64,000 nucleotides of DNA from Hydrogenophilales bacterium 16-61-112 (lineage in GTDB: Bacteria; Pseudomonadota; Gammaproteobacteria; Burkholderiales; Thiobacillaceae). Made by a program: the position numbers and the translations under genes. Numbering within the stretch: position 1 is the first letter of the stretch; each line of letters starts with the position of its first letter. Below the pieces are notes generated by a model that did not search any database, was not told the DNA's origin, and was given only the letters and a program-made list of their open reading frames with translations. The stretch spans positions 1 through 64,000 of the forward strand of contig NCHD01000017.1 of NCBI GenBank assembly GCA_002257045.1. Direction: 5' to 3'. Below are positions 1-64,000 of the stretch, one piece after another.

Positions 1-156
1 CCGCTGTTCTGGATCGACGAGCGCCACACCAGCACGGCGGCCGAATCCGAACTCCATGCCCGCGGCATCCACGGCAAAAAAAACAAGGCATTGGTTGACG
101 CTGTTGCCGCCCAACTCATTCTGCAAGGTTTTTTTGATGCCCGACTCATTGCCTGA
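1..156 (+). CDS. ruvX: RuvX/YqgF Holliday-junction resolvase-like protein, 3' end
   Basis: Only the last 51 codons are in the window; the gene enters from the left edge in frame 1. The fragment carries the family's DER motif (fragment residues 6-8) followed by a Thr/Ala/Glu-rich helix, and the C-terminal VDAVAAQLILQ segment with the conserved acidic residue. RuvX/YqgF is an RNase H-fold nuclease linked to pre-16S rRNA processing and Holliday-junction resolution. Its stop overlaps the pyrR start by about 20 bp, so the two are probably co-transcribed, an arrangement common in beta- and gammaproteobacteria. Confidence 0.85.
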   Translation, partial: PLFWIDERHTSTAAESELHARGIHGKKNKALVDAVAAQLILQGFFDARLIA

Positions 157-631
157 CGCCCACACGCTCATTACCCAACTTGCCGATGCTATCGCGCCGA
201 CGCTCACGCCCGAAACCTACATCGTCGGCATCCATACCGGTGGCGTGTGGGTGGCCGAATGCCTGCATGCGCTGCTGAAAAGCGCCCAGCCGCTGGGCAC
301 CCTCGACATTTCGTTTTATCGCGACGATTTTTCGCGCATCGGCCTGCACCCGCAGGTCAAGCCATCCAATCTGCCCTTCGATCTGGAAGGCCGCGATATC
401 CTGCTGGTGGACGACGTGCTGCACAGCGGCCGCACAGTACGCGCTGCAATGAACGAATTATTTGACTACGGCCGCCCGGCGACCATCCGGCTGGCGGTGC
501 TGATCGATCGCGGCGACCATGAGCTGCCGATCCGCCCGGATTTCGTCGGCCTCACGCTCAACGTGCCCAAACACCAGAACATCAACCTTTCCCGCCTCGA
601 CGACGGCCACCTCACGCTCTCACTTGCATGA
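137..631 (+). CDS. pyrR: PyrR bifunctional pyrimidine regulator / uracil phosphoribosyltransferase
   Basis: A phosphoribosyltransferase-fold protein of 164 residues. The PRPP-binding loop is clear near residues 88-103, with two adjacent Asp followed by a Ser-Gly-Arg-Thr turn. Family members convert uracil and PRPP to UMP, and in Gram-positives they also bind pyr mRNA. I took the ATG at 137 because it gives the family's usual length; a longer frame back to 56 would run deep inside ruvX. The stop overlaps the pyrB start in an ATGA, so this is the first pyr gene of a ruvX-pyrR-pyrB-pyrC' operon. I see no obvious attenuator in the visible leader. Confidence 0.9.
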
Positions 632-1572
632 ACCCACAACTCACAGAAGACGGCAAACTGCATCACCTCCTCACCCTCGATGGCCTGCCCCGCGCCATCC
701 TGACGCAAATCCTGGACACAGCCGAATCCTTCATGGACGTCGGCGAGCGCGAAGTCAAAAAAGTCCCGCTGCTGCGGGGCAAAAGTATTTTCAACCTGTT
801 CTTCGAGCCGTCGACGCGCACCCGTACCACGTTTGAAATCGCCGCCAAGCGCCTATCAGCCGATGTGGTCAACCTCAATATTTCCACCTCCAGCCAAAGC
901 AAGGGCGAAGCGATCCTCGACACCGTCGACAACCTGTCCGCGATGCACGCCGACATGTTCATCGTGCGCCACAGCCAGTCGGGGGCGGCGCACTTCATCG
1001 CGCGCCACGTGGCGCCGCACATTTCGGTGGTCAACGCCGGCGACGGCCGCCACGCGCACCCGACACAGGGTCTGCTCGACATGTTCACCATCCGCCGCTA
1101 CAAGGGCGCGTTCCACAACTTGCGCGTGGCCATCGTCGGCGACGTGCTGCACTCGCGCGTCGCCCGCTCGCAGATCCACGCGCTGACCACGCTGGGTGTG
1201 CCCGAGGTGCGCGTGATCGGCCCCAAGACCCTGCTGCCGGTCGGCATCGAGCAAATGGGCGTCAAGGTTTTCCACACCATGGAAGCCGGCCTCAAGGGTT
1301 GCGATGTCGTCATCATGCTGCGCCTGCAAAACGAACGCATGAAGAGCGCGCGACTGCCCTCCGCGCAGGAGTATTTCAAGTTTTTCGGCCTCACGTCGGA
1401 AAAACTCGCGCTCGCCAAGCCGGATGCCATCGTGATGCACCCCGGACCGATGAATCGCGGTGTCGAAATCGATTCTGCCGTCGCCGATGGCCCGCAATCG
1501 GTGATCCTGCCGCAGGTGACGTATGGCATCGCGGTGCGGATGGCAGTCATGGCTTTGCTCGCAGGTAACTGA
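628..1572 (+). CDS. pyrB: Aspartate carbamoyltransferase catalytic chain
   Basis: Catalyses carbamoyl phosphate + L-aspartate to N-carbamoyl-L-aspartate in de novo pyrimidine synthesis. The 314 residues show the carbamoyl-phosphate signature [10 protein letters not shown] at 58-67, HPTQ at 144-147, an LRLQNERM substrate loop near 231 and HPGPMNRG near 271. It lies 4 bp inside pyrR and four bases before the next start codon. No pyrI regulatory chain is nearby. Together with the following dead dihydroorotase homologue this predicts the Pseudomonas-type dodecameric ATCase made of PyrB and PyrC'. Confidence 0.96.
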
Positions 1573-1576
1573 ACGC

Positions 1577-2857
1577 ATGAAAATCCATATCCAGAACGGC
1601 CGCGTGATCGACCCGATGAATGCGCGTGACGACGTCACCGACCTCTTCATCGCCGCCGGAAAAATTGTCGCCATCGGCCAGCCGCCTGCCGATTTCCACG
1701 CCAACCGCACGATCGACGCCAGCGGCCTGATCGTCTGCCCCGGACTCATCGACCTCTCGGTACGGCTGCGCGAACCCGGCTATGAATACCGCGCCACGCT
1801 CGAATCGGAAATGCTCGCCGCAGCGGCAGGCGGCGTGACCTCGCTGGCCTGTCCGCCTGATACCGACCCGCCGCTGGACGAGCCTGGCCTGGTCGAAATG
1901 CTGAAATTCCGCGCCCGCAACCTGCCCGGGCCGCGCGTCTATCCGCTCGGCGCGCTGACGCAAAAGCTCGACGGCAAACAGATCACCGAAATGGCCGAAT
2001 TGACGGAAGCTGGCTGCCGCGCCTTTACCCAGGCCGACGCCCCGATCGCTGATACCCACGTGCTGTTGCGCGCAATGGAATACGCCGCAAGTTTTGGTTT
2101 CAGCCTGTGGCTGCGGCCGCAGGACATGTCGCTGGCGCAGGATGGCGTGGCCCACGATGGCGCCGTCGCCACGCGCCTCGGTTTGCCCGGCATTCCCGCG
2201 CTGGCCGAAACGGTGGCGCTGGCCACCATTCTGCAACTGGCGCGCGAGACCGGCGCCCGCGTTCACCTGATGCGCCTGTCCACCCGCGACGGCATTGCGA
2301 TGGTGCGCGCGGCCAAGGCGCAAGGACTGGCGGTCAGCTGCGATGTTGCCGCCACCCACGTCCACCTGTCGGAAAACGACCTCGTTGGCTTCGATTCCAA
2401 TCTGCATTTATGCCCGCCCCTGCGCGGCCTGCGCGACCGCGACGCCATCCGCGAGGCGCTGCGCGATGGCTCCATCGATGCTCTCTGTTCGGACCACACG
2501 CCGGTCGATGAAGACGAAAAGCAGGTTCCCTTCGGCGAGTCCGCGCCCGGCGCATCCGGTGTCGAACTGTTGCTGCCGCTGACCTTGAAATGGGCGCGCG
2601 AAATGGGCGTGCCGCTGGCCCGGGCGCTGGATCTGATTTCATGGAAACCGGCCCAGATCCTCGGCGTGCCGGGCGGGCATCTGTCGGTCGGCAGCAGTGC
2701 GGATATCTGCGTGTTCGACGAGCATGCCGACTGGGTGGTCACGTCCCGCTCGCTGTTCAGCCAGAGCACCAACACGCCCTTCCTCAATCATCCGATGCAG
2801 GGCCGGGTGCGCTACACCTTGATCGACGGCCATATCGACTTTGAGTCGGGCCTTTGA
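1577..2857 (+). CDS. pyrC': Dihydroorotase-like protein PyrC', non-catalytic ATCase partner
   Basis: An amidohydrolase-fold protein of 426 residues that aligns with class I dihydroorotases along its whole length. The metal site is degraded: the usual HxH of the DxHxH motif is replaced by Ser-Val-Arg (DLSVRLREPG near residues 58-67), other metal His positions read LRPQD and HLMRLS, and only the DHTP Asp region near 311 remains. In pseudomonads such PyrC' (PyrX) chains have no dihydroorotase activity but are needed to assemble PyrB. I therefore call it structural; a catalytic pyrC should lie elsewhere. The ATG at 1577 follows pyrB by 4 nt; a frame open from 1523 only overlaps pyrB. Confidence 0.9.
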   Translation: MKIHIQNGRVIDPMNARDDVTDLFIAAGKIVAIGQPPADFHANRTIDASGLIVCPGLIDLSVRLREPGYEYRATLESEMLAAAAGGVTSLACPPDTDPPLDEPGLVEMLKFRARNLPGPRVYPLGALTQKLDGKQITEMAELTEAGCRAFTQADAPIADTHVLLRAMEYAASFGFSLWLRPQDMSLAQDGVAHDGAVATRLGLPGIPALAETVALATILQLARETGARVHLMRLSTRDGIAMVRAAKAQGLAVSCDVAATHVHLSENDLVGFDSNLHLCPPLRGLRDRDAIREALRDGSIDALCSDHTPVDEDEKQVPFGESAPGASGVELLLPLTLKWAREMGVPLARALDLISWKPAQILGVPGGHLSVGSSADICVFDEHADWVVTSRSLFSQSTNTPFLNHPMQGRVRYTLIDGHIDFESGL

Positions 2858-2895
2858 TCGATCCCGCGCCATTCATGGCGGGTAGGTTTCCCGCC

Positions 2896-4416
2896 ATGCG
2901 CTATTCGTCCTGCTGGATGTTGCTTGCCAGCCTGCTTGCCGGCGCGCTCGCCATCGGCGGCTTTGCCCCGTTCAATTTCTGGCCGCTGCCATTGCTGAGC
3001 CTGGCCGTTCTGTTTGCCCTGCTGCTGCGCACGTCGTCGCGGCGCGCCGGATTCCGTATCGGGTTTGCCTGGGGACTGGGGTTTTTTCTCACCGGCGTCA
3101 GCTGGATTTACATCAGCCTGTCGGTCTACGGCGGCATGTCGATGGGACTGGCAGGGCTCGCCACGCTGATGTTTTGCAGCTTGATGGCGCTGCTTCCGGC
3201 GCTCGTCGGCGCGCTTTCAGCGCCTGCTTCGGGCGCTGAAAGCGCGCCGGCTTTTGCGACCCTTCGGCTGCTGCTCGGACTCCCGCTGTTGTGGGGCCTG
3301 TCGGAATGGGTACGGGGCTGGATATTCACCGGCTTTCCCTGGCTCAGCCTGGGCTATTCGCAAGTGCCGGCCAGCCCGCTGGCCGGCTATGCGCCAGTGC
3401 TCGGCGTCTATGGCGTGTCGTTTGTCATGGCCCTGATCGCAGCCCTGCTGGCGTGGGGCCTTGCTCCGCGTCGGCAGCCTGCGCTGCGCGCCTGGGCCCT
3501 GGTTGCCGTGCTGGTGCTGACCATCGCGGGCCAGGCCTTGCGCAGTGTCGTCTGGACCACGCCGCTGGGCGCACCGACCACAGTCGCGCTGCTGCAAGGC
3601 AATGTCCCGCAAAACCTGAAATGGCAACCCGGCAAAACGCGCGCCACGCTGGACAGTTACGCGCGCCTGGCCGCCGCTTCGCCCGCGCAGCTCATCGTCC
3701 TGCCCGAAACCGCCCTGCCGTTGTTCGAATCGGCGTTGCCCGACGCGGATCGCGCCCGGCTGGCCACGATAGGCCGCCAAAATGGCGGCGACCTGCTCGC
3801 CGGCCTGCCGACCGGGTCACTCGATGGCGCGTATTACAACAGTGTCATCAGCCTCGGCAGCGCGCCCAGCCAGCGTTATCACAAGACGCATCTGGTGCCG
3901 TTCGGCGAATACATTCCGCTGAAAGCCGTATGGGGCTGGGTGATCACGGTGCTGCACATTCCGCTGTCCGACTTTGCGCGCGGCGCCCCTGACCAGCGCC
4001 CGCTTGCCGTAGGCGGCCAGCAGGTGGCCGTCAATATCTGTTACGAAGACGCGTTTGGCGAGGAAATCATCCGCCAACTGCCCGCTGCAACCGTACTGGT
4101 CAACGTCAGCAATCTGGCCTGGTTCGGCGACTCGCTCGCACCATGGCAGCATGCGCAGATGTCGCAAATGCGCGCGCTGGAAACCGGCCGCATGATGCTG
4201 CGCGCCACCAACACCGGGCTCACCGCCATCATCGACACCCGGGGGCGGTTGCTGGCCAGTTTGCCGCCCTTCACCCAGGGCAGCCTCGGCGGGACAATCC
4301 AGGGTTATGCCGGCAGCACGCCCTATGCGCGCTGGGGCAACGCAGCCGTGCTGGGGGTATGGGGCGTGCTTGCGACAGGGCTTGGGCTGCTCGCCTGCTT
4401 CAAGCCACGGCCTTGA
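2896..4416 (+). CDS. lnt: Apolipoprotein N-acyltransferase
   Basis: Adds the third acyl chain to lipoproteins at the periplasmic face of the inner membrane. About 506 residues: several N-terminal membrane helices, then a nitrilase domain with the catalytic triad visible as Glu in LPETALPLF, Lys in YHKTHLVPFGEY and Cys in NICYEDAFGE. I prefer the ATG at 2896, which starts directly before the first hydrophobic helix; a TTG at 2854 and an ATG at 2875 are also in frame. In many proteobacteria lnt follows corC and ybeY, so its place after pyrC' is less usual. Its 3' end overlaps the opposite-strand GGDEF gene by 17 bp. A perfect palindrome sits inside its coding region (3207-3249). Confidence 0.93.
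   Translation: MRYSSCWMLLASLLAGALAIGGFAPFNFWPLPLLSLAVLFALLLRTSSRRAGFRIGFAWGLGFFLTGVSWIYISLSVYGGMSMGLAGLATLMFCSLMALLPALVGALSAPASGAESAPAFATLRLLLGLPLLWGLSEWVRGWIFTGFPWLSLGYSQVPASPLAGYAPVLGVYGVSFVMALIAALLAWGLAPRRQPALRAWALVAVLVLTIAGQALRSVVWTTPLGAPTTVALLQGNVPQNLKWQPGKTRATLDSYARLAAASPAQLIVLPETALPLFESALPDADRARLATIGRQNGGDLLAGLPTGSLDGAYYNSVISLGSAPSQRYHKTHLVPFGEYIPLKAVWGWVITVLHIPLSDFARGAPDQRPLAVGGQQVAVNICYEDAFGEEIIRQLPAATVLVNVSNLAWFGDSLAPWQHAQMSQMRALETGRMMLRATNTGLTAIIDTRGRLLASLPPFTQGSLGGTIQGYAGSTPYARWGNAAVLGVWGVLATGLGLLACFKPRP
3207..3249. repeat. Perfect 18-bp-arm palindrome inside lnt
   Basis: Arms 3207-3224 and 3232-3249 are exact reverse complements around a 7-nt loop (TGCTTCG). The core arm reads GCGCGCTTTCAGCGCC. 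The palindrome is in frame and encodes a small-residue segment rich in Ala, Ser and Gly between membrane helices, so lnt tolerates it. It resembles a REP-type or hairpin insertion more than normal coding sequence. I see no second copy in the window. Confidence 0.7.
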
Positions 4417-5842
4417 TTCGCGTCACGTTGCGGCCGCCGCGCTTGGCTTCCAGCAAGGCAGCATCCGCCCGCGCCAGCGCCTCGTTTTCTTCCTTGTCGT
4501 CGCGGCTATATTCCGACAGCCCGCCACTCCAGGACAGCCGCTGCGTCACGCCCTTGATCAGCTCAACGTTTTCCGGCATTTTGGCGCGCAGCCGCTCGGC
4601 CAGTTCCTGCGCGCGTTCCAGCGGCGTAAAGGGAAACAGCACGCAAAACTCGTCGCCGCCCAGGCGCGCAATGAAATCGCTGTTGCGCAGGGTCGCTTTC
4701 AGCGCCTCGCCGAACTTGATAATCAGCTGATCGCCTGCTTCGTGGCCGAAGGTGTCGTTGACCTGCTTGAAGTTATCGATGTCCATGATCAGCAAACTGT
4801 GCGACCAGCCCTCTTTCATGCTGGCGAACAGCTCTTTCTGCTTCTCGTCGAAACTGCGCCGGTTGTGGACTTGCGACAGGTGGTCGAGGCGCGCCTGCGA
4901 ACTCACTTCCTTCTGCTTGCCGAGCATGATCTTGCCGATTTTCAGCATGGTTTCGATCGGCGAGGAAAACTCCTCCAGCGTGACCGGGTAATCCGCGCGC
5001 AGCCGCTGTTGGCGTAAATCATTGGTGAAGCGAACCATCATGCGCAGACTGTCGCCGACCCGGTTGCGAATCGTCAGCGTGAACGCCATCACCATCACCG
5101 CGATCAGCAGGCTGGCCAACAGCCAACCCAGAAAATAGGGGGCCAGCCGTTCAATCAACGGCTTTTCGTAGCGCCACACGGCAATCGTCCACGGCGTGCC
5201 GTCCAGGGCGATCCAGTTGGGCGCATTGCGTGACTTGATGGCCTGATTGCCGCGCCGCATCAATACGCTGACCGCGCCTTCGCCCTGCTTTTGCTGCAGT
5301 TCGGCGTAGGCGGCAGCATCCGGTAACGGCAGGGTATCGAACAGCGCCTGCAGTTGCGGCATGCTTTGCTCGACAATAACGACCCCCAGGCGCTGGCCTG
5401 CGGCGTTCTTCACCGGGTGCGAAATCGACAGGCTGAAACTGGCAGATGCGCTTTCGCCACCGCGTCCGGCACTGACGATCAGGCGCCGCGTGTCACCCGG
5501 CAAAAACCCCGGCAAAAGCTGGTTCTGCCCTGCGGTGACGAACAGCACAGTCGCATCCTGGTTCAAGGCATGCAGATTGGCCGCCTGCGCCTGGCACACG
5601 TCCGGCGCCGCCGTGGCAAAACACTCCAGGGTTTGCGGATGGTTGGCAATCCAGGCCGCGCTGCGCTGCATTGCCGCAGCGAGAAATTCGATTTGCGTGG
5701 CCATGACCGGCGTATCGATCTCTTCCGCCACCGTCTGTGCCTGCGGCCGCGACAGGTAAATCGCAGCCGTAACCAGCCCTGTCAGCAGCACGAGTGCCGA
5801 GATCAGGGTGAGGCCAAACCGCAATATGGACGAAGAGGGCAT
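4400..5842 (-). CDS. Membrane-bound diguanylate cyclase (sensor domain + GGDEF)
   Basis: Predicted to make cyclic di-GMP from two GTP in response to a periplasmic signal. The 480-residue protein has a membrane helix at about 10-30, a periplasmic region of the Cache type up to about 245, a second helix near 245-270, and a C-terminal GGDEF domain. The active-site motif GGDEF is intact at 395-399 and is preceded by an RxxD inhibitory site (RNSD) at the correct five-residue spacing, so product inhibition is likely. No EAL domain. I chose the ATG at 5842 because the longer frame to 5965 adds non-membrane sequence without support. Confidence 0.88.
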   Translation of the reverse strand: MPSSSILRFGLTLISALVLLTGLVTAAIYLSRPQAQTVAEEIDTPVMATQIEFLAAAMQRSAAWIANHPQTLECFATAAPDVCQAQAANLHALNQDATVLFVTAGQNQLLPGFLPGDTRRLIVSAGRGGESASASFSLSISHPVKNAAGQRLGVVIVEQSMPQLQALFDTLPLPDAAAYAELQQKQGEGAVSVLMRRGNQAIKSRNAPNWIALDGTPWTIAVWRYEKPLIERLAPYFLGWLLASLLIAVMVMAFTLTIRNRVGDSLRMMVRFTNDLRQQRLRADYPVTLEEFSSPIETMLKIGKIMLGKQKEVSSQARLDHLSQVHNRRSFDEKQKELFASMKEGWSHSLLIMDIDNFKQVNDTFGHEAGDQLIIKFGEALKATLRNSDFIARLGGDEFCVLFPFTPLERAQELAERLRAKMPENVELIKGVTQRLSWSGGLSEYSRDDKEENEALARADAALLEAKRGGRNVTRIKAVA

Positions 5843-5959
5843 AGGGTGTTTAAGCCAGCAAGCTCCAAACTCAGGAATTATTCTTCCGCGTAACTCAGGC
5901 ATGCCGGGTGCGGAATACCTCTGAGTCCTGAGTACAGCAAATTCCATGCCCCAATATGA

Positions 5960-5991
5960 ACACACCCGGCAGGCAGGCCTGTCGGGTGTGT
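5960..5991 (-). terminator. Hairpin downstream of dut
   Basis: Arms 5960-5973 and 5978-5991 form a 14-bp stem with one G-T pair and a 4-nt loop, 29 nt beyond the dut stop codon. The T-tract on the minus strand is weak, so it may be a terminator or only a 3' stabilising hairpin between dut and the diguanylate cyclase gene. Confidence 0.45.
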
Positions 5992-6019
5992 CGGGGGTGC
6001 GATGTAAAAAATTCCGACT

Positions 6020-6466
6020 TTATTGACGGCCTGTACTGCCGAACCCGCTTTCACCGCGCTGGCTGGCTGAAAACGCCTCCACCAGATTGAACTTGGCCTG
6101 CACGACCGGCACGATGACCAATTGCGCCAGCCGCTCCAGCGGCGCCAGCTCGAACGCTTGCTGGCTTCGATTCCAGGCCGACACCATCAGCTGCCCCTGA
6201 TAATCCGAATCGATCAGCCCCACCAGATTGCCCAGCACGATGCCGTGTTTATGGCCCAGGCCCGAGCGTGGCAGGATCAGCGCAGCGTAGCCGGGATCGG
6301 CCAGATGAATGGCCATGCCGGTGGGAATCAGCCGGGTTTCGCCCGGCGCTAGTACGATTGAACTATCGATACACGCGCGCAAATCGAGACCGGCCGAGCC
6401 TGCGGTTGCGTATTGCGGCAGCAAGTCACGCAGCCGGGTGTCGAGAATCATCACATCCATCTTCAT
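6020..6466 (-). CDS. dut: dUTP diphosphatase
   Basis: Hydrolyses dUTP to dUMP and diphosphate, keeping uracil out of DNA and supplying dTMP synthesis. All five trimeric dUTPase motifs are present in 148 residues: [39 protein letters not shown] and the C-terminal [11 protein letters not shown] arm that closes over the nucleotide. It starts 16 nt after coaBC on the same strand; coaBC-dut is a common proteobacterial pair. Confidence 0.97.
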
Positions 6467-6482
6467 GTTCGTCGGTTTCTCA

Positions 6483-7661
6483 TCAGTTCAACAGCGTCAA
6501 TACGTGGTGAATCACGGCACGTGCCTGGGTCAGCTTGTCGGCCCGGGGCAACGGATGCCGGCCCAGGGCATCGAACAGCACCAGCTCGGCGGTGTCCTGC
6601 CCCAGCGTGTCCTGCGCCAGGTTGCCGACCAGCAGGGGCAGGTTTTTGCGCAGGCGCTTGGCTTCGGCATAGTCGTCCAGCCGCTCGGTTTCGGCGGCGA
6701 AGCCGACACAAAACGGCGCATCGGGCAAGGCCGCCACTTCAGCCAGGATGTCGGGGCTGGCGATCAATTGCAGGGTCAGCGGGGCGGCACTCTTCTTGAT
6801 TTTTTGCGTGGCGGCGGCATCCACCCGGTAATCGGCCACCGCCGCCACCGCAATGAACACATTGCACGGCAATTCGGCCAACACCGCCGCACGCATCTCG
6901 GCGGCACTTTGCACGTCGATGCGACGCACTCCGGCGGGCGGCGCAAGACACGTCGGCCCCGAGACCAGACAGACCGCAGCGCCGGCCTCGGCCGCCGCCT
7001 GCGCCACCGCGTAGCCCATCTTGCCGGAGCTGCGGTTGGTCAGCCCGCGCACCGGGTCGATCGCCTCGAACGTCGGGCCAGCGGTGATCAGGACGCGCTT
7101 GCCCACCAGCGGCCCGGATGCCAGCAAAGCGCCCAACGCCAAGGCAATCTCGCTGGCTTCCAGCATGCGGCCCAGGCCGATTTCGCCACAGGCCTGCTCG
7201 CCCGTAGCCGGGCCCAGCACGTTCACGTCGTCTGCGTGAAGTTGTTCGAGATTGCGCTGGGTGGCCGCAGCCGCCCACATTTCACGGTTCAACGCCGGCG
7301 CTACCGCGAGTGGGCAGGTACGCGCCAGGCACAGCGTGGTAAGCAGATCGTCTGCCCGCCCGTGGGCGAGCCTGGCCAGAAAGTCGGCGGAAGCCGGAGC
7401 AACCAGCAACAGGTCGGCAGTCCGCGACAGGTGGATATGTTCCATGCCGTCGCCGCTGGCGGCCTCCCACAACGAGGTCAGCACCGGCTGGCCGGACAGG
7501 GCCTGGAAGGTCAGCGGCGTCACGAACTGCTGCGCCGCCGCAGTCATCACCACCCGTACCTCCGCCCCCGCCTTGACCAGCAGGCGGCATAACTCGGCCG
7601 CCTTGTAGGCAGCAATTCCGCCGGTCACGCCCAAAATGATTTTTTTATGTGTCAATGACAC
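6483..7661 (-). CDS. coaBC: Bifunctional phosphopantothenoylcysteine decarboxylase / synthetase
   Basis: Carries two successive coenzyme A steps: ligation of cysteine to 4'-phosphopantothenate (CoaB) and decarboxylation to 4'-phosphopantetheine (CoaC). The N-terminal flavoprotein half begins [14 protein letters not shown], has the [13 protein letters not shown] segment and the Cys-containing [13 protein letters not shown] loop; the CoaB half begins near [15 protein letters not shown]. No ATG fits the start. A GTG at 7661 with an AGGGA upstream gives 392 residues, the normal length, whereas the longer frame to 7757 would overlap the divergent radC. Confidence 0.93.
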
Positions 7662-7720
7662 GATTTCGTTTCCCTGCGCACGTTTCCATGACAATGCCGA
7701 TATTCTAACAGGGGGGAAAT

Positions 7721-8395
7721 ATGGCGATTTGCGACTGGCCTCTGGACGCGCGTCCACGCGAGAAACTTCTGAAACAAGGCGCTGCGGCGCTCACGGACGC
7801 GGAACTGGTGGCGGTCTTTCTGCGTACCGGCGTGGTTGGTAAAAGCGCCGTCGACCTGGGACGCGAACTGATCGAACGCTTTGGCGGCCTGGGTGGCCTG
7901 TGCCGCGCCGACAAACAGTCGGCCTGTATGGCGCCCGGCGTGGGCGAGGCCAAATACGCCCTGTTGCAGGCCGTCATGGAAATGGCACGCCGCACACTGG
8001 CGGAAGACATGCAGAAAGGCGACGCGCTGGAGTCGCCGCACGCCGTGCGCGATTACCTGCGGCTGATTCTGCGGGGCAAGGAATACGAGGTGTTCTGCTG
8101 CGTCTTCCTCGACGCGCAAAACCGGGTGATCGCTGTCGAAGAACTGTTTCGCGGCACGCTGACGCAGACCAGCGTCTATCCGCGCGAAATCATCAAGCGA
8201 GCGCTGGCGCTCAACGCGGCTGCATTGATCTTGGCGCACAACCATCCCAGCGGCGTGGCCGAACCCAGCCAGGCCGATCGCGTCCTCACCCGAAAACTGG
8301 CGGAAGCACTGGCCCTGGTGGACGTCCGCGTGCTGGACCACTTCATCGTCGCTGGCGCGTCATCACTGTCGTTCATGGAGTCCGGACACCTTTGA
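7721..8395 (+). CDS. radC: RadC family (UPF0758) JAMM-domain protein
   Basis: A 224-residue protein with an N-terminal helix-hairpin-helix-like region ([14 protein letters not shown] near 70-83) and a C-terminal JAMM/MPN+ metal site: HNHPSG with His173 and His175 and Asp186 in EPSQAD. The name comes from an E. coli allele and the molecular role is unsettled; a DNA-repair or nuclease function is only suggested. The gene is divergent from coaBC and stands upstream of rpmB-rpmG, a common neighbourhood. Confidence 0.93.
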
Positions 8396-8408
8396 ACACA
8401 CTCCGGAC

Positions 8409-8438
8409 TTGCCTCATTCTTGCAGGCTATGGTATAAA
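8409..8438 (+). promoter_or_regulatory. Candidate sigma70 promoter for rpmB-rpmG
   Basis: TTGCCT at 8409-8414 and TATAAA at 8433-8438 are separated by 18 nt, and TGG directly before the -10 makes it an extended -10. The leader to the rpmB start is about 60 nt. Located in the only substantial gap upstream of the ribosomal protein genes. Confidence 0.6.
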
Positions 8439-8506
8439 TCGCGGTTCTCGGGTTGGCCGCTACTGGCTGATCCCAACCAGTTAACCCTCAATTTTGGAGC
8501 AGCATC

Positions 8507-8743
8507 ATGGCTCGCGTATGTGTCGTAACGGGCAAGAAGCCCATGGTTGGAAACAACGTTTCCCACGCCAACAATAGAACCAAGCGTCGTTTCCTGCCGA
8601 ACCTGCAGCAACACCGGTTCTGGGTCGAGGCTGAAAATCGCTGGATTCGCCTGCGTCTGTCTACTGCTGCATTGCGCACCATCGACAAGAACGGCATTGA
8701 ATCTGTCCTGGCTGACCTGCGCGCCAACGGCGTTTCGGTCTAA
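8507..8743 (+). CDS. rpmB: 50S ribosomal protein L28
   Basis: A basic 78-residue protein beginning [29 protein letters not shown], typical of proteobacterial L28 in length and N-terminus. A GGAG ribosome-binding site lies about 10 nt before the ATG. It forms the standard rpmB-rpmG operon: the L33 Shine-Dalgarno overlaps the L28 stop codon. Confidence 0.98.
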
Positions 8744-8754
8744 GGAGGTCCACC

Positions 8755-8922
8755 ATGGCTAAAGGCGGACGCGAAAAAATCAAGCTGGAGTCCACTGCGG
8801 GCACTGGCCATTTCTACACCACGACCAAAAACAAGAAAACCATGCCGGAAAAAATGGAGATCAGCAAATTCGATCCCAAAGCCCGCAAGCATGTGATGTA
8901 CAAGGAAACCAAGCTTAAATAA
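8755..8922 (+). CDS. rpmG: 50S ribosomal protein L33
   Basis: A 55-residue basic protein (starts [20 protein letters not shown], ends YKETKLK). It is preceded by a strong TAAGGAGGT at 8741-8749, which includes the rpmB stop codon, so the two are translationally linked. No CxxC zinc pairs are seen; this is the zinc-independent form. A perfect terminator follows 11 nt after the stop. Confidence 0.98.
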
Positions 8923-8933
8923 GCTGGTTTCCA

Positions 8934-8973
8934 GCCAAAAGAAAACCCGCCGGTTGGCGGGTTTTCTTTTGGC
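8934..8973. terminator. Perfect 18-bp intrinsic terminator after rpmG
   Basis: Arms 8934-8951 and 8956-8973 are exact reverse complements around a GGTT loop. The A-rich 5' side and T-rich 3' side lie within the stem, so the structure can terminate on either strand, although a desaturase-side hairpin is also present just beyond it. Confidence 0.92.
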
Positions 8974-9005
8974 TTCACTGCGCGGAAAAATTCGCTGCGG
9001 TGAAG

Positions 9006-9030
9006 AAAGGCTGCCCTCGGGCAGGCCTTT
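9006..9030 (-). terminator. Hairpin after the desaturase gene
   Basis: On the minus strand a GC-rich stem (GGCCTGCCC / GGGCAGCC with a one-base bulge, GAG loop) is followed by TTTCTT immediately after the desaturase stop. It probably ends the minus-strand lipid cluster. Confidence 0.6.
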
Positions 9031-9035
9031 CCAGA

Positions 9036-10223
9036 TCAGGCATAGCAGCGCAAGCGCACCGAGAAATCCTTGAGCGACTGCACGCCGCTGTCTTCGGCGC
9101 GTTTGCACCAGGCTTGCAACTGCTCCAGCAACTGCTCGCGGCTGGCGGTGGAACGACTCCAGATTGCAGCCAGTTCCTGACGCATGCGATAAACCGTCTG
9201 CAGGCGCTCGCTCTTGCCCAGCAGCTTGTCCAAGTCGGCCTTGTCGGCTGCGGCAAGCTCACTCGGCTCTTTGTACAGCCATGCGCGGAAGCTATCGAGA
9301 TTCCAGTTTTGCGGCACATGCGATCCGGCCTTCAGCTTGGCGATTTCGGCCGCACTGTCGTCACGCACGCTTTTAACGAACCGCGTCATTACATCGTAAC
9401 GATGGGTGATGACCGCCTGCAGCGTATCCAGATCGCACAGGGGCTTGGCGGGCTGCCATTTCACGGTCGGCGCCACTTTGCGGACTGTGGCAAGGCCGAC
9501 ATAAGACATCAGCTTGATATACAGCCAGCCGATGTCAAACTCGTACCATTTGTTCGACAGACGCGCCGAGGTGCCGTAGGCATGGTGGTTGTTGTGCAGC
9601 TCTTCACCGCCGATCAGGATGCCCCACGGCAGGACATTGGTGCTGGCGTCTTCGCAAGCGAAATTACGGTAACCCCAGTAGTGGCCGATGCCGTTGATGA
9701 TGCCGGCAGCGGTAATCGGGGTCCACGCCATTTGCACCGCCCAGATGGTCAGGCCGATCGGTCCGAACAAGGCGATGTTGATGATCATCAACAGGGCAAC
9801 TCCCATGGCCGAGTGACGGCTGTAGACATTGCGCTCCATCCAGTCGTCAGGCGTGCCATGGCCGTACTTTTCCAGCGTGGCAGCCACCTTGGCTTCAGCG
9901 CGATACAGTTCGGAACCCTCCAGCAGAACCTTCCAGATGCCGCGCGTCTGCGGGCTGTGCGGATCTTCGACGGTTTCGCATTTGGCGTGGTGCTTGCGGT
10001 GAACGGCAACCCATTCCTTGGTTACCATGCCGGAGGTCAGCCATAGCCAGAAGCGGAAAAAATGACTGACGATGGGATGCAGGTCGACGGCCCTGTGGGC
10101 CTGTGAGCGATGCAGGAAAATGGTAATGGCTGCGATGGAGATATGGGTCAGCGCCAGGGTGATCAGTACATACTGCCACCACTGAAGGTTCCAACCCGGT
10201 AAAGCCAACAGGCTTGTGAGCAT
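9036..10223 (-). CDS. Membrane fatty acid desaturase (acyl-CoA/acyl-lipid delta-9 type)
   Basis: Inserts a double bond into saturated acyl chains with a di-iron centre in the inner membrane. The 395-residue protein has hydrophobic segments at about 15-37, 52-66, 139-160 and 160-180, and all three histidine boxes: HRSQAH at 38-43, HRKHH at 75-79 and HNNHH at 210-214. The C-terminal ~150 residues are hydrophilic and probably cytosolic. It is the last gene of a minus-strand run with an MscS channel, a FadL porin and an acyl-CoA synthetase, which suggests use of imported or recycled fatty acids. Confidence 0.9.
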   Translation of the reverse strand: MLTSLLALPGWNLQWWQYVLITLALTHISIAAITIFLHRSQAHRAVDLHPIVSHFFRFWLWLTSGMVTKEWVAVHRKHHAKCETVEDPHSPQTRGIWKVLLEGSELYRAEAKVAATLEKYGHGTPDDWMERNVYSRHSAMGVALLMIINIALFGPIGLTIWAVQMAWTPITAAGIINGIGHYWGYRNFACEDASTNVLPWGILIGGEELHNNHHAYGTSARLSNKWYEFDIGWLYIKLMSYVGLATVRKVAPTVKWQPAKPLCDLDTLQAVITHRYDVMTRFVKSVRDDSAAEIAKLKAGSHVPQNWNLDSFRAWLYKEPSELAAADKADLDKLLGKSERLQTVYRMRQELAAIWSRSTASREQLLEQLQAWCKRAEDSGVQSLKDFSVRLRCYA

Positions 10224-10282
10224 GGCTTGTGTTCCTAATAAGACAAATTAGTCCGGAATTATACGGATAATTTCCATGAAAA

Positions 10283-11584
10283 TCAATGGCCGTCTGTCGC
10301 AAGGCAGGCGATTTCCTTCAGGTGAACCACCCGCTGCGGGAAAGGGATTTCGATCCCGGCTGCCTTGAATCCGCGCCAGATCGCCCAGTTGATATCCGAC
10401 CGCAGGTTACCCTGTCCTTCGCTGGCGTCGCGGATCCACACGCTCAATTCCATTTGAATGCCATTGTCGGCAAACTCCCGCAGGAACACCCTGGGGCAAT
10501 TCTCCTCCTCGTCCTGAATCACGCGCGCATGGCCACGCGCAGCGTCCAGCATCAAGGACTGGGCCTGCTCCAGATCGGAGTCGTATGACACCTGAACCGG
10601 GATGCCGATCCGTACATTGGGCTTGGACAGCGAATGATTGATCACGGTCTGGGTGATCAGCGTTTCGTTCGGCACGATGGTTTCGGTGCCGTCCAGCGCT
10701 TTCAGCAAGGTGTAGCGCGTATTGATCTGGCTGACTTCGCCGTATTTGTTGTCGACCGTCACCAGGTCACCGATCCTCACCGAGCGGTCGAGCAAAATGA
10801 TGAAGCCGGAAATGTAGTTGCTGGCCACTTTTTGCAAGCCGAAGCCGATGCCCACGCCGATCGCGCCGCCCAGCACCGACAGCACGGTGAGGTCGATCCC
10901 CACTGCTGGCAAGGCAACCAGCACCGCCACGACCAGCAAAATGGTACGCGTGGCTTTCGCCAGCGCCATCCGCAGGGACAGATTCATCTCGGTGAGATTC
11001 ATGAGATGACGCTCGACCAGCCGCGCCGACGCCAGCGCCAGCAGCACGGCCAGGACGATCACGAACGCCGCCTGCACCAGCAGCCACAGCGAGAAACGAT
11101 GGCTGCCGGACTGAAACGACAGTACTTCCATGGCGGCATGGATGCGCGGCAGCAAGCCGGTGAGATGCAGCGCGAACGCGCCCCAGACCAGCCAGGCCAC
11201 CGTGCGCTCCCAGGTTTTCAGCGACTCGCGCGGCCCGAACACAAAGCGCAGGCCGTACACCACGCCGCGCACCAAAACCAGCGCAAGCAACAGGGGGACC
11301 GCCACATCCAGCAACGGCGTCGCGTGCAGGACCAGGTTTGCGACTTCGCGCCCGACCAGCACGGCCAGCAACATCAGCAGGGGAAAGCCGATGCGCTGCA
11401 TCCCTTCACGTCCAGTCGACTGGGCATACGCGGAAGCATCGAGCCATGAACGCAACGGCCGCCGCACAAGCCACGCCGCCAGCGCGCACAGCACCAGCAC
11501 GCCAATTTGCCACATCAGCCTGGCGTTCTGGCTGTCGGCGATCAGCCGGGTGATCAAATTGTCGAAGGGAACGGATTGCAGCAT
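10283..11584 (-). CDS. MscS-family mechanosensitive ion channel
   Basis: A 433-residue channel that would release solutes on hypo-osmotic shock. Four or five membrane helices fill the N-terminal 220 residues, followed by the pore-lining Gly/Ala helix (GAIGVGIGFGLQKVASNYISG) and the MscS beta domain (DRSVRIGDLVTVDNKYGEV...NETLITQTVINHS). Larger than E. coli MscS (286 aa), nearer YbdG or YnaI in size. Its ATG lies 2 nt after the stop of the FadL-like gene, so the two are co-transcribed. Confidence 0.92.
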   Translation of the reverse strand: MLQSVPFDNLITRLIADSQNARLMWQIGVLVLCALAAWLVRRPLRSWLDASAYAQSTGREGMQRIGFPLLMLLAVLVGREVANLVLHATPLLDVAVPLLLALVLVRGVVYGLRFVFGPRESLKTWERTVAWLVWGAFALHLTGLLPRIHAAMEVLSFQSGSHRFSLWLLVQAAFVIVLAVLLALASARLVERHLMNLTEMNLSLRMALAKATRTILLVVAVLVALPAVGIDLTVLSVLGGAIGVGIGFGLQKVASNYISGFIILLDRSVRIGDLVTVDNKYGEVSQINTRYTLLKALDGTETIVPNETLITQTVINHSLSKPNVRIGIPVQVSYDSDLEQAQSLMLDAARGHARVIQDEEENCPRVFLREFADNGIQMELSVWIRDASEGQGNLRSDINWAIWRGFKAAGIEIPFPQRVVHLKEIACLATDGH

Positions 11585-11586
11585 GG

Positions 11587-12786
11587 TCAGAAATTCAGGG
11601 TCAGCTGAGCAGACAGGATATCGACCGCGCTTTCGTACTCGCCACTTAACTTGACTGCCCCCTCGGAGATACGCGCATCGTCGATGAAGATATGCACGTA
11701 GCCAACATCGATGAGGCTTGTGGACGACAGGCGATATTGCGCGCCGAATGCGACCCAGGTGCGGTTCTCATCGGGAATGCGTGCGGTGCGGAAGGTTTCG
11801 TCATACGCCAGGCCGCCACGCAGGGTCAGCTTGTCGTCGAGATGGTAGTTGGCGCCCGCCGAATAACGATAGCTGTCACTCCAGTTTTCCTCCGTCACCC
11901 CAAGTGTCACACCGCCATTACGCACAATGCGCAGCTCCTTGAAATCACTCCAGCCGGTCCAGGTCACATCAACCAGCCAGTCCCAGCGCGCGTTCAGCTT
12001 GTGGAAAACGCTCAACGAAGCCGAGTCCGGTAACGTGACGTCGGCCGTCACGGGAATCACGGTAGATGATGCGTTGAACGTGAGATCGCCTTCCAGCGAC
12101 TGATCGATTTCGGAACGATAGGCAAGGCCAACGCGCGTGGCTGCGTTCACTTGCCACAAGGCGCCTAGATTGAAACCCCAGCCGTAATCATCGCCCTTCA
12201 CCGTGCCGATGCCGCTGGCTGTCGCAGTGGCGTTGCTGAGGGTCGCCTCGACATATTGCAGACTCAAGCCCGCACCGAGCGAGAACGCCTCGCTTAGTTT
12301 CCACGCGACAGCAGGATTGAGGTTGACCGTCTTCAGGTCGGACTCGATCGCCTGGGTGCTGCCGGCCCAAGTACTTTCGTATTCGGTTTTGAGGCCGAAG
12401 GGCGCATTCATGCCCACGCCCACATGAATAGACGGCGACACTCGATACGCAAGGTAAGCATTCGGCAAAAAAGCCAGACTGCCCGCATCCCCACCATCGC
12501 CACCGGTATTCACACCAGGAATAGAGACACCGTTGCCACCGGAAAATTCTGCCGATGAGTTGATCAAATGACCGGCCACGACCAACTGGCTATCCGGCAG
12601 CAGCGTCATCCCTGCCGGATTGAAGAAAATCGTGCTGGCATCCTGCGCGCTGGCGGCCTGGCCGGCGTAGGCATTGCCGAGGCCGCTGGCATTCTGCTCA
12701 ATCAGCGCGAACCCTGCTGCGTGCGCCACACTGCTGCAGCCTGCCAGTGCCAGGCCTAGCGCCTGGCGGTTGAACCGCGTTGTCAT
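11587..12786 (-). CDS. FadL/OmpP1/TodX-type outer membrane porin
   Basis: A 399-residue outer membrane beta-barrel that imports long-chain fatty acids or other hydrophobic substrates. A signal peptide ends at AHA-AGF near residue 24; the mature protein starts with the family's hatch sequence (AGFALIEQNASGLGNAYAG) and the NPAG motif (FFNPAGMT). It ends with the aromatic LTLNF typical of outer membrane proteins recognised by BAM. It sits between an acyl-CoA synthetase gene upstream and MscS downstream, as expected for uptake coupled to activation. Confidence 0.92.
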   Translation of the reverse strand: MTTRFNRQALGLALAGCSSVAHAAGFALIEQNASGLGNAYAGQAASAQDASTIFFNPAGMTLLPDSQLVVAGHLINSSAEFSGGNGVSIPGVNTGGDGGDAGSLAFLPNAYLAYRVSPSIHVGVGMNAPFGLKTEYESTWAGSTQAIESDLKTVNLNPAVAWKLSEAFSLGAGLSLQYVEATLSNATATASGIGTVKGDDYGWGFNLGALWQVNAATRVGLAYRSEIDQSLEGDLTFNASSTVIPVTADVTLPDSASLSVFHKLNARWDWLVDVTWTGWSDFKELRIVRNGGVTLGVTEENWSDSYRYSAGANYHLDDKLTLRGGLAYDETFRTARIPDENRTWVAFGAQYRLSSTSLIDVGYVHIFIDDARISEGAVKLSGEYESAVDILSAQLTLNF

Positions 12787-12811
12787 GTAAGTCTCCCTTG
12801 GTATGGTGAAA

Positions 12812-14584
12812 TCAGGCTCGGGCGAAATCAGCGTACAGGGCCTCGATGGCCGCGCGATAACGCTCGTAAATGAGATTACGCTTGATTTTAAGCGTGGGGG
12901 TCAACAAGCCGTTTTCGACCGTCCACAGCGTGAGTTCAGGATGCACGCGGCGTATCTGCGCGTAGCCTGGAAAATGCGTGAGGTGACTGACCATGCGCCG
13001 CATCAGGGCCTTGAGCACGCGCGGATCGGTCAGGATATCCGGCTGACCAGGGTCCACCCCCAGCTCTGCGGCAAACGCCTGCCAGTGTTCCGCGTTCAGC
13101 ACGGTCAAGGCGGCCAGATAGGGTTTGCCTTCGCCCACCAGCATCACCTGCTCGAACAGGGGGTCGAGCAATATGGCGGACTCCATCTCGGAGGGCGGTA
13201 CCTTCTCGCCATTGCTCAGGACGATGATGTCCTTGATCCGGCCGATGATGCTGTAGTGACCGATTGCATCGACGCTTGCCTTGTCGCCGCTGTGCAGCCA
13301 GCCGTCCGCATCGATGATGGCGTGCGTGGCGGTGTCGTCTTTCCAGTAGCCGCGCATCACGCAGCGGCTGCGCGTGAGCAGTTCGTCGTTGTCGCCGATC
13401 TTCACCTCGACTCCAGGCAGAGGCTGGCCGATGCTGGCCGGCACGTTGGACTCGGGTCGATTGACGCACACCACCGGGCTGGTCTCTGTCAGACCGTAAC
13501 CCTGATACAGCGGCACCCCGAGCCCGATGAACACGCGCGCGATCTCCGGCGTCAGCGCCGCGCCGCCGGACACCGCGACCGTGAGCCGGCCGCCCAGCTT
13601 GTCGATGACGGTGCGCGCCACCAGTCTGTCGAGCAGCGGCCACAGCAGCAGCTCGGGATGCCAGCCGGCGCGCCCCTGCGCGCGTTCGAAGCGCCGCCAG
13701 CCCACCTGCACCGCCAGATCGAACAGCCCGTACACCCGCTCGTAAATGCGTGGGACCGAAATCAGCGCCGTTGGCCGGATGTCCTGCAGATCCTTGGCCA
13801 GTTGCGCGATGGAACGCGCATAGGCGACCTCGGCTCCGAGCAGCATCGGCAGGTAATAACCGCCGGTGCGTTCCAGCGTGTGCGACAGGGGCAGGAAAGA
13901 CAGGAACACCGGCGCTGCGCCAAAGTCCGCACATTGCGAAGCCATGTAGGCATTCCACAGCATGTTCGCGTGCGTCAGCATCACGCCCTTGGGGCGTCCG
14001 GTGGTGCCGGAGGTATAAACAATGCTGGCCAGCTGGTCGGCCCCGATCTGGCGTTCAGGAACCACTGCACCGGACGCCGCCGCCAGCCAGTCAGCGGCCA
14101 CAACGGGATGCAGGTTCGAGTCGGCAGCGCCGTTTTCGGGCGCTGCCAGGCACACGATGCGCTGCAGGCTCGGCACCGATCCGGTCATTTCGGTAAGCGT
14201 CTTGTGCTGGAACCTGCCTTCGACCACCAGCAGCCTGGCCTCGGCATGATTGAGGATGTAGGCAGCGTTGTCCGGGCGGTCGTCCAGATACAGCGGTACG
14301 GTGACCAGACCGAGACCAAGCGCGGCCTGATCGAAAATCACCCATTCGACGCAGTTCTTCAGCATCAGCGCCACACGGTCACCGGGCGCCAGCCCTTCGT
14401 TTACCAGCGCGGCTTGCCAGCGCGCGATCTCGGCAGCAATCTGGGCCCAAGTGTAGGCGCTCCACGCGCCCGCCGCTGCGTCAAACTGGCGGTAGGCGAC
14501 CCGATCCGGCGTCGCCGCCACACGTGCGCGAAACAGGCCGCAAAGCGTGGCCAGGACGTCGGGGTGAGCAAGGGCTGCCGTCAT
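12812..14584 (-). CDS. Long-chain acyl-CoA synthetase (AMP-forming)
   Basis: Activates fatty acids to acyl-CoA via acyl-adenylate. The 590-residue ANL-superfamily enzyme has the phosphate-binding loop YTSGTTGRPKG at 190-200, the adenine motif GYGLTETSP and the hinge/adenylate segment SGDKASVDAIGHYSIIGRIKD. It resembles FadD15-type enzymes of bacteria. It is the first gene of the minus-strand fadD-like, fadL-like, mscS, desaturase series; the gap to the porin gene is 25 bp. Confidence 0.92.
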   Translation of the reverse strand: MTAALAHPDVLATLCGLFRARVAATPDRVAYRQFDAAAGAWSAYTWAQIAAEIARWQAALVNEGLAPGDRVALMLKNCVEWVIFDQAALGLGLVTVPLYLDDRPDNAAYILNHAEARLLVVEGRFQHKTLTEMTGSVPSLQRIVCLAAPENGAADSNLHPVVAADWLAAASGAVVPERQIGADQLASIVYTSGTTGRPKGVMLTHANMLWNAYMASQCADFGAAPVFLSFLPLSHTLERTGGYYLPMLLGAEVAYARSIAQLAKDLQDIRPTALISVPRIYERVYGLFDLAVQVGWRRFERAQGRAGWHPELLLWPLLDRLVARTVIDKLGGRLTVAVSGGAALTPEIARVFIGLGVPLYQGYGLTETSPVVCVNRPESNVPASIGQPLPGVEVKIGDNDELLTRSRCVMRGYWKDDTATHAIIDADGWLHSGDKASVDAIGHYSIIGRIKDIIVLSNGEKVPPSEMESAILLDPLFEQVMLVGEGKPYLAALTVLNAEHWQAFAAELGVDPGQPDILTDPRVLKALMRRMVSHLTHFPGYAQIRRVHPELTLWTVENGLLTPTLKIKRNLIYERYRAAIEALYADFARA

Positions 14585-14644
14585 CGAAGATCAAATCCGC
14601 TGGCAAAAGAACATGCGCATGGATAACCGCAAAGCCGGACTAGG

Positions 14645-15762
14645 TCAAACGGTCGTTTCGACCATTGCAGTCTTGACCATGACCGCGGCAAAAAATCCAT
14701 CGGTGCCATGCAGGGCGGGCGACAGTCTCAGCAGGGGGCCGGTGTCGAGGTCGATCTTGTTCTGCGCCAGTATTTCATTCACCGGCAGCAGCGTGAACCC
14801 GCCTTCCGCCAGCAGCGCGTCGACGATCGCTTCGTTCTCGTCCGGCAGCAGGCTGCAGGTGGCATACACCAGCCGCCCGCCGGGTTTCACCAGGCGGGCG
14901 GCTGCGCGCAGGATCGCGCCCTGCTTCTGCGTCAGTTCCGCCACGCTGTCGGGCGACTGGCGGAATTTCAGGTCGGGATTGCGGCGCAGCGTGCCCAGGC
15001 CCGAGCACGGCGCATCGACCAGCACGCGGTCGAGCTTGCCGGCCAGCCGCTTGACCCGCGTGTCGTTTTCAGACGCGATCAGCTGCGGCATCACGTTGGA
15101 CAGGCCCGAACGCGCCAGCCGCGGCTTCAGGTTGGCGAGCCGCTTTTCCGCTACGTCAAACGCATACAGGCGACCGGAAGACGCCATCATCGCGCCGATG
15201 GCGAGCGTCTTGCCGCCTGCGCCGGCGCAAAAATCGCACACCATTTCGCCGCGCCGCGCACCCAGCAGCAGGGCCAGCAGCTGGCTGCCGTCGTCCTGCA
15301 CTTCGAGGCTGCCGTCGACGAACAGCGGATGGCGGTTGATCGCCGGATGCTCCTTGAAACGGATGCCCCAGGGCGAATACGGGGCAATTGCAGGGCGCGG
15401 CCGAGCGCGAGGATATCGGCCTCGCTCATCGACGGCAGCAGCTTTTCGACTACCCACTCAGGCAGTTCGGCCACGTCGGCCAGCGGCATCTCATCGGTTT
15501 TGGCATTGCGGATGTGGGCGATCAGTTCGGGCTTGGCGAATTGCTCCAGGGTCGCGCCGCTCATGCCGCGCACCTTGATCAGCCAGGCGACGATCAGCGT
15601 GCGCGGATTGGCGGCGGGCACGACGACAGACGGTCGTGCGAACCGAGCTTTTTATGCTCGCGGAAAAACGCCGACAGCACCGCGTCGGCCGGGCGTTTGA
15701 AATCCAGCACCAGATCGAGCGCCTGAGTGGCAAGTTGCAGCAGGGGGGGAGTCAGTTCCATC
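14645..15762 (-). pseudogene. RsmB/NOP-family rRNA m5C methyltransferase, broken by two internal deletions
   Basis: The reading frame must be pieced from three frames. The natural start, ATG at 15762, opens a frame that runs to a Gly-Ser-His-Asp-Arg at about 15640, then shifts; a second frame covers the middle domain (to about 15390); a third frame carries the intact catalytic domain with SAM motif FCAGAGGKTLA, DAPCSGLGTLRRNPDLK and the TC nucleophile pair in YATCSLLPDENE. At each junction about 20-30 codons normally found in the family seem to be missing, and total length (~372 codons) is short of the usual ~420-430. The first junction coincides with a 7-bp inverted repeat at 15618-15639. 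Residual translation of the C-terminal part from 15457 is possible. Confidence 0.8.
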
Positions 15763-15847
15763 AGTGAGCGTCAGACCGGTTGGGGGCAGCAGGGGCATGT
15801 CCTGCAAAAAAGGGATCGCGGCTGCCCGATGGGCAGACCGCGTTGAT

Positions 15848-16276
15848 TCAAGGCAGCGTATCCCGGCTCTTGTGGGTGTCTTTGTAAGGGAAGCGCACAT
15901 GGCCATAACGAATCACCAGCACGGCTACCGCCAGCAACAGCATCGAGGCCGTCACGCCCAGCATGCGCCAGACATCGAGACTTTTCATATCCAGCACCAG
16001 ATACCGCGCCAGCGCCACGATCGCGATGTAGATGGGGAAACGCACCGGCAACTGGCCGGACTGGAAATACACCCCGACCATGGCAAAAATTTCGAGATAC
16101 AGGAACAGCAACAGCAGGTCGGCCAGCGTCACGGTGCCGGCCGCGATCATGGTCCTCACCTCGATCACCCCGGCTACTGCGGTCGCCAGCGTGATGACGA
16201 CAAGGCCAATGGTCTCGAACACGCCCAACGCACCGAGAGCCAGGCGGGAAATGGTGCGGTCTTTTGCAGGATTCAT
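15848..16276 (-). CDS. psiE: PsiE-family inner membrane protein
   Basis: A 142-residue protein with four predicted membrane helices, starting near residues 13-37, 46-68, 76-96 and 108-127. The central LLLLFLYLEIFAMVGVYFQSGQLPVRFPIYIAI region is characteristic of the phosphate-starvation-inducible PsiE family, whose biochemical role is unknown. It is the last gene of a minus-strand series htpX-terC-permease-psiE. I see no Pho box directly upstream. Confidence 0.85.
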   Translation of the reverse strand: MNPAKDRTISRLALGALGVFETIGLVVITLATAVAGVIEVRTMIAAGTVTLADLLLLFLYLEIFAMVGVYFQSGQLPVRFPIYIAIVALARYLVLDMKSLDVWRMLGVTASMLLLAVAVLVIRYGHVRFPYKDTHKSRDTLP

Positions 16277-16312
16277 GGCACCCCACCCGGGAAAACGAGG
16301 CGCAAGGATACC

Positions 16313-17368
16313 CTAGCCCACACGCTTGTGCACCAGCCACTCGCGCCAGATGGCGACCGATATGGCAAGCAGCGCCGGCCCCAGAAACAGGCCGATCAGG
16401 CCAAAAGCGTTAAGCCCACCCAGCACCCCGAGAAACACCAGCAGGAAAGGGATGCGGGTCGGCCCGCTGATGACCAGCGGACGGATCACGTTGTCGACCC
16501 AACTCACCACCAGCGCGCCCCACAGGAACAGGCCCACCGCGGCCTGGGTGTCGCCTTGCGCCAGCAGGCCGAGCGACAGACCGATCCACACCACGGGGCC
16601 GACGAAAGGAATCAGCGATACCAGCGCCGTGATCACGCCCCATAACGCCGGTGCGGTGATGCCTGCGGCCCAGTAGCCGAGTCCGGCGAGCACGCCTTGC
16701 GCCAAAGCGGTCAGGACGATGCCGAACACCACCGCTCGAACGGTGACGCCGACCGCCTGTATATAGCCCCGCGCCGACTCGCCCAGCCAGCGCGTAGCCA
16801 CCCGGCGAAACTGCCCCAGCAACTCGTCGCCGTGGCGATACAAAAAGAACAGGGCGAACACGGCAATGCCGAACTTGGCCGCATTGCGCCCCACCCCACC
16901 GGCCAGCATTTTCAGCGCCGTGGCATCGAGCAGGCCCAGCGTCGCCATCTGGATGCGCACCCATTCGGCATCGCCCTGCACGCGGTCATATTGCGCGATC
17001 AGCCAGTCGGCGGCGGGCCAGTTGCGCATGCTGTCGGGCAACGGCGGCAAGCCTGTGGCGGCAAGCTGCTTGAGAATGGCCGAGGCGGTCGCAACGTCGC
17101 TCACCACGGTAAACATGACCCACAGCAGCGGCACCAGCAAGGTCGCCGCCACGCCTAGTGTCATCAGCAGGGAAACGAGGTTTTCGTGCCCCGGCAAGCG
17201 GCGGTAGATGCGCTGATGCAGCGGCCAGGTCACATAGGCGAGAATGCCGGCCCACGCCAGCGAGGCAAAAAACGGCGACAGCACCCAGAGGGTGCTGCCG
17301 AAGATGAAAACCAGAAACGCAAACGCCGCAATGCGGCGTGCGAGGGGCGAATCAATGTTGCTCGGCAT
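16313..17368 (-). CDS. AI-2E family (PerM/YdiK-type) permease
   Basis: A polytopic membrane protein of 351 residues with paired N-terminal helices, a soluble segment near 95-140 and a cluster of C-terminal helices. The ALWGVITALVSLIPFVGPVVW and FLGVLGGLNAFGLIGLFLGPALLAI stretches are diagnostic of the family. Members have been linked to autoinducer-2 export, Na+/H+ antiport or unknown exports, so the substrate is open. The ATG at 17368 has a GAGG ribosome-binding site; an earlier in-frame ATG at 17401 is less likely. Confidence 0.88.
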   Translation of the reverse strand: MPSNIDSPLARRIAAFAFLVFIFGSTLWVLSPFFASLAWAGILAYVTWPLHQRIYRRLPGHENLVSLLMTLGVAATLLVPLLWVMFTVVSDVATASAILKQLAATGLPPLPDSMRNWPAADWLIAQYDRVQGDAEWVRIQMATLGLLDATALKMLAGGVGRNAAKFGIAVFALFFLYRHGDELLGQFRRVATRWLGESARGYIQAVGVTVRAVVFGIVLTALAQGVLAGLGYWAAGITAPALWGVITALVSLIPFVGPVVWIGLSLGLLAQGDTQAAVGLFLWGALVVSWVDNVIRPLVISGPTRIPFLLVFLGVLGGLNAFGLIGLFLGPALLAISVAIWREWLVHKRVG

Positions 17369-17404
17369 GGGTACCTCGTCGAGCCAACCGGCAGGCTGCA
17401 CGCC

Positions 17405-18373
17405 TCAGCGCGGCGCGGACGGTTTGCGCGTCACCCACAGGCTGGCAAACATGAAAGTCGCAATGATGAGGCCGACGATACCGAGCGACAACCCAATCGG
17501 AATTTTGTAGAAATCGACGATCAGCATCTTGGTACCGACAAACACGAGCACCAACGCCAGGCCATATTTGAGCAAATGGAAGCGTTCGGCCATGCCGGCC
17601 AGCATGAAATACATCGCGCGCAGGCCCAGGATGGCAAAAATGTTCGACGTGAACACGATGAAGGGATCGGTGGTGATGGCGAAAATCGCCGGGATCGAGT
17701 CGACCGCAAAGATCAGGTCAGACAGTTCGATCATGATCAGCACCAGGAACAGCGGCGTAAACACCCGCACGCCGTTCTCGATCACCCAGAACTTTTCGCC
17801 GCGATAGTCAGGCGTCAGCGGCAAGTGGCGCTTGAACCAGTTGAGCAGCGGATTCTTGCTCATGTCGGGCTCGGCCTCGGCTGCCATCAGCATCTTGATG
17901 CCGGTGATGACCAGGAAGGCGCCGAACAGATAGAGAATCCAGTGGAACTCCTGCACCAGCCACGCCCCGGCACCAATCACCACGGCCCGCATCACGATCG
18001 CGCCGATCACGCCATAAATCAGCACGCGCCGCTGGTATTCCGCCGGCACCGCAAAAAAACTGAAGATCATGAGGAAGACAAAGATATTGTCGACCGCAAG
18101 CGATTTCTCGATCAGGTAGCCGGTCAAAAACTCCATCGCCTTGACGTCGGCGATCTCGGCGCCGTATGCGCCTTTGAGGTGCCACCACAAGCCCAGATTG
18201 AACAGCATCGCCAGTCCGAACCACACGAACGACCAGGTTGCGGCCTCCTTGAAGCTGACCTTGTGCGCCTTGTTGCCGCCGACCAGGAACAGGTCGATGG
18301 CCAGCATCACCAGTACAAAAACAATGAACGCGCCCCACATCCAGGGCTCGCCGATATGCAGGGTCGCTTCCAT
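17405..18373 (-). CDS. TerC/Alx family membrane protein
   Basis: A 322-residue protein with about nine membrane helices and the TerC signature: acidic Asp in the helix following EKSLAVDNIFVFLMIF and in IELSDLIFAVDSIPAIFAIT. Family members are implicated in manganese export and metal loading of secreted proteins or in tellurite resistance. In E. coli alx is preceded by a yybP-ykoY manganese riboswitch; here only 26 bp separate it from htpX and no riboswitch fits. Confidence 0.93.
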   Translation of the reverse strand: MEATLHIGEPWMWGAFIVFVLVMLAIDLFLVGGNKAHKVSFKEAATWSFVWFGLAMLFNLGLWWHLKGAYGAEIADVKAMEFLTGYLIEKSLAVDNIFVFLMIFSFFAVPAEYQRRVLIYGVIGAIVMRAVVIGAGAWLVQEFHWILYLFGAFLVITGIKMLMAAEAEPDMSKNPLLNWFKRHLPLTPDYRGEKFWVIENGVRVFTPLFLVLIMIELSDLIFAVDSIPAIFAITTDPFIVFTSNIFAILGLRAMYFMLAGMAERFHLLKYGLALVLVFVGTKMLIVDFYKIPIGLSLGIVGLIIATFMFASLWVTRKPSAPR

Positions 18374-18399
18374 GTTTTTCTCTCAGCTCAGGTTAGGGT

Positions 18400-19272
18400 T
18401 TACTGCACTGCGCGCAAGGCGGCGATCCGTTCTTCCAGCGGCGGGTGCGTCATGAACAGGCGCTTGAGGCCGCTGGCGCCGCCGCCAGCAATACCGAAGG
18501 CGGCCATTTTTTCCGGCAACGGCGCCGGGTGCAGGCTGCCCAGGCGCTGCAGTGCGCCGATCATGTTGTCCTTGCCGGCCAGGCTGGCACCGCCGCGATC
18601 GGCGCGGAATTCACGCTGGCGCGAAAACCACATGACGATGATCGAGGCCAGCGCACCCAGCACCAGTTGAGCGATGATCGTCGTGATCATGAAACCGATG
18701 CCATGGCCGTTTTCGTTCTTGAACACGAGCCGGTCAACCGTGCTGCCGATGACGCGCGAAAAGAAGATGACGAAGGTGTTGACCACGCCCTGTATCAGCG
18801 TCAGCGTCACCATGTCGCCGTTGGCGACGTGGGCAATTTCATGGCCGATCACGGCTTCAGCTTCTTCGCGCGTCATCGCCTGCAGCAAGCCGGACGACAC
18901 GGCGACCAGCGCATTATTCTTGTTCATGCCGGTGGCGAAGGCGTTGGCCTCGGGCGTGTCGAAAATTCCGACTTCGGGCATGCCGATTCCGGCGTCCGCC
19001 GCATATTTCTTCACGGTCTCAACCAGCCAGAACTCGGTTGAATTCGACGGTGTATCAATCACACGCACGCCCATCGATTTCTTCGCCATCCATTTGGAGA
19101 TCGCCAGCGAAATGAGCGAACCGCCAAAACCGAACAAGGCCGCGAAAACCAGCGCGTTCATGTTCAAGCCATAGCCTTCCAGGCTGGGGCTGATACCGAA
19201 CACACTCATGGCGACAGACAGCACCAGCAGGATGGCCATGTTGGTGGCGAGGAACAGAAAAATACGTTTCAT
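18400..19272 (-). CDS. htpX: Protease HtpX
   Basis: An inner membrane zinc metalloprotease of the M48 family that degrades misfolded membrane proteins alongside FtsH. The 290-residue protein has two N-terminal helices (4-25 and 39-58), the HEIAH zinc motif at 144-148, two further helices, and the distal Glu region FRADRGGA. The C-terminal [11 protein letters not shown] is conserved. I chose the ATG at 19272 (MKRIFLFL), with AGGAG upstream; a longer start at 19290 adds six residues. It heads a minus-strand series with terC, the permease and psiE and is divergent from nhaR. Confidence 0.95.
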
Positions 19273-19347
19273 GAAGTTCTCCTTGAACAAGGGGCAAAGC
19301 CTTTTGACGAACAGGCAACAGGATACAGACAGCCAATCAACAATTAA

Positions 19348-19386
19348 ATTCGATTTTTATACTGCTATTGTTCGGATTTATCGAAT
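19348..19386. promoter_or_regulatory. Inverted repeat between htpX and nhaR, candidate NhaR operator
   Basis: ATTCGAT at 19348-19354 and ATCGAAT at 19380-19386 are exact reverse complements in the divergent 138-bp gap. LysR-type regulators commonly bind such dyads next to their own promoter. The stretch between them is AT-rich and probably contains the overlapping promoters. Confidence 0.45.
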
Positions 19387-19410
19387 CGAGTTGAAACCGT
19401 AACCTGCACC

Positions 19411-20313
19411 ATGCTGAACTACAAACATCTGCATTATTTCCGCACCGTCGCCAAAACCGGCGCGATCAACCGCGCCGCCGAGAAGCTGCATCTGACGCCG
19501 CAAACCCTGTCAGGTCAGATCAGTGCGTTTGAGACCCGGCTGGGGGTGGAGTTGTTCCGCCGCAGCGGACGCCGCCTGGAGCTGACCGATATCGGCCGCA
19601 CCACGCTGGCCTATGCCGACGAAATTTTCCACGTCGGCGCCGAACTCGAAGAAACCCTGCAAAACCGCGCGACCACCCCAGTGCACCCGTTTCGCGTCGG
19701 TATCGCCGATGTGGTGCCGAAAGCGATTGCCTATCAGCTCCTTGCGCCGGCACTCACCCTGGCCGAGCCGGTCAAGCTGGTGTGCACCGAAGACCGGCTG
19801 GAGCAGCTGGCGGCGGAACTCTCGATCCACCGGCTTGACATGGTGCTGGCTGACCGGCCGTTACCGTCCAACATGGACATCAAGGGTTACAGCCATCCGC
19901 TCGGCGAATGCGGCATCGCCTTCCTCGCTGCTCGCAGCGTGGTCAAAAAACTGAAGCCGGGGTTTCCTGACGCCTTGCACGGCGCGCCGCTGCTGATACC
20001 TGGAGAAGACAGCGCCCTGCGCGTGCCGCTGTTGCGCTGGCTGGAAAAGAAAGGGGCGGCGCCGACCATCGTCGGTGAATTCGATGACAGCGCGTTGATG
20101 AGCGCCTTTGGCCAGGCGGGCGCAGGCATCTTCCCGGTGCCGCTGACCACCGCTCCAGCGGTAATGAAACAGTATCAGGTAATCGAACTGGGCCGGACGC
20201 TGGATATCCGCGAACGCTTCTTCGCCATTTCGGTGGAGCGCCGCCTGAGCCATCCGGCGGTGCTGGCGGTCAGCGAAGCGGCGCGGCTCAGCTTCGCGCC
20301 TGGCACCGTTTAA
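19411..20313 (+). CDS. nhaR: LysR-family transcriptional activator NhaR
   Basis: 300 residues: N-terminal winged helix-turn-helix (LNYKHLHYFRTVAKTGAINRAAEKLHLTPQTLSGQI, residues 2-40) and a periplasmic-binding-protein-like effector domain from about 90. The LNYKHLHYF opening is typical of NhaR, which in E. coli activates the Na+/H+ antiporter nhaA under sodium stress. No nhaA is in the window, so its targets here are unknown; the neighbouring htpX is one candidate. Confidence 0.88.
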   Translation: MLNYKHLHYFRTVAKTGAINRAAEKLHLTPQTLSGQISAFETRLGVELFRRSGRRLELTDIGRTTLAYADEIFHVGAELEETLQNRATTPVHPFRVGIADVVPKAIAYQLLAPALTLAEPVKLVCTEDRLEQLAAELSIHRLDMVLADRPLPSNMDIKGYSHPLGECGIAFLAARSVVKKLKPGFPDALHGAPLLIPGEDSALRVPLLRWLEKKGAAPTIVGEFDDSALMSAFGQAGAGIFPVPLTTAPAVMKQYQVIELGRTLDIRERFFAISVERRLSHPAVLAVSEAARLSFAPGTV

Positions 20314-20316
20314 GAC

Positions 20317-20754
20317 TCACGGCAGCGCAGCATCCATCCAGACAAGCGTTTCGACGGGCGTCATCACGCGGAACAGCGGAGCGCAGCGCCGGCGCAGCTT
20401 CAACACGGCGTGATCCTTGCTGACCAGCGCCTGCGCGCCGCTTGCCGCCGCCAGTTCAATGAACTTCTGGTCGTCCGGATCGCTGCAGCGCGGTAAACCC
20501 GTGACCGGTTCGCCCGCCGGAACCCGGCCGGACAATTCGCGATATCGCGCAGCCAGCACGGCCTGCCGCCCGGCATCCAGCGCAAATTCCGGGTAGGCCA
20601 GTACGCGCAGCCATTCGCCGAAGGTGGCGTCCGTCACCCCGCAGCGCACCTGGCCGTTTTGCAGGGCCTGCAACAAGGCCCGCGTGGCCGGGTCGTCGAA
20701 ATGCAGCAGATCGAGCACCACATTGGTGTCGAGCACCAGCAAGGGTTTATTCAA
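20317..20754 (-). CDS. PIN-domain protein (putative toxin, COG1569 type)
   Basis: A 145-residue PIN-fold ribonuclease candidate. Acidic residues of the active site are visible: Asp in LLVLDTNVVLDLL (residue 9), Glu in FGEWLRVLA, and Asp residues in CSDPDDQKFIELA. Family members are often toxins that cleave RNA, but no antitoxin gene is adjacent. The start is a TTG at 20754 that overlaps the thioredoxin stop by 8 bp, so translation appears coupled; frames extending to 20871 run antisense to nothing known but lie entirely within trx and lack similarity. Confidence 0.8.
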   Translation of the reverse strand: MNKPLLVLDTNVVLDLLHFDDPATRALLQALQNGQVRCGVTDATFGEWLRVLAYPEFALDAGRQAVLAARYRELSGRVPAGEPVTGLPRCSDPDDQKFIELAAASGAQALVSKDHAVLKLRRRCAPLFRVMTPVETLVWMDAALP

Positions 20755-21094
20755 TATCGAGGTGCTCGGCAATGAAGTCGCGCACCCAGTGTTCCGGGTG
20801 GGCGCTGGAAAAGCGCCCGACGATTTCACCCTTGTCGAACAACAGCACGGTAGGGAACCCACGCAGTTCATAGCGGCCGGCCAGCTTCATGTTCGCGCCC
20901 GCGTCCACTTCGACCTTGGCCATCAGCAGCTTGCCTGCGTAGTGTGCCATGACACGTTCCAGCACCGGCGTCAGCGCACGGCAGGGCGGGCACCAGTCGG
21001 CCCAAAAGTCGACCAGAACGGGCTGCGTATGCGAAGCCTCGATGACGTCGCGTTCAAACTGTTCGAGGTGGGTATCAAAAATCAGGTCTGCCAT
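20747..21094 (-). CDS. Thioredoxin-family protein with WCPPC active site
   Basis: A 115-residue cytosolic thioredoxin fold. The redox motif is WCPPC (Cys35, Cys38) rather than the WCGPC of classical thioredoxin; a cis-Pro is present in RGFPTVLLF. A Pro at the second dipeptide position generally changes redox potential, so a role as a specialised reductase or holdase is possible. It is followed, with overlap, by the PIN gene. Confidence 0.9.
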   Translation of the reverse strand: MADLIFDTHLEQFERDVIEASHTQPVLVDFWADWCPPCRALTPVLERVMAHYAGKLLMAKVEVDAGANMKLAGRYELRGFPTVLLFDKGEIVGRFSSAHPEHWVRDFIAEHLDIE

Positions 21095-21175
21095 GGATCG
21101 GTCTTTCAGAAGGTGCCACCATTTTGCCTCAAACCCGGTCTCCCAAAATGTCGCCTGGCCTGCTAACGTTGCATC

Positions 21176-21583
21176 ATGGAAGAACGCTTTTATCGCGAGC
21201 AGGAAATCGCACGATTACCCGACTTTCTGCCCGCTTCTATTTATAACCTCGCGCATACCCTGCTCGCGCGTTCGGGGAACTGCCTGTTCGTGCCGATCCG
21301 TTCGATGCAGTACATGGCGGTCCTCGATACCGACGAGTTCATTTTCGTCGACAGCCAGAACAAGGCCTGGGTGGAGCTGGCCTGGCAGCATTTCCGGCCG
21401 CAGGCCCGAACCGCGCTTGACGAACGCGTACCGTTCGAGCAGGTGCATTACCTGCCGCAAGCGGCTGACACGATGAAGCGCCTGCCGGGCGAGTTTCATC
21501 AGGCCTTGCTCCTCCTCGCGCAACGCAATAAACCAGTCACCCCCGCCACCCTGCTCACACTCCACGGCAAGACCGAAACCTAA
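21176..21583 (+). CDS. Conserved hypothetical protein
   Basis: A 135-residue soluble protein beginning MEERFYREQEIARLPDFLP. There is no signal peptide, membrane helix or catalytic motif I can recognise; the composition is that of a real gene, with strong codon periodicity and a start 81 nt from the divergent thioredoxin gene. Two aromatic-rich segments (IRSMQYMAVLDTDEFIFVD and ELAWQHFRPQ) suggest a small beta-rich domain. It is separated from sulP by about 80 bp and may share its transcript. Confidence 0.75.
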   Translation: MEERFYREQEIARLPDFLPASIYNLAHTLLARSGNCLFVPIRSMQYMAVLDTDEFIFVDSQNKAWVELAWQHFRPQARTALDERVPFEQVHYLPQAADTMKRLPGEFHQALLLLAQRNKPVTPATLLTLHGKTET

Positions 21584-21663
21584 GCGGGAACAGGCTGAAA
21601 CGGGCTTTGCGGGCGCCTGGCGCTCTGGGTCATCAGTCACGAATGCATTAAAATACCCGCACT

Positions 21664-23466
21664 ATGTCCAATACCCTTGCCAAATTCGCCCAGGTTTGCC
21701 CGCTCTGGGTCTACAAGCTTTTTCCCTTTTTACGCTGGTGGCCGACAGTCGATGCCGGCACGGCGCGCACCGATGCGATGGCCGGCCTCACCGGCGCGCT
21801 CATCGTGCTGCCGCAGGGGGTCGCCTTTGCGACCATCGCCGGCCTGCCGCCGGAATACGGCCTCTACGCGGCCATGGTACCCGCCATCATCGGCGCGCTA
21901 TGGGGATCGTCCTGGCATCTGGTATCCGGCCCCACCACCGCGATTTCCATCGCTGTATTTGCTTCGGTCAGCCCCTTCGCCACGCCCGGCTCGCCCGAAT
22001 TCATCAGCATGGTGTTGACCCTGACCTTCATGGCCGGGGTGTTCCAGCTCATCCTCGGGCTGGCGCGCATGGGGGTACTGGTCAATTTCATTTCCCACAC
22101 CGTGGTGATCGGTTTTACAGCAGGCGCAGCGATGCTGATTGCCGGCAGCCAGATCAAAAACTTCTTCGGCCTGGCCATTCCACGCGGCACGCCCTTCTTC
22201 GAAACCCTATCCCTGTTCGGCCATCACATTGGCGACATCGACCCCTATGTCACGGCGGTGGCCGCCACCACGCTGATCTCGGGCATTCTTGTCAAGCGTT
22301 TCTTCCCCAAGTTTCCCTACATGATCGCCGCCATGCTGGTGGGCAGCTTTCTGGCGCTGTTCCTGAACAATCATTACGGTGTAGACGTCACCCACATCAA
22401 GACCGTAGGCGCGCTGCCCGCAGGCCTGCCGCCCTTATCGGCGCCAGACCTTTCTTTTGACGCGCTACAGCAAATGCTGTTCCCTGCGCTCATCATCACC
22501 ATGCTGGCGCTGACCGAGGCCGTCTCGATCTCGCGCGCCATCGCCACCAAATCAGGCCAGCACATCGACGGCAACCAGGAATTCGTCGGCCAGGGCCTGT
22601 CGAACCTGGTCGGCAGTTTCTTCTCCAGCTACGCCTCCAGCGGCTCGTTCAACCGGAGTGGCGTCAACTACGCCGCCGGCGCGCGCACCCCTTTAGCGGC
22701 CGTATTCGCCTCGCTATTCCTGGTGGTGATCCTGCTGCTGGTGGCGCCGCTCGCGGCCTACCTGCCGAATGCAGCGATGGCCGGCATCCTGTTCCTGGTG
22801 GCCTGGGGCCTGATCGATTTCCACCACATCAGTCTGCTGCCCAAAATCAACAAGCAGGAAACCATTGTGCTGTGGGTCACGCTGATCGGCACCCTGATCG
22901 ATCTGGAAAAAGGCATTTTCTTCGGCATTGCACTGTCGCTGATTTTCTACCTGTACCGCACCTCGCGGCCCGTGCTGGAGCCGGTGCTGCCCGACCCCGA
23001 TCCGACCAACCACCACTATGGTCCGCTTGAGGGGCGCAAAGAATGTCCGCAGGTCAAGATGATGCGGCTCCACGGCTCGATCTTCTTCGGCGCGGTCGCG
23101 CATTTGCAACAGCAATTGCAGGTGCTGGAAGAAAACGAACCCGAACGCAAGCACCTGGTGATCATGGCCAGCGGCATCAATTTCGTCGACCTGGCCGGCG
23201 CAGAGTTTCTGGCCGAGGCAGCACGCCAGCGCCGCAAGATCGGGGGCAAACTGTATTTCTACCGCATGAAGGACAGCATCCATGAAACCCTGAAACGCGG
23301 ACACTTCATGGACGACATCGGCGAGGAAAACCTGTTCCCGGCGAAGATCCGCCCGATGTCGGTCATTTATGCCAATCTCGACAACGAGATTTGCCGCAAC
23401 TGCCCGGTGCGCGCCTTCCCCGTCTGTCAAACCCATCTCCCCAATGGCGAGGCCCGCACATCATGA
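21664..23466 (+). CDS. SulP-family anion transporter with STAS domain and Cys-rich tail
   Basis: A 600-residue SLC26/SulP transporter: membrane domain about 38-450 with the family motif TGALIVLPQGVAFATIAGLPPEYGLYAA, then a cytosolic STAS domain about 470-570. SulP proteins carry sulfate, bicarbonate or other anions. The gene overlaps a gamma-carbonic anhydrase gene in an ATGA, and another sulP follows, which favours bicarbonate. Unusually the C-terminus holds three Cys (CRNC ... VC, near residues 578-590) that could bind a metal or form a redox switch. Confidence 0.92.
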   Translation: MSNTLAKFAQVCPLWVYKLFPFLRWWPTVDAGTARTDAMAGLTGALIVLPQGVAFATIAGLPPEYGLYAAMVPAIIGALWGSSWHLVSGPTTAISIAVFASVSPFATPGSPEFISMVLTLTFMAGVFQLILGLARMGVLVNFISHTVVIGFTAGAAMLIAGSQIKNFFGLAIPRGTPFFETLSLFGHHIGDIDPYVTAVAATTLISGILVKRFFPKFPYMIAAMLVGSFLALFLNNHYGVDVTHIKTVGALPAGLPPLSAPDLSFDALQQMLFPALIITMLALTEAVSISRAIATKSGQHIDGNQEFVGQGLSNLVGSFFSSYASSGSFNRSGVNYAAGARTPLAAVFASLFLVVILLLVAPLAAYLPNAAMAGILFLVAWGLIDFHHISLLPKINKQETIVLWVTLIGTLIDLEKGIFFGIALSLIFYLYRTSRPVLEPVLPDPDPTNHHYGPLEGRKECPQVKMMRLHGSIFFGAVAHLQQQLQVLEENEPERKHLVIMASGINFVDLAGAEFLAEAARQRRKIGGKLYFYRMKDSIHETLKRGHFMDDIGEENLFPAKIRPMSVIYANLDNEICRNCPVRAFPVCQTHLPNGEARTS

Positions 23467-24023
23467 TCCGTCGCAATCCTTCCGGTGATCTTCCCGTCGT
23501 TCACGACAGCGCCTTCGTCGATCCCACTGCCATCCTCTGCGGCAAGGTCATCGTTGAAGAAAATGTGTTCATCGGCCCCTATGCCGTCATTCGCGCCGAC
23601 GAAGTCGACGAAAACGGCGAAATGGAAGCCATCGTCATCAGCGCCAACTCCAACATCCAGGACGGCGTGGTGATTCATTGCAAGGCCGGGGGCGGCGTCA
23701 CCATCGGCCGGGGTTCTTCGATCGCGCACCGCTCGATCGTGCACGGCCCCTGCACGGTGGGCGACAACGTGTTCATAGGCTTCAACTCGGTGCTGTTCAA
23801 CTGTGTGGTCGGCGCGGGCTCGGTGGTGCGCCACAACTCGGTCGTCGAAGGCTGCGAAGTACCACCAGGCTTTTACATTCCCTCCACCGCGAACATTCAT
23901 TCCAACGAGGAACTGGCCGGGATCGAGCGCGTGACGCTGGATGCCAGCGGGTTCTCGGAAAGCGTGGCACAAGCCAACAGCGAGTTGGTCAAAGGCTACA
24001 AGCGCATTCGCAACGAGTTTTAA
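23463..24023 (+). CDS. Gamma-class carbonic anhydrase family protein
   Basis: A 186-residue left-handed beta-helix protein with hexapeptide repeats. All three zinc ligands of the gamma-CA family are in place: His72 in VIHCK and the His89-x4-His94 pair in AHRSIVH. It resembles Cam/CamH and the N-terminal domain of CcmM more than the YrdA/PaaY group. It overlaps the preceding sulP by 4 bp and is 9 bp from the next, so the three genes form one operon. Predicted role: interconversion of CO2 and bicarbonate beside two anion transporters. Whether it is active cannot be judged from sequence alone. Confidence 0.88.
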   Translation: MIRRNPSGDLPVVHDSAFVDPTAILCGKVIVEENVFIGPYAVIRADEVDENGEMEAIVISANSNIQDGVVIHCKAGGGVTIGRGSSIAHRSIVHGPCTVGDNVFIGFNSVLFNCVVGAGSVVRHNSVVEGCEVPPGFYIPSTANIHSNEELAGIERVTLDASGFSESVAQANSELVKGYKRIRNEF

Positions 24024-24032
24024 CAAACCGGA

Positions 24033-25694
24033 ATGATCGCCTCACTGGAGTCCTGGCGTGCCGGGTTGTTCCATCGGCGTCACTTCATGCGCAATCTCGG
24101 TGCCGGCCTCGTGGTCGGCGTGGTGGCGCTGCCGTTGGCGATGGCGTTTGCGATCGCCAGCGGCGCCCGCCCGGAGCAGGGCATCTACACCGGCATCGTC
24201 GCCGGCGTGCTGGCCGCGCTGTTCGGCAGTTCGAGGGTGTCGGTCAGCGGACCGACCGGCGCCTTCATCGTGATTCTGGCCGGCATCACCACCCAGTACG
24301 GCATCGACGGTCTGCAAATCGCCAGCCTGATGGCGGGCCTGATCCTGCTGGCGATGGGCCTGGTCAAGCTGGGCGGCATCATCCGCTTCATCCCCACCCC
24401 GGTGATTACCGGCTTCACAGCCGGCATCGCGGTCATCATCTTCGTCGGGCAATGGAAGGATTTTTTCGGCCTGCAGCCCGCAGCCTCCGGCCCGCATTTT
24501 CATGAAAAGCTGATGTCGCTGCTCGAGGCCATGCCGGGCCTCGATCTGCCGACCACGCTGCTCGCCGTCGGCGCGCTCGCCATCGTCGTGATTTCACCGC
24601 GCCTCACCCGGCGCATTCCGAGCCCGCTGATCGCGATGCTCGCCGTCACGCTGGCGCATGCTTACTGGCAGTTCGACGGCGTCGCCACCATCGGCAGCGC
24701 ATTCGGCGGCATCCCCGGCGGCCTGCCCGAACCACACCTGCCGCAGGTCACGTTCGCGCGCGTCCTGGAACTGCTCGGCCCCGCCTTCACCATCGCCATG
24801 CTGGGCGCAATCGAATCGCTGCTGTGCGCAGTGGTCGCCGACGGCATGATCGGCACCCGCCACAACCCCAACCAGGAACTGGTTGGCCAGGGTATCGCCA
24901 ATATCGCCGCGCCCCTGTTCGGTGGATTCGCATCGACCGGCGCCATCGCGCGCACCGCCACCAACATCCGCAACGGTGGCAACAGTCCGCTCGCCAGCAT
25001 CGTCCACGCACTGGTGCTGCTCGCGGTAATCGTTGCGCTGGCGCCGCTTGCAGCGCACATCCCGCTCGCCGCGCTGGCCGCGATCCTGTTCGTGGTGGCG
25101 TGGAACATGAGCGAGGCACGCCATTTCACCGACCTGCTGCGCCATGCGCCGCTCAACGACAAGGTGCTGCTGCTGATCACCTTCCTGCTCACGGTGTTCG
25201 CCGACCTGGTGATCGCGGTCAATGTCGGCGTGCTGCTGGCTGCGCTGCTGTTCATGAAGCGGATGAGCGAAACCGTGCAGATCGAGAGCGAAAGCGAGGC
25301 CAGCCTGGCCGCGCTGTGTCCGGTCGGCGTGCCGCCCGGAGTGCAGATCTATTCCATCGACGGCCCGTTGTTCTTCGGCGCCGCCGCCACCTTTGAGCGC
25401 ACTCTGGCGGGGCTGCATGACCAGGCACGTGTGGTGATTTTCAGGCTGGGACGGGTGCCGTTCGCCGACGCCACCGCCATGCATGCGCTGGCCGACGTAG
25501 TGCGCCACTTTCAGCAGCGCGCCATCCGCGTGCGCGTATGCGAGGCGAATCCGCGGCTGGCGCACAAGCTCAAGGCATTCGGGCTGATGGACACGCTCGG
25601 TCAGCAGGATGCCTCGGTCAGCGTGCTTGATGTGCTGGCGGACATGGCGGACTCGCCGGCTGCGGCAGATGCCGCCTTTGCACATATCCCGTGA
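24033..25694 (+). CDS. Second SulP-family anion transporter with STAS domain
   Basis: 553 residues: membrane domain about 20-420 and a shorter STAS domain about 430-535 (VQIYSIDGPLFFGAAATFERTL). It is more like the DauA/YchM branch than the first copy, with the opening GAGLVVGVVALPLAMAFAIASG. Motifs PTGAFIVILAGI and PTPVITGFTAGIAVIIF mark the transport core. It completes the sulP / gamma-CA / sulP operon. The two transporters are clearly divergent, so they are not a recent duplication. Confidence 0.92.
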   Translation: MIASLESWRAGLFHRRHFMRNLGAGLVVGVVALPLAMAFAIASGARPEQGIYTGIVAGVLAALFGSSRVSVSGPTGAFIVILAGITTQYGIDGLQIASLMAGLILLAMGLVKLGGIIRFIPTPVITGFTAGIAVIIFVGQWKDFFGLQPAASGPHFHEKLMSLLEAMPGLDLPTTLLAVGALAIVVISPRLTRRIPSPLIAMLAVTLAHAYWQFDGVATIGSAFGGIPGGLPEPHLPQVTFARVLELLGPAFTIAMLGAIESLLCAVVADGMIGTRHNPNQELVGQGIANIAAPLFGGFASTGAIARTATNIRNGGNSPLASIVHALVLLAVIVALAPLAAHIPLAALAAILFVVAWNMSEARHFTDLLRHAPLNDKVLLLITFLLTVFADLVIAVNVGVLLAALLFMKRMSETVQIESESEASLAALCPVGVPPGVQIYSIDGPLFFGAAATFERTLAGLHDQARVVIFRLGRVPFADATAMHALADVVRHFQQRAIRVRVCEANPRLAHKLKAFGLMDTLGQQDASVSVLDVLADMADSPAAADAAFAHIP

Positions 25695-25714
25695 AGACGC
25701 CCCGACCGCCTCGC

Positions 25715-25731
25715 GCGGGGACGTTCCCCGC
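25715..25731. terminator. Short GC hairpin after the sulP operon
   Basis: GCGGGGA and TCCCCGC form a perfect 7-bp stem with a CGT loop, 20 nt past the last sulP stop. There is no T-tract, so it is at best a weak or factor-assisted terminator. Confidence 0.35.
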
Positions 25732-25780
25732 AACAAGTCGCCATCCCTGAAGCGTTCACACCGACAGGGACCAGCCCGCT

Positions 25781-26026
25781 CTAATCCTTGGCTTTGGGTT
25801 TTCTACCAGGGCTGGCAGCCGGGGTATAACCCGCGATCCGGCACAACATGCCTTCACACTTCTTGCCCTTGATAAAGCGTGTGGAGTGGCACATGATGAC
25901 GTCACCCTTCTTCGACAGCTCGGTCAGATAAAGCCGCACCTCTGCCAGCGGGATGCGTGTCGCAGCGGCGATTTCGGTATCGAGCTGCTCACCGCGATCT
26001 TTCATGTATTTCAAAATTGCCTGCAT
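25781..26026 (-). CDS. Small winged-helix DNA-binding protein
   Basis: An 81-residue protein. The first 60 residues look like a winged helix (MQAILKYMKDRGEQLDTEIAAATRIPLAEVRLYLTELSKKGDVIMC) with a wing ending in RFIKGKKCEGMLCRIAG; the basic tail is disordered. Two Cys five residues apart (KKCEGMLC) plus one in VIMC suggest a metal- or redox-sensing role reminiscent of FeoC, but without feoAB nearby that is only a resemblance. It is probably a one-domain transcriptional regulator. Confidence 0.75.
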   Translation of the reverse strand: MQAILKYMKDRGEQLDTEIAAATRIPLAEVRLYLTELSKKGDVIMCHSTRFIKGKKCEGMLCRIAGYTPAASPGRKPKAKD

Positions 26027-26397
26027 AGATCTGCGCCTTATTCAAGGTGAATGGCCGGGTCATTGCTTGACCGCCCACTGACGCAATCGTTCAAAATCGC
26101 GCAGCCAGCCGCACCGGTTCAATAAAATCCCATGAAATCAATACAGAAGCGGGGGATGTGCTGCTCAGGTTCGAGGCCGCCACTAACGGTATTACGCGAA
26201 AAAATGCACAGCGTGATCGCGCGTCTTCCCGCAACAACGCGACTCGAGGATGGCAGACGTATCCTTGATATTCCCCGACGACGGATTCAAACTACATAAG
26301 GGCATGATAATTATGATCATGCCCATACTCAACCCGGCTGGCAGCAGGCCAGCCACCGAGCCCCGCCTCATGCCGACTCATCCCGATCTGCGCCCAC
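26027..26397. other. 371-bp intergenic region, no gene recognised
   Basis: No frame of more than about 30 codons with betaproteobacterial codon usage is visible. It is more AT-rich than its neighbours and contains one clear dyad at 26300-26324. It must hold the promoters for the minus-strand winged-helix gene and the plus-strand Cys-cluster gene. A small RNA is possible but not supported. Confidence 0.5.
26300..26324. promoter_or_regulatory. 9-bp-arm palindrome upstream of the Cys-cluster gene
   Basis: GGGCATGAT (26300-26308) and ATCATGCCC (26316-26324) are exact reverse complements around 7 nt. The centre is AT-rich with no T-run after it, so an operator is more likely than a terminator. 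Confidence 0.45.
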
Positions 26398-26751
26398 ATG
26401 ACCCCCAATAGCCAGACCATCCGGTTTCTTCGCCGCCACATCCCCGTTTTCGAATGCGTACCCGGCTGCCACGATTGCTGCGGGCCGGTCACCGCGTCGA
26501 GCGAGGAAATGGCGCATCTGCCCATCAAAAGCGAGGCAGAACATGCAGCGGCACTGGTCCAGCTGAGCTGCCCGCATCTGGGCGACTCAGGCTGTCAGGT
26601 TTACACCGAACGGCCGCTCATCTGCCGCCTGTTCGGCACCACGCCACGGCTCGTCTGCCCGAACGGCAAACGCCCCGAAACGATGATTGCCCCGCAAATC
26701 GAGCAGCAAATCGACCACTATTTCGCGACAACGCGGCAGGTGCTGGTTTAA
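26398..26751 (+). CDS. YkgJ-family cysteine cluster protein
   Basis: A 117-residue protein with the conserved metal-binding Cys pattern of UPF0153/YkgJ: CVPGCHDCC near residues 20-28, then single Cys in LSCPHL, GCQVY, LICRLFG and LVCPNG. Family members are thought to coordinate zinc or iron-sulfur; no reaction is assigned. The ATG at 26398 sits in a plausible context after a 370-bp gap. Converges on the SDR gene. Confidence 0.85.
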   Translation: MTPNSQTIRFLRRHIPVFECVPGCHDCCGPVTASSEEMAHLPIKSEAEHAAALVQLSCPHLGDSGCQVYTERPLICRLFGTTPRLVCPNGKRPETMIAPQIEQQIDHYFATTRQVLV

Positions 26752-26794
26752 GGGCGCGCTTGCCAAAACAACCGCAACCCCCTTGCTGGACGGC

Positions 26795-27700
26795 TCAGAA
26801 CAGCGCGATCTGCCCCGGTTGCGGGTTTTCTGCCGGCACCTGACTGATTTCCTTCAGCAAATCATCCGAAGTCGGATAGCGGTATTTGAGGCGCAGTTCA
26901 CGCGTCGTGCGCGCGTTCGACAGCTGACGCGACTCGCGCAAAAAGGATAGAAGCGCTTCCGACAGCACGTTTTCCGCTTCGGCACGCTTCACCCGCGGCG
27001 GGCGCGGCAAATTGAACGCGTCGGCGCAACTGTCGAACCAGTCGCCCATTTTTAGCGGATGCGCGTCGACCGCGTGATAGATGCGTTGCGAGCGGCCGCG
27101 AAACAGGGCCGCCCAGGTCAAGCGGGCCAGATCGTCGGCGTGAATATGATTGGTATAGCTGTCTTCTGCCGCGATCAGGGCCGGGGTGCCGCGCTTGATG
27201 CGGTCGAGCGGCAAGCGATCGGCCGCATAAATTCCGGGCGCACGCAAAATGCTGACCTGCACGCCAAAACATTCGCCCCAGCTGCGCAACTGGCGTTCGG
27301 CATCGACTCGTCGCACCGCACGGCCATTGACCGGCGCCACCGGGCGCGTCTCGGCAACCCAGTTGCCGCCGCAATCGCCATACACGCCGCTCGTGCTGAT
27401 ATAGACCAGCGAGCCCGGCTTGCCATGACGCAGCAGCGCGTGCAGCAGGTGGCGGGTACGCGGGTCGGTCTCGCCCGTGGCTGGCGGAGGTGCAAGGTGC
27501 AGCACGCCATCGACCCGGGGCAGGCGGCGCAGACTGGCGGGGTTGTCGAGGTCGCCGATAGAGGGCGTCACCCCGAGCGCACGCAGTTCGGCGGCGCGCT
27601 CGGGGCGACGGATCAGGCCGATAAAATGCGCCTGTCCGGCATAGCGTTGCACCAGACGCCCGGCGACATCGCCGAACCCCACGATCAGAATTGTTTTCAT
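26795..27700 (-). CDS. NAD(P)-dependent epimerase/dehydratase-like SDR
   Basis: An atypical extended short-chain dehydrogenase of 301 residues. The N-terminal nucleotide motif is ILIVGFGDVAGRL (GxGxxAG form, as in YeeZ), followed by VYISTSGVYGDCGGNWV containing the Ser and Tyr of the active site. Substrate unknown; relatives are annotated as nucleoside-diphosphate-sugar epimerases. The ATG at 27700 puts the Rossmann strand at the very N-terminus; a frame back to 27781 is open but unlikely. It is divergent from the reductase gene. Confidence 0.87.
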   Translation of the reverse strand: MKTILIVGFGDVAGRLVQRYAGQAHFIGLIRRPERAAELRALGVTPSIGDLDNPASLRRLPRVDGVLHLAPPPATGETDPRTRHLLHALLRHGKPGSLVYISTSGVYGDCGGNWVAETRPVAPVNGRAVRRVDAERQLRSWGECFGVQVSILRAPGIYAADRLPLDRIKRGTPALIAAEDSYTNHIHADDLARLTWAALFRGRSQRIYHAVDAHPLKMGDWFDSCADAFNLPRPPRVKRAEAENVLSEALLSFLRESRQLSNARTTRELRLKYRYPTSDDLLKEISQVPAENPQPGQIALF

Positions 27701-27795
27701 AGTGATCCGCCTGTAACCATAGTCTTGAAAGGGTGAAAACCTTATCCGCCCGGGCGATAATTCGCTGTTTTCCCACCGCATTTTAAGCGCACATC

Positions 27796-28827
27796 ATGCC
27801 GCATCAAGTCACCATCCAGCCCAGCGGGCACCAGTTCACCGTCGCCGACGACGAGACCATTCTCGAAGCCGCGCTACGCGAAGGTTTTTCGCTGCCTTAC
27901 GGCTGCCGGAACGGCGCCTGCGGCGCGTGCAAGGGCAAAGTCCTGTCGGGGGAACTCGACTACGGCAAGCATTCACCCAACGCGCTCAAGGATGAAGAGA
28001 AAGCGCAGGGACGCGCCTTGTTCTGCCGCGCCAGGCCGCTGACCGACATGGTGATCGAAGCCAAGGAAATCGGCGCAGCCAAAGACATCGTGGTCAAGAC
28101 GCTGCCCTGCCGGGTGGAAAAACTCGAAAAATGCGCCGACGACGTGATGGTGGTCAAGATCAAACTGCCCGCCAATGAGCGCCTGCAGTTTCTGGCCGGA
28201 CAATACGTCGACTTTCAGCTGAAAGACGGCAAGGCACGCAGCTACTCGCTTGCGATCCCGCCGCACGACGATGCGCTGCTGGAGTTTCATATCCGCCATG
28301 TTCCGGGCGGCCTGTTCTCCGACCAGGTGTTTTCCAGCATGAAGGAACGCGACATCCTGCGCCTGAAAGGTCCGCTCGGCAGCTTCTTCATCCGCGAGGA
28401 TTCCGACAAGCCGATGATCTTCATCGCTGGCGGCACCGGATTCGCGCCGATCAAGGGCATGCTCGAACACGCGTTTGCCGAGCACACCGACCGCGAACTG
28501 GTGCTGTACTGGGGTGTGCGCTCGCTGAAGGATTTATACATGGCCAAACTGCCACAGCAGTGGCTGGCCGAGCGCCCCAACTTCAGCTTCATTCCGGTGT
28601 TGTCCAACCCGCAGCCGGAAGATGGCTGGCAAGGCCGCACCGGTTATGTGCACGATGCCGTGCTGGCCGATTTTGCTGATTTGTCCGGTTATCAGGTTTA
28701 TGCCTGCGGCGCGCCGATCATGGTTGATTCGGCACGCGAGGCATTTGTCAGCGCACGCGGGCTGGATGAGGATGAGTTCTTCGCGGACTCGTTTGCGTAC
28801 GCGGCGGACGCCGAAGCTGCAGCATGA
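27796..28827 (+). CDS. 2Fe-2S ferredoxin / flavin reductase (CDP-6-deoxy-delta-3,4-glucoseen reductase-like)
   Basis: 343 residues: a plant-type ferredoxin domain with Cys ligands in YGCRNGACGACKG (about 36-47) and a fourth Cys in LFCRARP, then an FAD domain with RSYSLAIPP and an NAD(P)H domain with GGTGFAPIKGML. It passes electrons from NAD(P)H through FAD to the 2Fe-2S cluster and on to a partner oxygenase or dehydrase. The E1/E3-type annotation (AscD) is by family; no deoxysugar genes are nearby, so the partner is unknown. The stop codon touches the left repeat of the CoiA-like element. Confidence 0.9.
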   Translation: MPHQVTIQPSGHQFTVADDETILEAALREGFSLPYGCRNGACGACKGKVLSGELDYGKHSPNALKDEEKAQGRALFCRARPLTDMVIEAKEIGAAKDIVVKTLPCRVEKLEKCADDVMVVKIKLPANERLQFLAGQYVDFQLKDGKARSYSLAIPPHDDALLEFHIRHVPGGLFSDQVFSSMKERDILRLKGPLGSFFIREDSDKPMIFIAGGTGFAPIKGMLEHAFAEHTDRELVLYWGVRSLKDLYMAKLPQQWLAERPNFSFIPVLSNPQPEDGWQGRTGYVHDAVLADFADLSGYQVYACGAPIMVDSAREAFVSARGLDEDEFFADSFAYAADAEAAA

Positions 28828-28930
28828 AAAAGCCCGCATTGAGCCCAGCCACTCTGAACGTGTGTTGAAAACCTGAATGGTTTTCGGTGGAACCTCGCCA
28901 CACCAGGGCAACTGAGCGGGACGTTTTTTT
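28826..28930. repeat. Left inverted repeat of the CoiA-like element, structured
   Basis: Contains a nested set of dyads: outer AAAAAGCCCGC paired with GCGGG...TTTTTTT, an inner GCCC/GGGC pair, GTGTG/CACAC, and a central hairpin GAAAACC-n5-GGTTTTC at 28867-28885. It starts inside the stop codon of the reductase gene and ends at the stop codon of the CoiA-like gene. On the plus strand it would also act as a terminator, with the T-run at 28924-28930. Confidence 0.8.
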
Positions 28931-30219
28931 CAGGGAACTCTTGGGGTGGGCCAGAAATGGCGCGGTGGGGGACCGACGGGGCTTGGGGCACGCTCAGCGT
29001 CCCAGCGGTGGGTTAGGAATTTTGGCGGCTCGATCTCGGGGTGCGAATCTGGGAGACCGTCCCTGCCTATGCCTTCGTTGCACGGGGTGGTGCGATTACG
29101 TCGCATATTCCGCCAGTAGTCCGGGGGGATGGTAATTTCGTAGTTCCCAGAATGGTCTTTGGTGAGGACGCCGATGGCTGTCAGGAAGTGAATGTATTTC
29201 CAGAAGGCGACGGCGTATTTAGTGTTTTCGTCATCACCGTAGTCGATAGCAAATCCCAACGCCAACCATTCCAAGCATTCCTTGGGGTAAAACGCAGAGG
29301 GATAACTAATTTCGACGATTTGCGTTTGTTCTTGTTGTACGCGAGCGCGATAAACCAACACGGCGGATTGCCAGACCACACGTGGCGCTCCCAATGACTT
29401 TTCCCACGGCACGAACGTCGTCAGTTTTTGGATCTGGTCTTTGGTTAACCCCAGTTTCCGGCAATTCAAGGCTAACTTGGCGGCGGGCGGCATCTCCCTG
29501 TACTTCCGAAATCGGGCTTCCGCTTCGGCCAACTCCGCTTCCCGTTCTTGTTGTTCGAGTGCCGCAATCGATTTGGTAATCTGATCTTCTTCCCAATCCG
29601 CGCGGCGCAGTTCTTCCAGGCGGGGGTGATAGAGCCACTTGGCGGGATAGGGTTTGGTGCGAAAGAACAGTTCTGCCAACCCCGCAAAGGTCACTTGCCC
29701 TTTGAGGCGACTGATGTCGATCTCAATGGCGTGGAGTTGGCGTTGGTTAATTTTGGCTTGCTTGGCGTCATCAACAAAGTGGGTAACGGCGATTTCCACC
29801 AGATAGGTATTACTACCGTTTACAGTCACGATGATATCGGGGCGCATATCACCCAACCCATACTCCACCGCAACGGTATCCAACTTTACTGTGTGCTCAA
29901 CATAGACCGTTTGCGGTTGGGACGGAACCCCATAAAGGGGACGGGCATAGGGATTGATGTACGCAAGGACGGGTAACCGTAACTCCAGCCGTTCGGCAAT
30001 GATTTGCTTGGCGGCGAGATGGACGGCAGTTTCGAGCGCCTTGGCGCAGTCCTCACCGGGCGCGTGGGCAAAATGTGGGGTTTGATGGTTCTGGCGGGCA
30101 ATAAGGGATCGCTGACAAGCAGGACAGATACAGCCACACGCCTTGCCATTCGGCACTTGGCGTGATTCATAGAGCACTTCGTCTTTAAGCCCAAAGGGCA
30201 CCCGCAACGCCGGGAGCAT
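28930..30219 (-). CDS. CoiA-like competence/nuclease-family protein
   Basis: A 429-residue protein of the CoiA-like type. The N-terminal 65 residues carry a zinc-finger-like pattern (CICPAC, then HFAHAPGEDC). A nuclease-like core follows near 120-175 with RPDIIV and LVEIAVTHF, resembling a PD-(D/E)XK-type fold in which the last catalytic position is changed. Residues about 220-260 are an Arg/Glu-rich coiled coil, and the C-terminus is Pro-rich. CoiA promotes recombination during transformation in Gram-positives; here no competence genes are close. A strong GGGAGGAAGG precedes the ATG. Lower GC than its neighbours indicates transfer. Confidence 0.7.
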   Translation of the reverse strand: MLPALRVPFGLKDEVLYESRQVPNGKACGCICPACQRSLIARQNHQTPHFAHAPGEDCAKALETAVHLAAKQIIAERLELRLPVLAYINPYARPLYGVPSQPQTVYVEHTVKLDTVAVEYGLGDMRPDIIVTVNGSNTYLVEIAVTHFVDDAKQAKINQRQLHAIEIDISRLKGQVTFAGLAELFFRTKPYPAKWLYHPRLEELRRADWEEDQITKSIAALEQQEREAELAEAEARFRKYREMPPAAKLALNCRKLGLTKDQIQKLTTFVPWEKSLGAPRVVWQSAVLVYRARVQQEQTQIVEISYPSAFYPKECLEWLALGFAIDYGDDENTKYAVAFWKYIHFLTAIGVLTKDHSGNYEITIPPDYWRNMRRNRTTPCNEGIGRDGLPDSHPEIEPPKFLTHRWDAERAPSPVGPPPRHFWPTPRVP

Positions 30220-30252
30220 ACCTTCCTCCCATTGCCTTTTCGGGTATTGTAG

Positions 30253-30363
30253 CCAGAAAACAAAACGCCCCGCTCAGTTGCCCAAGCGGGGAGAGGTTCC
30301 GGCGAAAACCACTCAGGTTTTCAACACACGTTCAGAGTGCTGGGCATTTAGCGGGCTTTTTTC
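30253..30363. repeat. Right inverted repeat of the CoiA-like element, structured
   Basis: Reverse complement of the left repeat with scattered substitutions. It retains the hairpin GAAAACC-n5-GGTTTTC (30304-30322) and an additional CCCCGCT/AGCGGGG stem at 30268-30290. The outer end GCGGGCTTTTTT is a typical terminator 3' half, lying 33 bp from the stop of the DUF302 gene. Confidence 0.8.
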
Positions 30364-30395
30364 AGACAGCTTGCCTGGGCATCATCGCATTACGT

Positions 30396-30911
30396 TTACA
30401 ACTCACCCTTAGAACCCGCCCGGATGATCTCATCCAGCCCGTCGCGCACCTTCTGGATGCGCGCTTGCAGGTCGGGCGACAGTTTATTGGCCTTGGCAAA
30501 TTCCTCGACGTTGATGTCGATCATGATCAGCCAGCCCTGCCCCTTGGCGTCTTCCACCAGGGCAATGCGGCACGGCACGTAAATCGCAAAGTTCAGGCTC
30601 TGGTCGATCAGGTCCTTGGCGGTCACCGCATCGCAAAACTCGAAAATGGTGGTGGTGCGCTGCGGCTTGCCGGTATTCGCTTCCACCTGCTTGGACAGCG
30701 GCAGCTCGGCCACCAGTTTGAGATTCAGCGCATTGGCACGCAGGCGCATTGACTCCGCCGCGTCGTCCAGGCTAACGCCGGGTTCGATCGCCACTTTGTA
30801 CACCCCCGCCTGCTGCACGGGTGTGGCCTTGGCTGTGGCGGCCAGGCTGACTGGCGCAAACCATGCGCTGGCAAGAACAAGACTCAGGGCAGCAAGAAAA
30901 AACGGTCGCAT
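30396..30911 (-). CDS. Periplasmic DUF302-family protein
   Basis: 171 residues with a signal peptide (hydrophobic core about 5-20, cleavage likely after SLA near 24) and a DUF302 domain around 95-160 (FEFCDAVTAKDLIDQSLNFAIYVPCRIALVEDAKG). DUF302 proteins are small dimeric alpha/beta folds of unknown function, sometimes linked to sulfur or metal metabolism. It is transcribed toward the CoiA element, whose right repeat would serve as its terminator, and lies 104 bp from the end of hemY. Confidence 0.82.
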   Translation of the reverse strand: MRPFFLAALSLVLASAWFAPVSLAATAKATPVQQAGVYKVAIEPGVSLDDAAESMRLRANALNLKLVAELPLSKQVEANTGKPQRTTTIFEFCDAVTAKDLIDQSLNFAIYVPCRIALVEDAKGQGWLIMIDINVEEFAKANKLSPDLQARIQKVRDGLDEIIRAGSKGEL

Positions 30912-31015
30912 ATAATTTCCTATTCAAAACATGAGCAAGGCCAAATAGTACACGCCTCGCAGTCGCACTTGTCGACAAAAATGTCAGCCCCAAACGGGTA
31001 TTTCGCGCCCAGTTT

Positions 31016-32191
31016 CTACTGCGCGCGGCACAGCATCAGGGCCTTCTGATAATGCTGGCAGGCTTCGCCGATCTGCCCACTCTGGGTTCTCAATTCAGCC
31101 ATGCGGATATGACCTTCGGTACTCGGCGCAACCGCAAGGCTGGCTTCCAGATAACTTTGCGCCTTGCCCCACAATTCCTGTTCGCTACACAAATGCGCCA
31201 GCGTCAGCAACAAGCGGGCATCGCGCGGCTGGGCATGCAGCCATTTCTCGGCCTGCTCGACCTGCCGGGTCGGGCTGCTGCCGCGCACCTCGCCATACAG
31301 GCTCACCAGATCTTCGTGCCAGTCGCGATTGAGCGCCGCTTCGATGATATCCAGAGCGGTATCGGCGCCGCCGCGCTGAATGAAGGCGCGCGCTGCCGCA
31401 CGGGCGACGAAGGCATCGAGCTTGAATTCAGCAGGCACTTTCTTCCAGTAATCCAGCAGGGCGCGGTCGTCGTCCGCGCGGCGTTTCAGATTCTCAGCGT
31501 AGGCCATGCGGCGCAACTGCGTCACCGTGGCGGGCTCCAGGGCGTTGCTGCGCGTCAGCGCGTCGAGCAGCTTGTCGACTTCGTCCCACTGTCCGGTCAT
31601 CTGCCGCGCCTTGAGTTCCAGCCGCAGCAGGGCGGTGTGTTGCGGTGCAATGGCCTTGGCGGACTGGATCGCGACCAGCGCGCCGGTCGCGTCTTTGAGG
31701 TCGAGCAGGGTTTCGGCTTCAAACAGCTGCGCCGCCAGTTCTGCACCGTATTCCGTGGCCTCGCGAACATGGCGCTCGCGCTGCGCCACCGCGCGCATGT
31801 CCTGCGCTGCGCGCGCTGCCAGCACGCGCGCGATACCGGTGCGCGTGTCGTCGCCCTGCCACTGGCCGAGCGCCTGTTCGGCATCCTGGTAGCGATATTC
31901 AGTATAGGCCTTGAGGCCGCCGGCAAAGTTTTCGTCGCGTTTTACCGCCGCCATCTGCTCGCGCTTTTCACGCACGATGCGCGGCAGGTTCAAAGTCAGC
32001 AGGGTCAGGCGCAACAGCAAGATGCCGCCCACCACCAGTCCGACCAGCATCAGCACAAAACTGATGAAGGAAATTTCCATGCGCCAGGGCGGATACACCA
32101 GCACGACATAACCGGGGTCGTAGCGGCCGGCCATCGCCAGGCCGACCGCCAGCACCACGATGATGAGCAGCGAGATCAGCCAGCGCATCAA
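31016..32191 (-). CDS. hemY: HemY-like TPR membrane protein
   Basis: 391 residues: two membrane helices (about 3-22 and 41-65) and a cytosolic C-terminal tetratricopeptide array from about 100. This is the proteobacterial HemY family, of uncertain role in tetrapyrrole metabolism, and not the Gram-positive protoporphyrinogen oxidase of the same name. It overlaps hemX by 4 bp and is the last gene of hemC-hemD-hemX-hemY. Confidence 0.92.
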   Translation of the reverse strand: MMRWLISLLIIVVLAVGLAMAGRYDPGYVVLVYPPWRMEISFISFVLMLVGLVVGGILLLRLTLLTLNLPRIVREKREQMAAVKRDENFAGGLKAYTEYRYQDAEQALGQWQGDDTRTGIARVLAARAAQDMRAVAQRERHVREATEYGAELAAQLFEAETLLDLKDATGALVAIQSAKAIAPQHTALLRLELKARQMTGQWDEVDKLLDALTRSNALEPATVTQLRRMAYAENLKRRADDDRALLDYWKKVPAEFKLDAFVARAAARAFIQRGGADTALDIIEAALNRDWHEDLVSLYGEVRGSSPTRQVEQAEKWLHAQPRDARLLLTLAHLCSEQELWGKAQSYLEASLAVAPSTEGHIRMAELRTQSGQIGEACQHYQKALMLCRAQ

Positions 32192-33198
32192 TGCTCTCCC
32201 TTGTAAGCGTCCAGCGCGGCGAGGCTGGCATCGATTCCGGGCAGCTTGGTGGCGATCTGCAGCTGCGACAGGCGCTTGATATCCTTCAGCGCCGCTGCGA
32301 CGCCCTCGTCACGCGTATTGAAATAGCGCGTCAGCATGTCGGCTGCTGCGCGCAGGTCAGTGCCAAACGCCGCCTGGTCCTGCGACAGCAAGGCCAGCCG
32401 CGCCGACAACAGGCGCAAGCGCAGGTTTTCGCGCAGGAAATAGGCCTGGTCGGGCGGCAGCAGCACCGCTTCGTTGCGGTCGACGCGGCGAATCTGCACG
32501 ATGCGGGTCAACTCGGTCCATACTTCTTGACCGATGCTCAAGCCGGCTTTGGCGGTACGCGGCGCAGCCACGGCTTCGGACGCCTGCGCGCTCGCCAGCG
32601 GCCAGCCGGCGATACGGGTCACCAGCACCTCGATGCGGGCGCTTGCGCCCACCTCGTCGAGCGAGGGCACGGCGCGCAGCGTGGCCAGATCGGCGGCTAT
32701 GGCGCGCCGCAACGCGGTGAACTGCGGCTTGTCGAGACGCTGCAGGCGGGTGTCGGCGCCTTCCAGCGCAATGATCGCGGCCTTGACGTTGCCAGCCAGT
32801 TGCAGCTGCTGCGCAGCGGTCAGCAGCACCTGTTCGATTTCGGCCAGCGTCCACTGGTCGCGTCCCTGCGCCAGATCCTTGTACAGCGATTCGAGCGCCT
32901 GCTGCTGCTGTTGCGAGGTCACCATCTGGGCGTCGATGCGCGCAACCTTCTCGCTCACCTGGCGCATCGCGTCGTCGGCGTTGCGCGCCAGCAGGCGGGT
33001 TTCGCTGACATCCTTGCCGGAATCGGCCAGACGGCGTCCCAGCTCGGTTTTCAGGTCGCGGATGCGCTCGCGGCTGTCTGACCACGACCAGGCGGCTGCG
33101 GCCAGCGCCAGCGTCGCGATCAGCAGGGCAACCAGCGGCAACGCCTGAAACCGGGAGGGTGCGGGTGCAACAGGAGTCGTTTCGGGGGGGTTAGTCAT
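32188..33198 (-). CDS. hemX: HemX-family protein (uroporphyrinogen-III C-methyltransferase-like annotation)
   Basis: 336 residues with one N-terminal membrane helix (about 20-42), a coiled coil (about 45-110) and an alpha-helical periplasmic domain. Although databases often name HemX a C-methyltransferase, there is no SAM-binding motif, so catalysis is doubtful. It overlaps hemD by 8 bp and hemY by 4 bp, so it is translationally coupled in the hem operon. Confidence 0.9.
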   Translation of the reverse strand: MTNPPETTPVAPAPSRFQALPLVALLIATLALAAAAWSWSDSRERIRDLKTELGRRLADSGKDVSETRLLARNADDAMRQVSEKVARIDAQMVTSQQQQQALESLYKDLAQGRDQWTLAEIEQVLLTAAQQLQLAGNVKAAIIALEGADTRLQRLDKPQFTALRRAIAADLATLRAVPSLDEVGASARIEVLVTRIAGWPLASAQASEAVAAPRTAKAGLSIGQEVWTELTRIVQIRRVDRNEAVLLPPDQAYFLRENLRLRLLSARLALLSQDQAAFGTDLRAAADMLTRYFNTRDEGVAAALKDIKRLSQLQIATKLPGIDASLAALDAYKGEH

Positions 33199-33964
33199 GG
33201 GGTTTCCTGAACCAGTTAATCAAGCCATCGACCAGGCCGGCGTCGCCGCCCGCGGTGGCAATGACTTCTGCAACGCCAAAGTGACGCGCCGCTGCGGCGA
33301 TTTTCTCATGCGGGGCAAAAAGCGGGGTATGCAACAACAGCGGCCTGCCGGCCTCGCCCAGAAGCGCCGCCAGATTGTGCAGGGTTTCCGCGCTGGTCAC
33401 CGTGACGGCATCGATGCCGCCGGCTTGCCACTGCGCCAGCAAGGCGGTGGCATCCGCTTCGGGCCGCACGCGCCGGTAGCATTCAAGATAGTCCACCGTC
33501 GCTCCGCGTTTGCGCAGCGTGTCGGCCAGCAGGCTGCGCCCACCCACGCCGCGCACGATCATCACGCGCTTGCCGGCCACGTCGTGCAATTGCGGCAGGG
33601 CGAGCAAGGCTTCGCTGTCCTGGCCGTCCGGCGTGATGACGTCTTTGACCGCGTGTTCAGCCAGCGCGCGGGCGGTGCCGGGGCCGACGGCAAAACACTG
33701 CGCCGCAGCGGGTAGCGCGCAGCCCCCTGAATGCAGCGCGGCCATGCCGAACTGCGCGGCGTTGGGGCTGATGAAGATGATGCAATCCGCAGCGGCGAGT
33801 TGCGCCAACGGCACGCGTAATGCAGCGGACGCGACCGCCTCGATTGCCAGTGCCGGAAAAACAAACGCCGCGCCGCCTGCCGCCTGGATCGCCTGCGCCA
33901 GCCCCACGGCCTGTTGCAACGGCCGCGTCACCAGAACCGTGCGCTGCAGCAGGCCTTGCGTCAT
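33191..33964 (-). CDS. hemD: Uroporphyrinogen-III synthase
   Basis: Closes hydroxymethylbilane to uroporphyrinogen III with inversion of ring D. The 257-residue two-domain protein has typical low sequence conservation but clear landmarks: [17 protein letters not shown] at the N-terminus, [22 protein letters not shown] and [17 protein letters not shown]. It overlaps hemC by 4 bp and hemX by 8 bp. Confidence 0.93.
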
Positions 33965-34872
33965 GCCGCCGGCAGGGCGTCGAGAATGGCGCGCGCGCCT
34001 TGTGCCAGGAGCTTGTCGGCCAGCAGTTGGCCGACTGCTTCGGGGTTGCCCATGCTGCCTTCAGCCGCATCGTGAATGAACTGGCTGCCGTCCGGGTTCG
34101 CCACGAAACCAGTGATGTGCAGGAGGTCACCCCGCAGGATGGCGTGTGCGCCCAGCGGCACCTGGCAACTGCCGCCCAGCACGCGGCTGACCTGACGTTC
34201 GGCGCGCACGCAGGCGGCGGTTTCCGGATGATTGAGCGCGACCAGCATCGCCGCCACCGCGGGCTGGTCGCTGCGGATTTCGATGCCGAGCGCACCCTGG
34301 CCGGCGGCGGGAATGCTGTCTTCCACGGAAAGCAGGCTCTTGATGCGCGCGCCAAGACCGAGCCGCTTGAGGCCGGCGGCGGCGAGCAGGATCGCATCGA
34401 ACTGGCCCTCGTCGAGCTTTTTCAGCCGGGTGCCGACGTTGCCGCGCAGCGGTTTTACGGTCAGATGCGGATAGCGCGCGCGCAGCTGCGCTTCGCGGCG
34501 CAGGCTGGAGGTGCCGACCACGCCGCCGGGCGGCAGGTCGGACAGGCGTTCATACTGGTTGGAAACGAAGGCATCGCGCGGGTCTTCGCGCTCGCCGATC
34601 ACCGCCAGTTCGAAACCGGGCGGCAACTCCATCGGCACATCCTTCATCGAGTGCACCGCCAGGTCGGCCTGCCCGGCTTCCAGCGCCACCTCGAGTTCCT
34701 TGACAAACAGCCCCTTGCCGCCGATTTTGGACAACGTAACATCCAATATCTGGTCGCCGCGCGTGGTCATCCCCAGAATGCTCACCGTGCAGCCGGGGTG
34801 CAGCGCGCGCAGGCGGTCGCGGATATGCTCGGCCTGCCACATGGCGAGGGCACTTTCACGGGAAACACACAT
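33961..34872 (-). CDS. hemC: Porphobilinogen deaminase (hydroxymethylbilane synthase)
   Basis: Polymerises four porphobilinogens into hydroxymethylbilane. The 303-residue enzyme shows [13 protein letters not shown] at the N-terminus, the active-site Asp in [13 protein letters not shown], Arg-rich [12 protein letters not shown] and the dipyrromethane-cofactor Cys in [15 protein letters not shown] chose the ATG at 34872 (MCVSRES), which has GGAG at the right distance; the upstream ATG at 34893 adds only seven residues. The N-terminus is a few residues shorter than most homologues. It heads hemCDXY and is divergent from the thioredoxin-like gene. Confidence 0.95.
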
Positions 34873-34906
34873 GAAGACTCCATCATCACGCAAAGGAACG
34901 ACTGCA

Positions 34907-35404
34907 ATGAGGCGATTGATCGCACCCTGGAAGGTGATGCTCCAGGCCGTAATTTTAGCATGCGGGCTGGGGCTGTCCGGCGCCGCCAGCGCGGCCGACG
35001 GACTGGTTCAGGCCAGCAGTTTCAAGGCCGACGGCAAACTGGCGATGCAGCGCCATGTCCCGATTCTGGTGGTGTTCACCAGCCCGGGCTGCTCCTACTG
35101 CGAGCGCGTCAAACGTGAATACCTGCTGCCGATGCACAAGGATCCGGCCTATCTCAAGCGCGTCATCATTCGCGAAGTGACCGTCGGCGCCACCACGCCG
35201 CTCACCGGCTTTGACGGCAGCGCCACCACGGAAGGCGCGTTCGCCGCCACGCACAAGGTCTTCATGGTGCCCACGGTCAAGGTGCTGACGCCGCAGGGTG
35301 GCGATACCGGCGAAGCGATCGTTGGCATGCTGACGCCGGATTATTACTTCGGCTATCTGGAAGCAGCCATCGACGAAGGCGGCCGCAAAACACGCGGCAA
35401 GTAA
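34907..35404 (+). CDS. Periplasmic thioredoxin-fold protein, SoxW-like
   Basis: 165 residues with a signal peptide (hydrophobic about 9-24, cleavage after ASA near 29) and a thioredoxin fold with CSYC at 62-65 and a cis-Pro in FMVPTVKVL. SoxW proteins keep sulfur-oxidation components reduced in the periplasm; no sox genes are in the window, so that link is by family only. The ATG at 34907 follows AAAGGA; a start at 34871 would overlap the hemC start and lengthen the leader. Confidence 0.83.
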
Positions 35405-35477
35405 GCACACGCGCCGGCAGCCTGTCTGCCGCCCGGGAAATCGGCGCTAGAATCGCGCCCATGTCTGGACGCGCGCA

Positions 35478-36119
35478 ATGAAAACCCTTCTGGCTGACGA
35501 TCACCCGCTGATGCGCGAGGGGATTCGCCAGGTGCTGGCCCAGCTCGAGCCCGGGCTGGAAATCGTCGATGCCCACGATTATCCCAGCCTGTTTTCCCAC
35601 ACCCGCACCCACCCCGACCTCGACCTCGCACTGGTCGACCTCAACATGCCGGGATTCGTCGGCATGCAGGGCATCACCCTGTTTCGCAGCGAATTCCCGG
35701 ATATTCCCCTGGTGGTGCTTTCGGCCTCAGAATCGTCCCACGACATCCGCAGCGCATTGGAAGCCGGCGCGCTGGGCTACATTCCCAAGGCCGCCTCCAC
35801 CGAGGTGATGCTGGCCGCCTTGCGCAGGGTGCTGGCCGGCGACATCTATGTGCCCGCCTGCTTCGACGACAGCCACGGCGGTCTGCACACCGTCGCACCC
35901 GACGATTTCAAGGCGCTGCAGCACAGCGGCCTGACTGCGCGCCAGTTTGAAGTGGCGCGCCTGCTGGTTCAGGGCTTCGCCAACAAGAGCATCGGCGGCA
36001 TGCTGGCGATGAGCGAAGGCACGGTTAAAGTTCACATCGCGGCGATTTTTCGCGCCTTTAACGTCAGCAACCGTACCGAAGCCGTGCTCGAAATCCAGCG
36101 CTTGATGCAAAAAAGCTAG
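35478..36119 (+). CDS. NarL/FixJ-family response regulator
   Basis: 213 residues: receiver domain 1-120 with acidic pocket DD at 7-8, phosphoacceptor Asp54 (LVDLNMPG), Ser in VLSAS and Lys in YIPKAAS; a LuxR-type helix-turn-helix about 147-205 (LTARQFEVARLLVQGFANKSIGGMLAMSEGTVKVHI). It lies 6 bp before the hybrid histidine kinase gene and is almost certainly its output partner. Confidence 0.93.
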   Translation: MKTLLADDHPLMREGIRQVLAQLEPGLEIVDAHDYPSLFSHTRTHPDLDLALVDLNMPGFVGMQGITLFRSEFPDIPLVVLSASESSHDIRSALEAGALGYIPKAASTEVMLAALRRVLAGDIYVPACFDDSHGGLHTVAPDDFKALQHSGLTARQFEVARLLVQGFANKSIGGMLAMSEGTVKVHIAAIFRAFNVSNRTEAVLEIQRLMQKS

Positions 36120-36125
36120 GCTGCG

Positions 36126-38045
36126 GTGGATTTTTTACGCCATCTGTTCAGTCGCCTGCCCTTGCCCACCAGCATCCGCAGCCGGATGCTGGTGATTGCG
36201 CTGCTGCCGGCCATGCTCGCTGAATTCGGCATGGTGGCCTACTTCACCTCGCAAACCCTTGCCACAGCGGAAGATGCGCTGCATGCGCGCGCCAGCAATG
36301 CTGCCCGCCATCTGGCCGAAGCCCTGCCGTATGCGCTGATCAGCGGCGACCTGCAACGCGTCGATGCGCTGCTGGCCTCCGAGCTTGAAGCCAGCCGGCT
36401 TTCCACCGCACGCGTGCGCGACAGCCGCGGCCAGCTCATCGCCAGTCGCGGCCTGCCGGCCGCCGCTTCCCCCGCCACCGCGCAATACACCCAGCGCGCC
36501 GAAATCCGCCTGCCCAGTCTCGGGCCGAATGAGGACGCGCTGTTCGGCGACCATGCCGCGCCGCCGCAAAACCAGTTGGGACAGGTCGAAGCCGGGGTGT
36601 CGCTCAGGGAGATCCAGGCTTTCAAGCGCGACACGCTGCTGCATGCCGCGCTGTTGATGCTGGTGGCGCTGGCGCTCACCGGCGCGCTGGCGTGGCGCCT
36701 GTCCAACCGGCTGGCCGGGCAACTGCAGCATGTCGGCCGCGTGGTCGGACGGCTGGCACACAACGACCTGACGGTGCGCGCGCAACTGCCCCCGGCCGGG
36801 GAAGTCGGCGCACTCGCTGCCGGGGTCAACGACATGGCCGAAGCCTTGCAGGCGCACCGCGGCGAACTGGAAAAACGTATCCGCGAAGCCACCGCCGATC
36901 TCGCTGCAAAAAAGAACATGGCCGAGCGCGCCAATCAGGCCAAATCACGCTTTTTTGCCTCGGCCAGCCATGACTTGCGGCAGCCCCTCCATGCCTTGTC
37001 ACTGTTCGTCGCCGCCCTGAAAGCACGCAACCTGCAACCCGGCATCCAGGGCTTGATCGACAACATCGAGGCCTCGACCGCCGCCATGGAACTGTTGCTC
37101 AATTCCCTGCTCGACATTTCGCGGCTCGACGCCGGCACCATTGAAACGCATCCGGTGCATTTTTCGCTGGGCAGCCTGCTGGACAGCCTGAGCAAGCAAT
37201 TCACCCCACTCGCCGCCGAAAAAAATCTGCGGCTGCGCTTTCATCCGATCGACGTCACCCTCTACAGCGACCCCCTGCTGATCGAGCGCATCCTGCTCAA
37301 CCTGATCGCCAACGCCATTCGCTACACCGACAAGGGTGGCGTGCTGGTGGCCTGCCGCCGGCGCGGCCGCATGCTGCGCCTCAGCGTGATCGACAGCGGA
37401 CGCGGCATCCCGCCCGAGCAGCAGGAAAGCGTGTTCCAGGAATTCGTCCAGCTCGACAATCCGGCGCGCGACCGCAGCAAGGGTCTCGGACTGGGGCTTG
37501 CCATCGTCTCGCGCCTGAGCCGGCTGCTGGGGCACCGCGTCGACCTGCTGTCGCGCCCCGGGCGTGGATCGGCATTCAGCATCGACGTGCCCTGCGGCGA
37601 TGCGCGCCTGATCCGCTCGCCCTTGCCGCTCGCCGCGCCCGGCAAGCTGGCCGCCGACGCCCTGGTGGTGCTGGTGGACGATGAGTCCGCGATCCTGCGC
37701 GGCATGGCAGAACTGTTCGACAACTGGCATATCGACCTGGTGACCGCACATAGCGTGGCCGAAGCCGAACAGGAACTGCTCAGCCTCGACCGCATTCCCG
37801 ACGTCATCGTCACCGATTACCGGCTGCCCGGCGACACCGACGGCATCGCCGTCATCACCCGCCTGCGGCAACAGTTCGGACACGATATCCCCGCCGTGCT
37901 GGTCACCGGCGACACCGCCCCCGACACGATTTTGCGCATTATCCAGGCCGGATTTCCGCTGCTGCACAAGCCGCTGCGCCCCGCCAAGCTGCGCGCCCTG
38001 CTCACCCACCTGATCCAGCAAAGGCGTGCTGCCGCTGTGGGATAA
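36126..38045 (+). CDS. Hybrid sensor histidine kinase with C-terminal receiver
   Basis: 639 residues starting at a GTG: membrane helices about 21-42 and 171-190, a periplasmic sensor between them, a HAMP segment 191-245, a HisKA domain with phosphorylated His282 (SHDLRQPLHAL), a HATPase domain (NLIANAIRYTDKGG, DSGRGIPPEQ, GLGLGLAIV) and a receiver with Asp at about 564 (VTDYRLPG). The SHDLRQP sequence is typical of kinases paired with NarL-type regulators, here the gene upstream. Signal unknown. Confidence 0.92.
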   Translation: MDFLRHLFSRLPLPTSIRSRMLVIALLPAMLAEFGMVAYFTSQTLATAEDALHARASNAARHLAEALPYALISGDLQRVDALLASELEASRLSTARVRDSRGQLIASRGLPAAASPATAQYTQRAEIRLPSLGPNEDALFGDHAAPPQNQLGQVEAGVSLREIQAFKRDTLLHAALLMLVALALTGALAWRLSNRLAGQLQHVGRVVGRLAHNDLTVRAQLPPAGEVGALAAGVNDMAEALQAHRGELEKRIREATADLAAKKNMAERANQAKSRFFASASHDLRQPLHALSLFVAALKARNLQPGIQGLIDNIEASTAAMELLLNSLLDISRLDAGTIETHPVHFSLGSLLDSLSKQFTPLAAEKNLRLRFHPIDVTLYSDPLLIERILLNLIANAIRYTDKGGVLVACRRRGRMLRLSVIDSGRGIPPEQQESVFQEFVQLDNPARDRSKGLGLGLAIVSRLSRLLGHRVDLLSRPGRGSAFSIDVPCGDARLIRSPLPLAAPGKLAADALVVLVDDESAILRGMAELFDNWHIDLVTAHSVAEAEQELLSLDRIPDVIVTDYRLPGDTDGIAVITRLRQQFGHDIPAVLVTGDTAPDTILRIIQAGFPLLHKPLRPAKLRALLTHLIQQRRAAAVG

Positions 38046-38101
38046 TCCGCGCCACCAGCGTTCACCGCTTCCCGCTCACCCCTCACCGCTTACCAGACAC
38101 C

Positions 38102-39502
38102 ATGCATATCCACATCCTCGGCATCTGCGGCACCTTCATGGGCGGGATCGCCGCCATTGCCCGCAGCGCAGGCCACACCGTCACCGGCTGCGACGCCAAC
38201 GTCTACCCGCCGATGTCCGACCAGCTGCGCGCGCTCGGCATCGACCTCATCGAAGGCTTTGACGCCGCTCAAGCCGACCTCAAGGCCGACATTTTCGTCA
38301 TCGGCAACGTGGTCACTCGGGGCAACCCGCTGATGGAAGCCATCCTCGAACGCGGCCTGCCCTACACCTCGGGCCCGCAGTGGCTGGCCGACAACGTGCT
38401 GAAAGACAAATGGGTCCTGGCGGTGGCCGGCACCCACGGCAAGACCACCACCTCCGCCATGCTGGCGTGGATACTCGACGACGCGCACCTGCGCCCCGGC
38501 TTCCTCATCGGCGGCATCCCGCAGAATTTCGAAGTCTCCGCGCGGCTCACCGACAGCCCCTTCTTCGTCATCGAAGCCGACGAATACGACACCGCCTTCT
38601 TCGACAAGCGTTCCAAATTCGTCCACTACCGCCCGCGCACCGCCATCTTCAACAACCTCGAATTCGACCACGCCGACATCTTTGCCGACCTCGCCGCCAT
38701 CGAAACCCAGTTTCACCATCTGGTGCGCACCATTCCCGGCAATGGCCTCATCGTCGCCAACGGCCGCGATGAAAGCATCGAGCACGTGTTCGAGCGTGGC
38801 CTGTGGACGCCGGTGGAACGCTTCGGTGGTGCGAATGGCTGGACCATCGGCGAAGTCGATGCCCAGGGCCATTTCGACGTCACCTTCGACGGTGCCCTGC
38901 AAGGCCGCGTCAAATGGGAACTCATCGGTGAACACAACCGCATGAACGCGCTCGCCGCCATCGCCGCCGCACGCCACGCCGGCGTCCCCGCCGCCACCGC
39001 GATCGACGGCCTGAGCCGCTTCGAAAACGTCAAGCGCCGCATGGAAGTACGCGGCGCCGTCCACGGCATCACCGTCTACGACGACTTCGCCCACCACCCC
39101 ACCGCCATCACCACCACCCTCGAAGGCCTGCGGGCCAAAGTCGGCAAAGCACGCATCCTTGCCGTACTGGAACCGCGCTCCAACACCATGAAACTCGGCG
39201 TCATGAAAGCCGCCCTGCCGGCCAGCCTCGCGCACGCCGACCAGGTCTACTGTTACGGCGCCAACCTCGGCTGGGATGCCGCGATGGCACTCGCCCCGCT
39301 CGGCGACAAAGCGCGCGTATTCGACAAGCTCGACGCCCTCATCAGCCAGCTGGTGGCCGACGCCCGCCCCGGCGACCACGTCCTGATGATGAGCAACGGC
39401 GGCTTTGGCGGCATCCACGCCAAGCTGCTGGAAGCGCTGCATCACCACTATCACGAGGATATTGTGCTGACGGCGATGCATCGGTATGGGGGGTATGCGT
39501 AA
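38102..39502 (+). CDS. mpl: UDP-N-acetylmuramate:L-alanyl-gamma-D-glutamyl-meso-DAP ligase
   Basis: Recycles the murein tripeptide onto UDP-MurNAc. The 466-residue Mur ligase has the N-terminal HILGICGTFMGGIA nucleotide fold, the ATP loop GTHGKTTT at 110-117, the central EADEYDTAFFDKRSKFVHY and the C-terminal VYDDFAHHPTAI. It is distinguished from murC by this opening and by length. It is the last native gene before the R-M island. Confidence 0.95.
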   Translation: MHIHILGICGTFMGGIAAIARSAGHTVTGCDANVYPPMSDQLRALGIDLIEGFDAAQADLKADIFVIGNVVTRGNPLMEAILERGLPYTSGPQWLADNVLKDKWVLAVAGTHGKTTTSAMLAWILDDAHLRPGFLIGGIPQNFEVSARLTDSPFFVIEADEYDTAFFDKRSKFVHYRPRTAIFNNLEFDHADIFADLAAIETQFHHLVRTIPGNGLIVANGRDESIEHVFERGLWTPVERFGGANGWTIGEVDAQGHFDVTFDGALQGRVKWELIGEHNRMNALAAIAAARHAGVPAATAIDGLSRFENVKRRMEVRGAVHGITVYDDFAHHPTAITTTLEGLRAKVGKARILAVLEPRSNTMKLGVMKAALPASLAHADQVYCYGANLGWDAAMALAPLGDKARVFDKLDALISQLVADARPGDHVLMMSNGGFGGIHAKLLEALHHHYHEDIVLTAMHRYGGYA

Positions 39503-39727
39503 GGTGGTGGTGGTGGTGGTTGTAGTTGAGGTGTTGGCAGAACTGCTGAGCGTTGGCCGGGGGTAGCCCGGCGGCTAGTAACTTTCTTTGTCAACGCGAC
39601 AACTCGCACCTGGCCCGGAATGGTCGTTCGGAGAAGTATGCGCCCCAGTTGTTTCCGTCCAGAACAGGTGACACTTAGGTAAACTCCAATAAAAGTCCAA
39701 TTTAGCCCAAACCTATTTCAGCGAACA
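39503..39727. other. Gap between mpl and the R-M island: GGT repeat and left island repeat
   Basis: Immediately after the mpl stop lies a run of (GGT)n repeats, a G-rich strand that could form a quadruplex. The left inverted repeat of the island (39533-39567) follows, with an internal hairpin GCCGGG-n5-CCCGGC. The last ~130 bp are AT-richer and must contain the promoter of the methylase gene. Confidence 0.6.
39533..39567 (+). repeat. Left inverted repeat of the R-M island
   Basis: Shares the core GTTGGCCGGGGG and the outer GCAGAACTGCTGA block with the right copy. It lies 31 bp after the mpl stop and overlaps a short GC hairpin. Confidence 0.55.
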
Positions 39728-41101
39728 GTGAAAAAACGCGCTTTCCGATTTATTGATTTGTTCGCAGGTCTAGGGGGGTTCCACCTTGCGCTTAACCGCT
39801 TAGGGGGGACATGCGTCTTCGCAGCCGAATGGAAAGAAAACCTGCGGGACTTGTATGAGAGGAACTTCGAACTCCGCCCTGCTGGTGACATTACACAGAT
39901 CGCCCCCCAGTCGATACCCGACCATGATGTGCTTACGGCAGGGTTTCCGTGCCAACCCTTCTCAAAGGCGGGCGAGCAACTCGGGTTCGAGTGTACAAAG
40001 CAAGGTGGACTTTTTTTCAATGTCGAAGAGATTCTTCGGCAGAAAAAGCCAAGTTTTTTCATTCTCGAAAACGTTCCGAACTTGCTTAAACACGACCACG
40101 GGAAGACCTGGGAAAAAATCCAGAAGCTCTTGGGGCCTGACGGCCTTGGTTACCATATAAAGGCGGCAAAACTCTCGCCGCATAATTTCGGAATTCCGCA
40201 GATTCGTGAGCGCATATACATTGTAGGTTCTGTGCGCCCGCTTACCAGCTTCGTCTGGCCTGAAACCACGGCCGCTGAAACTTCAATTGAAAGTGTTCTA
40301 GACGACCATCCGGCCGATGCGAAACAGTTTTCTCCGCAAGTCCGCGAATGCCTGGACACCTGGGATGCGTTTTTGCAAGCCTGTCCAAAGGATGTAGTCC
40401 TCCCATCGTTTCCGCTATGGTCGATGGAGTGGGGCGCGACTTATCCTTTCGAAGACGAAACCCCCTATGCGCTTAAGGTACTACACGGGCAAGACGCGCT
40501 TAAAGGTTTCAAAGGGAGTCACGGCTCTAAGCTTGACCACATTAGAGATATCGAAAACCGGTGGGGAGCATTGCCAAGCCACGCACGCACGGAACAGATG
40601 GAATTCCCGAAATGGAAGAAGAACTTTATCCGGCAAAACCGGCAGTTCTACAAGGACAACAAATTCTGGATTGACCCCTGGCTACCTCGTATTCTCAAGT
40701 TTCCCTCTAGCCTACAGAAACTTGAGTGGAACGCTCAGGGAGGCAAGCACGACATCTGGAAATACGTGCTGCAGTTTCGGGCCTCTGGGGTACGCATCAA
40801 GCGCCGCACAACGGCGCCTAGCCTTATCGCAATGACTGACACGCAGGTGCCCATCATCGGCTGGCAAAAACGTTACATGACGCCTCGTGAGTGCGCGCGG
40901 CTGCAGAGCTTGGACGCCCTGAAGGAATTGCCCAGCCGCCCGGCGCAAGCGTTCCAAGCCTTGGGCAATGCGGTCAACACTAGTGTGGTCGAGCGAGTTG
41001 CACAGGCGCTGCTCTCGGGCACAGGCGTTGCCCCAACACAAGCACCTAAGAATGAGCAAAAGAGTAGGAAATGTTTTTCTGAATTGGCGGCGGTTGCATG
41101 A
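39728..41101 (+). CDS. DNA (cytosine-5)-methyltransferase
   Basis: The modification enzyme of the island, 457 residues. Conserved C5-methylase motifs in order: I FAGLGGF 12-18, [10 protein letters not shown] with catalytic Cys75, VI ENVPN 114-118, [14 protein letters not shown] about 158-167, [13 protein letters not shown] and [16 protein letters not shown] near 415-430. The variable target-recognition region lies roughly at 190-370, so the site cannot be predicted. A GTG start is used. Overlaps the ATPase gene in an ATGA. GC and codon use are clearly different from the flanking chromosome. Confidence 0.95.
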
Positions 41102-42747
41102 TGGAGGCTACTGATCTGCAACCTGCACCTATTGAGATTCGTCCTGAGGTTACCGTCCTTTCGGTACTGAGGCATCTGAATTACAAGGCATGGTTTGCCA
41201 TCGCTGAGTTCATAGATAACGCGCTTCAGAGTGCCATTGCCAACGGAGAGCGGCTAAGAACACTTCATGATGGTGAATTCCAACTCACTGTTGACGTTCA
41301 ATTCGATCCGATCGAACGTGGGCAGATTGTCATCACCGATAACGCTGCCGGGATTTCGGTAGCCGACTTCCCTCGTGCGTTTCGAGCTGCTCAGACTCCG
41401 ACCGACCGAAGCGGGCTCTCTGAGTTCGGCATGGGGATGAAGAGTGCTGCATGTTGGTTTGCCGAGACCTGGAGCGTGCGAACCAAGGCCATCGGCGAAT
41501 CGGTCGAAAGAACCATCTACTTTGACGTCAAGCATATTGTCGAGAACAAAATTGAGCACTTGAACTCTGAGATTCGCAACGTCGACCCTGCCGCACATTA
41601 CACCGTCGTCTCGCTTCGCGGCCTCCACCACCTTCCCCAAGGCCGTACGGTTGCCAAGATAAAGGAACACCTGGCAAGCATATACCGCGTGTTCCTTCGA
41701 GACGGCCGACTCATCCTTCGGTTCAATGGCGAGTCACTTAGCTATCAGTCGCCACAGGTTCTGAAAGCCATTCGCTACACATCCTCTGGGGTCGCAGCGC
41801 AAGGTGACGGTGCGGTGCCCGTTGAGTGGCGGAAGGAAATTCATCTAGACTTTGGCGATGGTCAGCGCGTCACTGGTTTCGCTGCGTTACGCGAGGTCGG
41901 CTCCACACCGCTCGCAGGTTTTGCACTTTTTCGACGTGACCGCCTGATCGTTGGCAGCCTTGACGATACGTATCGCCCAGCGTACATCTTTAAACAGACC
42001 AACAGTTATGCGTTCCAGAGACTCTTCGGCGAACTTCACGTCGAGGGCTTCGAAGTAAGCCACACCAAGGATGGCTTTCGTTGGGAGGCGTATGAGGACA
42101 TCTTCCTCGAGTTCCTAAAAAAAGCAGTTGAAGCGCCCCCCCTCGACCTGCTCGCACAAGCACAGAACTACCGTGCGCTGCCCTCCAAGAAGTCCATCGA
42201 GGCACGAGCAGTTGCGGCCACTGCGTCAGTTGCCGAGTATCTGGAAAAAGATGTCGCGCCGCTCCTGGTCGCGGCAAGACAGTATCCAGCTGAACCAGCA
42301 GAACTGCCACCCGAAATAGACAGCAGTCCGCTACAAGCGTCCGAGCGCACCGTAACCGTGGCAGACGGCGATTGGCATTGGGTGATTACCCTACGTACTT
42401 CTGTCGATCCTGCTAGAGATGAGTGGGTATCCCTGGCCAAGATGGAGCAGGAGGAAGATGACTCGGACCGAGTGCGTCGATTAAGCCTCGACTTGTCCCT
42501 TGCGCACCCTTTCTCCACCGAGTTCATTGGCGCCAACAACGAGAACGTCGAACTTCTCCTTCGCCTCGCAACTGCCGTCTGCGTCTCACTGGTCTTGTCG
42601 GAAGATCTCACAGGGGAGCCTCCTCAGAGCGTCCTATATCACTTCAATTACTTACTGCGAGGGGCGCTCGCGCGCACGGTTTTCAATAATGACAACATCC
42701 GTCACGATTCTCAGCAAAATCAAGCCTCCCTTGCGCTGGGAACCTAA
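41098..42747 (+). CDS. MORC/MutL-type GHKL ATPase of an R-M locus
   Basis: 549 residues. The GHKL (Bergerat) ATP-binding fold is clear: Glu37 and Asn41 in [17 protein letters not shown] at 81-87, and the ATP lid [13 protein letters not shown] at 108-120. This combination resembles the prokaryotic MORC-like ATPases found in restriction-modification operons together with Z1 ATPases. Such ATPases probably couple DNA recognition to a conformational clamp. It is joined to the methylase by a 4-bp overlap and to the Z1 gene by a 59-bp overlap, so the three are translationally linked. Confidence 0.88.
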
Positions 42748-44950
42748 GCGAGGCGATTTCACGCAGGAGTTCCTTGCGAGCAAGTCAAAAGACCCGAACG
42801 GGCCGAGCTTTGACGATCTCTCAACCGGCGAAAACTCCGTGCTGCAAGAAGCACAGAGAATCCTCGGGCGATGCCTACCTCCAACAGAGCCTGCTGGGCG
42901 CGAGACAGGACTCGTGGTTGGCTACGTGCAAAGTGGCAAGACCATGTCTTTCGAGACAGTCATCTCGCTCGCACGTGACAACAACTACGGCGTGGTTATC
43001 GTTTTCGCCGGCACTAAAAACAACCTGCGCGCGCAATCAGAAGAACGCCTATGCAAGGATCTCGGCATCGACGACGGCGCAAGCTGGCACCATTATTCGA
43101 ATCCTGCAAAAAGTTCTGCTAGCGAAATCGAAGACAGAATTCAGGCATGGCGAAAGCGCCCAATGAAGAAAAGGGCCATTCTGATCACCGTGCTCAAGCA
43201 AGTCGTCAAACTCGAACACTTGGCAACCGTACTAAAGAAGCTTTCTTTGGATAGTGTGCCGGTGCTGATAATCGATGACGAGAGCGACCAAGCCAGTCTG
43301 AACACGAACGCCGCAAAAATCCGCTCAAGAAAAGCTGCCGCAGACGCTAGAAGCACTATCTACGACCGCATCTGTGTCGTTCGCGACACCGTGCCACACC
43401 ACTCGTTTCTCCAGTACACGGCCACACCCCAAGCGAACCTGCTGCTCGCCCAAACCGACCTCCTCAATCCATCCTTCGCGGAACTTGTGACGCCTGGCGA
43501 CGCCTATACCGGCGGCAAGGCTTTTTTTAAGGAGAACCCGGGCTTGGTTATCGACATCCCAAGTCTAGAGGTACCGAGTTCGACCAACGTAGTTTCTGCT
43601 CCACCGAAGAGCCTGCTCGGCGCGCTACGCTACTTCCTTTTGGTGGCAGCACAGCACGCCTTAACAATGGAAAGGGGGAAAGACCGCAACCGGTCCATGA
43701 TGGTCCACCCAGCCATGCTGACTGCATCACACAAGGTCTACAAGGCCTGGATGGACAGGTCGCTCAAAACGCTGACTTCCACCATTGAAAAGCAGTACAA
43801 AAAAACGCCTGCCGACGCTGAAGCACGCTTTCAGACCGAATACAACGCTCTGAAAGAAACTTATCCCGATTTGAAATCGCTGCCCGAACTCATCGAGTCG
43901 ATGGTGGACGAAGTCTTCGACGAAATAAAGTGTGTGGAAGTAAATGGCACACCCGATGCCGAGAAGAAGGTTAACTGGAAATCGACCCCCTATTGGATTC
44001 TCGTGGGTGGCGCCTCTCTTGATCGGGGCTATACAGTGGAAGGCTTAGTCATAACCTACATGCCTAGACCGCTCGGCACCTCGCCAGCAGCAGATACGCT
44101 CCAGCAACGCGCTCGATTCTTTGGATACAAGAGGCCTTACCTCGGACTATGCAGGGTGTTTGTGCAAGACAGCGTTCGGGAAGCGTTTGCCGACTATGTC
44201 GACCATGAGGACTTTGTCAGGGCGGCGCTCATTAGTAATCGTGGAAAGCCGCTAACAGATTGGCGACGTGATTTTATTTTGGGCGCACTGTTGAAACCTT
44301 GCCGCCCCAACGTAATTGGCCTCAGCACCCGCCGCATTCCAGTTGATGGGTGGCTGGTACCTCGCGCCCTCCAAAGAGATGACGTTGCCGCCGAATTCAA
44401 CAGGGAACTCCTGACCAATACAGTTGGGAATTGGAAAGGACGCTTCGGCCCTGCTGTGAATGCAGCGGAGTTTCCGCAGTTCAAAGGTTCGAAGGACGCC
44501 TCGCCAAACTTTGTACTCGAGGCAATCCCGCTGCGCGTAATTCTCGAAGATTTCCTGCTCAAAGTTCAGGTACGAGATCCCTCCGACGCAGAAAAGCACA
44601 GCGCCATTCTCATCGCCATGGCCGAACTATTGCGCGAGGATGAAAGCCTTAAGACAGATGTCTTCTTGATGAACAACCTTGATGCCCAATACCGCACACG
44701 CGACGCTGGTCGAGGTTTTCCTGCCGGACATCGGAATGCGCCTATTAACGAATACTTCAGTAACAGTGCCGATACCGTAAACGATAAAAACTTCATGTCA
44801 GCAGAGCGCGTGTCGCTGCAACTGCGACGCTTCAATCTCGGTACGGCGACGCGAGACAAAAGTTCAGCGGACATCCGAAGCGTTACATGGTTTGCTGTGA
44901 ATGTACCTAGCGCGCTAAGCAAGCACCTTCACATCGAGGGGCGGAGTTGA
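42689..44950 (+). CDS. Z1-domain ATPase / putative restriction motor
   Basis: 753 residues. A helicase-like P-loop ATPase of the Z1 superfamily: Walker A GYVQSGKT at 78-85, Walker B VLIIDDESD at 192-200, a TPQANLL motif near 245 and GGASLDRGYTVEGLVITYMPR in the C-terminal RecA-like half with an arginine-rich QQRARFFGYKRPY. Z1 proteins are known mainly from R-M and phage-defence loci next to MORC-like ATPases. I use the ATG at 42689; the longer frame to 42500 is a shadow within the ATPase gene. The stop overlaps the next gene. Confidence 0.9.
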   Translation: MTTSVTILSKIKPPLRWEPKRGDFTQEFLASKSKDPNGPSFDDLSTGENSVLQEAQRILGRCLPPTEPAGRETGLVVGYVQSGKTMSFETVISLARDNNYGVVIVFAGTKNNLRAQSEERLCKDLGIDDGASWHHYSNPAKSSASEIEDRIQAWRKRPMKKRAILITVLKQVVKLEHLATVLKKLSLDSVPVLIIDDESDQASLNTNAAKIRSRKAAADARSTIYDRICVVRDTVPHHSFLQYTATPQANLLLAQTDLLNPSFAELVTPGDAYTGGKAFFKENPGLVIDIPSLEVPSSTNVVSAPPKSLLGALRYFLLVAAQHALTMERGKDRNRSMMVHPAMLTASHKVYKAWMDRSLKTLTSTIEKQYKKTPADAEARFQTEYNALKETYPDLKSLPELIESMVDEVFDEIKCVEVNGTPDAEKKVNWKSTPYWILVGGASLDRGYTVEGLVITYMPRPLGTSPAADTLQQRARFFGYKRPYLGLCRVFVQDSVREAFADYVDHEDFVRAALISNRGKPLTDWRRDFILGALLKPCRPNVIGLSTRRIPVDGWLVPRALQRDDVAAEFNRELLTNTVGNWKGRFGPAVNAAEFPQFKGSKDASPNFVLEAIPLRVILEDFLLKVQVRDPSDAEKHSAILIAMAELLREDESLKTDVFLMNNLDAQYRTRDAGRGFPAGHRNAPINEYFSNSADTVNDKNFMSAERVSLQLRRFNLGTATRDKSSADIRSVTWFAVNVPSALSKHLHIEGRS

Positions 44951-44952
44951 CA

Positions 44953-45933
44953 GTGAACAGTATTATTTCTTCTTTCCTTGATCTGCCCACCGCAGTTTCT
45001 TCCGCAGAGTTCAAAGCAATACCTTTGAGCACAAGGCGTAAGGACTTTCTCGCCAAGAACGATGACGGCGCGCCCATATTCTTGCTTCACGACTCAAGCA
45101 TCGCTAAATACAGTCCAAGTATCAGCTTTCGCCACCTCTCAGCCCAGTTTCACGCCACATGCCACATTCGGACGGATGAGATTGACCTAGAAGACCAGTT
45201 CTGTCTCGTGTGGTGTGACGCATCGGAACCGGAGTTGCATGAACTTTTTGTCCGATGCGTCGGTGCAGCCATTGAAGAACTCCCCACCGAAAGTGGCACA
45301 AGGGAACTCGAATCCTGCATTTCACAGTTACAAGATCTATTCCGCGCATTGTCTCTACCCAGCAGCTGGGAGGTCTCCGGGCTCTGGGCTGAGTTGTTTG
45401 TCATTTTGAAAAGTGGGAACCCTGCACACGCAGTGAGCCTCTGGCAGGAAGACCAATACGACAGGTTTGACTTCTCAAACACAGCTATGCACCTTGAGGT
45501 CAAATCTACAATTCGTGCTCTTCGAGCGCATGAGTTTGCGTTAGAGCAACTTCAGTCACCAGCAGCAGGCACCGGTTTTGTGGCGTCTCTGATGTTGCAA
45601 CCTCTCACCGGGGGAGTCGGTGTACTGGATATTGCACAAGAAATTGAAGCAGCCATATCTGAAACTCCTGGTCTGAAGCAGAAACTCTGGAAGAACATAG
45701 CTAAGGCTTTAGGCACTGATTTTTCGGACAAACTCGATAAACGTTTTGACCCAACGTTCGCAGAAAAAAGCTTGGCGGTGTACTTGATGAGCGATATCCC
45801 GAGGCCTGATACACCTTCAGACCCAAGAGTCACAGCACTTCGATTTCTCTCGGATTTGACTACGGTTTCTTCTTCGCTAACTGGTACGCCAGCTATAACA
45901 CTGGCCTACGCCTTCTCAAACGCGTTGAGTTGA
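44953..45933 (+). CDS. PD-(D/E)XK nuclease-family protein (DUF4420-like)
   Basis: 326 residues. A likely restriction subunit: Glu147 in GLWAEL, Asp173 in YDRFDFS and the ExK pair at 182-184 (HLEVKST) match the PD-(D/E)XK active-site pattern seen in DUF4420 proteins. It is the last gene of the methylase-ATPase-Z1-nuclease operon. The GTG at 44953 has GGAG at 6 nt; a TTG at 44947 overlapping the Z1 stop is the alternative. Together the four genes make a complete modification-plus-cleavage set. Confidence 0.8.
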   Translation: MNSIISSFLDLPTAVSSAEFKAIPLSTRRKDFLAKNDDGAPIFLLHDSSIAKYSPSISFRHLSAQFHATCHIRTDEIDLEDQFCLVWCDASEPELHELFVRCVGAAIEELPTESGTRELESCISQLQDLFRALSLPSSWEVSGLWAELFVILKSGNPAHAVSLWQEDQYDRFDFSNTAMHLEVKSTIRALRAHEFALEQLQSPAAGTGFVASLMLQPLTGGVGVLDIAQEIEAAISETPGLKQKLWKNIAKALGTDFSDKLDKRFDPTFAEKSLAVYLMSDIPRPDTPSDPRVTALRFLSDLTTVSSSLTGTPAITLAYAFSNALS

Positions 45934-45947
45934 CTTCAATGTTTTAG

Positions 45948-45982
45948 GTTGCCCCCGGCCAACAGTCAGCCGTTCTACGAAG
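45948..45982 (-). repeat. Right inverted repeat of the R-M island
   Basis: Begins 14 bp after the stop of the last island gene and is in opposite orientation to the left copy. It ends about 88 bp before addA. Confidence 0.55.
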
Positions 45983-46069
45983 CACTCCACTTCACGACAA
46001 ACCTCAGCCGCTCCAGCCACATGGACAATCCCAACTCAACATAGCCTGGCCACCCCACACCCCCGACTC

Positions 46070-49000
46070 ATGCCAAGCCCCCTCGACACCGCCACCGCCC
46101 TCTCCCCCGCCCACTCAGCGGTGGTGGAAGCCTGTGCCGGCAGCGGCAAAACCTGGCTGCTGGTCTCGCGCATGATCCGTCTGTTGCTGGCGGGGGCTGA
46201 GCCTTCGAGCCTGCTGGCGATTACGTTTACCCGCAAGGCGGCGCAGGAAATGACCGACCGGTTGCACACCTGGCTGCGGCTGCTGGCGCTGGAAGACGAC
46301 GCGACGGTGCGCGACTTTCTGCGCCAGCGCGCCGTGCCGGAAAGCGAGATCGACGCGCTGCTGCCGCGCGCGCGCGGGCTGCTGGAAACAGTGCTGACGG
46401 CGCGGCCGGGGCCGACGGTGACGACCTTCCACGGCTGGTTTCTCGATCTGCTGAAACGCGCGCCGATGGAGTTTGGGGTGCCGTGGGGCGCGCCGCTGCT
46501 GGAGCGCCCCAGCCAGCTGGAGAGCGAGGTGCGCGACCGGCTGCTGGCGCAGTGTGCTGCGGCGCCGGCGTCACCCAATGGTGTGGCTTTGCTGGCACTG
46601 CTGGACGCCATCGGCGAACACAATCTGCAGGCGCTGCTGACGAATTTTTTGCAGGCGCGAGGGGAGTGGTGGGCGGTTACAGCAGGCCAGTCCGATCCGG
46701 TGGCGTACGCGCTGGAACAGTTGCGCCCTGGCCTGCATCCCGATCTGGAACACGACCCGGTGGCGGCTTTCTGGACGGATGCCTCAATGGGGGCACTTGT
46801 CACACGCGTGGCGCTGGGACTGGAAAAAGGCAGCGAGGCCGAATTCAGGAACAGCACAGCGATCCAGCAGGCGCTGGCAGCGACGGATTTCGACGGCTTG
46901 CGCGGGCTGATCCTGACAAAAAAAGGCGCGCGTCGGGCAAAAAAAGCCAACGCCCCCACGCTGAAAGCCATGGGCGCAGAAGCCGATACGTTTCTGCGCG
47001 ATTACGACGCGCTGGAAATCGCGTTCGAGACCATTGCCGCAATCCAGACCGACCAGCGCATCTGGGCCCTCAACCGCCACGGCCTGCAGCTCGGCCACGC
47101 GCTGCTCACGGCGTATCAGGAGGCCAAGGCGCAGCAGGGTGTGATCGATTTTGCCGATGCCGAGTGGGAGGGCTGCCGGCTGCTTGCCAGCGAGGAACAT
47201 GCGCCGGGTCTGGCGCTGAAACTCGACGCGCGCTACCGCCATCTGCTGCTCGACGAGTTCCAGGACACCAATCCGCTGCAGTGGCAGGCGCTCTCCACCT
47301 GGCTGACGGCGGCGCGCGAGGCCGACAGCGACATGACGGTGTTCATGGTGGGCGACCCCAAGCAGGCGATCTACCGTTTTCGCCGCGGCGAGGCGCGCGT
47401 GTTCACTGCCGCGGCGGAATTTTTGCACACGCATTTCAACGCGCCGCTGTTCAGCACCCACATGACGCGGCGACTGTCGCCTGCGGTGGTGCAGGCGCTC
47501 AACCCGGTGTTTGCCGACATGGCGGGGTTCGAGCCGCACAGCCACGCGCCCGAAAACGCAACCCGCCCCGGCGCGCTGCGCTGCCTGCCGATCAGCATGG
47601 AAAAGACCGATGCCGTGGCGACAGCTGCCTTGCGCAATCCGCTCACCACCCCGCTCGAAGAAGCCGCCGACCGCGCCGTGCATGTCGAGGCCGCCCGCTT
47701 TGCCGCCGTGTTGCGCGACGACATCCTCGGTCGCTGGGGCGTGACGGACAAACAGCGCACGCACCCTGCCCGCCCCGGCGACGTGATGGCGCTGGTGACC
47801 AAGCGCACCCATCTGGCGCTGTACGAGCGCGAACTGAACAAGGCGGGCATTCCCTTCATCACCTCGCGGCGCGGCGGCCTGCTGCACGCGCTGGAGGCAC
47901 AGGACCTGATCGCGCTGCTGGAAACCCTGCTGCTGCCGCACGCCGGGCTCAAACTGGCGCATGCACTGAAAAGCCCACTGTTCGGCTGCAGCGACGACGA
48001 CCTGCTGCGCCTGTTTAGTGTGCAGGTCAGCGGAGTGCAGCCCGGCGTCACGCCTCGCGGCTGGGCGCGGCTGATCCAGTTGGCGGCAGACACGGACTGC
48101 CCGCCCACCCTCGCCCGTGCCGCGCGCCTGCTCGACGGCTGGCGCGCGCAACTCGGCGCGCTGCCGGTGCACGATCTGCTCGACCGCATCTATTTCGAAG
48201 GCGACCTGGAAGCGCGTTACGCCGCTGCGGCGCCCGCAGCGATGCGCCCGCAGATCGCCGCCAACCTGCGCGCCTTCATGCAGCTGGCGCTGACGCAGGA
48301 CGCCGGGCGCTACCCGACGCTGGCCGGCTTTATCCGCGAGCTGGCATCGTTGATCGACGACAGCGACGCCGCGCCGGGCGAGGGGCTGGCAGCGGACGGC
48401 ACAAACGCGGTGCGCCTGCTGACCATTCATGGCTCCAAGGGGCTGGAAGCGCCGATTGTCTGGCTGCTCGGCGGCAGCGACCATCCGCGGTCCGACAATT
48501 ACGCGGTGCTGGCGCCGTGGCCACCAACGGCGGCGCGACCCGAGCATTTTTCCCTGTTCGGCAAACTCGACGAGCGCGGCGCCTGGCGCGAACGCTGGTT
48601 TGCCGAAGAAGCCGAGCTGGCGCAGCGCGAATCCGACAACCTGCTGTACGTGGCGCTGACCCGCGCCGAGCAGGGCCTGATCGTCAGCGGCGATGCGACG
48701 AAAAACGCCTGGCTGCAGCGCGTCGATGCGGCGTGGCAGGACAGCAATTTGCCGGCTGATCTGCCGCCTGCCGCCGCCCCCGATGCGCGATTACCACCCG
48801 CCACGCCGCTGCGCATGACGGCTCCGGCCATCGGCCAGCGGCTGGCGCCAGTCGCCGCTCACCCCTCCGCGACCAGCGGCGAGCTGTTTCATGCCTGCCT
48901 CGAAGTGCACGCGCCGGCCGGCATTCATGCCGTTCTGGGGATCGCGGGCCTCACCGGCACGCCGCGCGACCTGCCCGCGTTAGCGCAGCGACTCAAACTT

Positions 49001-49366
49001 GCGACAGAACTGGCGGGGATCGAAAACGCTGCTCGCGCCCTGTTGGCGCAGCCGCATCTGGCGCGGTTTTTCGACCCTGCGCAGTTTCGCCGCGCACACA
49101 ACGAGCTGGAATTGCTTGATGCCGGCGGGCAGGCGCAGCGGCTTGACCGCGTGGTGGAATTCGACGAGGCAATCTGGCTGCTCGATTACAAAACCGGCGC
49201 GGACGACTGTAGCGCCAGTGAAACACGTCTGATCGAGCGCCACCGACCGCAGTTGGACGGTTATCGCAGCCTGCTCGCCACGATTTATCCCGACCGCCCC
49301 ATCCACGCCGCCCTGCTGCTGGCCGATGGCCGGCTGGTTGCCATCCCTCCGGAGACTGTTCTGTGA
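46070..49366 (+). CDS. addA: AddA-like UvrD-family helicase-nuclease
   Basis: 1098 residues, a superfamily 1 helicase with C-terminal nuclease. Motifs: Walker A ACAGSGKTW at 22-30, Ia ITFTRKAAQEM, II LLLDEFQDTNPLQW near 395, III FMVGDPKQAIYRFR, V LTIHGSKGLEAPIVWLLG, VI YVALTRAEQGL, and the RecB-like nuclease motif LLDYKTG near 1043. It would process double-strand breaks with an AddB partner. No addB is in the window; the R-M island abuts the 5' side where a partner gene might have been. Stop overlaps the next start. Confidence 0.9.
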   Translation: MPSPLDTATALSPAHSAVVEACAGSGKTWLLVSRMIRLLLAGAEPSSLLAITFTRKAAQEMTDRLHTWLRLLALEDDATVRDFLRQRAVPESEIDALLPRARGLLETVLTARPGPTVTTFHGWFLDLLKRAPMEFGVPWGAPLLERPSQLESEVRDRLLAQCAAAPASPNGVALLALLDAIGEHNLQALLTNFLQARGEWWAVTAGQSDPVAYALEQLRPGLHPDLEHDPVAAFWTDASMGALVTRVALGLEKGSEAEFRNSTAIQQALAATDFDGLRGLILTKKGARRAKKANAPTLKAMGAEADTFLRDYDALEIAFETIAAIQTDQRIWALNRHGLQLGHALLTAYQEAKAQQGVIDFADAEWEGCRLLASEEHAPGLALKLDARYRHLLLDEFQDTNPLQWQALSTWLTAAREADSDMTVFMVGDPKQAIYRFRRGEARVFTAAAEFLHTHFNAPLFSTHMTRRLSPAVVQALNPVFADMAGFEPHSHAPENATRPGALRCLPISMEKTDAVATAALRNPLTTPLEEAADRAVHVEAARFAAVLRDDILGRWGVTDKQRTHPARPGDVMALVTKRTHLALYERELNKAGIPFITSRRGGLLHALEAQDLIALLETLLLPHAGLKLAHALKSPLFGCSDDDLLRLFSVQVSGVQPGVTPRGWARLIQLAADTDCPPTLARAARLLDGWRAQLGALPVHDLLDRIYFEGDLEARYAAAAPAAMRPQIAANLRAFMQLALTQDAGRYPTLAGFIRELASLIDDSDAAPGEGLAADGTNAVRLLTIHGSKGLEAPIVWLLGGSDHPRSDNYAVLAPWPPTAARPEHFSLFGKLDERGAWRERWFAEEAELAQRESDNLLYVALTRAEQGLIVSGDATKNAWLQRVDAAWQDSNLPADLPPAAAPDARLPPATPLRMTAPAIGQRLAPVAAHPSATSGELFHACLEVHAPAGIHAVLGIAGLTGTPRDLPALAQRLKLATELAGIENAARALLAQPHLARFFDPAQFRRAHNELELLDAGGQAQRLDRVVEFDEAIWLLDYKTGADDCSASETRLIERHRPQLDGYRSLLATIYPDRPIHAALLLADGRLVAIPPETVL

Positions 49367-49962
49367 TCAATAAACCCTATTCCGAATCCTGCGAACAAAA
49401 CCGCGAACCGATCCTGGCCGTATTGCGCGAAGCCTTTGCCGACCGCCGCCGGCTGCTCGAAATCGGCAGCGGCACCGGCCAGCACGCCGTGTATTTCGCG
49501 CCCGAGCTGCCGCAACTGGTGTGGCAGACCGCCGATGTGCGGGCATACCATCCCGGCATTCATGCCTGGCTGGATGAGGCCGCACTGCCCAACGTGCTGC
49601 CGCCGCTGGAACTCGACGTCAACCAGACGCATTGGCACAGCGGCCGCTACGACGCGGTGTTTTCGGCCAACACCCTGCACATCATGGGCTGGCCCGAGGT
49701 TGTCCGGTTTTTTGCGGGCGTGGGCAACGTGCTGGAGCCGGGCGGCGTGCTGGTGGTGTATGGGCCGTTCAATTACAACGGTCAGTTCACCTCGGACAGC
49801 AACGCGCGCTTCGACGCCTGGCTGAAGGCGCGCGACCCCGCGTCCGGCGTGCGCGACTTCGAGGCGGTCGACGCGCTGGCGCGCGCGCAGGGTCTGGTGC
49901 TGCAACGCGATCTCGCAATGCCGGCGAACAATCGCAGCCTGGTGTGGCTGCGGGCGGGTTGA
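49363..49962 (+). CDS. DUF938 SAM-dependent methyltransferase
   Basis: 199 residues, with a GTG start overlapping the addA stop (GTGA). A class I methyltransferase fold: SAM motif LLEIGSGTGQHAVYFA near 30-45, acidic loop ELDVNQ and motif YDAVFSANTLHIMGW. DUF938 homologues include PhlA-like methylases; no substrate is assigned. GGAG lies 9 nt before the start, supporting translation linked to addA. Confidence 0.9.
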   Translation: MINKPYSESCEQNREPILAVLREAFADRRRLLEIGSGTGQHAVYFAPELPQLVWQTADVRAYHPGIHAWLDEAALPNVLPPLELDVNQTHWHSGRYDAVFSANTLHIMGWPEVVRFFAGVGNVLEPGGVLVVYGPFNYNGQFTSDSNARFDAWLKARDPASGVRDFEAVDALARAQGLVLQRDLAMPANNRSLVWLRAG

Positions 49963-50068
49963 TACAGGCAGTGCGTATCCGGGCAGGCTCCGCACGAAAA
50001 TCCGCAATTTCAGCTTCTGCTTATAAATGGCTTTGCTATAACAAAAACTCCTGAGACCGGGAGTCGTC

Positions 50069-50419
50069 ATGCGCATCGCCGAACTGATCCAACGCTGGAA
50101 GAAAAAAGCTCCGTCCAACACGCTGGTGCGGACCTACACTGCCAGCCTGCCCCTGCGTGATGCGGCGCGCATCGAGGCCTTGCACCTGATGTATCCCGAC
50201 TGCACCGAGTCGCAACTGATGGCCGACCTGATCCACGCCGCACTCGACGAACTGGAAGTCGCCATGCCCTACGTCCCCGGTCAGCGCGTCATCGCCGAAG
50301 ACGATTACGGCGACCCGATCTACGAAGACCTCGGCCCGACGCCGCAGTTTTATTCGCTGTCGCACGAAATCCTGCGCAAACTCACCCTGGCGCAGTCCGG
50401 CCCGCGCGTGTCGGATTAA
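50069..50419 (+). CDS. Conserved small protein, often mislabelled type 1 pili tip component
   Basis: 116 residues, soluble and acidic toward the C-terminus. The N-terminal segment contains two short helices and LPLRDAARIEALHLMYPDCTESQLMADLIHAALDELE, a ribbon-helix-helix-like stretch, followed by VPGQRVIAEDDYGDPIYEDLGPTPQFY. Homologues in pseudomonads carry the pili label without evidence. A DNA-binding role is conceivable from the helical part. A GGGAG site precedes the ATG by 5 nt. Confidence 0.75.
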   Translation: MRIAELIQRWKKKAPSNTLVRTYTASLPLRDAARIEALHLMYPDCTESQLMADLIHAALDELEVAMPYVPGQRVIAEDDYGDPIYEDLGPTPQFYSLSHEILRKLTLAQSGPRVSD

Positions 50420-50543
50420 TTTACAGCCCGCACCGTGCAGAAGCCATGAAATCAAGACAAGTCATTGTATTTAATCAAGTAAAATGACATGGAATGCTTA
50501 TTGCTATAACACCAAAACAAAAAACCACTATAAGCGGAATATC

Positions 50544-50780
50544 ATGTACCTCGGACCTGCGATTCTTTTCGGCCTGTTTTCAAGCCTGTATTACGTGCCC
50601 GGCTTTCTCGACACGCCACTGGGGCTGCTCACCACGCGCCAGTTCATTTCACAATTGCTGTTTGCCATCTTCGGTCTGATTGCGCTGGCCTCGCTGGCCC
50701 GCTCCATCGAGTTCGATCCCGTGTGGCCGTGGCGACCCGAGTTCCGCAAACGGCTCAATGCCTTGCTGGGCCGCACCTGA
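50544..50780 (+). CDS. Small two-helix membrane protein
   Basis: 78 residues with hydrophobic segments about 2-18 and 32-52, then a basic tail ending FRKRLNALLGRT. No family I can name. I start at the ATG at 50544, where the first helix begins; an in-frame ATG at 50484 adds a polar, unlikely extension. Its codon use matches the chromosome, and it lies about 100 bp before argJ. Confidence 0.65.
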   Translation: MYLGPAILFGLFSSLYYVPGFLDTPLGLLTTRQFISQLLFAIFGLIALASLARSIEFDPVWPWRPEFRKRLNALLGRT

Positions 50781-50882
50781 TTGCTGCGGCGCGGGCTGGC
50801 CTCCCTTCAAATGACAGCCTGCGCACATGAAGCGGGCAGGAACCCGGCATAAAATGGCGGCTTTCTTTCCCGCCCAGTCGCC

Positions 50883-52115
50883 ATGCCTGTCAATCTCTCC
50901 GCCCCCGATTCCGCTTCCCTGTTGCCCATTGCCGGCGTGCGCCTCGGCATTGCGTCTGCCGGCATCAAAAAGCCCGGCCGCCGCGACCTCACCCTGATCG
51001 AGCTTGCAGCGGGCACACGCGTCGCCGGCGTGTTCACCCAGAACCGCTTTTGCGCCGCGCCGGTCACGCTGTGCCGCCAGCACCTGGCCGAGACCACGCA
51101 GGGTATCCGCGCGCTCGTCATCAACACCGGCAACGCCAACGCAGGCACCGGCGAAGAAGGCCTGCGCCGGGCGCAGCAAACCTGCGAAGCGGTCGCCGCG
51201 ATCATGCAGTGTGCGCCCGAACAGGTGCTGCCGTTTTCCACCGGGGTGATCCTCGAGCCGCTGCCGATCGACAAGATCCTGCCCGCGCTGCCCGCCGCGC
51301 AGGCCGACCTCGCGCCAAGGCAGTGGGGCGAAGCGGCCCACGCCATCATGACCACCGACATCGTCGCCAAGGGCGCATCGCGGCAAGCGCTGGTCGGCGG
51401 CAAGACCATTACCGTCACCGGCATCGCCAAAGGCTCCGGCATGATTCACCCCAACATGGCGACCATGCTCGGCTACGTGGCGACCGACGCCGCGATCGCC
51501 CCCGGCCTGATGCAGCAGTTGGTGAAAGAAGTGGCCGACGTGTCGTTCAACTGCGTGACGGTGGACGGCGACACCTCGACCAACGACAGCTTCATCCTGA
51601 TCGCCACCGGCCAGGCCGGCAACGCTGAAATCGCCGACACCGCCAGCGCCGACTACGCCGCGCTGAAAGCCGCCCTCGACGCCGTTTCGATCGAACTCGC
51701 GCAGGCGATGGCGCGCGACGGCGAAGGCGCCACCAAGTTCATGACCATCGCGGTAGAAGGCGGGCGCGACCACGCAGAATGCAAGCAGATTGCCTACGCC
51801 ATCGCGCGCTCACCGCTGGTGAAAACCGCCTTCTTCGCCAGCGACCCCAACCTCGGACGCATCCTCGCCGCCATCGGCTACGCCGGCGTCGGCGACCTCG
51901 ACGTCAACACCCTGCAGCTTTATCTGGGCGACGTGTTGGTGGCAGAAAAAGGCGGTCGCGCCGCCAGCTACACCGAAGCGCAGGGCGCAGCGGTGATGAA
52001 GGCAGCAGAAATCACGGTGCGCGTGGTGCTCAATCGCGGCACGGTAAATGCCACGGTATGGACCTGCGATTTTTCCTACGATTACGTGAAGATCAACGCC
52101 GAATACCGTTCTTAG
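50883..52115 (+). CDS. argJ: Bifunctional glutamate N-acetyltransferase / amino-acid N-acetyltransferase
   Basis: Transfers the acetyl group from N-acetylornithine to glutamate (the cyclic arginine pathway) and may acetylate glutamate from acetyl-CoA. The 410-residue precursor self-cleaves before Thr194 in [10 protein letters not shown], the N-terminal nucleophile of the beta chain. Other landmarks are [11 protein letters not shown]-type NTGNANAG at 81-88 and [12 protein letters not shown]. Full-length and intact; ends with NAEYRS as in most proteobacterial ArgJ. Confidence 0.96.
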
Positions 52116-52125
52116 ACCTGACGCA

Positions 52126-52578
52126 TGAACATCGCATTGCCCTGCTGATCGACGCCGACAACAGTCCAGCTGACATGATCGACGAAGTGCTCGATGAGCT
52201 GGCGAAAGAAGGCGTCATCAATATCCGCCGTGCATATGGCGACTGGAAAAGCCCGCATCTCAGCAGCTGGGCAGCGCCGCCAACGGCAATGCCAATGGCG
52301 AAGCCAAACCGTCACCCGCCCGTGCCGACGCCAAAACTCTGCGCGGCGACACCCGGCTGGTGAGCCTGCTGCGCAAGTCTATAGAAGCCGCGGCGGACGA
52401 AGCAGGCTGGGCCGGCATGGGCGCGGTGGGACAACCTATTTCCAAGCAGGCTTCGTTTGATTCGCGCAATTACGGCTACACCAAATTAAGCGGCCTGTTT
52501 CAAGCCATCGGTTTGTTCGAGCTGCGCACTCACGGCAAGGGCTTGCAGGTGCGCGACAAGCGAACACCGCAACCGTAA
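52126..52578 (+). pseudogene. NYN/OST-HTH (LOTUS) protein with large internal deletion
   Basis: The first part encodes the start of an NYN ribonuclease domain (RIALLIDADNSPADMIDEVLDELA...RRAYGDWKSPHL), and the last part encodes a LOTUS/OST-HTH domain (LVSLLRKSIEAAADEAGWAGMGAVGQ...NYGYTKL, ending VRDKRTPQP). The two are in different frames and the bulk of the NYN core, roughly 100 or more codons with the catalytic Asp residues, is absent; the junction is near 52260. The only ATG nearby (52126) is also one base out of frame with the NYN segment. Intact homologues are about 250 residues or more and common in betaproteobacteria. Confidence 0.8.
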
Positions 52579-52610
52579 CGTGATTTACTGATCGCTGGCA
52601 TTCACCGCAC

Positions 52611-53504
52611 TCAGGCCAAGTGCCCCATCTTCCCGCTCTGGAAATCGCTCATCGCCTGGCGGATTTCTTCGGCGGTGTTCATCACAAAAGGGCCGCTGCC
52701 GACGATGGATTCGTTGATCGGTTCGCCGCACAACAGCAGAACCGTGGCGTCTTCGGCACGTTCGATGCGCAGCAGAATGCCGGCGCGTTCGAACACGCCG
52801 ACCTCGGCTGCTTTGATCAGGGTGTCCGAGTCGCTCACCTTCAGTTCGCCCTTGAGCACCAGCAGCGCGACGGTGTAGCCCTCGGGTAATTCGAGCTCAA
52901 TCGGTTGCGCGCTCGCCAGCCGCAAATCCCACAACTGGATCGGCGTGAACGTATGCGCGGGGCCTTCGACTCCGGCATACGCCCCGGCGATGACACGGAC
53001 GCTGCCCTGCCCGTTTGGCATGTCCACCCGCGGAATCTCCTTGTTCAAAATTCCCTGATAGCGCGGCGGCGACATTTTGTCTTTGGCCGGCAGGTTGACC
53101 CATAGCTGAATCATTTCGAAGCGGCCGCCCTTCTGCGCAAAATCGCGGCCGTGAAATTCCTCGTGCACCACACCGGAAGCAGCCGTCATCCACTGCACGT
53201 CGCCTGGGCCGATGCGGCCGCCGCCGCCCGACGAGTCGCGATGTTCAACCTCGCCGTCGTACACGAGGGTGACGGTCTCGAAGCCGCGGTGCGGATGCTC
53301 GCCAACGCCGAGACGTTCGTGCGTCGGCGGAAACTCGACCGGCCCGGCGTAATCGAGCAGCAGGAACGGACTGAGCGTCGTGCCCATGTCCATGTAGGCG
53401 AACAGGGTCTGCACCGGGAAGCCATCGCCGACCCAGTGGCCGCCGCTGCTACGCAGGATACAGCTAAGCTTTTTGGCGGAAGGATGATGCTCGGACTGCT
53501 TCAT
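52611..53504 (-). CDS. Pirin-family protein
   Basis: 297 residues of the bicupin pirin fold. The metal site is recognisable in VGEHPHRGFETVTLVYDGEVEHRDSSG (His, His, His and Glu ligands near 55-105). Bacterial pirins include quercetin dioxygenases and regulators of pyruvate metabolism; the activity here is unknown. The ATG at 53504 has GGAG at 5 nt; an ATG at 53519 is too close to that site. Convergent with the broken NYN gene. Confidence 0.9.
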   Translation of the reverse strand: MKQSEHHPSAKKLSCILRSSGGHWVGDGFPVQTLFAYMDMGTTLSPFLLLDYAGPVEFPPTHERLGVGEHPHRGFETVTLVYDGEVEHRDSSGGGGRIGPGDVQWMTAASGVVHEEFHGRDFAQKGGRFEMIQLWVNLPAKDKMSPPRYQGILNKEIPRVDMPNGQGSVRVIAGAYAGVEGPAHTFTPIQLWDLRLASAQPIELELPEGYTVALLVLKGELKVSDSDTLIKAAEVGVFERAGILLRIERAEDATVLLLCGEPINESIVGSGPFVMNTAEEIRQAMSDFQSGKMGHLA

Positions 53505-53674
53505 GATTGCTCCATTCATTCAGGCGTAACGAAAGGTTGGAACGCATTCCGGCCAACCAGTTCTTCTACTTTGTATGCCATCAGGCGGGGCCGGGTCAGC
53601 ACGTTGATTCAGTCTTTGCCGGGAAGTCCCTAATATTTTCTCAAGCCGACAAGACAGGCGGCTAAAATTTCGTC

Positions 53675-54511
53675 ATGACCGAACTCACCGACCTGATCCC
53701 CCGCCTGGCGCGCCTGCTCGACCGCCTGGAAGCCCCTGCTGCGCCCACCCTTGACTGGAAAGCCGTGCGCGCCGCGCGCTGGTCGGCGCAAAGCGGTGGC
53801 CTCAAGCCCATCCTGCATCCGCAGCGGGTGGCGCTGAAAGACCTGCTCGACGTCGACGAACAGAAACAGCGGGTCGACGCCAACACGCGCCAGTTCGTCG
53901 CCGGCAAGCCCGCCAACAACGTGCTGCTGACGGGTGCGCGCGGCGGCGGCAAGTCCTCGCTGGTGAAAGCAGTGCATGCCAAATACGCGCCCAAGGGCTT
54001 GCGCCTGATCGAGGTGGACAAGGCCGGGCTGCCCAGCCTGCCGGATCTGTTCGACCTGCTGGCGGAAGCGGATTACCGCTTCATCGTGTTCATCGATGAC
54101 CTCACGTTCGCGGAGAACGAGCCCGGCTACGCCAGCCTGAAGGCTGCGCTCGACGGCTCGCTGGCAGGGCCGGGCGACAACGTGCTGATCTACGCCACCA
54201 GCAACCGCCGTCACCTGATGCCGGAATTCATGGCCGAAAACCTCGCCACGCGGCACATCGGCGACGAAATCCACCCGGGCGAAGCGACCGAGGAAAAGGT
54301 GTCGCTGTCGGACCGCTTCGGGTTGTGGGTGGCGTTCCATGCGATGGAACAGGATGCCTATCTCGCCATCGCCCGCCACTGGGCCGCCACGCTCGGCGCG
54401 CCCGCCGACGAGCGCTTCGAACGCGCAGCCCTGCAGTGGTCGCTCGGCCGCGGCGCACGCAACGGCCGGGTGGCGTGGCAGTTTGCGCGCGACTGGGCAG
54501 GCAGGCAGTAG
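53675..54511 (+). CDS. DUF815 AAA-type ATPase
   Basis: 278 residues. Walker A GARGGGKSS at about 87-95 and Walker B FIVFIDDLTF near 128-137, followed by a sensor-like VLIYATSNRRHLMPEF. DUF815 proteins are widespread, soluble AAA ATPases without established substrate. The stretch before the ATPase (LKPILHPQRVALKDLLDVDEQKQ) is the conserved linker. Convergent to nothing; 89 bp upstream of the P460 gene. Confidence 0.88.
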   Translation: MTELTDLIPRLARLLDRLEAPAAPTLDWKAVRAARWSAQSGGLKPILHPQRVALKDLLDVDEQKQRVDANTRQFVAGKPANNVLLTGARGGGKSSLVKAVHAKYAPKGLRLIEVDKAGLPSLPDLFDLLAEADYRFIVFIDDLTFAENEPGYASLKAALDGSLAGPGDNVLIYATSNRRHLMPEFMAENLATRHIGDEIHPGEATEEKVSLSDRFGLWVAFHAMEQDAYLAIARHWAATLGAPADERFERAALQWSLGRGARNGRVAWQFARDWAGRQ

Positions 54512-54600
54512 TCCGGACTTTCCCTGCGCTGCATCCGGTTGCCGGGCTGCTGCGTAGGGCTTCTTGTAGTGACTGTTTTCATTCACCCAAGGAGCCCACC

Positions 54601-55230
54601 ATGAAAAAATTTCCCCTGCTTGCCTTGATGGGCGTTGCCTCGATCGGTTTCGCGCTGTCTGCGTGCTCCACGCCGGACACGCCTGCCCTCACCGCTGCCG
54701 CTGTCGCGCCGAAAGACGGCGGCCTCGCGATGCCCGCCCACTACACCCGCTGGCCCGCTTTCAGGCTCGACGTGCAAAAAAAGGATGCCAAGCAAATCCG
54801 CGACATCTACATCAACGCGATCGGAACAAAGGCCCGGGCCGGAGGCGCGTTTCCCGATGGCACCCAGTTCGTGATGGAAATCCATTCGGTGAAGCTTAAT
54901 CCGGATGGCACGCCCATGCTCGACGCCAGCGGCAAGATGACCAAGGACAAACTGTCCAAAGTCTTTTTGATGGCAAAAGGCCCGGGCTGGGGCGACAGCG
55001 CGCCGGCGGCGCTGAAAAACGGCGACTGGATCTACACCGCCTTCGAAGGCAACGGCACCCGCGCAGGTGCCGATCAGTCTTCTTGCCGCGCCTGCCATCT
55101 GCCGCTGGCGGATAAGGACTTCGTGTTCCATTACGACGCCTATTTCAAGCAGCGTGCCGGACTCGAAGTGGCCCCCCTGGCGCGCCTCGCGTACGCAGAC
55201 GTGCTGGCGGCCGCGCATCGCGGCTTCTGA
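54601..55230 (+). CDS. Cytochrome P460-family lipoprotein
   Basis: 209 residues. A lipobox (FALSAC) places a lipid on Cys22, so the protein is membrane-anchored on the periplasmic side. The domain contains HYTRWPAFR near 48-55, a Lys in EIHSVKLNPDG that could be the cross-linking residue, and the heme-binding CRACH with Cys162, Cys165 and His166. P460 cytochromes oxidise hydroxylamine or detoxify NO; the related cytochrome c' beta binds NO without enzymatic turnover. An AAGGAG site precedes the ATG. A terminator follows. Confidence 0.87.
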   Translation: MKKFPLLALMGVASIGFALSACSTPDTPALTAAAVAPKDGGLAMPAHYTRWPAFRLDVQKKDAKQIRDIYINAIGTKARAGGAFPDGTQFVMEIHSVKLNPDGTPMLDASGKMTKDKLSKVFLMAKGPGWGDSAPAALKNGDWIYTAFEGNGTRAGADQSSCRACHLPLADKDFVFHYDAYFKQRAGLEVAPLARLAYADVLAAAHRGF

Positions 55231-55237
55231 GCCGGAC

Positions 55238-55263
55238 ACGGGGCATGCGCCCCGTTTTCTTTT
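55238..55263 (+). terminator. Intrinsic terminator after the P460 gene
   Basis: ACGGGGC / GCCCCGT (55238-55244 and 55249-55255) with an ATGC loop, followed by a T-rich tract TTTTCTTTT. It sits just after the stop codon at 55230. Confidence 0.85.
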
Positions 55264-55315
55264 CCTGCGCCCGGCTGCGCTGGCACAATGCAGCTTTGGT
55301 CTGTTGTGCTGTCGT

Positions 55316-56266
55316 ATGTCACCTATCGTTGAAGTCGTCGCCGCCGTGCTCACCCGTCCAGACGGCGAAGTCATGCTCGCCAGCCGCCCGCCGGGTAAGG
55401 TCTACGCGGGCTACTGGGAGTTTCCCGGCGGCAAGGTGGAGGCAGGCGAAACGCTGCAGGCTGCGCTGGCGCGCGAACTGACCGAGGAGCTCGGCATTGC
55501 GGTGCTGCGCGCCGAGCGCTGGGTCACCCGCGTGTTCACCTACGAACATGCCACGGTGCGGCTGAATTTTTTCCGCATCGTCGAGTGGCAAGGCGAACCC
55601 CATCCGCACGAGGGCCAGACGTTTTCCTGGCAAGCACCGTCGCAGGTCACCGTGTCGCCGCTGCTGCCGGCCAATTTCCCCATCCTGAAGGCGCTGACGC
55701 TGCCGCCGCTGCTGGGCATCACACACGCCGAGCCGATCGGCGTGGCGGCTTTTCTGGCGCGGCTGGAGATGGCGCTCGATCAGGGCCTCAAGCTGATACA
55801 GGTCCGCGACAAAACCCTGCCCGAGCCGGAACGCCTGACCCTGGCGCGCGAAACCGTGCGCCGCGCGCATCTGCACGGCGCACGGGTGCTGGTCAACGGC
55901 AGTCTCGAACTGGCACGCGCGGCTGGCGCCGACGGCATCCATCTGGACAGCACCGCGGCGGCCAAACTGACCGCGCCGCCCGATTACGCCACGCCGGACG
56001 CCTTTCTGCTCGGCGTGTCCTGCCACGATGCCGCCGAACTCGCGCACGCCGCCACCATCGGTGCCGACTTTGCCCTGTTATCCCCGGTGTTGCCGACACT
56101 CACCCACCCGGGCGCGCCGACCCTCGGCTGGGAACGCTTCGCCGAACTCGCCGCCGCCAGCGCGATTCCGGTCTACGGCCTGGGAGGGCTGGAGCGCGCC
56201 GATGTGGCGCTCGCCCGGTCGCACGGCGCGCATGGTGTCGCGCTGTTGCGGGGCGCGTGGACATGA
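55316..56266 (+). CDS. Nudix hydrolase fused to a ThiE-like domain
   Basis: 316 residues: an N-terminal MutT-like Nudix domain with the full Nudix box (GGKVEAGETLQ...ELTEELG at 38-60) and a C-terminal TIM-barrel domain resembling thiamine-phosphate synthase from about 140. In the ThiE half the usual catalytic motifs are altered (VNGSLELA for VND, HLDSTAA for HLGQ), so thiamine synthesis is doubtful. The fusion is typical of betaproteobacteria and other proteobacteria. It most likely cleans oxidised nucleotides such as 8-oxo-dGTP. Overlaps the next gene by 4 bp. Confidence 0.9.
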   Translation: MSPIVEVVAAVLTRPDGEVMLASRPPGKVYAGYWEFPGGKVEAGETLQAALARELTEELGIAVLRAERWVTRVFTYEHATVRLNFFRIVEWQGEPHPHEGQTFSWQAPSQVTVSPLLPANFPILKALTLPPLLGITHAEPIGVAAFLARLEMALDQGLKLIQVRDKTLPEPERLTLARETVRRAHLHGARVLVNGSLELARAAGADGIHLDSTAAAKLTAPPDYATPDAFLLGVSCHDAAELAHAATIGADFALLSPVLPTLTHPGAPTLGWERFAELAAASAIPVYGLGGLERADVALARSHGAHGVALLRGAWT

Positions 56267-56676
56267 AGCGCTTGCTGCTTCCCCTTTTGCTAGTGGTCGC
56301 GCTGGTGGCGATTGCGGTTGCGGGCTACTGGTTTAAGCGCCCGGCCGAGGCTTACGCCGTGCAATGCGCCGACCTGCTTGCCGGCTGCAACTTCACGCAT
56401 CGTGGCAGCACGGCCCGCGTGCAGTTTTCGACGCAACCCGTTGCGCTGCAGGCAGTCGGTCTCAACGTCGCGGTGGCGAACACGCAAAAAGTCAGCGCGG
56501 AATTCCAGATGGTCGGCATGGACATGGGCTTCAACCGCTATGACCTGCGCCCCGCCAGGCCCGGCGAATTTGCAGCCCGCATCACATTGCCGATCTGTGT
56601 CAGCGGGCGCGGCGACTGGATGCTATATCTCGACATAGATGGCACGCGCTACGCGCTACCCTTCAGCACCCGGTAA
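56263..56676 (+). CDS. Small membrane-anchored periplasmic protein, unknown function
   Basis: 137 residues: one N-terminal helix (about 4-22) then a soluble periplasmic domain with three Cys, a pair of them (CADLLAGC) spaced six residues apart, and a methionine-rich segment VGMDMGFNRYDLRP. The Met/Cys content hints at copper handling, but there is no recognised family. ATGA overlap with the Nudix gene. Confidence 0.7.
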   Translation: MKRLLLPLLLVVALVAIAVAGYWFKRPAEAYAVQCADLLAGCNFTHRGSTARVQFSTQPVALQAVGLNVAVANTQKVSAEFQMVGMDMGFNRYDLRPARPGEFAARITLPICVSGRGDWMLYLDIDGTRYALPFSTR

Positions 56677-56712
56677 AATGGTCCATTCATATGCTCGTCA
56701 TATTGCAAAACA

Positions 56713-56718
56713 TATAAT
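56713..56718 (+). promoter_or_regulatory. Consensus -10 hexamer before phoU
   Basis: TATAAT at 56713-56718 matches the sigma70 -10 perfectly, 32 nt before the preferred phoU start. The region upstream (CGTCATATTGC) only partly resembles a Pho box, and no clear -35 is at 17 nt, so activation by a factor is possible. Confidence 0.5.
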
Positions 56719-56744
56719 CCAAGACGGATTCTGGAGAAATGAAC

Positions 56745-57452
56745 ATGATGCTGTCAGAGCATACCTACAAGCAGTTTGATACCGAACTGGAAGCGGTGCG
56801 CGCCAGCGTGCTGAAAATGGGCGGCCTGGTAGAAGAGCAAATCACCAATGCAGTCGAAGCGCTCATCTCTGGCAACATGGAACTGGCTGATCAGGTCGAT
56901 GCCAACGACCACAACGTCAACGCGCTCGAAGTCGCGATCGACGAAGATTGCACCCATATCATCGCGCGCCGCCAGCCCACGGCATCGGACCTGCGCATGG
57001 TGATGATGATCGTCAAAACCATTACCGACCTCGAACGCATCGGCGACGAGGCTGCCAAAATCGCGCGCATGGCCAAGCTCATCCACCAGGCCGAGCGCAT
57101 CAGCCTGCCGCGTTTTCGCGAGGTGAAGTACATGGCCGATCTGGTGCTCGACATGCTGCGCAAGGCGCTCGACGCGTTTGCCCGGCTGGACGCGACCAAG
57201 GCGGTGGACATCGCGCGCCAGGATCAGGCGGTGGACGAAGAATTCCGCCTCAACCTGCGCCACCTCATTACCTTCATGATGGAAGACCCGCGCACCATCT
57301 CGGTGTTCATCGACATCCTGTTCATCACCAAGGCAATCGAACGCATGGGTGACCATGCCAAGAACATGTCGGAATACGTGGTTTACATGGTCAAGGGCAA
57401 GGACGTGCGCCACACCACGCTCGAAGAAATCGAAAAGGAAGTGCTGGAATAA
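56745..57452 (+). CDS. phoU: Phosphate transport system regulator PhoU
   Basis: About 235 residues forming two three-helix bundles with the acidic metal-binding repeats (TITDLERIGDEAAKIAR near 93 and FITKAIERMGDHAKNMSEY near 195). PhoU links the Pst transporter to the PhoR kinase and represses the Pho regulon. No pst genes are in the window. GGAG at 56733-56736 fits the ATG at 56745 better than the ATG at 56739, which would leave only two bases. Confidence 0.93.
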   Translation: MMLSEHTYKQFDTELEAVRASVLKMGGLVEEQITNAVEALISGNMELADQVDANDHNVNALEVAIDEDCTHIIARRQPTASDLRMVMMIVKTITDLERIGDEAAKIARMAKLIHQAERISLPRFREVKYMADLVLDMLRKALDAFARLDATKAVDIARQDQAVDEEFRLNLRHLITFMMEDPRTISVFIDILFITKAIERMGDHAKNMSEYVVYMVKGKDVRHTTLEEIEKEVLE

Positions 57453-57470
57453 GCCTTCGCCGCCGAATAA

Positions 57471-57498
57471 AAAACGGGCTCCTGCGGGAGCCCGTTTT
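57471..57498. terminator. Bidirectional terminator between phoU and the TPR-YggX gene
   Basis: AAAACGGGCTCC (57471-57482) and GGAGCCCGTTTT (57487-57498) are perfect reverse complements with a TGCG loop. The A and T tracts on both sides serve both converging genes. Confidence 0.92.
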
Positions 57499-57528
57499 CA
57501 TTTTGCCGGCTTGATTTCCGGCGCAGCC

Positions 57529-58044
57529 TTACTTGCTGGGCGGCACGTAGCCATTGGCGGAATCGGCCTTGCCGTCGCCAAAGAAATGGCGCTCCATCTG
57601 TTCCATCAAGTAGCTGCGCGCGCTGGGATCGGCCAGGTTGAGGCGGTTTTCGTTGATCAGCATGGTCTGCTGGCGCTGCCAGCCGCTCCAGGCTTCCTTC
57701 GACACGTTCTCGAAAATCTTTAACCCAAGCTGCTTTTCAATTCGTTTGGCAAACACGCCCATTTCCTTGGCGGCCTGCTTGTCACCGCGTGCCTCGGCCA
57801 CCTCGATTCCCGCCTGATAAGCCGCCAGCGCGTCCGCCAGGGCCTGGCTGTCGGCCAGCGCCTTGCCGAGCAGTTTCCAGGCAGCGGAGTATTTGGGATC
57901 GTGCTCAACCGCGCGGCGCAGGTGGATGACCGCATTCACCGCGTCGCCCTGCTTGAGGTATTCGTTGCCCAGCGAAAAGCGCAAAAGCGCGTTGTCGCGA
58001 CCGCTGGCGAGCATCGCCAGAAAATTTTCCAATGGATCAGGCAC
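57529..58044 (-). CDS. Chimeric TPR protein fused to C-terminal part of YggX
   Basis: 171 residues. Residues 1 to about 105 form a tetratricopeptide protein ([38 protein letters not shown]). From about 109 the sequence is unmistakably the last two-thirds of the Fe(II)-trafficking protein YggX ([26 protein letters not shown]). The YggX N-terminus with its essential Cys and PGELG loop is absent. It looks like a deletion joining two adjacent genes in frame at about 57726. The frame is open throughout, so a fusion protein could be made. Overlaps the trkH stop by 8 bp. Confidence 0.82.
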
Positions 58045-59494
58045 GCCAGAATGTCCTCGTAAAAACGACCATCACGGTCAATAGCTCCAGTCGCCCCAGT
58101 ATCATCGCGAGCGTGCATATCCAGGTCTGGAAGTCGGTCAGGATGGCATAGGTCGTGGCCGGGCCCACTTCGTTCAGCCCGGGGCCGGTGTTGTTGATCG
58201 AGGCGATCACGGCAGAAAAAGCCGTGATCGGTTCGAGGCCGCTGGCTGTCATCACCAGCGTCAGCACGATGATGATGAACACATACAAAAACACAAACGC
58301 CAGTACTGCATAGATGATGGTGTTGGGCACCACCTGGCCGCCCAGCTTGACTGGCAGCCGCGCTGCGGGATGGATCAGCCGGGTCAGCTCACGCCGTCCC
58401 TGACGGAACAGCAACTGGGCGCGCACCATTTTCATGCCGCCGCCGGTGCTGCCCGAGCAGGAGGCAAAGCCGGACAGGAATAGCATCCACAGCGGCGCGA
58501 ATACCGGCCACAGGTTGTAATCGGTGTTGGCAAACCCGGTCGAGGTGGCGATCGAAACGGTATTGAAGAGCGCAAAGCGCAGCGATGTCCAGAAATCCGG
58601 GTAGACGTTCATGAACAGCAGATAAAGCGCGATCATAAGCGAACTGCCCAGCGTGACCGCCAGGAACCAGCGCATCTCGGGGTCGATCCGATAGGCGTGC
58701 ACCGAGCGCTGCCGCCAGGCAATGAAATGGGTGGAAAAATTGATCCCGGCCACCAGCATGAACACCACGGCGACGGTTTCGATCAGCGGCGAATTCCAGT
58801 AACCGAAACTGGCATCGTGTGAAGAAAACCCGCCCAGCCCCATGGTGGAAAACGTGTGCATGACGGCATCGAACGGCGACATTCCGGCCAGCCAGTAGGC
58901 GGTGCCGCAGACGAGCGAGATGCCAACATAGACCAGATACAGGCCCTTGGCGGTTTCGGTGATGCGCGGCGTGAGCTTGGAGTCTTTCATCGGCCCTGGC
59001 GTTTCGGCCTTGTACATCTGCATGCCGCCGACGCCTAGCAGCGGGAGGATGGCCACCGCCAGCACAATCATGCCCATGCCGCCGAACCAGACCAGCAGGC
59101 CACGCCACAAATTGATCGACATCGGCAGCGCGTCGAGACCTGACAATATGGTGGAACCGGTGGTGGTGATGCCCGACACCGTCTCGAAATAGGCATCGGT
59201 AAACGACAGCTCCGGCAGATAGATCAACAGCGGCAGGGTGGCAAAGGCGGGCAGACTGGTCCAGGTCAGCAGCACCAGCAAAAAACCGTCGCGGGTCTGC
59301 AGTTCACGCCGCGCCTTGCGGGTGAACAGCCAGATAAGCACACCCGATGCGAGCGTGATGAAAATGGCTTCGTCGTAAGCACGTTGCGCACCGTCGTTGA
59401 GTATCCAGGACAGCGAAAGTGGCACCAGAAAAGTGGCCGAAAACAGGATGATGACCTTGGACAGGACATTCAGTACGGGGGCAATGCGCGACAT
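58037..59494 (-). CDS. trkH: Trk potassium uptake protein TrkH
   Basis: 485 residues, a K+ channel-like membrane subunit with four M1-P-M2 units and the selectivity sequences in [34 protein letters not shown] and [13 protein letters not shown]. It works with the cytosolic TrkA. The ATG overlaps the trkA stop by one base (TGATG), so the pair is coupled. Confidence 0.95.
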
Positions 59495-60870
59495 CAGAAA
59501 AACCCGAAGCTGACTTGCAGCAGTTTTTCCACCTTGGGAATGATGCGTTTGTTGAGCGCAAACAGAATGAGGTGGTCTTCCGACTCGATCAGGGTGTCAT
59601 GGTGGGCGATGATGACATTATCACCATGGCGGATGATGGCGGCGATCGTGGCACCCTCCGGCAGGTCGATTTCCTCGATGCGCCGCCCCACCACCCGCGA
59701 GGTCTTGGCGTCGCCGTGCACCGCCACTTCCAGCACTTCGGCCGCGCCGCGCCGCAGGGAGTGCACCGCCACCATGTCGCCGCGACGGATTTTCGACAGC
59801 AAGGGGCCGACGGTGGCCTGCGCGGGCGAAATGGCGACGTCGATTTCACCGCCCTGCACCAGGTCGACATAGGCCGAGCGGTTGATCAGCGCGATCACGC
59901 GTTTGGCGCCCATGCGTTTGGCCAGCAGGGCGGACATGATGTTGTCTTCATCATCGTTGGTCAGCGCACAGAACACATCCATGGCGGCGATGTTTTCCTG
60001 CTCCAGCAGTTCCTCGTCGGTGGCGTCGCCCTGCAGCACCAGGCTCTTGTGCAGCTGTTCGGCCAGCAGGTTGCTGGTGGCCTTGTTGTGATCGATGATC
60101 TTGACGTCGTAATGGCCTTCGATCCGTCGCGCCAGACCGCGCCCGATATTGCCGCCACCGGCAATCATGACGCGCTTGACCGGGCGCTCCAGATGGCGCA
60201 GTTCGCGCAGCACCGAGGGGATATCCGCCTTGCGCGCCAGAAAAAACACTTCGTCGCCCGGCTCGATCACGGTGATGCCCTTGGGCACGATGCCGCGGTC
60301 ACGGCGGTAAATTGCGGGGATGCGGCATTCCAGATTCGGCATGTGACGCTTGATGTCCTGCAACTCGTGCCCTACCAGCGGGCCGCCGTGATAGGCACGC
60401 ACGGCGACCAGACGCACCTTGCCGTCGGCGAAGTCGAGCACCTGCAAGGCTTCCGGGTGCTCGATCAGGCGACGCAGGGTGTCGGTCACTTCCTGTTCCG
60501 GGCTGATGACGTCGTTGACGCCGAAGTGTTCGGCCAGATAAGCGGCATCCAGCCCGAGAAAATCCGCCGAGCGGATCCGCGCGATGCGCGTCGGTACGTT
60601 GAACAGGCTGGACGCGATGCGGCAGGCCACCAGATTGGTTTCGTCGCTTTGCGTGACTGCGACCAGCATGTCGGCGTCGTCCGCGCCGGCCTGCTTGAGC
60701 ACCGAAGGGTGCGCCGCATGGCCGCGCACGGTACGCAGGTCGAAACGGTCCTGCAACAGGGCCAGCCGTTCGCTGTTGAGGTCGACGACGGTGATGTCGT
60801 TGTTTTCAGCAACCAGGCTTTCAGCCAGATTGCCACCCACCTGGCCGGCGCCGAGGATAATGATTTTCAT
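59494..60870 (-). CDS. trkA: Trk system regulatory subunit TrkA
   Basis: 458 residues: two RCK units, each with an NAD(H)-binding Rossmann fold (GAGQVGGNLAESL near 7 and AGGGNIGRGLARRIE near 237) and a C-terminal RCK-C domain. It gates TrkH by nucleotide binding. Located between ntrX and trkH, the usual betaproteobacterial order. Confidence 0.95.
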   Translation of the reverse strand: MKIIILGAGQVGGNLAESLVAENNDITVVDLNSERLALLQDRFDLRTVRGHAAHPSVLKQAGADDADMLVAVTQSDETNLVACRIASSLFNVPTRIARIRSADFLGLDAAYLAEHFGVNDVISPEQEVTDTLRRLIEHPEALQVLDFADGKVRLVAVRAYHGGPLVGHELQDIKRHMPNLECRIPAIYRRDRGIVPKGITVIEPGDEVFFLARKADIPSVLRELRHLERPVKRVMIAGGGNIGRGLARRIEGHYDVKIIDHNKATSNLLAEQLHKSLVLQGDATDEELLEQENIAAMDVFCALTNDDEDNIMSALLAKRMGAKRVIALINRSAYVDLVQGGEIDVAISPAQATVGPLLSKIRRGDMVAVHSLRRGAAEVLEVAVHGDAKTSRVVGRRIEEIDLPEGATIAAIIRHGDNVIIAHHDTLIESEDHLILFALNKRIIPKVEKLLQVSFGFF

Positions 60871-60948
60871 GCTGGGGGAGGCGTTAAAGCGTTAAGGAAC
60901 GGGAGGCACGACGCGCTGTGACGGGGGGCTCCGACAGCTCGCGCACGC

Positions 60949-62223
60949 TCACAGGTTTTCGTCCAGTCGTCGGCCGTGGCGGATATTGAGCTGCTTGAGC
61001 TTGCGGTAAAGATGAGTGCGCTCAAGCCCGGCGCGGTCGGCCACGCGCGTCATGCTGCCGCCCTCTTTCTGGATCAGGTACTCGAAATACATCCGCTCGA
61101 ACGCATCGCGCGCCATACGCAATGGCGTGTCCAGCGGAATGCCGTGGGCGACGGCGGGCGCCTGCTGTTTCATCGGCACCAGCACCCGGTTGACATCGGT
61201 GGCGTCGATTTCGTTCGACAGGGAGGTAACCGCCAGCGTCCGCACCACGTTGCTCAACTGCGGCAGGTTGCCGGGCCAGTCAAAATTGCGCAGCTGGTTC
61301 AGTGCGGGCGTGGCCAGCCGCCGCAGCGGGCACACGCCGGTTTCCACCAGCTGGGTCAACATGAAATTGGCAATGTCGGGAATATCTTCGCGATGCTCGC
61401 GCAGCGGCGGGATTTGAACGACAAGGCTGGAGATGCGGTAAAACAGGCGGCTGTCGAATTCGCCCGCCGCGACCATGATATCGAGGCTGCGACTGCTCGC
61501 GCACACCAGCCTAGCGCCGCTGCTTTCAATCCGGTCGAGCAGCAGCGCCAGGCCTTTTTGCTCCAGCCGCACCAGTTCGCTGACGTCGGACAGGTAGAGC
61601 GTGCCGTTGCCAAGCGTGTTGGCAAAGCACAGGGGGTCGGTCAGCAGTCGGGCACGATCCTTGATTTCAACCCACGGGCTGGCGGGCTGATGCAGAAAAT
61701 GCGCGCAGATCTCAAAACCACTGCCGTGTTCACCCGTGAGCAAAACCGGCGCCGTATTGCCGCCAATCTGGGTCAGCCGCTTTTTAAGTTCGAGGATTTG
61801 CGGGCTGCGGCCGAGCGCGGAAAGATCCATTCCGGGAGCCCGCCGCGGCGGCGTCACCCCGCGTTTGATGGCCTTATTGACGGTGTCGATCAGCTTGGCC
61901 AGCGCCACCGGTTTTTCGAGAAAGTCGGTGGCGCCGAGTTTGGTGGCTTCGACAGCGGTATCGATGGTGCCGTGACCCGACATCATCACCACCGGCATGG
62001 TGAGCTGGCCGTTGCTCGCCCATTCTTTCAGCAGCGTGACGCCATCCGTGTCGGGCATCCAGATATCGAGCAGCACCAGATCCGGCCGGCGTTGCGCGCG
62101 AAACGCCCGCGCGGCCTCGGCGTTTTCGGCCAGATGTACGTCATAACCCTCATCGGTGAGGATTTCTGACAACAACTCCCGAATCCCTACTTCGTCATCA
62201 ACGATCAGGATATGCCCGCTCAC
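60949..62223 (-). CDS. ntrX: NtrX-like response regulator with degenerate AAA+ domain
   Basis: 424 residues: receiver 1-120 with phosphoacceptor Asp53, a central AAA+-derived domain, and a Fis-type HTH at the end (GGSMTRVADRAGLERTHLYRKLKQL). The central domain has lost key residues: Walker A reads GEHGSGFE (Lys replaced by Phe170), the Walker B Asp-Glu of LFLDEI is LYLSDV, and no GAFTGA loop is seen. It therefore cannot hydrolyse ATP like NtrC and is probably not a sigma54 activator. Overlaps ntrY by 4 bp. Confidence 0.93.
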   Translation of the reverse strand: MSGHILIVDDEVGIRELLSEILTDEGYDVHLAENAEAARAFRAQRRPDLVLLDIWMPDTDGVTLLKEWASNGQLTMPVVMMSGHGTIDTAVEATKLGATDFLEKPVALAKLIDTVNKAIKRGVTPPRRAPGMDLSALGRSPQILELKKRLTQIGGNTAPVLLTGEHGSGFEICAHFLHQPASPWVEIKDRARLLTDPLCFANTLGNGTLYLSDVSELVRLEQKGLALLLDRIESSGARLVCASSRSLDIMVAAGEFDSRLFYRISSLVVQIPPLREHREDIPDIANFMLTQLVETGVCPLRRLATPALNQLRNFDWPGNLPQLSNVVRTLAVTSLSNEIDATDVNRVLVPMKQQAPAVAHGIPLDTPLRMARDAFERMYFEYLIQKEGGSMTRVADRAGLERTHLYRKLKQLNIRHGRRLDENL

Positions 62224-64000
62224 GCACTGTCTCCATCTGCAACAAAAACAGGCAGTGCAACGCGTATCGTTGCGCCGCCGGATTTGAGGTTTTCAACCTG
62301 AATTTTGCCCTGGTGTTCTTCCACGATTTTTTTGACGATGGCCAGTCCCAGCCCCGTGCCTTTGGATTTGGTGGTTGCGTAGGGCTCGAACAACCGTGCC
62401 CTCAGATGCTCCGGAAACCCGGGGCCGTTGTCCGTCACGCTCAAATAAACCATATGGGTATTCAAACGGGTGCTGACTTCGACCTGGGGCGAATCATGCC
62501 CACTCAACGCATCCTGCGCATTTTGCAGCAGATTATGTATCACCTGACGCAATAATGTGGAGTCGCCTGCGATGCGCGGCAAATCGGCGTCGAGATGGAG
62601 TTGCAAACCGAGTGTCCGGGTGTCGTACAGGGCCAGCACTTCGTACACCAGCGCATTCAGATCAAGCGCTTCGAGCTTGGCGCGCGGCATTCGCGCATAG
62701 CCGGCAAACGCATCCACCATGTGTTTCATCGCGCCAACCTGATTGACGATGGTTTGCGTGGCGCGGGTAAGGAACTCGGCATCCGGCGCCGCAAGTTTGC
62801 CCCCGAGCTTGTGCGCAATGCGTTCGGCCGACAGCTGGATGGGCGTCAGCGGATTTTTGATTTCGTGTGCCAGGCGGCGCGCCACTTCGCTCCAGGCGGC
62901 ATTGCGTTCGGCATTGATGAGCTTGGTCACATCGTCGAACACCAGCACATACCCCCGCTCCATTCCGGGCGGCAGGTGGGTGCCACGCACCAGCAGGGTT
63001 TGCCGGCCCTCGCCTGTGCTGTAATCGATCTGTTCCTGCCATTCGTCCTCGTGGCGGGCGAAGCGTTCGGCCACCCGCGCGCCGAACTCGCGCAGCGCAT
63101 GGTCGTCCTGCTCAAGGACGGCCAGGTTTTGCGCCGGCAGGGCGGACGCGTCCACCCCCAGAATCAGGGCAGCCGCGCTGTTGACGGCGAGCACATGCAG
63201 ACTCTCGTCGAGTACCACCACGCCGGAGGACAGGTTCGCCAGCACCCGCTCCAGAAAAGCCTTGGCCTGGCCGGTTTCCTGGTGATTTTGCGCAGCCTGT
63301 TCACGCGCATCCGACAACTGCCGCGTCATGCGGTTGAACGAATCGATCAGCACACCCAGCTCATCGCGGCTCGACACCGGCTGCATCTGCGAAAAGTCGC
63401 CCTTGGCCACAGCGCGGGTGCCACGCGCCAGCGTGCGCAACGGGGCGCCCAGGCGGTCCGACATCAGGTAGGCAATGACGAAGGTCATCAATAGCGCGAG
63501 CATCAGGGTGAGCGTCAGCGCAACGCCGTATATCCGTTTCAGGCCTTGCCGCGAGACTGCGATCTGCTGGTACTCCTGATACGCCAGCTGGACGGCCTGC
63601 GCGTCGTGCTCAAGCCCGGCAGGAACCGGCTGCACCAGTTGCAGCACGCGGGTTTCACCAGCCAGATCGGTGGTGTACACCGGCACGATGACACGCATGA
63701 TGAGGCCGCGCTCGGGGATCTCTTCGATCCGACTGTAGGGCTGCTGCTGGCGCACCTGCCACAACACGCTGCGCTCGGGCAGCACCGGCAACAAGGTGCC
63801 GCGTTCGCCGCTGACGTGGGCAATCACGCCGCCGCGCTCGTTGAACAGGGTCAGTTCCTGCACCGTGCTTTGCTCGCGCAGCGTGGACAGGCTGGTGATG
63901 ATCGAGCCCAGGCCCTCATCCGAGAGCGACAGGGCCATGCGCTGCGCCTTGTTGTTGAGTTCGCTCAGCAAGTCGTCGAGTGCGACCTGGCCCAGCTTGA
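62220..64000 (-). CDS. ntrY: NtrY-type sensor histidine kinase, 5' end beyond the window
   Basis: The C-terminal ~590 residues are present; the frame remains open to the right edge. Visible parts: sensor region, a membrane helix (RIYGVALTLTLMLALLMTFVIAYLM), HAMP, PAS-like domain, HisKA with His in RRLAHEIKNPLTPIQ, and HATPase motifs NLLQNAQDAL, DNGPGFP and GTGLGLAIV. NtrY-NtrX responds to nitrogen or redox signals. Co-transcribed with ntrX and probably trkA-trkH. Confidence 0.94.
   Translation of the reverse strand, partial: KLGQVALDDLLSELNNKAQRMALSLSDEGLGSIITSLSTLREQSTVQELTLFNERGGVIAHVSGERGTLLPVLPERSVLWQVRQQQPYSRIEEIPERGLIMRVIVPVYTTDLAGETRVLQLVQPVPAGLEHDAQAVQLAYQEYQQIAVSRQGLKRIYGVALTLTLMLALLMTFVIAYLMSDRLGAPLRTLARGTRAVAKGDFSQMQPVSSRDELGVLIDSFNRMTRQLSDAREQAAQNHQETGQAKAFLERVLANLSSGVVVLDESLHVLAVNSAAALILGVDASALPAQNLAVLEQDDHALREFGARVAERFARHEDEWQEQIDYSTGEGRQTLLVRGTHLPPGMERGYVLVFDDVTKLINAERNAAWSEVARRLAHEIKNPLTPIQLSAERIAHKLGGKLAAPDAEFLTRATQTIVNQVGAMKHMVDAFAGYARMPRAKLEALDLNALVYEVLALYDTRTLGLQLHLDADLPRIAGDSTLLRQVIHNLLQNAQDALSGHDSPQVEVSTRLNTHMVYLSVTDNGPGFPEHLRARLFEPYATTKSKGTGLGLAIVKKIVEEHQGKIQVENLKSGGATIRVALPVFVADGDSA

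Follow-up and report, generated by a model that had tools for sequence, protein, structure and literature searches.

A CoiA-like gene between long inverted repeats in a terminator loop: a putative one-gene mobile cassette without a transposase gene

In the window, by which we mean the whole 64,000-nucleotide stretch of Hydrogenophilales bacterium 16-61-112 that was analysed, a CoiA-like gene with a ferredoxin-reductase-like gene and a DUF302-type gene as its neighbours is enclosed by two inverted arms (Table 1). The element proper spans 28843-30345 (about 1.5 kb) and consists of 88-nt arms around this single gene, which fills the inter-arm space, with its start 39 bp inward from the right arm and its stop where the left arm has its inner edge. 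According to the ORF list, the insert holds no other ORF longer than 142 aa. Consensus scans found no promoter in the start region 30220..30257 and no terminator hairpin in the left arm.

Table 1. Positions of the element, its parts and the split host terminator in the window
Feature	Position	Strand	Remark
Ferredoxin-reductase-like gene	27796-28827		Stop codon at the left half of the host terminator
Host terminator, left half (AAAAA + stem GCCCGC)	28827..28837	+	Terminator unsplit at this position in L046, L047 and L048
Longest possible left duplication copy, GCATTGAGC	28836-28844
Target-site duplication, left copy ATTGA	28838..28842	+	Compared with loop ATTAA of L047
Left arm, 88 nt, tip GCCCAGC	28843..28930	+	Core motif 28852-28871
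CoiA-like gene, 429 aa	28930..30219	-
Start region, -10-like TACAAT and GGGAGG before ATG	30220..30257	-	Read by eye
Right arm, 88 nt, tip GCCCAGC	30258..30345	-	Core motif 30318-30337
Right-arm hairpin like an intrinsic terminator, 10 pairs, tail CGTTTTGTTT	30268..30291	-	Points into the gene
Longest possible right duplication copy, GCATTTAGC	30344-30352
Target-site duplication, right copy ATTTA	30346..30350	+	Compared with relatives' uninterrupted sites
Host terminator, right half (GCGGGC + T6)	30351..30362	+	Compared with relatives' uninterrupted sites

The first-pass annotation had described a single gene between two long inverted repeats that share identical 26-bp and 15-bp blocks with conserved spacing and leave almost no spare DNA, and all of this was found as described. 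The stretches 28825-28930 and 30259-30364 are inverted copies of each other with 79% complementarity in an ungapped comparison, and a wider local comparison of the arms scored 130, compared with 31 or less in 100 shuffles. The arm length of ~105 bp given in that annotation had to be shortened, the outer ~16-18 bp being a half of the palindromic host terminator together with the duplicated loop. When only the element's own 88-nt arms were compared, 78 positions matched in a gapped alignment, and the score was 65, whereas none of 1000 shuffles scored above 5. The inverted repeats are genuine, exceed chance by a wide margin and form part of an insertion, both arms ending at the insertion junctions. 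A terminator scan gave three sites in 2.2 kb, compared with 3.4 expected from shuffles, the right-arm hairpin being the strongest. Folded as RNA, the right arm was better than its shuffles (z -2.73), as was the corresponding arm of the closest homologue described below (z -3.23), whereas the left arm was no better (z +0.92); folded as DNA, the left and right arms gave z -1.19 and -2.96, respectively. The search for known structured RNAs over 28700-30500 returned a single sub-threshold match, to mir-6579 at 28700-28764, which lies outside the element. The CoiA-like gene has a G+C content of 55.3%, compared with 61.7% for the window, and a GC3 of 61.6%, compared with 76-79% for three neighbouring genes. 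The claim of a foreign base composition for the gene is weakened by the 8.8% of window stretches of equal size that have a G+C content as low; the composition is atypical and not unique.

The site of insertion was read from relatives of the same genus. The DUF302-type neighbour was matched in 54 of the 56 genus genomes, the window's own included, many of these matches being to a weaker paralogue alone. Thirty loci were taken, one of them the window's own, and the flank behind the DUF302-type gene was read in 28 of the 29 others, L049 being left out as it reads N behind that gene. The window's insert was absent from all 28 of the flanks read. In the closest three (L046, L047 and L048), whose DUF302 proteins are 88-89% identical to that of the window, the ferredoxin-reductase-like gene adjoins with an intact terminator in between, while in more distant members of the genus the short intergenic sequence is a different one, with a terminator in some and none in others, and L054 has a different gene next to the DUF302-type gene. 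The uninterrupted site of L047 reads AAAAAAGCCCGC-ATTAA-GCGGGCTTTTTTT, and that of the window reads AAAAAGCCCGC-ATTGA, then GCCCAGC...GCTGGGC, then ATTTA-GCGGGCTTTTTT. In the window the terminator is thus interrupted within the loop, which is doubled (ATTGA and ATTTA) with one mismatch. The duplication can be counted as 5, 7 or 9 bp because the stem and the tip of the element share letters. A precise insertion with a target-site duplication is present, with one mismatch, a length of 5-9 bp and reference sites that come from other species; it is from these species of the same genus that we infer the pre-insertion sequence. That gene and arms form an inserted unit, as had been proposed at first, is supported by the relatives' uninterrupted sites, by the loop present twice and by the arms that end at the junctions.

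The encoded protein had been called CoiA-like from the letters alone. For the window protein this label rests on a CoiA_N match below the Pfam cut-off (21.9 bits vs 26.3), although all seven aligned members of the family matched CoiA_N, with a best E of 1.8e-11. No transposase or recombinase domain was recognised in the protein in domain and family searches, in agreement with the earlier remark that the element carries no transposase. The likeness to other family members stops near residue 372, and the last ~57 residues form a tail that reaches the left arm. The gene may have lost its original stop codon close to the arm. This tail (28930-29100) is proline-rich and has no counterpart in the aligned homologues; that of the closest homologue is shorter and also proline-rich. 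The AlphaFold2 model was good at residues ~10-230 and poor beyond 265, with a mean pLDDT of 65.2 overall. Foldseek returned no match at E<=0.001; its best was Bax1 (E 0.011), which was also the best in a profile search of PDB sequences (E 0.58), and an R2 endonuclease was among the Foldseek matches. Fold comparison of the N-terminal part gave mainly PD-(D/E)XK enzymes, as judged from their titles, at Z of 6.7 or less, which are not clear matches. A PD-(D/E)XK nuclease core is possible on the basis of this model. Residues E63, E142 and K153 are invariant in all seven aligned members, and together with D128 they are candidate catalytic residues. In the Polaromonas homologue (L092 1082-2197), the aspartate of RPD, which is D128 and is kept in the other six of the seven, is replaced by glycine, and this copy may be inactive. 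The PD-(D/E)XK fold also occurs in some mobile-element proteins, such as TnsA.

PADLOC gave no match for the window protein, and DruB1 was matched weakly by four of the seven family members (best E 2.7e-4). A CoiA domain is found among the validated defence systems of E. coli, according to the passages of PMC9519451 available to us, and the window protein has a CoiA-type N-terminal region, as CoiA-domain proteins do; by analogy, a defence role might be carried over to the window protein. Elsewhere in the window (39728-45933), a low-G+C operon encodes a C5 cytosine methyltransferase, a GHKL/HSP90-like ATPase, a Z1-domain protein and a DUF4420 protein, the latter a putative PD-(D/E)XK protein, and it looks like a restriction-type defence operon. 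PADLOC matched its Z1 protein to Helicase_II (E 1.6e-50) and MzaC (E 1.2e-28), and gave no match for the ATPase and DUF4420 proteins.

Genome contigs were scanned with a profile made of two sequences, and of 49 candidate stretches 18 were confirmed as relatives. The closest homologue found, with 57-58% identity, lies on a contig of a metagenome-assembled genome labelled Tepidiphilus (L090), which is probably contig 11 of genome G847 and would then belong to another genus of the window's family. Upstream of this gene, the order is GCCCAGC, two bases, CTCTGAACGTGTGTTGAAAA, a terminator hairpin and the start codon, so that the same tip and core as in the window recur in another genus, and in both loci the start codon lies ~40 nt past the terminator-like hairpin. 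The likeness to the window arm begins at GCCCAGC, the same base at which the window's insert has its edge, and covers the outermost ~40 bp of the arm (tip and core), while the remainder of the arm is unlike. These arm scores (49 and 54) were reached by 0 of 200 shuffles; the exact 20 bp common to both loci is unexceptional when taken alone, as the coding regions share an exact 26 nt. The neighbouring genes differ from those of the window and are hdr genes (named by eye), and the outer flank of the arm (AAAAACGGGGCC) shows an A run and a G+C stem half, resembling half a terminator. No downstream arm was recognisable, and no second copy of the arm was found in the locus or its genome at up to three mismatches. 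Comparison of the window gene with this homologue gave dN 0.34 and dS 1.7; the CoiA-like gene has therefore been maintained and is, as judged from these substitution rates, under purifying selection.

An uninterrupted site for this second locus was not found by BLAST against the hdrB loci of 19 relatives, in which the hdr genes were matched; one further match, in L265, was 70% identical to L090:4678-5179. The left flank, compared with 16 longer relative stretches, gave nothing beyond matches of 31-33 bases in three of them; four of the 16 (L272, L273, L277 and L283) reach a contig end or start. The complementary segments L090:2862-2877 and 5246-5261, considered as a terminator split around 2.4 kb, were dropped, the right-hand copy being a complete hairpin by itself. 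Beside the homologue (4169-5003) lie a gene for a DUF2726 protein and a RelE/ParE-type toxin-like gene, the latter named by eye, and this region varies among genomes of the homologue's genus. Against plasmids, the arm of this locus gave 12 records, the best at E 0.2, over the hairpin part.

Homologues of the gene are sporadic, being found in 17 of 399 genomes of the order (E<=0.001) and in 11 of 117 genomes of the family (E<=1e-8), with the window's own counted in both. Besides the closest, we examined those of G710 (51-52% identity), L091 (48%), L092 (43%), Massilia (42%) and G342 (40%), none of which has a significant arm match within 600 bp on either side. Thus one of six homologues has an arm, and an inverted pair like that of the window is present at none of the six. 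The right-arm score of 28 in Massilia was reached by 3 of 200 shuffles and the score of 24 in L092 by 6 of 200, while the best score in G710 was 30, compared with a shuffle maximum of 28 (100 shuffles), at 357-389 bp upstream of the gene; a coarser repeat search over ten loci gave 28 nt at 71% as its longest repeat. Pattern scans for arms around the 15 weaker relatives (L093-L107) are treated below with the ends. The annotation had held that homologues generally lacking repeats would speak against its proposal, and on this point the outcome is mixed: five of the six have no arm, and the closest has one upstream and no recognisable one downstream.

In G710, the gene is a single insert between two convergent genes and is absent there in two genomes of the same genus. 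This insert and the five armless homologues out of six argue for a gene family that travels and mostly does so without these arms. The G710 homologue (L086 6333-7448) precedes a ubiB-like gene, named by eye, and has a hairpin without a T-run just 5' of its start codon; the Rhodoferax bucti homologue (L091 2914-4122) lies directly behind a mutL-like gene, again named by eye, with few bases between. Among plasmids there were 798 records of relatives, all below 60% identity, one of which covers at least 80% of the protein. Phage proteins gave no match to the CoiA-like protein, nor did viral contigs searched with the single query, and the search of viral contigs by alignment gave two distant relatives (29-32%).

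The ends themselves are rare. The arm-end pattern, from tip to core, is GCCCAGCN{1,2}CTCTGAACGTGTG, and the genome samples, which partly overlap and each include the window's own genome, were searched with a 23-mer at up to two mismatches for the order (399 genomes), a 20-mer at up to two mismatches for the class (331 genomes) and a 20-mer at up to three mismatches for the family (117 genomes). The exact core motif was present in two copies in the window and one in G847, and nowhere else in the three samples, and the reading of the arms as ordinary terminators that happen to bracket the gene was rejected, as the motif does not recur there at unrelated loci, the other outcome by which the annotation would have been refuted. 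The three-mismatch matches in G009 and G447 are at control level, the reversed pattern having given six in that sample of 117. Genome contigs yielded no match to an exact 19-mer, a search that misses cases such as the L090 copy, which differs by one base. In a set of 107 loci, homologues among them, whose pattern scans also covered the 15 weaker relatives, the 14-base core was found only in loci derived from the window, in L090 and at the end of mutL in the window's own genome (L006, named by eye); this last match was attributed to chance, the rest of the arm being absent. Viral contigs contained neither the shared 20-mer nor the tip with the core.

The window's own genome yielded no further arm, the samples of the order, class and family yielded no solo arm either, and in 60 near-relative genomes, the own included, the other matches were of 30 bp or less with E of 0.0185 or worse. 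The DNA of 28800-30400 had no match among plasmids, and the right arm alone gave one plasmid and three phage records, all at E 8-9. An autonomous element with these ends was found neither in the own genome and its near relatives nor in the plasmids, phages and genome samples, a search that could miss diverged ends. The search for further copies and empty sites that had been suggested at the outset thus yielded the arm of L090, the uninterrupted sites and the doubled loop, and no second complete copy of the element.

Taken together, we put at about one half the probability that the locus holds a one-gene mobile cassette of ~1.5 kb without a transposase gene, moved in trans into a terminator loop and carrying a putative nuclease as its cargo. 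A transposase acting in trans, supplied by an element that was not found here, would recognise the outermost ~40 bp of the arms, with the tip GCCCAGC and the core, which both ends and L090 have kept, and staggered cuts in the loop of a host intrinsic terminator, which may be a preferred target, would let the cassette be inserted with duplication of 5-9 bp. The terminator of the right arm, pointing inward, would shield the gene from read-through, and the gene would use start signals located just inward of that arm. The putative cargo nuclease would benefit its host, perhaps by acting on foreign DNA, and this seems a likelier role for it than that of the motor of movement.

The right arm could instead be a regulatory leader in which a stem-loop with a conserved loop precedes an intrinsic terminator and control is by attenuation, the left arm being an inverted duplicate and the gene having been inserted with its leader by another route. 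We hold this to be rather unlikely. It would suit the arm that stands directly upstream of the gene in both the window and L090, in the order tip, core, terminator-like hairpin and start codon, the upstream copy that L090 carries alone, the folding of the right and L090 arms as RNA beyond that of their shuffles, and a left arm that neither folds in this way nor contains a terminator by scan. However, a leader predicts neither an inverted copy on the 3' side that ends at the insertion junction nor a conserved segment that starts at the insertion boundary, and it is absent in the homologues of G710, L091, L092, Massilia and G342; we rank it below the cassette moved in trans because the inverted copy at the other junction and the start at the boundary stay unexplained. 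Unlikely, too, is a remnant of a larger transposon, or a composite of two miniature elements, in which the transposase was lost and the ends lie inverted around the cargo. In its favour, the arms greatly exceed in length the ~40 bp common with L090, and composites with two inverted miniature elements are described in the part of PMC13367494 at hand, but neither a solo arm nor a larger relative was found in the own genome or the order, class and family samples, and the gene takes up all the room between the arms.

That the CoiA-like protein itself drives the movement, as the first-pass annotation had ventured as one option, appears very doubtful. A zinc-finger nuclease that binds the structured arms and the terminator hairpins and so brings about its own insertion would fit with exact core motifs that occur only beside genes of the CoiA-like family and with an N-terminal fold comparison that points mainly to PD-(D/E)XK enzymes in the predicted model. 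Yet five of the six homologues, at 40-52% identity, are armless, so that the family is independent of the arms, no recombinase or transposase domain was recognised, and a Z of at most 6.7 and a Foldseek E of 0.011 at best are no clear matches. The fullest form of the idea, a one-gene transposon of a new kind whose CoiA-type zinc-finger nuclease recognises its own long structured ends and inserts the unit into intrinsic-terminator loops without any conventional transposase or recombinase, has in our estimate the lowest probability of all; if it were true that the nuclease moves itself, this would be a new transposon class.

The cassette moved in trans would bear on how such genes spread. Chromosomes and plasmids alike carry scattered CoiA-like genes, whose mode of travel is not evident at these loci; a minimal cassette with readable ends and a readable insertion site would give one route of travel and a motif for finding its mobilising enzyme. 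The loop of a terminator would be a low-cost landing site, because no gene is broken.

Searches of the literature on terminator-entering elements and on CoiA with terminal inverted repeats, in titles and abstracts with few subscription journals covered, gave no description of this architecture; the broader claim that nothing of the kind had been described is not supported as it stood, since mobile insertion cassettes and composites bounded by miniature inverted-repeat elements (MITEs) appear in the published passages available. Of these two published kinds, the cassettes come closest to the window element and the miniature-element composites second. In the excerpts seen of PMC1196294, PMC6542083 and PMC5444012, mobile insertion cassettes such as those of the MIC231 type and the qnrS2 cassette of pAC3 are one or more genes between inverted repeats that lack a transposase and depend on one in trans, MIC231 being activated by the IS231 transposase. 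The window element likewise lacks a transposase gene and has its cargo flanked by terminal inverted repeats; the repeats of the pAC3 cassette are 22 bp long, whereas the window element has 88-nt arms with a terminator in one of them, and its parental element was not found. TIME-COMP elements, as presented in the accessible part of PMC13367494, are similar in that cargo lies between two short repeats, direct or inverse, and is moved in trans; Tn3-family transposons are the source of TIMEs, which are met again and again in many plasmids, whereas the window arms were not found solo in the searched genomes. Published passages describe the pneumococcal SPRITE repeats as terminator-like. Finally, ISPpu9 resembles the window element, as far as the consulted passages of PMC8450116 go, in its fixed place of insertion in a hairpin-forming intergenic sequence and in its short direct repeat; the targets of ISPpu9 are REP sequences, its transposase is its own and its repeat is AG, whereas the window element sits in the loop of an intrinsic terminator, 5-9 bp of which are doubled.
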